From positions 1 to 40,093 of the forward strand of contig JAUVLG010000018.1 of assembly GCA_030595835.1 (NCBI GenBank): a stretch of 40,093 nucleotides of DNA, in the 5' to 3' direction. The number at the start of each line of letters is the position of its first letter. The first letter of the stretch is position 1. The position numbers and the translations under genes were made by a program. The stretch is from Candidatus Eiseniibacteriota bacterium. GTDB lineage: Bacteria; Joyebacterota; Joyebacteria; Joyebacterales; Joyebacteraceae. The notes beneath the pieces are model-generated. The model was not told the DNA's origin and did not search any database. It saw nothing but the letters and a program-made list of their open reading frames with translations. Below are positions 1 to 40,093 of the stretch, piece by piece.

Positions 1-1277
1 ACGGTCGCGTCGTAGGGCGCATGGAGCTTACTGACCGGCGTGCAGCTCGTCCAGCAGGCGTCCGACAGGTCTCCATCGATGACAGGAGGGTCCGACACGA
101 TCCTGCCTTTCGCCGTTCTCATCACGCGCGCCGGCAGATCAACGTCGAGCAACTTCCCGTTCGACAGCGGATAGCGGCAGCTCATATGCGGCGCCGGATA
201 GAGCTCCCCGTGGTTGAGCATCATGAATGTGAGCGTCTTTGTCTCACCCGGATCGACCGCTATGATCGCTTCCTCGGGATCGACGGTCCATCCTTCCGGG
301 ACGTCCCAAACCATCACGTCGTCAATGACCTTGTCCGTCACATTCTCGATCGTGACGTCCACGGAAGCCCGAAGCGACGCGTCGTCGAAGACCCTCACGG
401 CACCGATCGTGATGAGTTCACTCTCCACGCGTTCGATCTCGCGGACGTCATCCTGCGTCACCACGCCGCGCGGGTAGATGCCGCCCAGGTCGATGACCGC
501 CAGCTCGTATCCGGGAGATGTCACGGTGACCCAACCGAACTGGAAGAACTCCCCTCTGGTAACGGGCTGCTCGGCGCTCCGGTACATGCCACCTCCCGAG
601 CTGCCCATGACCGTGTAGTCGATGCCGTCGAACTCCGTCGTGAAGTAGTGGTGAAGGTGGCCGTTGAAGACCGCGTCCACGCCGTACTCGACGAAGATGT
701 CGTGGAGAGCATCGGGCTCGCCCAGCACGAGGGTCTGCGACCACAGCGGCCTGTGGGCGAACACGAAGATGTTCTCGGCCTCACTGTGCCGCGCGAGGTC
801 CGCGACGAGCCAGTCCCTCTGCTCCTCCGGAAAATCCGCGGCCGCGTCGATGCGGCTGTTGTCGAGGACCACGAAATGAGTGTTCTCGTAGTCGAACGAG
901 TAGTAGGGATCGAAGCCCGTTCTGGCCCTGTACATGACCTCTGACTCGTCATCCCAGATATCGTGGTTGCCGGCAGTCATGTACAGAGGCGCCTCGAGCG
1001 CGCCAATGAGAACCATAAGCGAATCCCATTCAGCTTCGGACCGCTCGTAATCCTCGCCGTATCCCTCGATATAGTCGCCGACTGCGACCACGAAATCGGG
1101 GTTCAGGAGGTTGATCTCCTCTATTACCTGCGGGAAGATGCCAGGCGTGTGCCCGCCGGTGCGGTCGCTCAAAATCGCGAACCGGAAGCGCGGCTCCGCG
1201 TTGTCGCCGGTGGCGGCCGAGCAGAGGCACGCGACCAGGCAGACCGCGACCACTGACGCTGCGAACGTCCGTCTCAT
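1..1277 (-). CDS. Secreted calcineurin-like metallophosphoesterase, 3' end cut by window edge
   Basis: The frame starts at an ATG at 1277 preceded by GAGGAGG and stays open to base 1, giving at least 425 residues. An N-terminal signal (about residues 1-24) has cysteines in LVAC/CLCS that could form a weak lipobox. The phosphoesterase core shows SDRTGG (Asp38), GDYIE (Asp68), AGNHD (Asn104-His105), FAHRP and NGHLHHY, which are the metal ligands of the calcineurin superfamily. The first ligand motif is DRT rather than the usual DxH. I recall this DRTGG form from a secreted subfamily, but have not checked it. A NEW3-like beta domain follows, and the last visible residues (DPPVIDGDLSDACW) resemble the start of a CBM9-like sugar-binding domain. 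The substrate is unknown. The protein probably acts in the periplasm or at the cell surface. Confidence 0.85.
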   Translation of the reverse strand, partial: MRRTFAASVVAVCLVACLCSAATGDNAEPRFRFAILSDRTGGHTPGIFPQVIEEINLLNPDFVVAVGDYIEGYGEDYERSEAEWDSLMVLIGALEAPLYMTAGNHDIWDDESEVMYRARTGFDPYYSFDYENTHFVVLDNSRIDAAADFPEEQRDWLVADLARHSEAENIFVFAHRPLWSQTLVLGEPDALHDIFVEYGVDAVFNGHLHHYFTTEFDGIDYTVMGSSGGGMYRSAEQPVTRGEFFQFGWVTVTSPGYELAVIDLGGIYPRGVVTQDDVREIERVESELITIGAVRVFDDASLRASVDVTIENVTDKVIDDVMVWDVPEGWTVDPEEAIIAVDPGETKTLTFMMLNHGELYPAPHMSCRYPLSNGKLLDVDLPARVMRTAKGRIVSDPPVIDGDLSDACWTSCTPVSKLHAPYDAT

Positions 1278-1350
1278 GTCGACAACCTCCTCTCCCGACG
1301 CGAATCCCCGCGCCGGACCACAAGATGCCCCTGGTGATGGAAGAGGCTCG

Positions 1351-1379
1351 ATGCTAACTCCCGCCCCCCGGGGTGTCAA
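1351..1379 (-). promoter_or_regulatory. Sigma-70-type promoter for the phosphoesterase
   Basis: On the minus strand TTGACA (1374-1379) is followed after 17 bases by TAGCAT (1351-1356). This is a perfect -35 and a 4/6 -10 at ideal spacing, 74 bases upstream of the start codon at 1277. Confidence 0.65.
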
Positions 1380-1662
1380 CCGCGCGACCTTCCCGCGACC
1401 GTCCGTGGAGCATCGCCTTGTCCTCCACCCGCAGTCGGAGAACCTCGCCCCCCACCGTCCACCCATCGCCGATCAACGACGGACCAACGAGTTCACATCG
1501 AGAGCCGACCGCCGTCACCGCGGAAGCCTCGGGGCCACGAGTGAACCGATCGTCGAACACGGATGCAGGGCTCGACTCATCCCCGCCGCGGACGAAAGAC
1601 CGAGCACGCCTCTCAAGTACGCCGGTGTCGGCGTCCGGGATCATCGCCGTGCATTATTCGCT

Positions 1663-1690
1663 TTGACTCCGGATGACACGTTGCTAGTAT
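1663..1690 (+). promoter_or_regulatory. Sigma-70-type promoter for the zinc-ribbon gene
   Basis: TTGACT (1663-1668) and TAGTAT (1685-1690) are 16 bases apart, about 50 bases upstream of the GTG start at 1742. The local sequence is more AT-rich than its surroundings. Confidence 0.6.
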
Positions 1691-1741
1691 TCTACTTGTT
1701 CAGAGACGACCCCTCGCAACACATCTTGAAGGAGCTACAAC

Positions 1742-2080
1742 GTGGGCACCTGTCCCGAATGCGAGTGTGAGTTTGAGGATCCCATCGAGCTCTGCCCGCA
1801 CTGCAACGTCCCCCTGGTTACGAGAGAAGAGCAAGGGAACCAGAACGAAGAAGAAGACGTCGACGGAGACCTCCCGGCTGAGGGTCTCGTTGTTATTGAA
1901 TCCACAGAGGACCACGAGCGCGTCGGCGAGTTGAGAGAGCTACTTGAAGACAGCGGCATCCCATGCTTCCTCAGCAACGAGCTCTTCCCGGCGGCGGCGC
2001 CTCCCGATGAGACGAAGGTGTTCATCCCAAGAGAGATGGCTGGGGATGCTCGGAAGTTGATACGCGAGTTCTCCTGCTGA
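1742..2080 (+). CDS. Zinc-ribbon protein with DUF2007-like signal-transducing domain
   Basis: This is a 112-residue cytosolic protein. The GTG start at 1742 is chosen because AAGGAG lies 8 bases upstream. Residues 4-20 form a zinc ribbon with two CPxC-type knuckles (CPEC and CPHC). An acidic linker rich in Glu and Asn follows. The C-terminal half (about residues 49-112) begins LVVIESTEDHERVGELRELL and resembles the DUF2007 fold, called a putative prokaryotic signal-transducing protein, in which a short ferredoxin-like domain follows or precedes a zinc ribbon. It is transcribed alone from its own promoter. The binding partner is unknown; protein or nucleic acid binding is possible. The architecture is clear, the function is not. 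Confidence 0.8.
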   Translation: MGTCPECECEFEDPIELCPHCNVPLVTREEQGNQNEEEDVDGDLPAEGLVVIESTEDHERVGELRELLEDSGIPCFLSNELFPAAAPPDETKVFIPREMAGDARKLIREFSC

Positions 2081-2108
2081 CGAAAACGGCTCGCCCCACG
2101 GATCGCGT

Positions 2109-2591
2109 CTACCTCTTGTACCCGATGGCCCGCAGAAAATCCCCGCGCGCCTTGATGTCGTCCTCGCCCTCGACGCCCTTCGGGCTTTCACCGTCAACGA
2201 CGCCGAGAATTCCTCTGCCCCGTGGCGTCTCAACGACGATCACGTCGACTGGATTCGCAGTTGCGCAGTAGACGCGACAGACCTCCGGGCAGGCCTTGAC
2301 CGCGTTCAGGACGTTGATCGGGAACGCATCTGTCATCACGACGACGAAGCTGTGGCCGGCACCCACGTCGCCTGCTATCTTCACTGCCGCCACCTTGAGG
2401 TCTTCGTCATTCCCGTCGAATCGAATGAGGCACGGTCCCGACGCCTCACAGAACGCGACCCCGAACTTCATGCATGGCGCTGAACTGACGAGTGCCTCGT
2501 AGAGATCTTCGATGGTCTTGATGAAGTGGCTCTGTCCGAGGATGATGTTTGCGCCTTCGGGGAACTCGATGGAGACGATCTGCGTTTCCAC
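2109..2591 (-). CDS. Adenosine-specific kinase (COG1839 / PF04008 type)
   Basis: The 160-residue product matches the adenosine/AMP kinase family along its length. Recognisable blocks include ANIILGQSHFIKTIEDLYEA near the N-terminus, CEASGPCLIRFDGND in the middle, PEVCRVYCATANPV, and GRGILGVVDG near the end. The family is small, found in archaea and scattered bacteria, and is reported to phosphorylate adenosine. I chose the GTG at 2591 rather than the one at 2597. The AAGGAG sequence abuts the 2597 codon directly, while it sits six bases from 2591, and homologues begin close to this point. The gene is convergent with the zinc-ribbon gene, with 28 bases between their stops, and has no obvious operon partner. 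Confidence 0.87.
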   Translation of the reverse strand: METQIVSIEFPEGANIILGQSHFIKTIEDLYEALVSSAPCMKFGVAFCEASGPCLIRFDGNDEDLKVAAVKIAGDVGAGHSFVVVMTDAFPINVLNAVKACPEVCRVYCATANPVDVIVVETPRGRGILGVVDGESPKGVEGEDDIKARGDFLRAIGYKR

Positions 2592-2706
2592 GTTCACCTC
2601 CTTGCTGTTTCTGCAACCCTTACGATGCTACATCAACGCGCATCTCTTGTCACGGGCGCGCGAGCGCACTCCTGTTCGCTGCGCGTCAGAGCTCTGATTC
2701 CCCACA

Positions 2707-2736
2707 CACACGAATCGAACGCACACGAATCGAACG
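2707..2736. repeat. Two exact 15-bp tandem copies
   Basis: CACACGAATCGAACG occurs twice head to tail (2707-2721 and 2722-2736). It ends six bases before the likely -35 of the glycosyltransferase promoter, so it could be an activator site or simple slippage. Confidence 0.7.
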
Positions 2737-2742
2737 CAGATA

Positions 2743-2771
2743 TTGCCTGGCGGGAACTCAGCGGCTAGACT
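2743..2771 (+). promoter_or_regulatory. Possible promoter for the glycosyltransferase
   Basis: TTGCCT (2743-2748) and TAGACT (2766-2771) are 17 bases apart and lie 57 bases upstream of the ATG at 2828. Both hexamers match the consensus at 4/6. Confidence 0.45.
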
Positions 2772-2827
2772 CAATCAAGTCGCAGACGCAGCGGTCGGGT
2801 GGAACAGCAACCCCGAGGAGTACGGTA

Positions 2828-3979
2828 ATGAGAGTCCTCTATATCTCGGAGGTACAGTGGCTGTCCCAGGCATCACGGAAGCACCACATGGTGCGCCGCT
2901 TCCCGCGCGACTGGGAGGTTGTTTTCCTCTCGCCGATCAACGCGAAGCGCGGTGAGAACAGCTTCCAGTTGAGACCGGACCCGCACGTCCCGAACGTGCG
3001 CTTCCTGTCACTGGCTCTTCCGAAACCCGATTCGACACTCGCGGTCGCCAGGGTCTTGAGCGAGGCGCTCTCCTTCGTCGGCATGCGCGGCCTGCGCTCC
3101 ACAATGGACTCATTCAAACCCGACATCATCGTCACCTCCTACATCTGGGCATCCCCCGTCCTCCCTCACGCCCGATCTCGCGGCATCCCCGTCGTCTACG
3201 ACTGCAACGACCTCCATCCGGATTTCTACCCGGCTCGAGCCGCTGAGGCGGAAGAGGCGTTCAGAACGCTGGTCTGTTCGGCCGACGAGGTTGTGGCCAG
3301 CTCAGCGCGCCTGAAGGAGATATGCGGCAGGGGCGTCGTCATAGGAAACGGCGTCGACCTGGACCTGTTCAAAGGAAGGGTGAACCGACCGCTGCCCCGC
3401 GCGATTACGGAGAGCCCGATCGGCTCCTGCGAGAGACTCGTGGCCTACGTCGGCTCGGTTAACAGGCGGGTCGACTTCCGGATGCTGGAGGCACTGGCCG
3501 CGGCAGCGCTGGACGAGGGCGACGTCGGGATCGTGTGCATCGGCCGCATCTACGACGCGGTGCGCTCCGAGGTAGAAGCGCTCGCGGAGCGGTACCGCGA
3601 CCACATCCTCTTCACTGGCCTCGTGCCCTACGAGGAGCTGCCTACGTACCTCTCACATGCTTCCGTGGGAATAGCGCCGTTCGTGCTGGACGAGAGGACG
3701 CAGGCGATCAACCCGAACAAGCTCTACATGTACGCCGCGATGGAGCAGAACATCGTCTCCACACCGTTCTCCGCCGACATCAAAGAGCACGGGGATCTCA
3801 TCTTCACCGCCGACGACCCAGACTCCTTCGCGCGGGCCGTCAAGCAAGCGCTCGGCGACGAGGAGCGCCGCCGAGCGGTTAGAGATCGTATCGCTGTTCC
3901 GAACAGCTGGGACGAGAAGGCGCATGTGTTCTGCGAGCTTCTGTCTCGAGTGGCGAGCGGGGGACGCGAGAAGGCGTGA
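2828..3979 (+). CDS. GT4-like glycosyltransferase
   Basis: The 383-residue cytosolic protein is a GT-B glycosyltransferase. The ATG at 2828 has GAGGAG seven bases upstream; the frame is open further upstream but lacks a start signal there. The N-terminal Rossmann half runs to about residue 180, with VVYDCNDLHPDF and VVASSARLKEI, followed by GNGVDLDLF, the hinge typical of GT4 proteins. The C-terminal half shows AYVGSVNRRVDFRMLEA, FTGLVPYEELPTYLSHA, SVGIAPF and NPNKLYMYAAME. The Asn-Lys-x-x-Met/Glu segment is where the donor-binding E-x7-E motif of the family falls. The donor and acceptor sugars cannot be read from sequence. The gene stands alone between two minus-strand genes, so it is not visibly part of a polysaccharide cluster. 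Confidence 0.85.
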   Translation: MRVLYISEVQWLSQASRKHHMVRRFPRDWEVVFLSPINAKRGENSFQLRPDPHVPNVRFLSLALPKPDSTLAVARVLSEALSFVGMRGLRSTMDSFKPDIIVTSYIWASPVLPHARSRGIPVVYDCNDLHPDFYPARAAEAEEAFRTLVCSADEVVASSARLKEICGRGVVIGNGVDLDLFKGRVNRPLPRAITESPIGSCERLVAYVGSVNRRVDFRMLEALAAAALDEGDVGIVCIGRIYDAVRSEVEALAERYRDHILFTGLVPYEELPTYLSHASVGIAPFVLDERTQAINPNKLYMYAAMEQNIVSTPFSADIKEHGDLIFTADDPDSFARAVKQALGDEERRRAVRDRIAVPNSWDEKAHVFCELLSRVASGGREKA

Positions 3980-4062
3980 ACCTCCGTGCGTCCCCACGCA
4001 TCGAGGAAACCTCCCCTCACATCTCCTCTCACATCATCAGGTTCCCTGCAAGTCCGGTCCCT

Positions 4063-4632
4063 CTATTCGTCTCCAACCCGATCCGCCGTGCCCACCACGA
4101 CCTTCCCCGCGAGCTGGTCCGTGTTCGGTGTGACCGCGCCACCTGTGCCCGCCGACTGACGGAGAGAGCCCGCTTCCGCATCCCCATTCCCCCGCGCCGC
4201 ATAGGGCGCCAGGTAGAAGGTCAACGTCTCCGACGGGTAGTAGTAGGATAGCTCTATGTCGTAGCGCTCGGAGCAGTAGCCCGACGCGCGGACGACGACC
4301 CTGAAGTCCTCCTCATCGCCGCCGCCGCACCCATCGGGATAGAGATAGCCGCAACGGATCGAGGTGTAGCCGGCGGAGTTCACCGACCACGTCCCCTGGT
4401 AGTCCCAGCTCCACCAATCCCGCACGTGGACTTCGACCTCGGCCCACGGGATCGGTCTCCCCGTGTAGTAATCGAGCGCGTACACGTGCAGCGTCGCCGT
4501 ACGAGGCGGTGGGGTATCCCAGAACGAATCCTCGATGCAGATAATGCACCCCGAGAACATCATGGGCATGATCAGAAGGAAGATACCCGCGGTGAGAAAT
4601 CGTCTCAAGGACACTCTCGCAATCGGTCTCAT
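4063..4632 (-). CDS. Lipoprotein with Cna-B / carboxypeptidase-regulatory-like domain
   Basis: The product has 189 residues. The ATG at 4632 has GAGGAGG eight bases upstream. A type II signal peptide ends in the lipobox FSGC (Cys28), so the mature protein is probably lipid-anchored. The following domain begins ATLHVYALDYYTGRPIPWAE, which resembles the opening strand of carboxypeptidase-regulatory-like or Cna-B beta-sandwich domains (a value that takes a modified or inherited attribute). It continues through YPSETLTFYLAPY. The tail after about residue 150 is Gly/Ala-rich and looks disordered. No enzymatic motif is visible. It precedes and is convergent with the glycosyltransferase. The DUF4384 gene lies upstream on the same strand, 103 bases away. 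Confidence 0.75.
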   Translation of the reverse strand: MRPIARVSLRRFLTAGIFLLIMPMMFSGCIICIEDSFWDTPPPRTATLHVYALDYYTGRPIPWAEVEVHVRDWWSWDYQGTWSVNSAGYTSIRCGYLYPDGCGGGDEEDFRVVVRASGYCSERYDIELSYYYPSETLTFYLAPYAARGNGDAEAGSLRQSAGTGGAVTPNTDQLAGKVVVGTADRVGDE

Positions 4633-4735
4633 GGTTCAGACCTCCTCTCGTCCGTTCCTCCAGACTCTCTTGAGTCCCCTCGGTAAACCGCGCGAAGGCC
4701 GTGGGGCATCGGTCACAAGCTTCCGGGGTGCTCTC

Positions 4736-5977
4736 TTACGCGCCGAACACCCTCACGTCGAACTCGATCCACTTGATCCTCGGCACCTGCCAGTGCTTGG
4801 CCGGGGTCATGTTGTAGTCGATGACCTCCACCTCGACTCTGACAGTCCCCCACTGCTTGGTGTAGACCCTGCCCCGCGTAGGTACCTCGCCGTGGTCTCC
4901 CTTGACATCGATGCGGAAGAGAACGCCGTCACCCCGATCGTCCTTCATCGAGAGACGCCCGACTATCTCCGTGGGATCGTTCTTCGAGCTCTCGACGCAG
5001 TTAATTTCGATGACCGCGTCGGTGGATCCCATGTCGAACCCGCGGGAGTAATCGTCGGAGCAGTTCTTCATTTTGAAACGGTCGTGGAGGACCGTGCCGC
5101 TCCGACCGTACCCGCGCGGGTCGCTCCCGCCGCGGTAATTGTTCCAGTCATCCCAGCCGCCGTCGTCGCTCCGCCAGTCATCGCGCCAGTGCCCCTCGTC
5201 ATACCAGTGCCCGTCGTCATACCCGCCATCGTACCATGCGCCCGTGGCGACGTAGAACGACACCGAGGCACAAGACCAGCGCTCCGGCCGGTCGTGCCAC
5301 TGGGGTGGCACGGGCCAGCGGCGCGGTCCGATGGTCACGCGGCCACGCCATCCCGGCGGGGGGGATCCACCGGGACGGCCGACCACTACTCTCCCTCTGT
5401 TCGGATGGTGCCGGGGGATCCAGGCACCGCCCGGGCCACTGGGCCAGGGGGCTTCGTGGGCGCATGCTACGAGCGTCTCAACGCCTCCCGTCCCGGCGAT
5501 TCTGAGGGAGTATCTCCGGCTCTCCGGAATCCTGTACGTACGTCCCGGACTCACGAAGGTAGAGCCGGACCACCTACTCGGGTATATGGTGCTCACCCTG
5601 CCATCGGGCGAGTAGTCGAGAATCGTGACGTAACACGGGCGGTCGACGCGGAAGTACACCCACAGGCGCTCGCCGGGGTGGTAGGTTGACCATTCTCCGC
5701 GGTCGACCCATACGCGGATCCTGGGGGCGGACCGATGCTGCGATGGGTGCCAATCGCCCCAGCCGCTCCAGTGCGGCGGCTCCGGTGTGACGACGACCCT
5801 TTCCTGTCTGACGCCCTCCTCGACGGGCCTGGGCTCCTCGCCCATTGGTTCGTCTTCCTTCATGACGTCCGCGGCCGGCGCGGGCTGTGTCGTCGCAACG
5901 AGCACGAGCGCGGCCGTCAGGACGAAGAGCGCCACGATGGCAGTTCGCCACCTGTTAATCGATATCGCACGGGTCAT
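4736..5977 (-). CDS. Secreted DUF4384-domain protein with Trp/Asp/Tyr-rich linker
   Basis: The product has 413 residues. The ATG at 5977 is preferred over the GTG at 5986, because AGGAGG overlaps the latter and is eight bases from the former. A signal peptide ends near PAPAADV. An acidic stretch follows (about residues 37-65). Next comes a DUF4384 domain (about 85-175): YHPGERLWVYFRVDRPCYVT, DYSPDGRVSTIYPS and RTYRIPESRRYSLRI match that family's pattern of a surface/periplasmic beta-sandwich. Pro/Arg/Gly-rich sequence then leads into a striking low-complexity stretch (about 250-285) made of Trp, Asp, Gly, Tyr and His. The C-terminal 130 residues form an unrecognised domain. DUF4384 is often found beside serine/threonine kinases or surface proteins, but none is next to it here. 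Confidence 0.78.
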   Translation of the reverse strand: MTRAISINRWRTAIVALFVLTAALVLVATTQPAPAADVMKEDEPMGEEPRPVEEGVRQERVVVTPEPPHWSGWGDWHPSQHRSAPRIRVWVDRGEWSTYHPGERLWVYFRVDRPCYVTILDYSPDGRVSTIYPSRWSGSTFVSPGRTYRIPESRRYSLRIAGTGGVETLVACAHEAPWPSGPGGAWIPRHHPNRGRVVVGRPGGSPPPGWRGRVTIGPRRWPVPPQWHDRPERWSCASVSFYVATGAWYDGGYDDGHWYDEGHWRDDWRSDDGGWDDWNNYRGGSDPRGYGRSGTVLHDRFKMKNCSDDYSRGFDMGSTDAVIEINCVESSKNDPTEIVGRLSMKDDRGDGVLFRIDVKGDHGEVPTRGRVYTKQWGTVRVEVEVIDYNMTPAKHWQVPRIKWIEFDVRVFGA

Positions 5978-6207
5978 GACTGTCACCTCCTATCATCTGC
6001 CGGAGCGGCCTCTCGCTTTAGGGAGTTGTACTCTCCAGCTACTCTCCGGCGGTTCATCCTCGTGCTGAACTTAGACGCCTACCCCGTTACCCTATTCAGC
6101 AAACAGAAACGGCCGAGCACATGGGCCCGACCGTGAGGGGTATCGCGTATTCATCTGCACTGCTTGACACACGCGCCGCTCTGCAGAGGGCGCAGGAAGA
6201 GGGTTCC

Positions 6208-6735
6208 CTACCCGCGCGCCGTTAGTGCCAGAACCAGGACTCCCCCGTTGATCGGAGGTCCGCCCAGGAGCACCGTCCCACCGTTCTTCAGGCGGATCTT
6301 CGTCCGTAGGATTACCTCTCGCTCAGGAGTCCTCCGTCGCCGTTCGCCCTTTCCGCGCGGTTCCTCGCGGAAAAGGGTCACCACCATCTCTATCATATCC
6401 GAGCCGTCGCGGCCGAGCTGCTCTGGGGCGACCTCAATGGAGAGATGATCCGGGAGGTTGAAAACGGTCGCGTCACCGAACTCTACGGTGTCCCGATCCT
6501 TATTGAGGAACGTGTAGCTGTCGTATGCGAAGAGCGCCCGGAGGTTCTTGGAAAACGGCCCCAGCTGCGGATCCAGCTCGACGATCGCCTTGCCGCGTTC
6601 TGAGGCGGAGGCGGGGCGCGTGGTGGCGGCGATGGACGTCACATCTATCTGTATCTCGCGAGGTGATGCGACCGACGTAGACACCGCGAGCATCGCAAGC
6701 AGTGCTATGGAGCAGCCGATAACAGTTGTTCTCAT
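6208..6735 (-). CDS. Secreted protein of unknown function in the first ECF sigma unit
   Basis: The product has 175 residues. The ATG at 6735 has GGAGAG upstream, and its first 24 residues form a signal peptide ending VSTSVASP. The rest is predicted beta-rich with no recognised domain. A basic patch (RGKGERRRRTPERE) sits before the C-terminal segment LKNGGTVLLGGPPINGGVLV. That segment resembles the NGGTVLLGG strand-turn seen in secretin beta-domains, but the protein is far too short to be a secretin. It follows the anti-sigma gene by 82 bases on the same strand and is probably co-transcribed. A lone periplasmic protein coded with a membrane anti-sigma factor may be a sensor or a target of the pathway; this is inference. 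Confidence 0.7.
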   Translation of the reverse strand: MRTTVIGCSIALLAMLAVSTSVASPREIQIDVTSIAATTRPASASERGKAIVELDPQLGPFSKNLRALFAYDSYTFLNKDRDTVEFGDATVFNLPDHLSIEVAPEQLGRDGSDMIEMVVTLFREEPRGKGERRRRTPEREVILRTKIRLKNGGTVLLGGPPINGGVLVLALTARG

Positions 6736-6817
6736 GTGTCTCTCCGAAGTCCGGCCCCACTTCGTACGCCGCAGAACATGCCCGGTGCCGTCGCCGGGCG
6801 GCGCCCTCGAACTCTGG

Positions 6818-7372
6818 TTACTTCGCCCCGGGACCCTCTCCGCGAATGCCGCCCTCAACCTCTTCCGAGAACACCCAGATCACCGTCATCTCGGGATCCT
6901 GAGAAGAGAAAAACATCGGCGTGTAACCCGCGGCGAGGCTCTCGATGCTATCGACGATACACTCGTTGTTCGCCGCGGCCGTCCCGCCGCGCCACGGCCC
7001 AACACCGAGCGGTCCGACGGTCAGGATCATGAGGAGAACCACGACGCACGCGGCCGCGAGGGCGTAGGCCCGCCTTCGCACCGGAGCGTGGACTGGTCTG
7101 GCCTCTCGGACCCTCGCTGCCCGCCGCGACTCCCGGTCGACGGCATCCAGCTTGAGCTTGAGATCGCTCCGGAACTGCGCCCACTTGTCATTCGACACGA
7201 CGGGCGCCCCGTGACCCTTCAGGATTCTATCAGACGCACGAATCGAGTCAAGCTCGCTCGCGCAGGCCGCACAGCGCGCAAGATGCGTTTCCACCTTACT
7301 ATTGAGCTTCTCGGGTAGTTCCCCGTCGGCGAATGCCGTCAGGTATCGTTCGAATCTGCATGACCTTCGCAT
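6818..7372 (-). CDS. Membrane anti-sigma factor with zinc-finger (zf-HC2) domain
   Basis: The product has 184 residues. The N-terminal anti-sigma zinc-binding domain has Cys5, His30, Cys34 and Cys37 (the H-x3-C-x2-C motif is HLARCAAC), so all expected ligands are present. A basic linker is followed by one transmembrane helix (about residues 100-120, AYALAAACVVVLLMILTVG). A periplasmic tail of about 60 residues follows. The start codon lies three bases after the stop of the sigma gene, so translation is probably coupled. By family analogy the cytosolic finger holds the neighbouring sigma factor inactive until a signal at the envelope releases it. Confidence 0.88.
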   Translation of the reverse strand: MRRSCRFERYLTAFADGELPEKLNSKVETHLARCAACASELDSIRASDRILKGHGAPVVSNDKWAQFRSDLKLKLDAVDRESRRAARVREARPVHAPVRRRAYALAAACVVVLLMILTVGPLGVGPWRGGTAAANNECIVDSIESLAAGYTPMFFSSQDPEMTVIWVFSEEVEGGIRGEGPGAK

Positions 7373-7375
7373 TAG

Positions 7376-8020
7376 CTAGGCGCCCTCGCCCCCTCCTTCC
7401 GACACGGATTGACCACCCTCAACGTAGGGTGCAAGCATCGCTCTCAGCTTCTTTCTCGCGTAGTGCAGGCGCGACATCACCGTCCCGATCGAACAGCCGA
7501 CGACATCCGCTATCTCCTTGTACGAGAGTCCCTCTATCTCGTACAGGATGAACACGGACTTGTGATACTCGGGCAGGAGATCGACGGCCTTCTGGATCTG
7601 TTCTCCCAGTTCCGACGACATGGCGTCAGCCCCGGGCTCCCGCGGCAGGCTGGCCGTGATCGCCTCGGCGCCCGCATACTCCGCGACCTCTTCCGGAACC
7701 GCCAGCGAATCGACCGAGCGAGCTCTCTTCCTCGTGTAGTCGATGCACGTGTTCATCGCGATCCGATAGAGCCAGGTCGAGAAACTCGACTTCCCCCTGA
7801 AGCTCTTGATCCCGCGATAGGCACGAATGAACACGTTCTGTGAGAGGTCCAGCGCGAGATCCGGATCCTTGGCGAACCTGTAGGCAACCGCGTAGACGAT
7901 ATCCTTGTGGCGCTCGACCAAATAGCCGAAGGCCTCGCGATCACCTGCCTGGGCGGCCCGCACGTGCTCGAGATCAACCACTTTGGGGTCTCGCTGCTCC
8001 TTGGGATCTCGCTCAGGCAT
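7376..8020 (-). CDS. ECF-family RNA polymerase sigma factor (first unit)
   Basis: The 214-residue protein has both ECF sigma regions. Region 2 contains LDLSQNVFIRAYRGIKSFRG and FSTWLYRIAMNTCIDYTRKR, which bind core polymerase and the -10 element. Region 4 contains LPEYHKSVFILYEIEGLSYK and the helix-turn-helix IADVVGCSIGTVMSRLHYAR, which reads the -35 element. A roughly 45-residue acidic linker separates them. It heads a three-gene unit with the anti-sigma factor and a secreted protein. A typical GAAC-type autoregulatory promoter is not clear in the 96 bases upstream. Confidence 0.92.
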   Translation of the reverse strand: MPERDPKEQRDPKVVDLEHVRAAQAGDREAFGYLVERHKDIVYAVAYRFAKDPDLALDLSQNVFIRAYRGIKSFRGKSSFSTWLYRIAMNTCIDYTRKRARSVDSLAVPEEVAEYAGAEAITASLPREPGADAMSSELGEQIQKAVDLLPEYHKSVFILYEIEGLSYKEIADVVGCSIGTVMSRLHYARKKLRAMLAPYVEGGQSVSEGGGEGA

Positions 8021-8116
8021 TTTCCCTCGCCGGGTGGTCTGACGGATTCGGGCGCACAGTATTCACTTCAAGGCCTGTTCGTGCTGGAAACGGCTGTCTC
8101 GGGGGTGTTTCCCGCT

Positions 8117-9472
8117 CTAGATACGGATGTCCCCGAACTCACGGAGCTTCGAGGTAACGATCTCCTGGATCTCGGCAAGGCGTTCCTCGGTCCTGGCCTC
8201 GAAACGCATGACAATGACCGGCTGTGTGTTCGACGCTCTGACCAGGCCCCAGCCGTCGCCGAAGAGGATTCTGACGCCGTCCACGTCGATCACGTCGTAG
8301 TTGGCCGTGAAGTACTCCACTGCCTTCTCGACCATCGCGAACTTGGTCGCGTCGTCGGATATCTCACCGCGAATCTCCGGTGTCGAGTAATACTTCGGAA
8401 GCGTGGCGACCATCTTGGACAGCGGCTGCTCGCTTCGCGACAGCATCTGTAGGATCCGGCAGGAGGCGTAGACGGCATCGTCGATGTTGTAGTAGCCGGA
8501 GGCTAAGACCATATGGCCGCTCATCTCTCCGCCCAACGGCGCGCCGCTATCGCTCAGCTTCTTCTTCAGATGCGAGTGCCCGGTTCTCCACATGACGGGT
8601 GTGCCACCGTGCGCCTCGATATCCTCCACGAGCGCCTGTGAGCACTTGACGTCGAAGATGATCTCGGCCGGACCCTCCGCCAGCACCTCACGTGCGAGCA
8701 GTGCGAGTATCTTGTCGGCAAAGACGACATCCCCGTTCTCATCTACGACGCCGACCCGGTCCGCGTCGCCGTCGTAGCCGATACCGATGTCGGCGCCGTG
8801 TTCTTTCACCGCGGCAATGAGGTCCGCGATGTACTCCAGGACGGTGGGGTCCGGATGATGGTTTGGGAAATCCCCGTCGGGCTCACAGAAGAGAGGGATG
8901 ACCTCGCACCCCACGTCGCGCAGAAGCTCGACGGCCACGAGGCTTCCGCATCCGTTTCCGCAATCGGCCACGACCTTGAGCGGACGATCGAGCTTGATGC
9001 GTTCACGCACGGCGTCCTTGTACTGCTCCATGATGTTGGCGGAGCTGACCGAACCCGAGCCTGATTCGAAGTCGTCGTTCTCGATGATCTCGCGGATCTT
9101 CTGAATCTCTTCCCCGTAGACCGAATCCTTCCCCAGATTGAGCTTGAAGCCGTTCATGTCCGGCGGATTGTGGCTGCCGGTTATCATCAGGGAACCGTCC
9201 ACCGGGAGGACGTAAAGGCTGTAGTAGAGCACCGGTGTCGGCACGGTCCCGATATCGACGACGTTGAGGCCGACCGACAACGCTCCCTCTGTGATGAGGG
9301 CGCGGAACCTCTCGGTGGAGTGTCGCACGTCCCCGCCGAGCGACATGCTCTTGCCCCCGTGGCGCAGAAGGTACGTCCCGAATCCTCTGCCTATGTCCCT
9401 CACGACGTCATCCGTGAGGTCCCTGTCCACGACGCCTCTGATGTCGTACTCCCGGAAGATGTAGCTCTGCAT
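8117..9472 (-). CDS. manB: Phosphomannomutase / phosphoglucomutase (ManB/AlgC type)
   Basis: The 451-residue cytosolic enzyme belongs to the alpha-D-phosphohexomutase superfamily and interconverts hexose 1- and 6-phosphates, feeding GDP-mannose or UDP-glucose synthesis. All four domain signatures are present. The phosphoserine loop is TGSHNPP with catalytic Ser100. The metal loop is GYDGDADRVG. The sugar-specificity loop is GEMSGH. The phosphate-binding loop RASNTQP is in the C-terminal domain. The start FREYDIRG is typical of the AlgC-like bifunctional group, so mannose versus glucose preference cannot be settled from sequence. Length is normal. It lies between a membrane protein gene and the ECF unit, all on the minus strand. 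Confidence 0.9.
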   Translation of the reverse strand: MQSYIFREYDIRGVVDRDLTDDVVRDIGRGFGTYLLRHGGKSMSLGGDVRHSTERFRALITEGALSVGLNVVDIGTVPTPVLYYSLYVLPVDGSLMITGSHNPPDMNGFKLNLGKDSVYGEEIQKIREIIENDDFESGSGSVSSANIMEQYKDAVRERIKLDRPLKVVADCGNGCGSLVAVELLRDVGCEVIPLFCEPDGDFPNHHPDPTVLEYIADLIAAVKEHGADIGIGYDGDADRVGVVDENGDVVFADKILALLAREVLAEGPAEIIFDVKCSQALVEDIEAHGGTPVMWRTGHSHLKKKLSDSGAPLGGEMSGHMVLASGYYNIDDAVYASCRILQMLSRSEQPLSKMVATLPKYYSTPEIRGEISDDATKFAMVEKAVEYFTANYDVIDVDGVRILFGDGWGLVRASNTQPVIVMRFEARTEERLAEIQEIVTSKLREFGDIRI

Positions 9473-9535
9473 CGGTTCTCCCTTCAGGTTCCTGATGTGG
9501 TTCTTGGACCGGCCGTCGGATCTGACGCCGGGTTA

Positions 9536-10177
9536 TCAGGTTGGCTTGGGTTCGGCGGACGATTCGGGGAACGTTTCTCGGTCCGCCGACTTCCCCAGCG
9601 AGTGCCGCAGACTCGACCACCAGGCCTCGCCATGACGGCTCTCAAACTCGAGCACGAGCCGGGCCGCGCCTCCCATGCGAACACGCACGCGTCTCAGTTC
9701 AGGCGTCCGTCCCTTGTCGATGGACACGTCCAAAACGACGACGTCGGAGTCGGACGAACTCAAGAACACGAATCTCATCGGGTCGCGGCGGCCGCCCCTG
9801 TCAATGACGTAGAAGGCGGCGCGCGTGAGACGAACGTCGGCCTGGACCGAGCCGCGAGCCCCGTCCGTGAGTCTGACCTTGACGTTCTTCTCCTCCCGAA
9901 GGAACCCCTCGCTCCGCGAGCGGCTCTCCCACTCTTCACGCACGGCTTTGGCCTTCTTCCTTCTTACCAGCTCTGAGATCACGGCGAAGAGCGGCGCGAA
10001 GAGATACGGCAGGCTCTTGCCGAATCTGCCGAGGTTCAGTTCGGGGAGGTGTATGGACAGCCCGCGCATGGACGGCCCCGTGAAACCGGAACCGACCGCA
10101 ATCCTATAGACGATATAGCCGACCACAAGTACGCCCAGCGCCACGTACGCCCAGCGTTCATCTCGTTCGTGATTCAA
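9536..10177 (-). CDS. Membrane protein of unknown function
   Basis: The product has 213 residues from a TTG start at 10177, selected because AGGAG lies six bases upstream. Two hydrophobic segments (about residues 9-28, YVALGVLVVGYIVYRIAVG, and 56-71, LPYLFAPLFAVISELV) flank a short loop. The remaining 140 residues are charged and probably cytosolic. They include a stretch resembling a beta-rich PH-like or PilZ-like fold (RGSVQADVRLTRAAFYVIDR ... VVVLDVSIDKG), but I cannot assign it to a family. It lies between trpS and manB on the same strand, 96 and 63 bases away. Confidence 0.65.
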   Translation of the reverse strand: MNHERDERWAYVALGVLVVGYIVYRIAVGSGFTGPSMRGLSIHLPELNLGRFGKSLPYLFAPLFAVISELVRRKKAKAVREEWESRSRSEGFLREEKNVKVRLTDGARGSVQADVRLTRAAFYVIDRGGRRDPMRFVFLSSSDSDVVVLDVSIDKGRTPELRRVRVRMGGAARLVLEFESRHGEAWWSSLRHSLGKSADRETFPESSAEPKPT

Positions 10178-10273
10178 GACCTGCTCCTCACGGGAACACC
10201 GGCAAGCACCGGGTGCGGTGCGCCGCCGGAAGATCGGTGAACACTTCCGTCAGGAAGCGTGCGAGAGCGGCCA

Positions 10274-11257
10274 TCAGTCCAGCGTCGTGCCGATCTTGTC
10301 TCTGACCTCGTGCATGGTCTCCTGCGCGATCGGTCTGGCGCGATCCGCTCCCGCCCTCAGCATGTCGCGCACATCAGACGGCTTCGCCAGAAGCTCGGTG
10401 CGCCGCTCGCGTATCGGAGCGACCGTCTCCTGAATGTGAGCGGCGACGATTCGTTTGCAGTCGACGCAGCCGATGCCGGCGGTACGGCAACCTTCCCCGC
10501 ACTGAGCGAGTTCCTCGGGCGTCGAGAAGATGCGGTGATAGGAGTAGATGTTGCAGATCTCGGGGTCGCCCGGGTCGGTTCGCAGTTTCCTCGCCGGATC
10601 GGTAACGGCGGTGGCAAGCTTCTTCGCTATCTGCTCGTCCGTGTCGTCGAGATAGATGCAGTTGTCCAAGCTCTTACTCATCTTGTTGGCACCGTCGGTG
10701 CCGACGATCTTGGCGCCCTTGGACAGGACCTCGGCCGGCTCCGGGAACGTCTCGCCGAATGCCGAGTTGAAGCGCCGCGCTATCTCACGCGTTAGCTCAA
10801 GGTGCGGCACCTGGTCTTCTCCGACGGGCACGATCTCAGACTTGTACAACAGTATGTCCGCGGCCATGAGGACCGGGTAGCCGAAGAGCCCCATGTTGAC
10901 GTTGTTCGGGTTCTGCCGAACCTTGTCCTTGAAGGTCGGGACCCGGGACAGCCGCCCCATCGGCGTGATGCAGTTCAGTATCCATGCGAGCTCGACGTGC
11001 TCCAGAACCAGCGACTGGAGCATGATGATCGACCTCTCCGGGTCGAGCCCGGCAGCCAGGTAGCTCGCCGCCGCATCGAGGACGCGCACCGGCATGTCCT
11101 TGGGATCGTACTTGGTCGTCATCCCGTGGAAGTCGACGATACCAAAGACGGGCTCGTACGAATCCTGGAGAGCTATCCACTGTTTGATGGCCCCGAAGTA
11201 GTTCCCAATGTGGAGCCTGCCGCTCGGTTGTATCCCGCTGAAGAAGTGCTTTCTCAT
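10274..11257 (-). CDS. trpS: Tryptophanyl-tRNA synthetase with probable iron-sulfur motif
   Basis: The 327-residue enzyme is a class I aminoacyl-tRNA synthetase that charges tRNA-Trp. The HIGH-type motif is HIGN (16-19) and KMSKS is exact (192-196). The tryptophan pocket region around DFHGMTTKYD and the GEDQVPHLELTREIARRFN block are typical of TrpRS. Four cysteines (235, 257, 264, 267) form C-x21-C-x6-C-x2-C. This is close to the C-x22-C-x6-C-x2-C motif that binds a [4Fe-4S] cluster in Thermotoga maritima TrpRS, as I recall it. The ATG at 11257 has GGAG upstream and a possible promoter at 11363-11392. Confidence 0.95.
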   Translation of the reverse strand: MRKHFFSGIQPSGRLHIGNYFGAIKQWIALQDSYEPVFGIVDFHGMTTKYDPKDMPVRVLDAAASYLAAGLDPERSIIMLQSLVLEHVELAWILNCITPMGRLSRVPTFKDKVRQNPNNVNMGLFGYPVLMAADILLYKSEIVPVGEDQVPHLELTREIARRFNSAFGETFPEPAEVLSKGAKIVGTDGANKMSKSLDNCIYLDDTDEQIAKKLATAVTDPARKLRTDPGDPEICNIYSYHRIFSTPEELAQCGEGCRTAGIGCVDCKRIVAAHIQETVAPIRERRTELLAKPSDVRDMLRAGADRARPIAQETMHEVRDKIGTTLD

Positions 11258-11362
11258 GGTGTCTCCGGATGTCGTGAGATTGGCTCTCGGGCCCTCGGCA
11301 GTCTGCGGTGCCGCGCCCGCTCAGATAACCCGGCCGTGACCTGGCCGTGCGTTGTGAGACCT

Positions 11363-11392
11363 ATGCTAGCACGCGCGCGCCCGCGCGTTCAA
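11363..11392 (-). promoter_or_regulatory. Possible promoter for trpS
   Basis: On the minus strand TTGAAC (11387-11392) is followed after 18 bases of GC-rich sequence by TAGCAT (11363-11368), the same -10 hexamer as the phosphoesterase promoter. The distance to the trpS start is 105 bases. I see no T-box in this leader. Confidence 0.5.
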
Positions 11393-11424
11393 CCTGACGG
11401 GCACGGATGGCGGTCTTCCGGTCG

Positions 11425-13719
11425 TCATTCCGCCTCGGGGAGATTCAGGGCGCGGACCCGCCTGCGAGCCTCGTCTGATACGGGGTTCGCGGCGAGTGCG
11501 GCCTCGTACGCTCGGACGGCACCGGCCGTGTCCCCCCTGACCTCGCGGAGACGGCCCGTTACCAGGAGGACCTCTTCCTCAAGGTCGAGCCCCACCGCAC
11601 GTCCGGCCATGAGCTCGCGGGCCAGATCGATGCCGGTCTGTGCCTCGTCCAGTCTTCCCACCTCGATGAATGCTCGTGCGCGCTGGATGTGCCCGGTCGG
11701 ATCGGAAGGCCTTACCTCAACGTAAACGTCGAGGTGCGTGACGGCCGTGACGAAGTCGCCGGAGCGGATATGGAGCACGGCGGCCTCGAGTCGGACATCG
11801 ATGTTGGACGGATCAAGCTCGATGGCCCTGTCCATCGCGTCAAGCCCGTCCGCCGGGCGGCCGTACCGCACGAGGGCTCCGGCATAGGCGTGAGCGAAGG
11901 AGGCGTTGTCGGGCTCAAGGGCGGCCGCGGCGCCGAACTCGTCCACGGCGGTGTCCCAGTCACCGGAGACGACCGCCTCCGCTCCCAGCTCGGCGTGCAT
12001 GCCCGCGACTTCCGCTCTGTTCACCCTGGGTATCAAGTGGCGCTCGTCGATCGTCACCCGCATCGGCCTGGCGTCTGTCCGGATCTCGAACGGCTGGTGT
12101 GACGACTCGATGGCTATGGTCTCGTCGTATGCCCATCCCCCGAGGTCGATGGTAACCGGGAGCGGAGTGCGGAACGGCTCTCCGTCCTGCCGGATGAGCC
12201 CACGGACGACATAGGTACCGTCCCCGACCGGTGTGGCTTCGTGCTCGATCGAGTACGAGGGCAGGTCGCTTCGCCACACCCATTCGTAGAAGAACCAATC
12301 GAGGTCGTGCCCGTGCTCTTCCTCGACGGCCTCCGCGAACTCACGCAGGCCCACGGACTCACCGCCGTGTTCCGAGGCCAGCCTTGTGAGGGCTGTGCAG
12401 TACGCACGCTGCCCGACCACGGACTCAAGCATCTCGAGGACGGCCGACCCCTTGCCACCGCAAACCCGGTCGTCCGAGGACGCGCCGGGCCCGAGGCAAT
12501 CGAGCAGCGGAATACCTCTTCCTGAATCTCGCATGGCCCTCATGAACTGCGCCCGTTTCAGTCCTCTCAATCGGTCCGCACCGTCCTCGTCGCCTGTGGC
12601 GTCGAGCCATCTCGTCTCGGCCTGCGTCGCGAGACCGGCTGACAGAAGGTGACCCGTGTCCGTCCCGAAGGCCCACCAGCTGTGCGACAGTCCCCACACG
12701 ACGCTGCTCAACGGCACGTTCGCCGCCGATCCCGGCTGCCCCCCACTCTGAACCACGACCAGCCCGGGACCGATCACGACAGCCGTGGGACGGCCGGGAG
12801 CGGCCGGGAGCCCGACGACGTTGAGCCACTCGTATGGATATCGGCCGAAGCACGTCTCGAGGAAGCGAAGGAGTTCGATCAACTCAGACGACACCGAAGA
12901 CGGGGAGCTCTTCCACGCGGCACCGCCTGATCCCGCGGTACCGTCGACGGAAAGCGCGTGGCTCCCGAAGAACACGTCCCCCACTACGGTCAATGAACTC
13001 TCAAGCCTGCCCACAACCACCGCGGCGCCCGTGATGGGCGTAGGCACGTCCCACACGTCTCCATCGGCGCAGGTCTCAGCTCCGGCGAGCGACTGAGCCA
13101 TGCCCGCGAGTGTGCCGCTGACCACGCTGGAATAGCCGGTCGGATATCGAACCTCCACGCGAAGCCGGGCCGGATCCCGCGCACCCGATACAGGGTACCA
13201 ATGGAAGTCAGGCCCGAGCACGACGACGTCGCCGTTCACCAGGGCACCGTCAACCGGCAGGAGTCGCCCTTCGTAGCTCAGTTTCATCTCGAGCGGGAAG
13301 GTCGAGGCACCCACGGGAGCGAACACCTCGAGGACGTCCCCGACCCGAGTGTGCACCAGCGTGTCACCGCGGGCATCGCGGACGGTCAGCACCTGTAGCT
13401 CCCTGTCGAGCAGCAGCAGGACGTGATCGCGCGGCGACTCTATCCAGAGTCGGCTCTCTCCTGAGAGCCACCCGGCACCCGGATCGATGCAGACTGAGAC
13501 TTCCTGCCTGATGATATCCTGTTGATCCAAGGCGTCCTGTGTAGCGTCGATGCGCGTCTGGTCAACTGCGAACAGCGTCTGGACCGCCTCAGATACATGT
13601 GTGACAGCGGCGTCATCCCGGTCCGCGGCCAGAGGAGCACCGGAGGGCGTGAGTGGCACGCAGAGGACCACGGCCAGTGTGCAGATGAAACAGAGAGTTT
13701 GTCGCGGGATCTGGCGCAT
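11425..13719 (-). CDS. Secreted M1-aminopeptidase-like protein without zinc site, plus TPR domain
   Basis: The product has 764 residues. The ATG at 13719 has GGAG six bases upstream and begins a clear signal peptide. An N-terminal beta domain (about residues 50-290) resembles the M1 saddle domain. A gluzincin-like helical domain follows, with FLETCFGRYPYEWLNVVGLP, VVWGLSHSWWAFG and, later, WFFYEWVWRSDLPSY, which matches the FF-x-QW/EW block of M1 proteins. Where active enzymes have HExxH, this protein has W342-G-L-S-H346. Where the third ligand Glu is expected (NEGFA/SEGFA), it has SAGLA. Catalysis is therefore unlikely. The last 170 residues contain at least three TPR units. It may be a periplasmic binding or scaffold protein. 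It is divergent from iscU. Confidence 0.85.
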   Translation of the reverse strand: MRQIPRQTLCFICTLAVVLCVPLTPSGAPLAADRDDAAVTHVSEAVQTLFAVDQTRIDATQDALDQQDIIRQEVSVCIDPGAGWLSGESRLWIESPRDHVLLLLDRELQVLTVRDARGDTLVHTRVGDVLEVFAPVGASTFPLEMKLSYEGRLLPVDGALVNGDVVVLGPDFHWYPVSGARDPARLRVEVRYPTGYSSVVSGTLAGMAQSLAGAETCADGDVWDVPTPITGAAVVVGRLESSLTVVGDVFFGSHALSVDGTAGSGGAAWKSSPSSVSSELIELLRFLETCFGRYPYEWLNVVGLPAAPGRPTAVVIGPGLVVVQSGGQPGSAANVPLSSVVWGLSHSWWAFGTDTGHLLSAGLATQAETRWLDATGDEDGADRLRGLKRAQFMRAMRDSGRGIPLLDCLGPGASSDDRVCGGKGSAVLEMLESVVGQRAYCTALTRLASEHGGESVGLREFAEAVEEEHGHDLDWFFYEWVWRSDLPSYSIEHEATPVGDGTYVVRGLIRQDGEPFRTPLPVTIDLGGWAYDETIAIESSHQPFEIRTDARPMRVTIDERHLIPRVNRAEVAGMHAELGAEAVVSGDWDTAVDEFGAAAALEPDNASFAHAYAGALVRYGRPADGLDAMDRAIELDPSNIDVRLEAAVLHIRSGDFVTAVTHLDVYVEVRPSDPTGHIQRARAFIEVGRLDEAQTGIDLARELMAGRAVGLDLEEEVLLVTGRLREVRGDTAGAVRAYEAALAANPVSDEARRRVRALNLPEAE

Positions 13720-13762
13720 ATGAATCTCCGTGTGTGAGCAGAGCAGCGTAGACCGCGTTCTC

Positions 13763-13791
13763 TTGACCCGAAGTGCCCGGAATACTATCAT
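13763..13791 (+). promoter_or_regulatory. Sigma-70-type promoter for iscU
   Basis: TTGACC (13763-13768) and TATCAT (13786-13791) are separated by 17 bases, both 5/6 matches. They lie 35 bases before the iscU start in an AT-rich spot of the divergent spacer. Confidence 0.65.
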
Positions 13792-13826
13792 ATTTGAATA
13801 GTCGAACGGAAAGGGAGTATCAGACG

Positions 13827-14222
13827 ATGGCACCAGCATACAGTGAGAAGGTCCTGGACCACTTCAGGAACCCGCGGAACGTGGGTGAATTGAAGGATCC
13901 GGACGGCGTCGGGGTTGAGGGCAACCCCGTGTGTGGCGACCTCATGGAGATCCACATCAAGGTCGAGGATGATCGCATCACCGACATCAGGTTCAAGACC
14001 TTCGGATGCGGCTCTGCCATCGCCACAAGCAGCATGGTCACGGAACTCGCAAAGGGCAAGACGCTCGACGAGGCCCTCGAGATCACGCGACAGACCGTCG
14101 CGGACGAGCTGGACGGTCTTCCAGAGCAGAAGATGCACTGCTCAAACCTGGCGGCCGACGCACTGCACAGGGCCATCGAGGACTACCGGAGGAAGCAGGC
14201 CGGTGACTCGACGGACACCTAG
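13827..14222 (+). CDS. iscU: Iron-sulfur cluster assembly scaffold IscU/NifU N-terminal type
   Basis: The 131-residue protein is a complete IscU-like scaffold on which [2Fe-2S] and [4Fe-4S] clusters are assembled before transfer to apoproteins. The three cluster-ligand cysteines are Cys36 (GNPVCGD), Cys61 (FGCGSAIA) and Cys105 (MHCSNLA), with the conserved Asp38 beside the first. SEKVLDHFRNPRNVG at the N-terminus is a family signature. The ATG at 13827 is used because AAGGGAG precedes it; an in-frame start 54 bases upstream lies within the promoter region. No cysteine desulfurase gene is adjacent. A scaffold fits the many iron-sulfur proteins encoded at 25770-30280. Confidence 0.93.
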   Translation: MAPAYSEKVLDHFRNPRNVGELKDPDGVGVEGNPVCGDLMEIHIKVEDDRITDIRFKTFGCGSAIATSSMVTELAKGKTLDEALEITRQTVADELDGLPEQKMHCSNLAADALHRAIEDYRRKQAGDSTDT

Positions 14223-14262
14223 GTGCAGAGCAAAGGGCGCCCCGGCACAATCGGAACAACGA

Positions 14263-14673
14263 ATGGTTTTTGTAGGGTGCGCGCGGCTCCCGCAGGCGGG
14301 GGCCGCGCTCCTTACGGGGGCGCTCCTGATCGCGCTCGGCATCGTGGCGGCCGCGTTGCCCGGGATCGAAAATGGCCCCGTCGCTTGCCCGTTCAGGGCG
14401 GTGACGGGGCTTCCCTGTCCCACGTGCGGTCTGACGAGGGTCACTCACTGGCTCATGCGTGGCGACGTCGGCCGTGCGCTCGCCATCAATCCCTTCGACA
14501 CGCTCTTCCTTCTGATCGCCGTGCCGCTGTTCGCCGCGCTGTGGGTGGCCAATCTGACGGGCCGGTTCACGGTCCGGGTCTCGATGTCGCCGGTCGAACG
14601 GCGGGTCGCCTGGGTGCTGCTCGCGGCCGCGGCTCTCGCCAACTGGGCCTACGTGCTCAGTACCCACCCCTAG
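14263..14673 (+). CDS. DUF2752 small membrane protein
   Basis: The 136-residue protein has three hydrophobic segments. It carries the DUF2752 signature between the first and second: CPFRAVTGLPCPTCGLTRV followed by HWLMRGDVGRALAINPF. The CPxCG-xTR core is the family hallmark; its function is unknown. The ATG at 14263 is the most plausible start, though its ribosome binding site is weak. The stop TAG lies in CTAG at 14670-14673, which also supplies the stop of the convergent transglycosylase gene. The iscU stop lies 40 bases upstream, so the two may share a transcript. Confidence 0.8.
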   Translation: MVFVGCARLPQAGAALLTGALLIALGIVAAALPGIENGPVACPFRAVTGLPCPTCGLTRVTHWLMRGDVGRALAINPFDTLFLLIAVPLFAALWVANLTGRFTVRVSMSPVERRVAWVLLAAAALANWAYVLSTHP

Positions 14674-17000
14674 GACACCCTGCCCCCGTAGAGCCTGCGA
14701 TAGACCTCCGAGTAACGGAACACGCGCCTGACATAGTCGATGGTCTGCGAGTACCCGATGTCCTCTACGAACACGTCGCTGTCGCGCTCGCCCCCGTACT
14801 CCCACCACCTCGCGGACGCATCGGGTCCTCCGTTGTAGGCCGCCAGCGCCCTCATAACGTCGCCGTCGAACTCGTCGAGCTGCACGGAGAGATACTCCGT
14901 CCCGAAACGGATGTTGGTCTCGGGATCATGCAGATGGGTGGTCCTGAACCCCCGGTGACCGAGTCTCCTCGCGACCCACCTGCCTGTTGCGGGCATGATC
15001 TGCGAGAGCCCGCGGGCGCCGACCCACGAGACGGCGTCGGGCTCGAACAAGCTCTCCTGGCGTATCAGTGAGTACTCGATGTGTGGATCGACGCCCCTCG
15101 CCGCACACTCGCGCTCGACCAGATCCCGGAAGTGCGTCGGGCAGATGCGTTTCTGCAGGTAGATCGGCGCGTCGCTCAGCTCCTCGGCCGGGGACAGAGC
15201 CAGGATCCTCTCGGACAGCAGGATCGCGCGCTTGTGCAGACCGGCTCGCTCGCAGTAGTCCACGAGAATGTCGAGGGCACGCGGGTCACTGCCGATCACA
15301 TCCACGAGATGCGTAAGCTCGGTCAGAGCCGCGCTTCGCATGTGAAGAGCCAGAAACGTGTCGGCCCTTCTGAATGCAGGCTCGTCGTAGATGCTCTGTC
15401 TTAGCGCCACCCTCCCCACCGGGAAGTAGACCTCGTCGTACCACTCCGCCAACCACGCGGCGAAGTCCAGCACCTCGCCTCCCCAGATAGCCGTGCGCGC
15501 ATTGCGCGGGGCCGCTCCGGGGGGTGTGGATCCACCGCTCGACCCCTCGGTGAGATGGCCGAGCTCCCTGAGCCGCGCTCTCGCGCGTGCTCCGTAGTAG
15601 GAGTCCTGAGCTGCCTCCACCGCATCGACGTAGGTCGCGATGGCATCGTCGACCCCCGAAAGATGTTCCCTGCACTTGGCAGACCAGAAGAGGGCACGAG
15701 CTTCCTCGTCACCAGATGCCGCGGCGAAGATGTCCGCGAACAGCGCGGCCGCCCCGGAGTAGTCCTCCAACTTGTAGAGGCACAGTCCCGCCCGGAAGAG
15801 CGCGTCGTCGGCCCACGGCGACGCCGGGTAGGCGCCCACGATGCGGCGGAATTCGGCGCCGGCCTCGTTCCATCTCCCCTTTTCTTCCAGGAGCCTGGCC
15901 TTCTCCCAGAGCAGCTCGGGGGCGGCCTCCCTATCCGGATTCTCCACGGCGAAGCGCTCGTAGGTGGCGAGGCTCTTCTCCAGCTTCCCGATCGCGCGGC
16001 GGCAGTAGGCGAGCTTCGACCACGCCAGGTCGTAGTACTCGGCGTCGGGACCAAACTCCGTTGCGTCCTCGTATTCCCTGGCCGCCGTTCTGAAGTTCCC
16101 GAGACGCTGGTGGCTTCGACCCAGGAAGTAGCTCGCCTCGTGCTCGAACTCCTTCCGTTCGTCGTGGCGAATGTAGTAGGTGAGGAACTCGACGGAGTCC
16201 TTGTAGAGCTTCCGGTTGTAGAGAACCAGTCCCTGATGATATCTGTCGGTGAACGCGCGAGAGATCCTGCGTCCCCTCTTGAGCGCGTCGTGGGAGCGCC
16301 GGGATCTGGGGAAGTCGTTGACCGCGGTCGCGTAGCTCCGGATCGCCGCATCCTCGTCGCCTCTGTTCTCATACGCGCGACCAATTCTGTAGTGCGCAAG
16401 TGCGCGCTCGTCGTAGCTCCCGGCCGCGGCAAGGAAGAGCCGGTACCACTGAAGCGCCATATCGAAGTCGTCGGCCTCCTCGTAGCTACCCGCCAGCTCG
16501 AGCATCGCGGGCAGGTCGAACGCGGTGTCCATGCCATCGTCGATGATGGTACGTAGCTCCGCCGTCGCGAGATCGCGCTCACCCATACCCTGGTGGCACG
16601 CTGCCAGGCGGAGTCGGACGAGATCCTCGATCTCGCCGAGCTCTGAGAGAGAAAGGGAGTAGCCGACGAGCGCGGGCTCCCACTCCTCGAGGTGCTCGTG
16701 GGAACGTGCCATCAGAAAGCCGGCCCTGGCGGCAAGGTCAACGAAGTATGACTGGGGCGAAGCGCCGGCGTTCGACTCGATAGCGTCTATCGTCCGGGCG
16801 TACAGTCCGACCGCGTCCTCGTAGTTCCCACGGCCGAAGCGTAGATCCGCCTCCGCAAACAGCGAGTCCGCGCGGGCGCGCCAGGACGCGTGCGCCGGCA
16901 CGAGGGGAAGCAGCATGACGAGCGCGAAGATGGCGGCGCGGACGGTCGATGCCGAGAAACGGGCTCTCGCTGTGTCGGAGGGTCGACGGTGTCTTCTCAT
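14670..17000 (-). CDS. Soluble lytic murein transglycosylase with long TPR domain
   Basis: The product has 776 residues with a signal peptide ending PAHAS (about residue 40), so it acts in the periplasm. Residues 45-520 are TPR-like helical repeats, with many units such as GNYEDAVGLYARTI and YSGAAALFADIF. The C-terminal Slt domain (about 630-776) has the catalytic Glu649 in SLIRQESLFEPDA, followed by GARGLSQIMPATG and ALAAYNGG, the diagnostic motifs of family 1 lytic transglycosylases. These cleave the MurNAc-GlcNAc bond to leave 1,6-anhydromuramic ends. The TPR solenoid is longer than in a standalone catalytic protein and resembles the Slt70 ring plan. The ATG at 17000 is favoured by the signal peptide. 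Enzyme I lies 25 bases upstream. Confidence 0.9.
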   Translation of the reverse strand: MRRHRRPSDTARARFSASTVRAAIFALVMLLPLVPAHASWRARADSLFAEADLRFGRGNYEDAVGLYARTIDAIESNAGASPQSYFVDLAARAGFLMARSHEHLEEWEPALVGYSLSLSELGEIEDLVRLRLAACHQGMGERDLATAELRTIIDDGMDTAFDLPAMLELAGSYEEADDFDMALQWYRLFLAAAGSYDERALAHYRIGRAYENRGDEDAAIRSYATAVNDFPRSRRSHDALKRGRRISRAFTDRYHQGLVLYNRKLYKDSVEFLTYYIRHDERKEFEHEASYFLGRSHQRLGNFRTAAREYEDATEFGPDAEYYDLAWSKLAYCRRAIGKLEKSLATYERFAVENPDREAAPELLWEKARLLEEKGRWNEAGAEFRRIVGAYPASPWADDALFRAGLCLYKLEDYSGAAALFADIFAAASGDEEARALFWSAKCREHLSGVDDAIATYVDAVEAAQDSYYGARARARLRELGHLTEGSSGGSTPPGAAPRNARTAIWGGEVLDFAAWLAEWYDEVYFPVGRVALRQSIYDEPAFRRADTFLALHMRSAALTELTHLVDVIGSDPRALDILVDYCERAGLHKRAILLSERILALSPAEELSDAPIYLQKRICPTHFRDLVERECAARGVDPHIEYSLIRQESLFEPDAVSWVGARGLSQIMPATGRWVARRLGHRGFRTTHLHDPETNIRFGTEYLSVQLDEFDGDVMRALAAYNGGPDASARWWEYGGERDSDVFVEDIGYSQTIDYVRRVFRYSEVYRRLYGGRVS

Positions 17001-17025
17001 GTGATTCCCGAGGTTCGTCGTGCCG

Positions 17026-18813
17026 TTAGTTGCCGTCGAGACCCAGGAGCGCCCCGACATCGGCCGCCGTTCTCGCGGCAACGGCTTCGTCCGCCAATGG
17101 AACGGCAAGGCCGAGATCGACGTCCCTGATCGCCTTCTTCGTCCGGGGCAGCCGGCTGTTGGAAACGCTGAACTCCCGCAGTCCGAGCCCGATCAGCAGC
17201 GGGATGTAGGCGGGTGTACCGGCCATCTCCCCACACAGCGAGATGGGCTTCCCCGCCGAGGCGGCTCCCTCGACGGAGCGCGCGATCAGAGCGAGCACGG
17301 AGGGGTCGTGCGGCCTGTAGAGGCGACTGACGTAGGAGCTTCCGCGGTCGACGGCGAGCGTGTACTGCACGAGATCGTTCGTGCCGATGCTCAGGAAGTC
17401 ACACTCACTGGCGAGGCGATCAGCCACCATCGCCGCCGACGGTATCTCTATCATTGCGCCGATCTTGATGTCCTCGTCGAAGGCGACGCCCTTCAGTCTG
17501 AGCTGGCTCTTCGCCTCTTCAAGCCGTGCCTTCGCTTCCCTCAGCTCCTCCACGGAGGAGATCATGGGAATCAGGACACGCACGGGGCCGTGCGCGCTCG
17601 CGCGGAGGATCGCTCTGAACTGGGTCAGCAGAAGGTCCGGGCGATCGAGCATCACGCGCGTTGAACGGTAGCCGAGGTTGGGATTGTGCTCGTGAAACGG
17701 ATTCTCGGGGCCCACGAACTTGTCGCCCCCAACGTCCAGAGTTCTGATGGAGACCGGCTTACCGGCCACCGCCTCGACCGCTCCCCGGTAGACCTCGAAC
17801 TGGGCGTCCTCGTCCAGGAACAGCTTCGCCGACATGAATACCATCTCGCTGCGGAGAAGCCCGATGCCGTCGGCGCCAAGCAATGCGGCCTGGCGAGCTT
17901 CCTCGCCCGACCCGACGTTGCTCATGAGCGCTATCTCGGTCCCGTCGCGCGTGACCGATGGAAGTTCCAGAACCGACGCCAGCTCGTGACGCTCTCTCGC
18001 TTCGTCCTCGCGCATGCGCTCGTAGTGCGCCCGCGTGTCGGCGGTCGGATCAACGACGGCCACGCCCCGACCGCCGTCCATCGCAACGATCTCTCCCGTG
18101 CGGACTCTGTCCAGGATCCCCTTCACCCCGACCATCGCCGGAACACCGAGCGAGCGTGCCAGTATCGCCGCGTGCGACTCCGTGCCCCCAAGCTCGGTGA
18201 CGAACCCCAATATCCGTCCTCTTTCCATCGATGCGGTGTCGCTCGCCCTAAGCTCCCTCGCGACCAGGATCATGGGCTGTGACAGAGGACAGTGCGCCCA
18301 GACTCCAAGCATCCGCTCGATGACTCGCTTGCCTATGTCGCTGACGTCGTAGGCCCGGTCGCGCAGATAGCGGTCATCGGAGGACGAGAGAACCGCCGCG
18401 AGCCGCTTCGTCTCCTTAGCGACAGCCGCTTCCGCGTTGATGTGACCGCTGCTGATGGAATCGAGGATGGCGTCGAGCACGGACTTGTCCTCGAGGATCA
18501 TCGAGTGCACGAGGAAGATGTCGGCCTTGTCCTGGCCGAGATCCCGGAACACCTGCTTAGCGTCGCGGAGGAGCTCTTGCTTGACCAGCGTGATGGCGTC
18601 ACGAAGCCGTGCGGTCTCGCCCTCTACCTCGGAAGCGTCAATCCCGCGCACCTCGATCTCATCCAGGATGTCGCCGAAGACGAACGCCGGGGCGACCGCG
18701 ATACCGGGCGAGACCGGCGTGCCACGCAGGACGGCACGGCCTTCGGGGACGATCTGACCGCCGCCCGACCCGTCGCCTCTGGCTGCTCCTCTGCCGTGCG
18801 GACTCGATGGCAT
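17026..18813 (-). CDS. ptsI: PTS enzyme I (phosphoenolpyruvate-protein phosphotransferase)
   Basis: The 595-residue cytosolic enzyme moves phosphate from phosphoenolpyruvate to HPr. The His-domain begins GTPVSPGIAVAPAF (about residue 31). The phosphorylated residue is His214 in GGTESHAAILAR. The PEP-binding TIM barrel shows GIGLLRSEMVF, SIRTLDVGGDK, LIPMISSVEEL, SIGTNDLVQYTLAVDR and SLCGEMAG, all intact. The first 25 residues are a Gly/Ser/Arg-rich extension absent from typical enzyme I. The ATG at 18813 has GAGGAAG upstream. No HPr, HPr kinase or EII gene is in the window. It probably shares a transcript with the lytic transglycosylase that follows. Confidence 0.93.
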   Translation of the reverse strand: MPSSPHGRGAARGDGSGGGQIVPEGRAVLRGTPVSPGIAVAPAFVFGDILDEIEVRGIDASEVEGETARLRDAITLVKQELLRDAKQVFRDLGQDKADIFLVHSMILEDKSVLDAILDSISSGHINAEAAVAKETKRLAAVLSSSDDRYLRDRAYDVSDIGKRVIERMLGVWAHCPLSQPMILVARELRASDTASMERGRILGFVTELGGTESHAAILARSLGVPAMVGVKGILDRVRTGEIVAMDGGRGVAVVDPTADTRAHYERMREDEARERHELASVLELPSVTRDGTEIALMSNVGSGEEARQAALLGADGIGLLRSEMVFMSAKLFLDEDAQFEVYRGAVEAVAGKPVSIRTLDVGGDKFVGPENPFHEHNPNLGYRSTRVMLDRPDLLLTQFRAILRASAHGPVRVLIPMISSVEELREAKARLEEAKSQLRLKGVAFDEDIKIGAMIEIPSAAMVADRLASECDFLSIGTNDLVQYTLAVDRGSSYVSRLYRPHDPSVLALIARSVEGAASAGKPISLCGEMAGTPAYIPLLIGLGLREFSVSNSRLPRTKKAIRDVDLGLAVPLADEAVAARTAADVGALLGLDGN

Positions 18814-18881
18814 CGCCGCTTCCTCTTTCTCAGATCGTAGATCGAGACGAACCGTGGCCAAGAGACGAAACTGTGGACGCC

Positions 18882-20261
18882 CTAGACCTGCACTTTCTTC
18901 AAGGACTGGATGGCCGCCATCGCTACCGGGTCCCAGACCGGCGAGAACGGCGGAGCGTAGCTCATGTCGATGTCCGCGAGGTCCCTGACGGTCATCTTCG
19001 CGTGAAGCGCCGCCGCAATCGTGTCGATCCGCTTCCCCGCTCCCTCTCTTCCGATGATCTGACCGCCGAGTAGTCGCCCGCCATCGGGCTCGAAGACCAA
19101 CTTGACGTGAACCGCCCCGGCGCCGGGGTATGCGTGCGCCTTCGAGAGAGACCGGATCCGGACCGAAGTCGCGGCCAGGCCCTCTTCGGATGCAGCCTGT
19201 TCGGTCAGCCCCGTCTGCGCGGCCTCGAGGTCGAACACCTTCGCGATACTCGTCCCTGCCACACCTCCGAAACGGGCGCTGCCCCCGACCGCGTTCTCGC
19301 CGGCGAGCCTGCCCTGCTTGTTCGCGGTGGTGCCCAGAGGAATCCACACGGGGCGTCCCGTGACCACGTGAGCCGCCTCGGCGCAGTCCCCGGCCGCAAG
19401 AACAGAAGGTTCGCTCGTCACCTGGCGCGCGTCCACCTTGATGGCGCCGGTCCTGCCCAACTCCACGCCCGCGGCCGTGGCCAACCCCACGGAGGGACGC
19501 ACGCCGATGGACACGAGAGCGAGGTCGGCCTCGAACCTCTGTCCCCCCGCTCGCACGTAGCCAAGCTCGGTTGAACCGTCTCGCGGCTCGAAGCCCTCAA
19601 CCCCCGTGTTCTTCCGGACACTCACACCCTTGTCGAGAAGCTCGCGCTCTACAACCTCGCTCATGTCGGGATCGAACGTTGAGAGGACGGTCGGAAGAAG
19701 CTCGATGATCGTGACGGTGATACCACGTGACACGAGCGCCTCGGCCATCTCAAGACCAATGTACCCGGCTCCCACCACCGTCGCTTTCCCGACGCCGCCC
19801 GACTCCACGCGCTCGCGCAACGACTCTCCGTCGGCCAGCGTCCGAAGCGTCGTGACTCCGGGGATGTCGACCCCGGGGAGCGGTGGCTTGACGGCCGTGG
19901 CGCCGGTCCCAAGCACCAGGGCGTCGAACGAGAGACTGGCGTCCCCGCCGTCGGGCCCCGGGAACGTCACCGTCCGGGCGACCGGATCCAGCGCGGTCAC
20001 AGGGGTGTTGAGTCGGACGTCTATGTGTCGCTCGTTGCGGAAGAAGTCTGCCTCGTATTGGACCAGCTTCTCCCTGCTCGGAATCAGACCGGACACGAAG
20101 TACGGAAGAAGGCACGCGCTGTACGACACGTCACCGCCCTTCTCGAACACGACGATTTCGACATCCGGCCGGAGACGTCTCGCGCGGCTGGCGGCGCTCA
20201 TGCCTGCTGCGACACCTCCAACCACCACCAGCCGTCCTCCCTCTCGCATCGCGGGCGGCAT
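18882..20261 (-). CDS. CoA-disulfide-reductase-like FAD/NAD(P) oxidoreductase
   Basis: The 459-residue flavoprotein has the FAD site GGVAAGMSAA (about 15-24), the NAD(P) site VVGAGYIGLEMAEAL, the second FAD motif SVLAAGDCAE and a C-terminal dimerisation domain. Cys50 in YSACLLPYF corresponds to the single redox cysteine of the CoA-disulfide reductase / NADH oxidase / persulfide reductase group, whose usual form is CGLPYY. It therefore probably uses one cysteine with a bound thiol rather than a dithiol pair. Substrates could be CoA-disulfide, a persulfide or oxygen; sequence alone does not decide. No rhodanese domain is attached. The stop is 68 bases from the ptsI start. Confidence 0.85.
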   Translation of the reverse strand: MPPAMREGGRLVVVGGVAAGMSAASRARRLRPDVEIVVFEKGGDVSYSACLLPYFVSGLIPSREKLVQYEADFFRNERHIDVRLNTPVTALDPVARTVTFPGPDGGDASLSFDALVLGTGATAVKPPLPGVDIPGVTTLRTLADGESLRERVESGGVGKATVVGAGYIGLEMAEALVSRGITVTIIELLPTVLSTFDPDMSEVVERELLDKGVSVRKNTGVEGFEPRDGSTELGYVRAGGQRFEADLALVSIGVRPSVGLATAAGVELGRTGAIKVDARQVTSEPSVLAAGDCAEAAHVVTGRPVWIPLGTTANKQGRLAGENAVGGSARFGGVAGTSIAKVFDLEAAQTGLTEQAASEEGLAATSVRIRSLSKAHAYPGAGAVHVKLVFEPDGGRLLGGQIIGREGAGKRIDTIAAALHAKMTVRDLADIDMSYAPPFSPVWDPVAMAAIQSLKKVQV

Positions 20262-20564
20262 GCAGTTCCTGCCTTTCTGTGATTCTCCTGGATTTCCGGG
20301 TTCTATGTGGGTTCCCCACCGCAGCGGCTACCATCCCCACACCTAGACGAGTAGCACATCGGGCCGCCGTCCGCAAGACCGGCGGCTGGCGGGCGTCCGC
20401 GGCCGGAGCGTCGTCACCCTCGCGGCGACACGAGAAACCGGGGGCGGCCTGGAAGCCACCCCATGTTGAACCGACGCGCGACTGCCACGTCCTCGGCACT
20501 GACGCAGGGAGACTGCTGTCTTGTAATCAAGAATGTGGTTTGGGGTTCCTCAACTCACCGAGGG
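20262..20564. other. 303-base spacer with one inverted repeat
   Basis: No gene is seen. The most structured element is GCCGCCG (20363-20369) and CGGCGGC (20380-20386), a 7-bp stem around a 10-base loop. It could terminate the zinc-finger transcript arriving from the right, although no T-run follows. No confident promoter for the flavoprotein gene is visible. Confidence 0.5.
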
Positions 20565-20813
20565 CTACTCGTCGCTCTCCTGACACGCCTTGATAGCAGC
20601 GCGCAGTCGCTCATGGATATCCGGGGGGAGGGTCGTTCTACGGGTCTGCCTGTGCAAGATGATGGTGCGCTCAAACGTGCGGACGAGCGCTCTGGCCTTC
20701 TCGCAGTGCTCGAGATGCAGCGTAAACTCGACCTCGAGTTCCTCGCCCAACTCACCGTCGAAGTGCTCCGAGAGATACTGGATGAACTTCTTGCAGTCCT
20801 CTACGTGTGACAC
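20565..20813 (-). CDS. Small soluble zf-HC2-like anti-sigma protein, degenerate zinc site
   Basis: The product has 82 residues from a GTG at 20813 with AAGGA 11 bases upstream; the start is the least certain point. The sequence follows the anti-sigma zinc-finger pattern: Cys7 in EDCKKFIQYLSEHFDGEL, then His33 and Cys37 in HLEHCEKA. The final ligand of H-x3-C-x2-C is Ala40 instead of Cys. There is no transmembrane segment, so unlike its counterpart at 6818-7372 it would be cytosolic. It lies third in the unit sigma - S9 peptidase - zinc finger, 112 bases after the peptidase. It probably binds the sigma factor at 22909-23538, possibly with altered metal or redox response. Confidence 0.7.
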   Translation of the reverse strand: MSHVEDCKKFIQYLSEHFDGELGEELEVEFTLHLEHCEKARALVRTFERTIILHRQTRRTTLPPDIHERLRAAIKACQESDE

Positions 20814-20925
20814 TGGATCTCTTGTCCTTTCGCCCGACTGCCCGTCGCCGTCGCCAGCCGGCCCTGGTGACCGGCCGGCAACAGCGTGAATCTTGCCACA
20901 GGTTCTTCTTATGAGATGCCTGAAT

Positions 20926-22866
20926 CTACTGAGTGGGTTCGTCTTCCGAACGCCCACCCATGTGCTTCGCCAGGAATCTCTCCGCATCACCGTAGAATCT
21001 CAGCCTGTTCGCAGGCTTAGCAAACCCGTGTCCCTCATCCTCGAAGACGATGTACTCGATCTCAAGGCCCTTGGCCCTCATGGCCTCGACGAACTGGTCG
21101 GACTCCGCCTGCACGACGCGCGCGTCGTTCGCGCCCTGCGCAATGAGCATGGGGATCTTGACATTGTCGATGCTGAACAGAGGTGAGCGCGACTTCAGGA
21201 ATTCCTCCTCCGTCCTCGGATCGCCCACCCTGTTGTACATCATCTCGATCATGGTGCTCCAGTAGGACGGGATCGTATTGAGGAAAGTGATGAGGTTGCT
21301 CGGCCCCATCACCGGAATGGCGCAACAGAAGAGGTCGGGCGTGAAGGTCGCACCGGCGAGCGCCGCGTAGCCACCGTACGACGCGCCGTAGATGGCGACG
21401 CGCGAAGGATCGGCGATGCCCTCGTCGATGGCCCAGTTAACGGCATCGGTAAGGTCGTCCTGCATCGTGCCGCCCCACTCCTTGTCACCGGCGTTCAGGA
21501 ACTCCTTGCCGTAGCCGGTCGAGCCGCGGAAGTTTACTTGTAGACAGACGTAGCCACGGTTCGCCAGCCACTGCGCCTCGGGGTTGTAGCCCCAGTTGTC
21601 CCTTGCCCATGGACCGCCGTGGACGTTCAGAACCAGCGGCAGGTTTCGTCGCGCCACGCCCGCGGGGTAAGTGATGTAGCCGTGAATCGCCAGCCCGTCG
21701 CGCGACGTGAAGGAGATAGGCTCGACCGGCACGAGGTCGTAGTCCTCGAGGTCCGGCTTGTGCACGAAGAGGAACGTGCCCTCTCTTGTGCCGCGGTCGT
21801 AGCTGTAGTACGACACCGGGCCGTCGTCCTTCCTGAAGGCCACGATCCAGGTGTCGTAGTCGTTGTCGTAGCTCGTGATGCTGAAGTCACCGCTGTCCAG
21901 CTTCTCGATGGCCGCGAAGTCGTCCGCGACCGCGTCGTCCAGGACCGTCCACTCGTTCCGGGCCTTCGTGAACGCCACGGCCTCTATCTCGTAGGTGTCC
22001 GGATTGAAGATGACATCGCTGACATCGTAGGTCGGGTCTTCAGCAATGATCGTAAGCTCGCGGGTCTCGAGGTCCAGCCGCACGAGACGTCCGGCGTTGG
22101 CGTTCCGAGAATCGACCATGTAGATCGAGCCGCCGTCCTTCGCGAAGGACAACGGAGTGCTGGCCATGTTGTCCTCGGGGCCCCACGTTACGAGCGTCTC
22201 CCACGTGGTGGCGTCAGGGTCGTCACGGAAGAGGAGCTCCGTGTCGCCCGTCGGGCTCATGGCGAGCGCCCCGCGAACCTCGAGATCGAAGTCCGTGATC
22301 CAGCCAAGGATGTTCCCGGGGTTCCTAGCCACGAGCGTGAGCTCGCCCGTGTCCAGCTCGAGACTGTAGACGTCGTGAAGGCGCGGGTCCTGCTGGTTCA
22401 TCGCGATGATCATCGTGTTCGGATGATGCTTGCTGTAGTCGAGTATGCGAACCTGCACGCTCTCGAAGGGCGTGAGCTCGCGGACCTCTCCGTCATCGAT
22501 GTTGACGGAGTAGAGAAGCCAGTTCTCATCGCCGCCGGCATCTTGTAGATAGATGATGTGATTGCTGTCCTGAGCCCAGAAGAAGCGGAACACGCCGCGG
22601 TTGTCGTCGTGCGTCACCGCGCGGTCGTCGTTCTCCCCTATCGTCTTGACCCAGACGTTGAGCACGTCGTCGACGGGAGCGATGTATGACATGAGCTCGC
22701 CGCTCGGAGATATCCTCGCGCGCGCCCTCTCGGGGTTGCCGAAGAGGATGGTTCGGGGAATGATCCTCGCTTCACCACCGCCGCACGACGTCAGGGTCAG
22801 CACCAGACCCCCGAGAAGCGCCGCGGCCAGCATCAGTGCTACAGATCCCATATGCTTCCTGCTCAT
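20926..22866 (-). CDS. S9 (prolyl oligopeptidase family) lipoprotein peptidase
   Basis: The product has 646 residues. A type II signal ends in LTSC (about Cys28), followed by GGG, so the enzyme is a lipoprotein facing the periplasm or exterior. Residues 35-390 form a WD-like beta-propeller that restricts access to small peptides. The C-terminal alpha/beta hydrolase (about 395-646) has the catalytic triad Ser496 (YGASYGGYA), Asp581 (QGANDARV) and His613 (DEGHGF). LNVHGGPWARD is the oxyanion-hole segment. It is most like acylaminoacyl-peptidase / dipeptidyl peptidase forms. The gene follows the ECF sigma gene by 42 bases, so the peptidase is probably part of that sigma factor's unit. Confidence 0.92.
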   Translation of the reverse strand: MSRKHMGSVALMLAAALLGGLVLTLTSCGGGEARIIPRTILFGNPERARARISPSGELMSYIAPVDDVLNVWVKTIGENDDRAVTHDDNRGVFRFFWAQDSNHIIYLQDAGGDENWLLYSVNIDDGEVRELTPFESVQVRILDYSKHHPNTMIIAMNQQDPRLHDVYSLELDTGELTLVARNPGNILGWITDFDLEVRGALAMSPTGDTELLFRDDPDATTWETLVTWGPEDNMASTPLSFAKDGGSIYMVDSRNANAGRLVRLDLETRELTIIAEDPTYDVSDVIFNPDTYEIEAVAFTKARNEWTVLDDAVADDFAAIEKLDSGDFSITSYDNDYDTWIVAFRKDDGPVSYYSYDRGTREGTFLFVHKPDLEDYDLVPVEPISFTSRDGLAIHGYITYPAGVARRNLPLVLNVHGGPWARDNWGYNPEAQWLANRGYVCLQVNFRGSTGYGKEFLNAGDKEWGGTMQDDLTDAVNWAIDEGIADPSRVAIYGASYGGYAALAGATFTPDLFCCAIPVMGPSNLITFLNTIPSYWSTMIEMMYNRVGDPRTEEEFLKSRSPLFSIDNVKIPMLIAQGANDARVVQAESDQFVEAMRAKGLEIEYIVFEDEGHGFAKPANRLRFYGDAERFLAKHMGGRSEDEPTQ

Positions 22867-22908
22867 CTTCCCTCCTTGCGATCAAACATGGGTTCGAGGA
22901 TCAGCCGC

Positions 22909-23538
22909 TCAGGACCTGCCATCCGTCCGGGCAGCGATCTCACCCGCTTCAGTTCCATGGTCGAAGTAGTTCGACAGTCTCTCTCTTAAGAACAGGCGCG
23001 CCCTGTGAAGCCTCGACTTCACCGCGGGGATGGAGAGCCCCAGCGAGTCCGCAGTATCGCTCGTCGAGAGACCGTACACGTCTCGCATGAGGAAGACGAT
23101 GCGATTGTCCGGCTCGAGCTCGTTGACGTGCTTCACAAGCACGTCGGACAGCTCGTTGTTCATCACGTCGGCGCGGGGATCGTTCGTCCAGTCGGCCAGA
23201 TCCCTGCTGACGTCGCCCTCTTCCAGCTCGACCGGTCGGTCCAGGGAAACGGTGTCCAGTTTCTTCTTGCGGAGCCTCATCAGGCTTTCGTTGTAGGCGA
23301 TCCGGTAGAGCCACGTGGAGAACCGCGCCTCCTCTCGGAACCCCGGCAGCGCCTTGAACGCCTTGATGAACACTTCCTGAAGGCAATCCTCGGCGTCTTC
23401 CTGATTCCCGAGCATCTTGAGACACAGCCCGTAGATCTTGGCCTCGTTCCGCTCCACGAGTTCCCCGAACGCCTCGGCGTCTCCCGCCTTGGCGCTCCGG
23501 ACTAGTTCGGCATCAGAGGGAAGCTTCTGGGCCGTCAT
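22909..23538 (-). CDS. ECF-family RNA polymerase sigma factor (second unit)
   Basis: The 209-residue protein has region 2 (DAEDCLQEVFIKAFKALPGF, FSTWLYRIAYNESLMRLRKK) and region 4 (LEPDNRIVFLMRDVYGLSTS, helix-turn-helix DTADSLGLSIPAVKSRLHRA). It differs clearly from the sigma factor at 7376-8020, so it is not a recent copy. It heads the unit with the S9 lipoprotein peptidase and the small zinc-finger protein. The hairpin at 23582-23602 separates it from the hdr operon upstream. Confidence 0.92.
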   Translation of the reverse strand: MTAQKLPSDAELVRSAKAGDAEAFGELVERNEAKIYGLCLKMLGNQEDAEDCLQEVFIKAFKALPGFREEARFSTWLYRIAYNESLMRLRKKKLDTVSLDRPVELEEGDVSRDLADWTNDPRADVMNNELSDVLVKHVNELEPDNRIVFLMRDVYGLSTSDTADSLGLSIPAVKSRLHRARLFLRERLSNYFDHGTEAGEIAARTDGRS

Positions 23539-23581
23539 GTCAGCTCCGAAGACGTGGCCGAGTGAAGAGGAATCCGGCTAT

Positions 23582-23602
23582 CACCGGCAGGCACGGCCGG
23601 TG
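23582..23602 (-). terminator. Hairpin at the end of the hdr operon
   Basis: CACCGGC (23582-23588) and GCCGGTG (23596-23602) form a perfect 7-bp stem with a 7-base loop. It begins one base beyond the stop codon of the last hdr operon gene on the minus strand. There is no T-run, so it may stall or protect a transcript rather than act as a classic intrinsic terminator. Confidence 0.45.
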
Positions 23603-23603
23603 G

Positions 23604-24083
23604 TCAATACCAATCTCCCCAGATAGCGCGCGTTCCGAACTCCTCGCGCGCTATCTGGGCGACGAGTCGGGGCACCGCCTCGGCGGCGGCGTCCGATTCC
23701 ATCGTGACTCCCAAACTCTCGCCAAGCTCTATCGCGTAGATGGATATCTCTAGAGGAATGCCGATGTTCTTCGCGCCTTCCAGGTGAACCGTCGCGCGAT
23801 ACTCCGTATCCCCGGATTCGTGAGCTCGAGGAACGAGATCCAGTTCAGACAACCCCAGCTTTCTGAGTTCCCCGACGTCGCCGTCGCCACTTCTGATGCA
23901 GTCCACGACCACGACCTTGTTGTAGCCCGCCGCGATCTCGAAGAGGTCCATCGCGGCGTCGTACGCCTCCACGATATCGACATCCGGGTCCGCCAGCATG
24001 GCGTAGAGACCGCGCGCTACGTCCAGCCCGACGCGCCGGCCCTCGAATCCCCGACTGCCGAGCCCCAGAATGAGAGTTCTCAT
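23604..24083 (-). CDS. HyaD/HycI-like hydrogenase maturation protease
   Basis: The 159-residue protein begins LILGLGSRGFEGRRVGLDVA, matching the nickel-sensing N-terminus of hydrogenase maturation endopeptidases (usual form LGIGN...DDGVG), with Glu in place of the first Asp. EAYDAAMDLFEIAAGY and VVVVDCIRSGDGDVGELR follow the family's second metal site region, and a His occurs in PRAHESG. Known members clip the C-terminus of the NiFe-hydrogenase large subunit after nickel insertion. It is the last gene of the hdr operon, 47 bases after the flavoprotein, and has GGAGG before the ATG. No hydrogenase large subunit is in the window. It may serve a hydrogenase elsewhere or have a diverged role. Confidence 0.8.
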   Translation of the reverse strand: MRTLILGLGSRGFEGRRVGLDVARGLYAMLADPDVDIVEAYDAAMDLFEIAAGYNKVVVVDCIRSGDGDVGELRKLGLSELDLVPRAHESGDTEYRATVHLEGAKNIGIPLEISIYAIELGESLGVTMESDAAAEAVPRLVAQIAREEFGTRAIWGDWY

Positions 24084-24130
24084 CGTCCTCCGCCCCTCCC
24101 TTGTGACACACGTGTGTATACGGCGGTTGG

Positions 24131-25759
24131 CTAGGCCAGCAATCCTATCTTTCTCTCTACCGTCGCCGGGCGTCTGTATTCCGGCAGCAGCATGGGTGAG
24201 GCATTCGTCGGCTCGATGCCCGCCGCCTTCAAGGCCACGTGGTAGTTCTTCAGGTGATCAAGCCCGAGGCCGCCGGCGGTCTTGATGCCCGCCGCCTCTG
24301 CCGCGGCGGCCGCCCCGGCCCTTCGTCCGAAGACCACCACGTCCAGGAGCGAGTTACCCATCAGCCGGTTGGTGCCATGTATGCCGCCCGCAACCTCGCC
24401 GGCCGCGTAGAGGCCGGGCACGGGCGTTCTGCTCTGCTCGTCTATCTCGAGGCCGCCGTTCTGGTAGTGCTGCGTCGGGTAGATGAGGATCGGGTGCTTC
24501 GCCATGTCGATCCCGAATCGTTCGTACTGGCGGTACATCGCAGGTACCCGCGCCTTCACGGCGCCCTCGCCGAGCTTCTTCTCGATGACGACGGTGTCCA
24601 GCCACACGGCCGGCTGCCCGGACGGCGTCACGACGCCTTTCTCTCTCCCCGCGCATTCGCGGATAACGGCCGCCGCCTCGACGTCCCTCGTCTCGAGCTC
24701 GTAGACGAACCGGTCACCTTCTATGTTCGTGATCTGCCCACCGATGCTTCGGACCTTCTCGGTCACAAGAAGCCCAAGAATCTGCTCGGGGTAGGCGGCG
24801 CCTGTCGGGTGGTACTGTATCGTGTTGAGATACTTGAGGGGCGCGCCCACGCGGTAGCCCAGCACGAGCCCGTCGGCCGTCGCACCGTAGTGATTCGAGG
24901 TCGGGAAGCCCAGGACGTGCAGACGTCCACCACCGCCGGTGGCCAGGATCGTCGTCTTCGCCCTGACGATGAGGTACTCCTCCGTCTCCATATTATAGAG
25001 CACCGCGCCCGTCACCCTGTCGCCGTCGGTCAGAAGCTCATAGACGGCGGCGAACTCCACCAGCGGGATATCGCGGTTGAGCATCTCGTCCTTCAGGGTC
25101 TTCATTATCTCACCACCCGTGAAGTCGCGCGCGGCGTGCATCCTCTTCCTCGAGGTACCTCCGCCGTGGATGGTGATCATGGTGCCGTCGCTCTCCTTGT
25201 CGAACATCACGCCGAGCTTCTCCAGCCAGACGAGCACCTCAGGAGCATCCATGACGAGTGCCCTCGCCAGCGCGGGGTCGTTCTTGTAGTGCCCGCCGCC
25301 CAGGATGTCGAGGTAGTGGATAGCGGGAGAATCGTTGGGCTTGTCGGCGCCCTGGATCCCGCCCTGCGCCATGATGGTGTTGGAGTCGCCCAGGCGCAGC
25401 TTCGTGACCATGAGCACGTTGGCGCCCTGCTCGGCCGCCACCAGCGCCGCGGCCGCGCCCGCACCACCACCACCCACCACCAGCACGTCCACGTCATGAT
25501 CGACCTGCGAGAGGTCGAACTTGTCCGGGTCCAGCCCGCTGTAGGCTTCGAAGACGTTGGCATACTCGATGGGCGTACGATCGCCCTTCGACGGACCGAC
25601 TCTGAGCTCGCGGAAGACCTCATCCTTGTAGTCCGGATGGAAGCCCTCGAGGAGCTCCTGCTTAGCATCAGCGGAGAGAAGTGGGTACTCCTCGTCCAGC
25701 CGTCGCTCGCGTGTCGCCTCGACCCGCTTTATCAGTTCCAGTAGTTCCGGTGTGTACAA
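24131..25759 (-). CDS. Fumarate reductase / succinate dehydrogenase-type flavoprotein (TfrA-like)
   Basis: The product has about 542 residues. No ATG or GTG fits, so I take the TTG at 25759, ten bases after the stop of the iron-sulfur gene, with a G-rich stretch before it. A charged N-terminal extension of about 90 residues precedes the FAD site VVGGGGAGAAAALV. Catalytic residues of the FrdA family are visible: His in YHPTG, Arg in ETRDVEAA, His in PTQHYQNGG and Arg in HGTNRLMGNSL. The His that covalently holds FAD (SHTVAAEGG in FrdA) is Asn127 here (SNTIMAQGG), so the FAD should be non-covalent, as in L-aspartate oxidase and thiol:fumarate reductase. It probably reduces fumarate or oxidises succinate using its operon partners. 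Confidence 0.85.
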   Translation of the reverse strand: MYTPELLELIKRVEATRERRLDEEYPLLSADAKQELLEGFHPDYKDEVFRELRVGPSKGDRTPIEYANVFEAYSGLDPDKFDLSQVDHDVDVLVVGGGGAGAAAALVAAEQGANVLMVTKLRLGDSNTIMAQGGIQGADKPNDSPAIHYLDILGGGHYKNDPALARALVMDAPEVLVWLEKLGVMFDKESDGTMITIHGGGTSRKRMHAARDFTGGEIMKTLKDEMLNRDIPLVEFAAVYELLTDGDRVTGAVLYNMETEEYLIVRAKTTILATGGGGRLHVLGFPTSNHYGATADGLVLGYRVGAPLKYLNTIQYHPTGAAYPEQILGLLVTEKVRSIGGQITNIEGDRFVYELETRDVEAAAVIRECAGREKGVVTPSGQPAVWLDTVVIEKKLGEGAVKARVPAMYRQYERFGIDMAKHPILIYPTQHYQNGGLEIDEQSRTPVPGLYAAGEVAGGIHGTNRLMGNSLLDVVVFGRRAGAAAAAEAAGIKTAGGLGLDHLKNYHVALKAAGIEPTNASPMLLPEYRRPATVERKIGLLA

Positions 25760-25769
25760 CTCGGCCCCC

Positions 25770-26453
25770 CTAGCCTCTCGGCTCCATGTCGCGGTTGTTG
25801 TAGAGCTCGGCAAGCTCGGCCTGTTTCGTCTCCGTCAGTTTGTCCATCTCGGCGTTGAACGTGCCGTCCACTATCTCCTTGAGGCGATCCTTCAGGTGCG
25901 GAGCCTCGGGAGCTACGTGACGCGAGTAGAGCCTCCGGCACAGCAGCGCCACCTGATACTGCACGATCTCCGCCGGGCATCTCGCGGCACAGAGCCCGCA
26001 GAGAATGCAGTCGAAGGAGAGGTCAGCGGCCTTTGCGACGTCGCCCCTGAGCGCGGCCTGGATGTACTCCATGACCTCGATGTCCTGCGGGCAGGCCTTC
26101 GTGCACGTGTTGCAGGCAAGGCAGCGGAAGACCTCCGGATAGAGCGAGAGTATCGCATCGGCGGTGGGCTTCAGGTCCTCAATGTCGTAGGTGGCCTTGT
26201 TGCCCGGGAAGAACGGTATCTCAACCAGGTACATCTCGTCCTGTACGACCTCCTGACAGGCGAGGCCCACCTTGAGACGGTAGTCGCCCTTCGTCCGATA
26301 GACCGTTCCGCAGGCGCCGCAGAACGCTCCCCTGCACCCGCAACCCCTCACGAACCGGTAGCCCGCGTACTCCATGGCCTTCATGATCGTGAGGTCGCCC
26401 GGGACCTCGTAAGGCTTGCCCATGACGTAGATGGTAACCATCTTCTCTGCCAT
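25770..26453 (-). CDS. Fumarate reductase-type iron-sulfur subunit with two [4Fe-4S] motifs (TfrB-like)
   Basis: The 227-residue protein has an N-terminal plant-type [2Fe-2S] ferredoxin domain (about residues 1-90, CRGAFCGAC plus a later Cys in GLACQE). Two C-x2-C-x2-C-x3-CP motifs follow, CLACNTCTKACP and CILCGLCAARCP. The second motif keeps all four cysteines, whereas respiratory FrdB/SdhB loses one and carries a [3Fe-4S] cluster there. No membrane anchor subunit is encoded nearby, so the complex is probably soluble. As I recall, methanogen TfrB has the same cluster set but adds a C-terminal CCG (HdrB-like) half. That half is missing here, and a separate hdrB is in the operon. AGGAGG precedes the ATG. 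Confidence 0.88.
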   Translation of the reverse strand: MAEKMVTIYVMGKPYEVPGDLTIMKAMEYAGYRFVRGCGCRGAFCGACGTVYRTKGDYRLKVGLACQEVVQDEMYLVEIPFFPGNKATYDIEDLKPTADAILSLYPEVFRCLACNTCTKACPQDIEVMEYIQAALRGDVAKAADLSFDCILCGLCAARCPAEIVQYQVALLCRRLYSRHVAPEAPHLKDRLKEIVDGTFNAEMDKLTETKQAELAELYNNRDMEPRG

Positions 26454-26526
26454 CGCTCGGATTCCTCCTTAGTCTGGCGTCGGATGTCGGCCGGGCGTCG
26501 CCGGCCGCGTGTGACTGGTGTGCCCG

Positions 26527-26964
26527 CTACTTCGCGGGCGCGACCGCCTTCGCTGTATCGCTCAGCCCCAGCTCGAGAGGTCCCAACCCCCTGACCTCCT
26601 CGGTGAAATCGGACATGACGTGGACCAGCTTCTCTCCCTCGGCAGCGGAGATCCACTCGAGGTGCAGACGCTCCGGCTCGACGCCCATATCCTCGAGCAT
26701 GCGCTTGAGGTACTGAACCCGTCGCATGGTCTTGTGGTTCCCTTCCTCGTAATGGCAGTCACCCGGGTGGCAGCCGCCGACGAGCACGCCGTCGGCGCCC
26801 TCCCGAAACGCCCAGAGGACGTGCTGAGGATCGATGCGCCCCGTGCAGTTGACCCGCACGACCGCACCGTTGGGCGGGTACTGCTTCCGCGAGGTGCCGG
26901 CGAGGTCCGCACCGGCGTAGGTGCACCATTTGCAGAAGAAACAGACGATTCTCGGTTCGAACAT
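26527..26964 (-). CDS. mvhD: MvhD-type iron-sulfur subunit (electron adaptor to HdrA)
   Basis: The 145-residue protein matches MvhD / F420-non-reducing hydrogenase delta subunit. Signatures are CFFCKWCTYAGADLAG at the N-terminus, RVNCTGRIDP, and GGCHPGDCHYEEGN. The cysteines ligate a [2Fe-2S] cluster that passes electrons from an input module to the bifurcating flavin of HdrA. In methanogens the input module is the MvhAG hydrogenase; here no hydrogenase subunit is adjacent. The ATG is one base after the hdrA stop, and its GGAGGT lies inside the end of hdrA, so translation is coupled. Confidence 0.92.
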   Translation of the reverse strand: MFEPRIVCFFCKWCTYAGADLAGTSRKQYPPNGAVVRVNCTGRIDPQHVLWAFREGADGVLVGGCHPGDCHYEEGNHKTMRRVQYLKRMLEDMGVEPERLHLEWISAAEGEKLVHVMSDFTEEVRGLGPLELGLSDTAKAVAPAK

Positions 26965-26965
26965 A

Positions 26966-28927
26966 TTAGACCTCCAGGGCGGCAGAGACCATTTTGTAGA
27001 GCTGCTCGTCCGTCAGGTTCTTCTGCTGAGCAGAACCGGACGGGCAGGCGGCGATGCACACTCCGCAACCCTCACAGATCGCCTCCTTGATGCGTGCGAC
27101 CTTTTTCTCGTCGTCGAACTCCGCCGCGTCGTACGGACAGACCGAGACACACACACGGCACCCGGCGCACGTGTCCTCGTCGATCACGGCGATGATCGGC
27201 TCACGATGGTACTCGGTCTCCGCGAAGAGAGCGGCGACCTTGCTGGCGGCCGCCGAGGCCTGCGCGACGGACTCCGGGATGTCCTTGGGCCCCTGGGCCG
27301 AACCCGCGAGATAGAACCCCGGTGTGAGGCTCTCTACTGGTCTGAGCTTCGGGTGCGCCTCGGACAGGAAGCCCCATTCGTCCGCGTGGATCTTGAGCAT
27401 GTTGGCGAGCTTCGCCGCGGACTGGTTTGGAATCGTGGCGAGACCGAGCACGGCCATGTCGGCCGCGATCTCGATCTTCTTGCCCGAGAGCGTATCGACT
27501 CCCCAGACCATGACCTTGCCGTCCTCCTCGAAGATCTTCGAGACCTTGCCCCGGATATAGAGGACATCGTCCTCCTCGGCCGCGCGGGTGTAGAACTCCT
27601 CGTAGCCCTTGCCGCCCGTCCGGACGTCCATATAGAAGACGTACGCCTGGCCCTCGTGGACGTTGTGCTTGTAGAGCATGGCGTGCTTGGTGAGATACAT
27701 GCAGCAGATCTTGGAACAGTACGGCAGGTGGCTTTCGGTGTCCCTCGACCCGCAGCAGGTGAGGAAGACGACTTCCTTCGGCACCTCGCCGTCGGAGGGA
27801 CGCAGAATCTCACCACCGGTCGGACCGGACGCCGAGAGCATTCTCTCGAACTGGAGGCTCGTGACAACGTCGGGGTACTTCCCGCCACCGTACTCGCCCA
27901 GGTTCTCGATCGGGTAGAGATCGTAGCCGGTGGCGACAACGATGGCGCCGACCTCAAAATCGATGAACTCGTCCTTCTGCTCGTAATCGATGCAGTCGAG
28001 GGGGCAGACCTTCGCGCAGATACCACACTTCCCATCCTTGAGGAAGTAGGTGCAGTGTTCGGCGTCGAGGACGGGCTTGTTCGGCACCGCCTGCGGGAAG
28101 GGCGTGTAGATGGCCTTGCGATCTGCCAGTTGCTCGTCGAATTCGGACGGCGTCGTCGCGGGGCACTTCTCGATGCACAGACCGCAGCCCGTGCAGACGT
28201 CGCGGTTGACGTACGCGGCCTTCTTCCTGATCCTGACCTTGAAGTTGCCGACGTAGCCGCTGACGTCGTCAACCTCTGAGTAGGTCATGAGCTTGACCTT
28301 CGGGTGCTGCGCGACCTCAACCATCTTGGGGGTCATGATGCACTGCGAGCAGTCGAGCGTCGGGAAGGTCTCAGAGAGCTGCGCCATGTGTCCGCCGATG
28401 GACGCCGACTTCTCGACAAGGACGACCTCGTGTCCGGCGTTCGCTATGTCGAGCGCCGCCTGGATCCCCGCGATGCCGCCACCCACGACCAGGGCCCGGG
28501 GGGTCATGGGTACTGAGATTGGATCGAGAGCCTCGTCGAGCCGTGCCTTCTCTACCATTATCTTGATGGTCCTGATCGCCTTCTCGGTCGCCGCTTCCTT
28601 GTTGTCCCGATGCACCCAGCTACACTGCTCGCGGATGTTCGCGATCTCGACCTGATACTGGTTCATTCCCGCCGCCGTCCCCGCCCGCCTGAACGTCGCC
28701 TCGTGAAGGGTCGGCGAACACGCCGCCACGATCACTCCCGTCAGCTTGTGCTTCTTGATGGCGTCCTTCACCAGGTTCTGACCGGGATCGGAACACATAT
28801 ACGTGTAGTCGGTGGAGTAAGCCACGCCTGGGTAGTCGGCCAGTTCCTCGGCCACACGCTTGACGTCCACCACCCCGGCGATGTTGGTCCCGCAGTGGCA
28901 AACGAAGACCCCAATGCGTTCTCCCAT
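26966..28927 (-). CDS. hdrA: Heterodisulfide reductase subunit A, bifurcating flavoprotein
   Basis: The 653-residue protein has methanogen-like HdrA length and layout. An N-terminal domain begins GVFVCHCGTNIAG. The FAD-binding fold shows VVGGGIAGIQAALDIANAG. A characteristic cysteine block reads LDCSQCIMTPKMVEV. An inserted ferredoxin pair follows (CTGCGLCIEKCP and CGICAKVCP). The Cys-rich TCCGSRDTESHLPYCSKICC comes next, and a C-terminal two-cluster ferredoxin has CAGCRVCVSVCP and CEGCGVCIAACP. In characterised complexes the HdrA FAD splits electron pairs between ferredoxin and the HdrBC branch. The ATG at 28927 is preferred to the GTG at 28930, which touches the AGGAGG. The hdrB stop is nine bases upstream. 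Confidence 0.94.
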   Translation of the reverse strand: MGERIGVFVCHCGTNIAGVVDVKRVAEELADYPGVAYSTDYTYMCSDPGQNLVKDAIKKHKLTGVIVAACSPTLHEATFRRAGTAAGMNQYQVEIANIREQCSWVHRDNKEAATEKAIRTIKIMVEKARLDEALDPISVPMTPRALVVGGGIAGIQAALDIANAGHEVVLVEKSASIGGHMAQLSETFPTLDCSQCIMTPKMVEVAQHPKVKLMTYSEVDDVSGYVGNFKVRIRKKAAYVNRDVCTGCGLCIEKCPATTPSEFDEQLADRKAIYTPFPQAVPNKPVLDAEHCTYFLKDGKCGICAKVCPLDCIDYEQKDEFIDFEVGAIVVATGYDLYPIENLGEYGGGKYPDVVTSLQFERMLSASGPTGGEILRPSDGEVPKEVVFLTCCGSRDTESHLPYCSKICCMYLTKHAMLYKHNVHEGQAYVFYMDVRTGGKGYEEFYTRAAEEDDVLYIRGKVSKIFEEDGKVMVWGVDTLSGKKIEIAADMAVLGLATIPNQSAAKLANMLKIHADEWGFLSEAHPKLRPVESLTPGFYLAGSAQGPKDIPESVAQASAAASKVAALFAETEYHREPIIAVIDEDTCAGCRVCVSVCPYDAAEFDDEKKVARIKEAICEGCGVCIAACPSGSAQQKNLTDEQLYKMVSAALEV

Positions 28928-28936
28928 CACCCCTCC

Positions 28937-29848
28937 TTAAAGCAGACTCTTCTCGGCGAGAACGTTGATCGGATCCACCGAGTTGTCCGTGAAGTCCAGG
29001 TGTTCCTTGTCAATGCCCAGTGCCACTCCGAGAAGCTGTGTGAAGTAGATCACCGGGACACTTGTGAACCCATCGACCCGTTCGGCCATTCTCTCCTGAT
29101 GCCTGTCGAGGTTGTACCGGCAGAGCGGGCAGGTCGTAACGATGATATCGGCCTCTCGCTTGAGCGCCGAAACGACGATGTTCTGCGAGCACGACACCGC
29201 CAGCTCCTCGTCGTTGACGACCTGGAAGCCGCCGCAGCATTCGGTTTTCATGGGGAAGTCGACCACGTCGCATCCCAGCACCTCGAGGAGATTCTCGAAG
29301 ATCGTGGGCTGCTCGGGGTCATCGAACTTCATTTCCTTCTTGGGGCGGAGCAGCATGCACCCGTAGTAGGGCGCCACCTTGAGGCCCTCGAGCCTTTTCG
29401 TCACGGCGGAGGCGACTTTGTCGTAGCCGACCACGTCGCGCAGCATCTCGATGTAGTGAAGAACCTCGAGCTGTCCCTCGTAGTCCTCGAGCGTGTAGCT
29501 CTCTATCTTCTCGCGCGACTCGGTGTCCGCGCGGAGGAACAGGTTGACCTTCTCTCTCTTCTCGGCATCGTCGCGCATCACGTTGTTGCAGCGCTTGAGC
29601 ACGTTGTAGCAGAACGAGCACAGAGTGACGACCTTGTCTCCCAAGCGTGACGCGTAGGACAGGTTCCTGACGCCGGCCAGTATGTCCATGACGCTGTCGG
29701 TGACCAACGGATACACGGCGCCGCAGCAGGTCCAGACAGGAAGCTCCTCGAGCTCCACGCCCAGTGCCATCGCGCATTCCCTCGCCGAGTCGTCGAAGTC
29801 GCGAGCCCTCTCGTGAAGCGTGCAGCCTGGGTAGTACGGGATCTTCAT
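28937..29848 (-). CDS. hdrB: Heterodisulfide reductase subunit B with two CCG domains
   Basis: The 303-residue protein has two CCG repeats. The first comprises YYPGCTLHE, WTCCGAVYP and CSFCYNVLK. The second comprises YYGCMLLRP, ECCGGFQV and CPLCRYNLD. In methanogen HdrB these bind two non-cubane [4Fe-4S] clusters that cleave the CoM-S-S-CoB disulfide. Bacteria without those coenzymes must use another disulfide or electron acceptor. The ATG at 29848 has GGAGG five bases upstream; an in-frame GTG 15 bases earlier has no spacing for it. It sits 18 bases after hdrC. Confidence 0.93.
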   Translation of the reverse strand: MKIPYYPGCTLHERARDFDDSARECAMALGVELEELPVWTCCGAVYPLVTDSVMDILAGVRNLSYASRLGDKVVTLCSFCYNVLKRCNNVMRDDAEKREKVNLFLRADTESREKIESYTLEDYEGQLEVLHYIEMLRDVVGYDKVASAVTKRLEGLKVAPYYGCMLLRPKKEMKFDDPEQPTIFENLLEVLGCDVVDFPMKTECCGGFQVVNDEELAVSCSQNIVVSALKREADIIVTTCPLCRYNLDRHQERMAERVDGFTSVPVIYFTQLLGVALGIDKEHLDFTDNSVDPINVLAEKSLL

Positions 29849-29866
29849 CTCTTCCTCCGGCACGGT

Positions 29867-30280
29867 CTATCCGTTCAGTTTCCTCAACGCCCCGACCACA
29901 CCCATCTGTGGCGCGTCGGACATCATCACCCGCGTCAACCCGTCCGCGTCAATCTTAGGCGTCGCGAGCCGGGTTCGCAGGACGATCGCCCTCAAGGCAT
30001 CGCAGATGCTCGAGAACTCGACGCCCTTCGGGCATCTTGATGCGCACTGCAGGCACGACGCGCAGATCCAGATGGTCTTCGAACTGAGGACCTCATCCAC
30101 CTGGCCGAGTTGCAGAAGCCTGATCACCTCGCTCGGGATTATGTCCATCTCCTCGACGACGGGACACCCCGCCGAGCACCTGCCACACTGATAGCACGCG
30201 CGGAGCTTCTGCCCGGAGAGCGTCTCCACCCTTTCAAGGACCTCGTCGACGAGCATGTCGGCTGTGAGCCTGAGTTTCAT
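29867..30280 (-). CDS. hdrC: Heterodisulfide reductase subunit C
   Basis: The 137-residue protein has two [4Fe-4S] motifs, ACYQCGRCSAGCPV and ICASCLQCASRCPKG, and the helical ends typical of HdrC, which relays electrons from HdrA to HdrB. It is the first gene of the operon. The ATG at 30280 has GGAGG five bases upstream; the TTG just before it is less well placed. No transmembrane helix is present, so this is a soluble HdrABC system rather than a membrane HdrDE type. Confidence 0.92.
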   Translation of the reverse strand: MKLRLTADMLVDEVLERVETLSGQKLRACYQCGRCSAGCPVVEEMDIIPSEVIRLLQLGQVDEVLSSKTIWICASCLQCASRCPKGVEFSSICDALRAIVLRTRLATPKIDADGLTRVMMSDAPQMGVVGALRKLNG

Positions 30281-30480
30281 CAATACCTCCGGGGTGCAAC
30301 CATAGACCGATTCGATCAGCCCGGGCCGCTCCTCGCGCGATGGGGTCGTTCAGGATTCGTCGGACAGCCCCCGCACAACAGCCAGTACGATAATTTGCCA
30401 CCGCAACGTCAGCAGGCGGCGAGGCGGTGACATTATTGACAGCAGCTTACTATGCGGGCAGGCGAGAGTCAACGGGTTTT

Positions 30481-30506
30481 GGGCGATTTTGGGGGCGGAA
30501 TCGCCC
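30481..30506. promoter_or_regulatory. Inverted repeat upstream of the beta-helix operon promoter
   Basis: GGGCGATT (30481-30488) and AATCGCCC (30499-30506) are perfect complements with a 10-base centre. The element ends 20 bases before the -35 hexamer, a usual place for an activator or repressor site. A hairpin in a leftward transcript is the alternative. Confidence 0.45.
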
Positions 30507-30525
30507 TGCACACCCCAGAGCCGAC

Positions 30526-30554
30526 TCGACACATCGTGAGCTGAGCCGTATAAT
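30526..30554 (+). promoter_or_regulatory. Near-consensus sigma-70 promoter for the five-gene operon
   Basis: TCGACA (30526-30531, 5/6) and TATAAT (30549-30554, 6/6) are 17 bases apart. They lie 33 bases upstream of the ATG at 30588. This is the best housekeeping-type promoter in the window. Confidence 0.75.
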
Positions 30555-30587
30555 CCAGGTACCCCTTCAAGGACGAGGAGGTGCGGT

Positions 30588-31652
30588 ATGAGACCCATGA
30601 TACTGGCTCTCGCGACCGCGATCGCCGCGCTGGTGTTCGCGTCAGCTGCCATTTGCGGCATCATCGTCGTCGACCCCGCTGGCGGCGGCAACTTCGACAA
30701 TATCCCGGAGGCCATGTTCCACGGCTCGGCTGACGACACGGTGCTGGTGCTGCCGGGCTTCTACGAGGCGGAAGCGGGTATTGCCTACCCGTGGCCCATC
30801 GACCTGGACGCCGACAGCCCGGTGCTCGTGAGCCAGGCGGGAGCGGAACTCACGCTCATCTTCGGGGGCGGGATGCGACCCGCGTTCGAGGTGCCGGACG
30901 GCACGTTCAACGCGCGGGCCTTCATCACGGGCTTCCAGTTCAGGTTGCTGGAAACGCCACTGGACTGGGGCTACCCGGCAAGCGGCACCGTCCACTTCAC
31001 GGACAACATCGTCGAGGGGTGCGGGACTGGACTGGACGTCCGCATGGGTGAAGGGCTGGTAGCCAGGAACATCATCGAGGGACCGGGCAACTATGGGATT
31101 CAGGCCGGGCACTTCGATGGCGTGATAGAGGACAACGAGATACACGGGTTCAAGGACGGCATCATCGGCGCGGACGGGAGCACAATGATACAGCGAAACC
31201 ACATCCACGACAACGGGATCAGCGGTGTGGGGGGGTTCGACAACTGCATCGCAATCGGCAATCTCGTTGAGAACAACGGTTGGGCCGGCTTCGGCATCTC
31301 GTTCGACGCCCACCTGACGGGCAACGTCATCCGTGGCAACGGCACGGGCATCGAGTTCTGGGGCGGACCTCACAACGGATTTCTGAATGGGAACGACATC
31401 TACGACAACGTGGAGTTCGCCGTACACTCATACTGCGAAGAGCATATCCCCTACCCGCCCAACTTCGATGCCGCCATGAACTGGTGGGGCACGACCGACC
31501 CGGACGAGGTTGCCGCGGGGATATGGGACTGCCATGACAGCAGGTGGGCGGCCGTATGCTTCGTCGTCGAGCCGTGGTGTACAGCGCCCGGGTGCGACCC
31601 CACTCCTACCGCGCCATCCAGCTGGGGCGCCATCAAGGCCGTGTACAGATGA
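30588..31652 (+). CDS. Secreted right-handed beta-helix protein with C-terminal tag
   Basis: The 354-residue protein starts at an ATG with GAGGAGG six bases upstream and has a signal peptide ending ASAAICG. Residues 25-60 (GGNFDNIPEAMF, VLVLPGFYEAE) are the entry strands of the parallel beta-helix family seen in pectate lyases and NosD-like proteins. The middle repeats turns such as GNYGIQAGHFDGVIEDNEI, IQRNHIHDNGISG and GNVIRGNGTGIEFWG, about 22 residues each. NWWGTTDP near 300 is typical of the end of such helices. No catalytic site is identifiable. The last residues, PSSWGAIKAVYR, match the ends of the proteins at 38375-39037 and 39116-39766. It is the first gene of an ATGA-linked operon. 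Confidence 0.85.
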   Translation: MRPMILALATAIAALVFASAAICGIIVVDPAGGGNFDNIPEAMFHGSADDTVLVLPGFYEAEAGIAYPWPIDLDADSPVLVSQAGAELTLIFGGGMRPAFEVPDGTFNARAFITGFQFRLLETPLDWGYPASGTVHFTDNIVEGCGTGLDVRMGEGLVARNIIEGPGNYGIQAGHFDGVIEDNEIHGFKDGIIGADGSTMIQRNHIHDNGISGVGGFDNCIAIGNLVENNGWAGFGISFDAHLTGNVIRGNGTGIEFWGGPHNGFLNGNDIYDNVEFAVHSYCEEHIPYPPNFDAAMNWWGTTDPDEVAAGIWDCHDSRWAAVCFVVEPWCTAPGCDPTPTAPSSWGAIKAVYR

Positions 31653-32485
31653 TGGTGCGAGCCACAACCGGGAAGAACGCGCACGAGCCGGGGCTGAAAC
31701 CCCGGCTCGGCATCAGTACGTGTCTCCTGGGCGAGAACGTCCGCTACGACGGGGCGGAGAAGCGCGACCCGGTTCTGCTTGGGGCGTTCGGCGACCACGT
31801 TGAGTGGGTGCCCATCTGCCCCGAGGTCGAGTGCGGCATGACCGTGCCCAGAGACCCTATGCACCTGGCTGACGACCCGGGTTCTCCGAGGCTCGTGACG
31901 ACCGCCACGGGCGAGGACCAGACGGAGCGCATGCAGACGTGGATACGGTCCCGTCTCGACGAACTGGCCCGCGAGGATCTCTGGGGATTCGTGCTGAAAA
32001 GCAGATCGCCCAGCTGCGGGCGGCGCGATGTGCCGGTGCTGGACTCGACGGGCGCGCCGGCAGGCGAGGCCGCCGGGCTCTTCGCCGCCGCGATCGCCAG
32101 GCGCTTCCCGCTGCTGCCGGTCGGCGACGAGAGGAGCCTGCGCGATGACTCGATGTGGAGCAACTTCATCGAACGTCTCTTCTTCCTGAAAAGATACCGC
32201 GACTCAATGCGGCCCAAGGGGAGCCGTGGATCGCTGATCGCCTTCCACGCGGCGCACGAGCTTCAGATCACAGCGCACGACCAGGACGTTCTCAGAGAGA
32301 TGGAGGAGCTGGTGGCGCGCCCGAATGAACTCCCCCTGGACGAGCTCTCCAGCAGGTACGAGGAGCTCTTGACGACGGCGATGGAGCTCGTCGTCGGAGC
32401 AGCCGGGCAGGGCGCGGACGCGGCGTGGCACAGGGAGACCGCGCGGCACAAGGAAGCGGCCGGGCACAGGGAAGAGGTGGTATGA
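31649..32485 (+). CDS. DUF523-DUF1722 fusion, apparently short at the C-terminus
   Basis: The product has 278 residues. The ATG at 31649 overlaps the previous stop (ATGA), and AAGG lies about ten bases upstream. The DUF523 half (about 18-150) has the family cysteines: GISTCLLGENVRYDG, CPEVECGM and SRSPSCG. The DUF1722 (YbgA-like) half starts NFIERLFFLKRYRD and continues LIAFHAAHELQITAHDQD. It then ends earlier than usual, with the final 18 residues replaced by three six-residue repeats of H-[RK]-E type. DUF523 proteins are of unknown function; their invariant cysteines suggest metal or iron-sulfur binding. The molybdenum enzyme gene follows with another ATGA overlap. Confidence 0.85.
   Translation: MMVRATTGKNAHEPGLKPRLGISTCLLGENVRYDGAEKRDPVLLGAFGDHVEWVPICPEVECGMTVPRDPMHLADDPGSPRLVTTATGEDQTERMQTWIRSRLDELAREDLWGFVLKSRSPSCGRRDVPVLDSTGAPAGEAAGLFAAAIARRFPLLPVGDERSLRDDSMWSNFIERLFFLKRYRDSMRPKGSRGSLIAFHAAHELQITAHDQDVLREMEELVARPNELPLDELSSRYEELLTTAMELVVGAAGQGADAAWHRETARHKEAAGHREEVV
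32427..32480 (+). repeat. Three 18-bp imperfect tandem repeats at a gene junction
   Basis: Units 32427-32444, 32445-32462 and 32463-32480 all begin GGCACA(G/A)GGA. They encode three six-residue repeats (HRETAR, HKEAAG, HREEVV) at the end of the DUF523 protein and run up to one base before the next start codon. The third copy also supplies AAGAGGTGG, the likely ribosome binding site of the next gene. Confidence 0.75.
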
Positions 32486-34803
32486 GCGAGCGTGAGATTC
32501 AGAAAGCTCCGCCCGATCCGAGCCGCACCGCGGCGGTCGGTGCGCCGGTCCTGCGCGTTGATGCGGCCGACAAGGTCACCGGACGCGCCGTCTACCTTGA
32601 CGACATGGTCATGCCCGGCGTCCTGCACGCCGCACTGGTCTTCCCCGGGCGCGCCCACGCGGAGTTCAGAGGGGTTGACGCGTCGGCCGCGAGATCGATG
32701 GCGGGTGTGCGTTCCGTCGTGACGGCCGATGATATCCCCGGAGAGAACCAGGTTGGCGTCATCGACGCCGATCAGCCGCTCCTCCCCTTCGACAGGATAA
32801 GATACGAGGGAGACGCCGTGGCCATCGTGGTGGCCGAGACGGCGGCGCTGGCACGCGAGGCGGCTGACGCCGTGTCCGTCGACAGCACGGAACTGCCAGG
32901 CGTCTTCGACGCCGTCCGCGCGATGGAACCCGACGCGCCGCTCGTTCACGAGAGCGGGAACGTCTTTCTCCACGACAAGGTCAGGAAGGGCGACGTCGAC
33001 GCGGGGTTCGATGCGGCCGACATCATCGTCGAGCGCGAGTTCCGCACCTACCACCAGGAACACTGCTACCTCGAGCCCCTGGCGGCACTCGCCGTCCCGG
33101 AAGACAACGGGTCGATGACGATCTACGGGACGATGCAGTGCCCGTTCTACGTACAGAAGGCCGTGGCGCGCGTGCTGGGACTGCCGCTGGCGTCCGTCCG
33201 CGTCATCCAGACCGTCACGGGCGGCGGGTTCGGCGGGAAGGAGGACGCGCCCAGCGAGATATGTGCGTGCGCGGCGCTCGCCGCATGGAAGACCGGAAGC
33301 GCGGTCAAGCTCGTCTACTCCCGCCAGGAGGACTTCCTCCGCTCGAGCAAGCGCCATCCCATGCACGTGACGTTCAAGCTTGGCGTCACGCGCGACGGCA
33401 CGTTCACGGCCGCGAAGATACGCGCGGTGGCGGACGGCGGAGCCTACTCGACACTGACACCGGTCGTCGCGTTCCGCGCGGCTGTGCACGCGACGGGCCC
33501 CTATGAGATCCGGAACGTCGAGACGGACGTATACGGCGTCTACACCAACCGCCAGACGACGGGCGCGTTCAGGGGATTCGGACAACCGCAGGTCATCTTC
33601 GCCAACGAATCGGTCATCGACGAGGTGGCCCTGGCCCTCGGGATAGACCCCGTGGACATCCGTCTCCGGAACTGCTTGGACGTGGGGAAGCGAACGGCAA
33701 CAAACCAGCTTCTGACGGAGAGCATCGGCCTGAAGGAAACGCTTGAGCTCGCACGGGAACTCTCGGGATGGAACGAGCTGAGGCAGGTTTCGGCGCGGCC
33801 GGACGAGAAACGTGACCACGTTCTACACGGCATCGGCGTCGGGTCCATCTACTACGGGGTCAGCCTGGGCGCGAAGGGACTGGCGCTCGACGGGTCCGGC
33901 GCCCACATCAACGTCTACCGCGACGGCTCGATCAGGATCGGCGTGGGCGGCACCGAGATGGGACAGGGCCTCCTGACCGTGCTCGCACAGATCGCGGCCG
34001 ACAGTCTCGGCGTGCCGGTCGACTCGATACACGTCGAACGCGCGGACACGAGCGTGGTCCCGGACAGCGGCCCGAGCGTCGCGTCGCGGACGACGCTCAT
34101 GACTGGCAATGCCGTGATCGACGCGGCGGCGAAGCTCCGGGCCGTCATGGGAGAGGTCGCGGCCGACCTGCTCGGCATGGACGCGAGCGAGATCGAGTTT
34201 GCCGGTGGCACCGTCGGTTCAGTGGAGAAGAGCGTGACCTTCGCGGAGCTCGCCGAGCAGTGCTGGGCGAGAAACGTCAGCACCGCGGCCGACGGTTGGT
34301 ACGCCGCACCCGAGTCCACGTTCGACGAGAACGGCCAGGGCGACGCCTATGCCGTCTACTCGTACGCCACGCACGTGGCGGAGGTCGAGGTGGACACGGA
34401 GACCGGACAGGTGTCGGTCGTGAGGGTCACGGCCGTGCACGACGTCGGTCGAGTGCTGAACCCCGTGACGCTCGAGGGACAGATAGAGGGAGGCGTGCTG
34501 CAGGGCATCGGAATGGCGCTCTACGAGCAGATGAAAACAGAGGGAGGGGCGGTCGTGACACCGGACTTCTCCACCTACATCATCCCCACGGCGATGGACA
34601 CGCCGGAGATTCGGACCGCGTTCGTCGAGCATCCCTATTCGAAAGGCCCCTTCGGTGCGAAGGGGATCGGCGAGACCCCGGCCATGCCGGGAGCCGTGGC
34701 CATAGCGAATGCCGTGTCCAATGCGCTCGGTGTGCGGCTTCACGAACTACCTCTGACGCCCGAGCGCGTCAGACAGGCGGTGTCCGAGAGGAAGGATTCA
34801 TGA
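32482..34803 (+). CDS. Molybdenum hydroxylase large subunit (xanthine dehydrogenase / aldehyde oxidase family)
   Basis: The 773-residue protein matches the molybdopterin-binding subunit of the XdhA/CoxL family. The N-terminal a/b hammerhead has DKVTGRAVYLDDMVMPGVLH and YEGDAVAIVVAET. The Mo-binding part shows TGGGFGGKEDAP, TGAFRGFGQPQ, GGTEMGQGL and the catalytic Glu in GAKGIGETPAMPG. These are the usual signatures of enzymes that hydroxylate purines, aldehydes or other heterocycles using Mo-pterin. The CoxL-type active-site loop AYxCSFR is absent, so it is not a form I CO dehydrogenase. The FAD and [2Fe-2S] partner subunits are not in this operon. The start is the ATG at 32482, overlapping the upstream stop. 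No export signal is seen. Confidence 0.9.
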   Translation: MSEREIQKAPPDPSRTAAVGAPVLRVDAADKVTGRAVYLDDMVMPGVLHAALVFPGRAHAEFRGVDASAARSMAGVRSVVTADDIPGENQVGVIDADQPLLPFDRIRYEGDAVAIVVAETAALAREAADAVSVDSTELPGVFDAVRAMEPDAPLVHESGNVFLHDKVRKGDVDAGFDAADIIVEREFRTYHQEHCYLEPLAALAVPEDNGSMTIYGTMQCPFYVQKAVARVLGLPLASVRVIQTVTGGGFGGKEDAPSEICACAALAAWKTGSAVKLVYSRQEDFLRSSKRHPMHVTFKLGVTRDGTFTAAKIRAVADGGAYSTLTPVVAFRAAVHATGPYEIRNVETDVYGVYTNRQTTGAFRGFGQPQVIFANESVIDEVALALGIDPVDIRLRNCLDVGKRTATNQLLTESIGLKETLELARELSGWNELRQVSARPDEKRDHVLHGIGVGSIYYGVSLGAKGLALDGSGAHINVYRDGSIRIGVGGTEMGQGLLTVLAQIAADSLGVPVDSIHVERADTSVVPDSGPSVASRTTLMTGNAVIDAAAKLRAVMGEVAADLLGMDASEIEFAGGTVGSVEKSVTFAELAEQCWARNVSTAADGWYAAPESTFDENGQGDAYAVYSYATHVAEVEVDTETGQVSVVRVTAVHDVGRVLNPVTLEGQIEGGVLQGIGMALYEQMKTEGGAVVTPDFSTYIIPTAMDTPEIRTAFVEHPYSKGPFGAKGIGETPAMPGAVAIANAVSNALGVRLHELPLTPERVRQAVSERKDS

Positions 34804-36860
34804 GATTCCACGCAGGCCCCCCAGTGCTTCAGGTAGTGCCACCTGTGCGTCAGGTAGTACCGCCTGCGCGCCCGACGGCGTCCCCCGCGGCGGCGCTGGT
34901 GACGCTCCTTGTGGTGTCTCTCGCGCTCGCTGCCGCAACGGCCGCGGCGAGCGGTCCCGCAGGCGTAGGAGACCACGACGGCGCCGTGGATCTGCCCGCG
35001 TGCGATTCGTCCGAGCTCCTCGCGGCCTCGCCGGCGGCGGGCGTGTTGGACGAGGCACTGCGGGCGCTCGCCCTCACCCACGACGACCTCTCGTTTCGGA
35101 CGGACTACGCCGACCAACCGGACTCATTTCGGATTGCCGCGGTCGACAGACTGCTCACCCACCCCCTCGAGACGGAGACCTACGTTGCCCGGTTCGCGGA
35201 CGAGATATGCGCCGTCGCATCGCTGGAGGAACTGCTGGGCGTCTGCGCGCGCGAACTCGATCTGGTGATCGATGCGCCCGCGCGCACCGAGGCAACGGAG
35301 TCCATGGAACCCAGGTCGGCCGGAGCGACTGCGCTGGACGTACTGCTGCCGGCGATGAGGCTGGCCACAGACGAAATCGCCGCGGCATTCGACGGCCTGA
35401 CGGAGGAGCAGCGGCGATTCATCGCGCTCCACGCGCCGTCGATCCTGGACGAGGAAGAGTTCGACCCGGACAGGCCGATCGACGAGCGGGACCGTGAAGC
35501 AGAGGAGGAAGAGGCGCTCGCGGACGAACTCCTCCACATCGCCGGACTGGTTGATTACGACCGCCTGGCGACCGCCGGAGCCATCATCGCGCGCGCGGTT
35601 GACAGCTCCATCCCGCTGGTGATGGATGACCCGATGAGCCTGCCGAGGACACACACCGACCACGAACTCAAGAGGACGGCGTCCTCGCGGTTGGCCTCGG
35701 GTGATGTCCTGAGCATCATGGAGACGGAGGCGGGGACCGTGATCATCGGGGGGCCGGGGCGCACTACATACAGAGGGGGCGTCGCGCTCATCATCGACGT
35801 GGGTGGCGACGACGTGTATGAGGGAGACGTGGCCGCGGCCCTGAGGGATCTTCCAATCTCCATAGTGATAGACCTCGCCGGCAACGACATCTACCGTGGC
35901 GACCCGCACTCGCTGGGCGCGGGGTTCATGGGGATCGGTGTCCTCGTGGATCTCGAGGGCGACGACGTCTACACCTCCGGTGACTTCTCACTGGGCGCCG
36001 GCCTGTTCGGGGTCGGCATCCTGGCGGACGCGGCGGGCAACGACAGCTACTCAGGCGACACCTGCACCGAGGGCGCCGGCGCATTCGGGATCGGCATCCA
36101 CAGGGACGAGGACGGCAACGACGTCTACAAAGCCGCGCTCTTCTCACAAGCTTTCGGGTTTGTCGGCGGTGCGGGACTGCTGCACGACGTGACGGGGAAC
36201 GACCTCTACTTCGCGGGAGGGAAGTACACCGACGAGATCCGGTACTTCGACCACTACATCAGCCTCTCGCAGGGATTCGGGTTCGGTTGGCGACCAGATG
36301 CATCCGGCGGCATCGGCATCCTGGTCGATGAGGCCGGAAACGACGTCTACGTCTCCGACATATTCGGGCAGGGCTCAAGCTACTGGTTCGCGGTCGGAGG
36401 TCTGGTCGACTACAGCGGGAACGACCAATACGTCGCCTACCAGTACGCCCAGGGCGCGGGGACTCACATCACGGTGGCCGCGCTGGTTGATTGCGACGGC
36501 GACGACAACTACGTGTCGAAGGGGGTGTCGCAGGGGTGCGGACACGATCTTGCGATTGGTATTCTGCATGACCTGGCGGGTGACGACAGCTACACGTGCC
36601 ACGATCTCTCCCAGGCCGCCGGCAACGCGAACGGCATCGGCCTCCTCATGGACGACGCGGGCAACGACAGCTACTCGGTCCGGAACCCGGACAATACACA
36701 CGGGTACGGAAACCTCCGCCGGGACTATGGGAGCGTCGGCATCCTCCTGGACTGCGGGGGCACCGACTCCTACTCCGGCAGAGGATCGGACAACACCTGG
36801 TGGATGGGGAGCATGCACGGTGTCGGGGTCGACGTGGAGAAGGGGGGTGGTGCGGAATGA
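34800..36860 (+). CDS. Secreted protein with about twelve GxG-D-GNDxY repeats, unrecognised family
   Basis: The product has 686 residues. The ATG at 34800 overlaps the upstream stop (ATGA). The first 30 residues are Pro/Val-rich and partly a tandem repeat; a hydrophobic segment and AAA site (about 31-50) then form a long signal peptide. Residues 55-325 are mostly helical and acidic. From about residue 327 to the end there are about twelve repeats, mostly 25-27 residues. The pattern is G-[IV]-G-[IL]-L-x-D-x-x-G-[ND]-D-x-Y, then a variable part and [SA]-[QL]-G-x-G. The regular Gly/Asp spacing suggests a beta-solenoid with a ladder of acidic, possibly calcium-binding, turns. It is not the nine-residue RTX repeat. 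Longer insertions occur in repeats 6 and 11. Its function is unknown. Confidence 0.8.
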   Translation: MRFHAGPPVLQVVPPVRQVVPPARPTASPAAALVTLLVVSLALAAATAAASGPAGVGDHDGAVDLPACDSSELLAASPAAGVLDEALRALALTHDDLSFRTDYADQPDSFRIAAVDRLLTHPLETETYVARFADEICAVASLEELLGVCARELDLVIDAPARTEATESMEPRSAGATALDVLLPAMRLATDEIAAAFDGLTEEQRRFIALHAPSILDEEEFDPDRPIDERDREAEEEEALADELLHIAGLVDYDRLATAGAIIARAVDSSIPLVMDDPMSLPRTHTDHELKRTASSRLASGDVLSIMETEAGTVIIGGPGRTTYRGGVALIIDVGGDDVYEGDVAAALRDLPISIVIDLAGNDIYRGDPHSLGAGFMGIGVLVDLEGDDVYTSGDFSLGAGLFGVGILADAAGNDSYSGDTCTEGAGAFGIGIHRDEDGNDVYKAALFSQAFGFVGGAGLLHDVTGNDLYFAGGKYTDEIRYFDHYISLSQGFGFGWRPDASGGIGILVDEAGNDVYVSDIFGQGSSYWFAVGGLVDYSGNDQYVAYQYAQGAGTHITVAALVDCDGDDNYVSKGVSQGCGHDLAIGILHDLAGDDSYTCHDLSQAAGNANGIGLLMDDAGNDSYSVRNPDNTHGYGNLRRDYGSVGILLDCGGTDSYSGRGSDNTWWMGSMHGVGVDVEKGGGAE
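34829..34870 (+). repeat. Two 21-bp imperfect tandem repeats in the signal region of the repeat protein
   Basis: Units 34829-34849 and 34850-34870 both begin TCAGGTAGT and differ at three or four places. They encode QVVPPVR and QVVPPAR, placed just after the start codon and before the hydrophobic segment. The location mirrors the 18-bp repeats at the previous gene junction. Confidence 0.65.
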
Positions 36861-37885
36861 GACCGTTCAGTATCGTTCTTCTACTGCTACTGCACTGTGT
36901 CTCGATGGCCGCGCCTGCCGCCGCCCAGGAGGCGGACGCGGGGGTCGCGGAACCCGACACCACCGAGCTCGCCGGACTCCTCGCGGGACTCACGCCTGAG
37001 GAACTCTTCCTGCGGGCCTCTTCCTCGGCGCTCCAGTTCGAGCACATGCGCGAGCCGTCCAGGCGCATCCTGGTGGGGAACCACGAGGAGTCCCTCCCCT
37101 ACCTCGTCACCCGGCTCGACACAGACGACGCGAGGGAACGACATGCGCTGGAGGACATCCTGGTCAGAATGGGCCCCGCGGCTGCCGAACCGGTGATCGA
37201 AGCGTTCCTCGTCGAGGCCGGGAGAACGGAAACGACGCGCGGCGCCAGACTGGCCGCGGCAGTGCTCGGCAAGATCGGAGACGTGTGTGCGGTCGACCCG
37301 CTCTTCTCCGTCCACGACCATCACGACTGGAAGGTGCGCGGCGCCATCGGCGGGGCGCTCGGCAGGATAGGCACGGCCGAGACCGTCCCTCCTCTCGTTT
37401 CTCTTCTGGCGGACGAGAACGAGGTCGTCCGGAAGAGCGCGGCCGTAGGCCTCAGGCGCGTCGCCGCGCGCGCCCGTGACGACGAACAACCGGACGCCGA
37501 TGCGGCCCTGGCACTCGACCGGAACGTCATGGAGTCGCTCGCGCGCGCCCTTGGGGACCAGCACTACTCCGTGCGGTACAGCTCCGCGGACGCGCTCGCA
37601 CTGATCGGTGAGGTTGCACTGCCGCTTCTGCTCGAGGTCAGCGAAGACGGAGGGAACGAGGCTCGGCTGGTGGCCATCCGGGCCACGGGCAGAGTCGGCT
37701 CGCGGAAGGCCCTCAAGCCGCTGGTGAGAACGCTGGGCGACTCGGACTGGGCCGTGCGAGCGTACGCAGCCGCCGCGATCGGAGCGATCGGAGCCGACGG
37801 ACCCAGCCGCCGGGCGCTGGAGCGCCTTGTTGCTTCGGACCCTCATCCGTTCGTGGTCGCGTCGGCAACGGCCGCACTCGACTAG
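36857..37885 (+). CDS. Secreted HEAT-repeat protein
   Basis: The 342-residue protein has a signal peptide (MRPFSIVLLLLLHCVSM..., cleavage near AAAQE). The mature part is all helical with about six HEAT / PBS-lyase-like repeats. Clear units are ARLAAAVLGKIGDVCAVDPL, KVRGAIGGALGRIGTAETVP, ARLVAIRATGRVGSRKALKP and AVRAYAAAAIGAIGADGPSR. These usually form a curved scaffold for protein binding. The ATG at 36857 overlaps the stop of the GNDxY-repeat gene (ATGA), so the two secreted proteins are translated together and may interact. It is the last gene of the operon. Confidence 0.88.
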   Translation: MRPFSIVLLLLLHCVSMAAPAAAQEADAGVAEPDTTELAGLLAGLTPEELFLRASSSALQFEHMREPSRRILVGNHEESLPYLVTRLDTDDARERHALEDILVRMGPAAAEPVIEAFLVEAGRTETTRGARLAAAVLGKIGDVCAVDPLFSVHDHHDWKVRGAIGGALGRIGTAETVPPLVSLLADENEVVRKSAAVGLRRVAARARDDEQPDADAALALDRNVMESLARALGDQHYSVRYSSADALALIGEVALPLLLEVSEDGGNEARLVAIRATGRVGSRKALKPLVRTLGDSDWAVRAYAAAAIGAIGADGPSRRALERLVASDPHPFVVASATAALD

Positions 37886-38112
37886 AGGAGACCGCCAGTC
37901 ACCCCGGCGGGCAGGGTGAGAACCGGCGGAACAGGCCGCGAAACTAGGCAAGTCCGCCTTGGGCCGTGATCGTGGACGGGCAGCATCAAAGCGAGATTCC
38001 TGCAGTATGTGACAATACCCCTGAATTCCCGCCCCATACCGACGACGCCAGGAACCGCATCTGATTTCCTGCTCAATAAGTCTCAACATGTGCGTTTTGT
38101 ACGAAAAACCGA

Positions 38113-38139
38113 TTGACCCTGACGCCGGGATGTTATAAA
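38113..38139 (+). promoter_or_regulatory. Extended -10 promoter for the paralogous secreted pair
   Basis: TTGACC (38113-38118) and TATAAA (38134-38139) have a short 15-base spacer. TG one base before the -10 (TGTTATAAA) gives an extended -10 that could compensate. Confidence 0.55.
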
Positions 38140-38144
38140 CTACT

Positions 38145-38374
38145 AGGGTGAATTGCGGGAGCCTGCCACCAACTATGTGCAAACTGTTTGCGTGTGCTAC
38201 CTGGGCTCACAAGAGCACAGGTGGCAAGAATGTGAGGGTGCCGAGTCAGGGGATGGCACGTACACCGTGGGTCGGCGTTGAGCAGTAGTGCCGCAGCAGT
38301 GGGTGGTGGGACAACACTGAGATACCGATGGGTCTGAGGTAGGAAGTAACACAAGGGGAAAGGAGACGGACGGC
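38145..38374 (+). promoter_or_regulatory. Long, structured 5' leader
   Basis: The predicted transcript has an untranslated leader of about 225 bases. TGCCACC (38164-38170) can pair with GGTGGCA (38220-38226). Inside that loop lies GCAAAC-T-GTTTGC (38179-38191), an interrupted perfect palindrome. AAGGAG (38360-38365) is the ribosome binding site. The sequence does not match any riboswitch class I can recall with confidence; the c-di-GMP-I class was considered and its core is not conserved. Confidence 0.4.
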
Positions 38375-39037
38375 ATGAAAAGGCTAACGTTCGCAGTTGT
38401 TGTGCTGGCGTTCGCGCTCCTCGTCGTGCAGACCGCCGCAGCCGATGATTCGTACATGATCGGCATGCAGGGGGTCGGCAGTCTGATGAAGAGTCCCGTT
38501 GTCTATAGCGGGAACTTCATGTGGGGTCTCGTTGGTTCATGGGAGATCACGCTGGATGACACCATGTGGCCCGACCCGGCAGACAGCACCGCGAGGTTCA
38601 ACTACATATGGGACACTTTCTTCGCCGACCATTATCTTGATACGTGGGGTGCGGAAAGCTGGACCGGGTATTTCGATGGCGCCACGCTGCTCGAGACACC
38701 GCACTTCCGGTTTGACACGATCTCTCCGGCCGGTGTGATAGAGGGCGACATCACATTCTCGATCCTCGTTCGCGACTGGTACGCGGACGGGATACTCTCC
38801 CAGCAGGAGAAGCACCACAACCTGAACCTGAGTGCGACGGTTAACGTGAACCCCGAACTCGGTCAGGGCTATTTCGAGGATACGTGCGGGCACGGTTCGA
38901 TCAGCTCAGGCAATTTCAACTTCCTCAACCCGCCGCTGGATGACAGCTTGCAGATAGTCGGACAGCTTCAGACCTACACCTGCCCCAGCCCTGTGGAAGA
39001 GACAACTTGGGGCGCGGTGAAGGCGCTCTTCGAGTAG
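38375..39037 (+). CDS. Small secreted protein, paralogue 1, with C-terminal tag
   Basis: The 220-residue protein has a signal peptide ending QTAAADD. AAGGAG is nine bases before the ATG. The mature part shares its layout with the next gene: SPVVYSG / SPVVFGG, GSWEITLDD..WP / GSWSITVPDATWP, YIWDTFFADHY / YVWDTFYAPNY, and a W-x-GYFD block. DWYADGILSQQE sits where the next protein has a canonical EF-hand-like loop, but it lacks several acidic ligands. The C-terminus is PSPVEETTWGAVKALFE. No family is recognised. It is probably exported, and the tag suggests further sorting or anchoring. Confidence 0.8.
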   Translation: MKRLTFAVVVLAFALLVVQTAAADDSYMIGMQGVGSLMKSPVVYSGNFMWGLVGSWEITLDDTMWPDPADSTARFNYIWDTFFADHYLDTWGAESWTGYFDGATLLETPHFRFDTISPAGVIEGDITFSILVRDWYADGILSQQEKHHNLNLSATVNVNPELGQGYFEDTCGHGSISSGNFNFLNPPLDDSLQIVGQLQTYTCPSPVEETTWGAVKALFE

Positions 39038-39115
39038 GCGGGCGGCAGCAACTGATACTAGGCAACGAGAGTGTTCGAGCAACTGCCCGAAAGGGCTAGG
39101 CCAAAGGAGAGGACG

Positions 39116-39766
39116 ATGCGCGCACTTCTGATAGTTTTGGCTATTGCGGCCTTTGCAACCGTGGCCTACGGCCAGGATGAGCTTTTCGTTTGGTTCTACG
39201 GCGCAGGGACCGGCGACTTCATGGACAGCCCCGTGGTCTTCGGCGGCGCCATGGATCCCGGCGGCGACATCACCGAAGGATCATGGTCCATTACGGTTCC
39301 CGATGCTACCTGGCCGACCGCTCCGACGGAAAGATACGCCTACGTCTGGGACACGTTCTATGCACCGAACTACACGCCCGGCAACCCCAGCTTCTGGAAG
39401 GGCTACTTCGACATCGAGCATGGTGCTGAGGACATGAACGCCCTCACGATCGTCGACAACACGAACAACGGTTCGATGTCCGGTATCTGCTCCGTTGAGA
39501 TTCAGGTTCAGGATCTGAACAACGACGGCGTGCTGGACGAGGGTGAGTTCTGCAACGGCAGCCTCTCCGGTCTCGTCATCATCATCCGGAACGGCGAGGG
39601 CATTTACGACGGCATGTGCGGCACGGGCAACTACTTCGGCAGCTACATCAAGGACTGTCCGGGCACCTCAGAGACATGGAACTACGGCATGTATCTCTGG
39701 CTCGAGGACTGCACCACGCCGGTCGAGAACACGACCTGGGGCGCCATCAAGGCTCTGTATCAGTAG
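39116..39766 (+). CDS. Small secreted protein, paralogue 2, with EF-hand-like loop and C-terminal tag
   Basis: The 216-residue protein starts at the ATG at 39116 (AAAGGAG just upstream); an in-frame ATG at 39071 would bury the signal peptide. The signal ends VAYGQ. It is a diverged copy of the preceding protein, sharing the SPVV, GSW-IT, Y-WDTF and GYFD blocks in the same order. DLNNDGVLDEGE matches the dockerin/EF-hand calcium loop (D-x-N-x-D-G-x-L-D-x-x-E). The cysteines GICSVE, EFCNG, GMCGTG, KDCPG and EDC could form disulfides. It ends TTPVENTTWGAIKALYQ. It lies 78 bases after paralogue 1 and is probably co-transcribed with it. Confidence 0.82.
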   Translation: MRALLIVLAIAAFATVAYGQDELFVWFYGAGTGDFMDSPVVFGGAMDPGGDITEGSWSITVPDATWPTAPTERYAYVWDTFYAPNYTPGNPSFWKGYFDIEHGAEDMNALTIVDNTNNGSMSGICSVEIQVQDLNNDGVLDEGEFCNGSLSGLVIIIRNGEGIYDGMCGTGNYFGSYIKDCPGTSETWNYGMYLWLEDCTTPVENTTWGAIKALYQ

Positions 39767-39800
39767 TTCAGACTCGAGAGCGCAGGCGCTATATGCTTCG

Positions 39801-39834
39801 GACGAGTCCTCGCACTGTGGTGCGGGGACTCGTC
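39801..39834 (+). terminator. Strong hairpin after the paralogous pair
   Basis: GACGAGTCCTCGCAC (39801-39815) pairs with GTGCGGGGACTCGTC (39820-39834) over 15 positions with one T-G wobble and a four-base loop. It lies 34 bases after the stop. There is no T-run, as is common for high-GC genomes, so termination may need a factor. Confidence 0.6.
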
Positions 39835-39886
39835 AACTGAACCAGGGCAGCGTGCCGGCGCTCCGTCAACAGGAACAACTATACAG

Positions 39887-40093
39887 ATGATCTTTCGAAG
39901 CTGGAGGCGTGCGGGGCGCTCCGCAGCTTGGATGCTCATCGCCGCAATCCTCCTTGCAGGCGCAATCGGCGGCACGCTGTTTGCGGCGGCCGCCCAGGCA
40001 GAGATGCGAGCGCCTGCATCAACGACCATAGCGCTCACGAGCGCGAACGACCACGAGGCTGGCGCGGCCGACGAGCGCTGGCTTTTGTCGTGT
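39887..40093 (+). CDS. Secreted protein, 5' part only
   Basis: An ATG at 39887 opens a frame that runs to the right edge (69 codons). The first 38 residues form a signal peptide: a basic start (RSWRRAGR), a hydrophobic core (AAWMLIAAILLAGAIGGTLF) and an AAAAQA cleavage site. The next residues are Ala/Thr-rich. The ribosome binding site is weak, with AGGAA about 13 bases upstream. Whether it belongs with the tagged proteins cannot be judged, because the C-terminus is outside the window. Confidence 0.65.
   Translation, partial: MIFRSWRRAGRSAAWMLIAAILLAGAIGGTLFAAAAQAEMRAPASTTIALTSANDHEAGAADERWLLSC

Follow-up and report, generated by a model that had tools for sequence, protein, structure and literature searches.

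Three secreted proteins encoded in one stretch of DNA from an uncultured bacterium end in almost the same short peptide, which raises the question of whether this ending is a C-terminal sorting signal and, if so, which machinery might read it. The stretch (40,093 nucleotides, hereafter the window) belongs to the genome of a seep bacterium of the phylum Ca. Effluviviacota, available as 2.85 Mb in 265 contigs. The tagged genes and their parts lie as follows.

30588..31652, + strand: secreted right-handed beta-helix protein of 354 aa with the tag at its end (ORF; Pfam Beta_helix, 4.9e-12).
30588..30650 (end approximate), + strand: Sec signal peptide of the beta-helix protein (hydrophobic N-terminus MRPMILALATAIAALVFASAA, heuristic).
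31602..31652 (pattern match 31623-31652), + strand: tag TPTAPSSWGAIKAVYR and stop of the beta-helix protein (pattern search, translation).
38375..39037, + strand: secreted 220-aa protein with the tag, a paralogue of the next gene (ORF; BLASTP).
38375..38443 (end approximate), + strand: Sec signal peptide of the 220-aa protein (MKRLTFAVVVLAFALLVVQTAAA, heuristic).
38987..39037 (pattern match 39008-39037), + strand: tag SPVEETTWGAVKALFE and stop of the 220-aa protein (pattern search, translation).
39116..39766, + strand: secreted 216-aa protein with the tag (ORF; ATG at 39116, in-frame GTG at 39071; the signal peptide starts MRALLIV).
39116..39172 (end approximate), + strand: Sec signal peptide of the 216-aa protein (MRALLIVLAIAAFATVAYG, heuristic).
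39716..39766 (pattern match 39737-39766), + strand: tag TPVENTTWGAIKALYQ and stop of the 216-aa protein (pattern search, translation).

The preliminary description had reported near-identical ends on three signal-peptide proteins, and the ORFs and tails are where it placed them, with the signal peptides called by a heuristic, not SignalP, as in all counts below. A single residue follows the aromatic in all three tails. It had also set the beta-helix protein apart from the other two carriers, which agrees with its Pfam match; the other two are mutual paralogues (34% identity over 229 columns between the 220-aa protein and ORF 39071-39766, BLASTP), and neither was assigned a family by Pfam or NCBIfam. 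The window further encodes, at ~34900-36860 (+), a secreted protein of many G-N-D-x-Y-x-G-type repeats with neither tag nor CTD, so a C-terminal signal is absent from some exported proteins here; it is followed by a secreted HEAT-like repeat protein at 36596-37885.

Searching the DNA of the window genome with the pattern W-G-x-[ILVMF]-K-x-[LIMVF]-[YF]-x-stop returned 45 matches, and the reversed pattern, run as a control, returned none. When a similar pattern was searched with no stop required, 50 matches came back, 49 of which lie no more than 6 residues from the C-terminus; eight of the 50 were additional to those of the stop-containing search, and in seven of these the protein continues for 2 to 6 residues past the aromatic before it ends, the eighth being internal. 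A somewhat wider scan over the loci retrieved found 52 tagged ORFs in this genome, and relaxed paralogues (WSGIKALYR, WATIKSLYR, WTAIKALYR and WGAIKSLVE) occupy the same terminal position, which indicates that the real number is higher than 52. The tag therefore recurs on many proteins of the genome, almost all of them exported, as the preliminary reading called for.

These endings share the consensus (S/T)-P-V-E-(D/E)-x-(S/T)-W-G-x-(I/V)-K-A-(L/M)-(Y/F)-R-stop, in which a core of nine residues, W-G-x-(I/V)-K-A-(L/M)-(Y/F)-R, is preceded by (S/T)PVE(D/E)x(S/T) to give a tail of ~16 residues. This 9- to 16-residue peptide stands at the C-terminus or a few residues short of it. In 43 tagged ORFs of the window genome, W, G, K and Y/F (43/43) are fixed because the search pattern imposes them, and the other core columns are I/V in 41, A in 35, L/M in 41 and R in 34. 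Upstream, P at position -15 is found in 32 of the 43, V in 31, E in 29 and Ser or Thr at -10 in all; since the PVE and S/T columns ahead of the Trp are not part of the pattern, they provide independent support for the tag. A Cys nine or ten residues before the Trp had been described as well. It is present in the three window tails and did not hold as a part of the signal: genome-wide, a Cys falls 7-13 residues before the Trp in 28 of 49 tagged proteins, where 24% would be expected from body composition. This Cys is a tendency, enriched and not required, outside the signal proper. The amphipathic character ascribed to the tail proved weak, with a helical moment of 0.49 versus 0.37 for shuffles and an equal strand moment.

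Such a recurrent ending might be a DNA repeat, or might reflect 3' ends of common ancestry spread by gene conversion, and one internal copy of the tag, at locus L162, does resemble an inserted 3' end. However, the fixed residues are written with varied codons (four for Gly, three for Leu, six for Arg) and the DNA 3' of the stop is not conserved among tagged ORFs, which argues for selection on the peptide and not on a DNA element. The peptide is, moreover, kept across several phyla, and we consider an origin at the DNA level exceedingly improbable. The L162 copy (G000:C22, ~40.7 kb; ORF 1241-2575, minus strand) is the only internal tag in the window genome and sits in an in-frame insertion with NPVAVEKVSWGVIKALYR inside a MAM-like protein whose homologues are tagged at the end and whose own C-terminus is untagged; the copy may have arisen by relocation of the signal, or may reflect gene decay or an error of assembly.

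The carriers are exported proteins of many kinds. By the heuristic, 44 of 46 complete tagged ORFs in the window genome have a signal peptide, and across the fetched loci the same heuristic found one in 97 of 105 tagged ORFs versus 131 of 328 others. With their tails removed, 49 tagged proteins fall into 18 unrelated clusters. Their Pfam domains include beta-helix, NosD, PMP-like, InhA MAM, CBM20/X25, CARDB, FG-GAP, NHL and LTD, among others, and NCBIfam adds choice-of-anchor J, X and D domains together with relatives of rhombosortase-, myxosortase- and PEP-CTERM-dependent proteins. These NCBIfam families bear one of several C-terminal sorting signals elsewhere. Position, export and breadth together support the earlier impression of a C-terminal sorting or anchoring signal, and the tag is very probably a short C-terminal sorting signal; whether it serves in sorting, export or anchoring is a matter of inference.

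Several carriers are lipoproteins, five of them clear cases in the window genome (GGCS, AGCS and VGCS lipoboxes), and this would suit a retention label that docks an exported or periplasmic protein to surface polysaccharide, an S-layer or an outer-membrane protein. A cohesin-like tagged family found beside dockerin-like proteins, as for a surface scaffold, would suit it too. Yet lipoproteins that are already anchored need no second anchor unless they are moved to the surface, and no binding partner was identified, so that we regard a docking role as distinctly unlikely. The family in question is large, and its fold resembles that of PDB cohesins in Foldseek (best E 5e-6, TM ~0.5). Next to it, at loci L021, L022, L055, L057, L082, L086, L120, L131 and L147, lie small secreted proteins whose C-termini carry two dockerin-like repeats, matched by Pfam Dockerin_1 below its cut-off. 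This is possibly a cohesin-dockerin-like pair in Gram-negative seep bacteria.

The tag is not peculiar to the window genome. A systematic search covered Effluviviacota, Krumholzibacteriota, Eisenbacteria and a phylum of five genomes that includes a MAG labelled Gemmatimonadota DHS20C21. All 20 Effluviviacota genomes carry it, in 18 to 69 copies each with no control match, as do 77 of 80 genomes of Krumholzibacteriota (median 7.5 per genome), 41 of 47 of Eisenbacteria and 5 of 5 of the small phylum, with 2 control matches in total over these last three groups. Even in genomes with one or two tags, these still end signal-peptide proteins. In a contig scan yielding at least 80 loci, the matches listed were titled as coming from these phyla, from the MAG mislabelled as Gemmatimonadota or just from a 'bacterium'. 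The tag had no match in Pfam, in NCBIfam or in the open-access literature searched for the motif and for sorting signals in these phyla. It is real, widespread and, as far as our knowledge and searches go, undescribed; C-terminal sorting signals are known as a kind, and this form is new.

We examined predicted structures of two carriers. AlphaFold2 modelled a tagged family of 38 members as a confident beta-sandwich (mean pLDDT 89), from which the tail emerges as a linker and a helix (residues 160-171, pLDDT ~57) outside the core. The window beta-helix protein gave a poor model with a terminal helix at 326-333 of very low confidence. The tail is thus predicted to form a short helix on a flexible linker. 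A tag that is short and strictly C-terminal might mark proteins for quality control or degradation by a periplasmic tail-specific or PDZ protease, and an HtrA/DegQ gene does lie in a syntenic block with tagged lipoproteins. PDZ and tail-specific proteases favour a hydrophobic C-terminus, whereas the last residue of the tag is usually Arg, and the carriers, surface-type proteins numbering in the dozens, varied in kind and constitutively tagged, would be unlikely targets. A degradation signal therefore seems highly improbable.

Genomes with the tag also hold dozens of type A CTDs (TIGR04183 / Por_Secre_tail), 79 in the case of the window genome. SprA was found in 33 of 35 tagged or related genomes and the PorV family in 45 of 45, and NCBIfam identified PorU (9.6e-157) and a PorV-family protein (6e-70) in the window genome, where a T9SS gene locus lies at L209 (G000:C172:50000-61000). 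T9SS is called exclusive to Bacteroidota in recent papers (PMC12618676); despite this description, SprA and PorV-family genes are present in Effluviviacota, Eisenbacteria and Krumholzibacteriota, and PorU in the window genome.

The tag and the CTD proved mutually exclusive. With a local CTD profile (105 CTD ORFs) and 278 tagged ORFs, no protein carried both signals, while homologous passengers occur with one or the other: tagged L034 matches CTD-bearing L145 at 40% over 240 columns, tagged L094 and L012 match CTD-bearing L248 at 40% and 35%, and tagged L040 matches CTD-bearing L240 at 27% over 316 columns. Passenger domains are thus interchangeable between the two signals, and the tag stands where a CTD would otherwise stand. 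Clustering of tagged genes with CTD genes was considered and set aside: it was strong in neighbour homology clustering, but a direct count in the window genome was not significant, with 6 versus 3.5 expected (P 0.15). Tag and CTD counts over 20 genomes correlate (r 0.90; 0.64 after genome size), and we left this out of the evidence, since genome completeness and relatedness both confound it.

Eight tagless genomes (G162, G163, G168, G169 and G170; G054, G056 and G092) retain SprA and 29-132 type A CTDs, which means that T9SS by itself fails to explain the tag. Either a dedicated adaptor has been lost in the tagless genomes, or the tag is read by another machine. Such a machine would be a dedicated and undescribed export or anchoring apparatus that is unrelated to T9SS and merely coexists with it. 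The tagless genomes speak for it, as do the lack of a common fold, length or motif between tag and CTDs and the lack of a SprA match in tagged G040 and G045. However, these two are fragmented MAGs that may be incomplete, T9SS parts occur in nearly all tagged genomes tested (and in tagless ones), and passenger domains are common to tag and CTD. No dedicated enzyme, such as the protease or transpeptidase that the preliminary description had in view, was identified. We judge a dedicated machine of this kind unlikely; a separate pathway for secretion or surface anchoring that has a receptor of its own and runs beside T9SS in Effluviviacota, Krumholzibacteriota, Eisenbacteria and related phyla, can be put forward only tentatively. 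Use of the type IX translocon by the tag is a reading we hold as possible, at somewhat less than even likelihood.

If tagged proteins do enter T9SS, a shuttle would be one place for the tag to be read. According to PMC12618676, substrates with type B CTDs are often linked to shuttle genes of their own and depend on them. Of eight syntenic loci examined here, drawn from several genera, seven have a member of one PorV/PorQ-family clade beside tagged lipoproteins; the window genome contains the block twice, each copy with its own tagged lipoproteins. The block, which is conserved (loci L200, L201, L202, L204, L205, L206 and L207), contains a sigma factor-like gene, HtrA, a small protein, a relative of UDP-2,3-diacylglucosamine diphosphatase, the PorV-family barrel and the tagged lipoproteins; it also encodes a CPBP (Rce1-like) protease that has a membrane segment at its C-terminus. 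This neighbourhood represents one inherited syntenic block and one duplication, and hence few independent events, and the PorV-family paralogue adjoins only a few of the ~50 tagged genes. Given that the block is a single inherited neighbourhood, the barrel is a lead only, and its candidacy as the receptor of the tag is doubtful. The CPBP protease, which is related to myxosortase, was rejected as the leading sorting protease: the tag offers no membrane segment to cut, and the gene belongs to the same single block.

These data allow us to propose how the tag may work. Tagged proteins would cross the inner membrane by Sec, in keeping with their signal peptides and with the several lipoproteins among them; an envelope receptor would then bind the free tail and guide the protein through the outer membrane or onto it. 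In this way the tag would serve its carriers as the much larger type A CTD serves the proteins that bear it in the same cells. In the form that we prefer, the tag would hand its carriers to a PorV/PorQ-family shuttle and thence to type IX secretion, much as type B CTDs rely on dedicated PorP/SprF shuttles. We favour the scheme as a whole, a sorting tag with an envelope receptor, transfer at the outer membrane and a role parallel to that of CTDs, with moderate confidence, and likewise think it fairly probable that the tag acts at the outer membrane. Earlier C-terminal signals, PEP-CTERM and the T9SS CTD among them, were each the starting point from which a sorting enzyme or secretion machine was found. 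The tag would rank among the shortest C-terminal sorting signals, having neither a transmembrane nor a folded domain, and since it marks exported proteins by the dozen in genomes of several uncultured phyla, it can be used to predict their surface proteomes. It also offers a test case for the minimum size of an outer-membrane export signal, possibly within type IX secretion.

Among known systems, PEP-CTERM, GlyGly-CTERM and MYXO-CTERM are also many-to-one C-terminal tags that were first found computationally (PMC1569441, PMC3237569, PMC11980579), and some carriers of the tag are homologous to their substrates. They combine a motif with a transmembrane helix and basic terminal residues, whereas the tag lacks a transmembrane segment: in 48 of 50 tails, no window of 15 residues within the last 35 reaches a hydrophobicity of 1.6, and no NCBIfam C-terminal model of these types was among the matches listed for carriers. 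An LPXTG-like motif is absent from the consensus, as is a hydrophobic segment from the tails. The tag also differs from a BAM beta-signal in ending in Arg (34 of 43) and not in an aromatic residue, and no beta-barrel family was among the Pfam matches listed for carriers. TIGR04183 was absent among the 18 families matched by 48 tagged proteins and among the matches listed (25 of 30 families) for 77 other tagged proteins. The consensus, hydrophobicity, NCBIfam and the CTD profile thus uphold the preliminary statement that the tag is not LPXTG, PEP-CTERM, GlyGly-CTERM or a T9SS CTD.

The type A CTD is similar in its C-terminal position, in ending Sec-exported proteins of many folds by the dozen in each genome, and in its occurrence in the same genomes as the tag with interchangeable passenger domains. 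It differs in being a beta-sandwich of ~70-100 aa that ends in a strand, whereas the tag has ~16 aa and is predicted, with low confidence, to form a linker and a helix and not this fold. Type B CTDs (PMC12618676) resemble the tag in that they coexist with type A CTDs within a cell as an additional class of T9SS signal and are often genetically linked to a barrel-type shuttle gene. They measure 150-235 aa, and the barrel linked to the tag is of the PorV/PorQ and not the PorP/SprF family, with few tagged genes so linked. The shortest T9SS signals described are the short CTDs of Prevotella intermedia, with 43-55 aa, three strands and motifs B, D and E (PMC11969387). In contrast to these, the tag is a predicted helix of 16 aa without the three strands or the motifs; like them, it is a reduced C-terminal signal in a T9SS organism.
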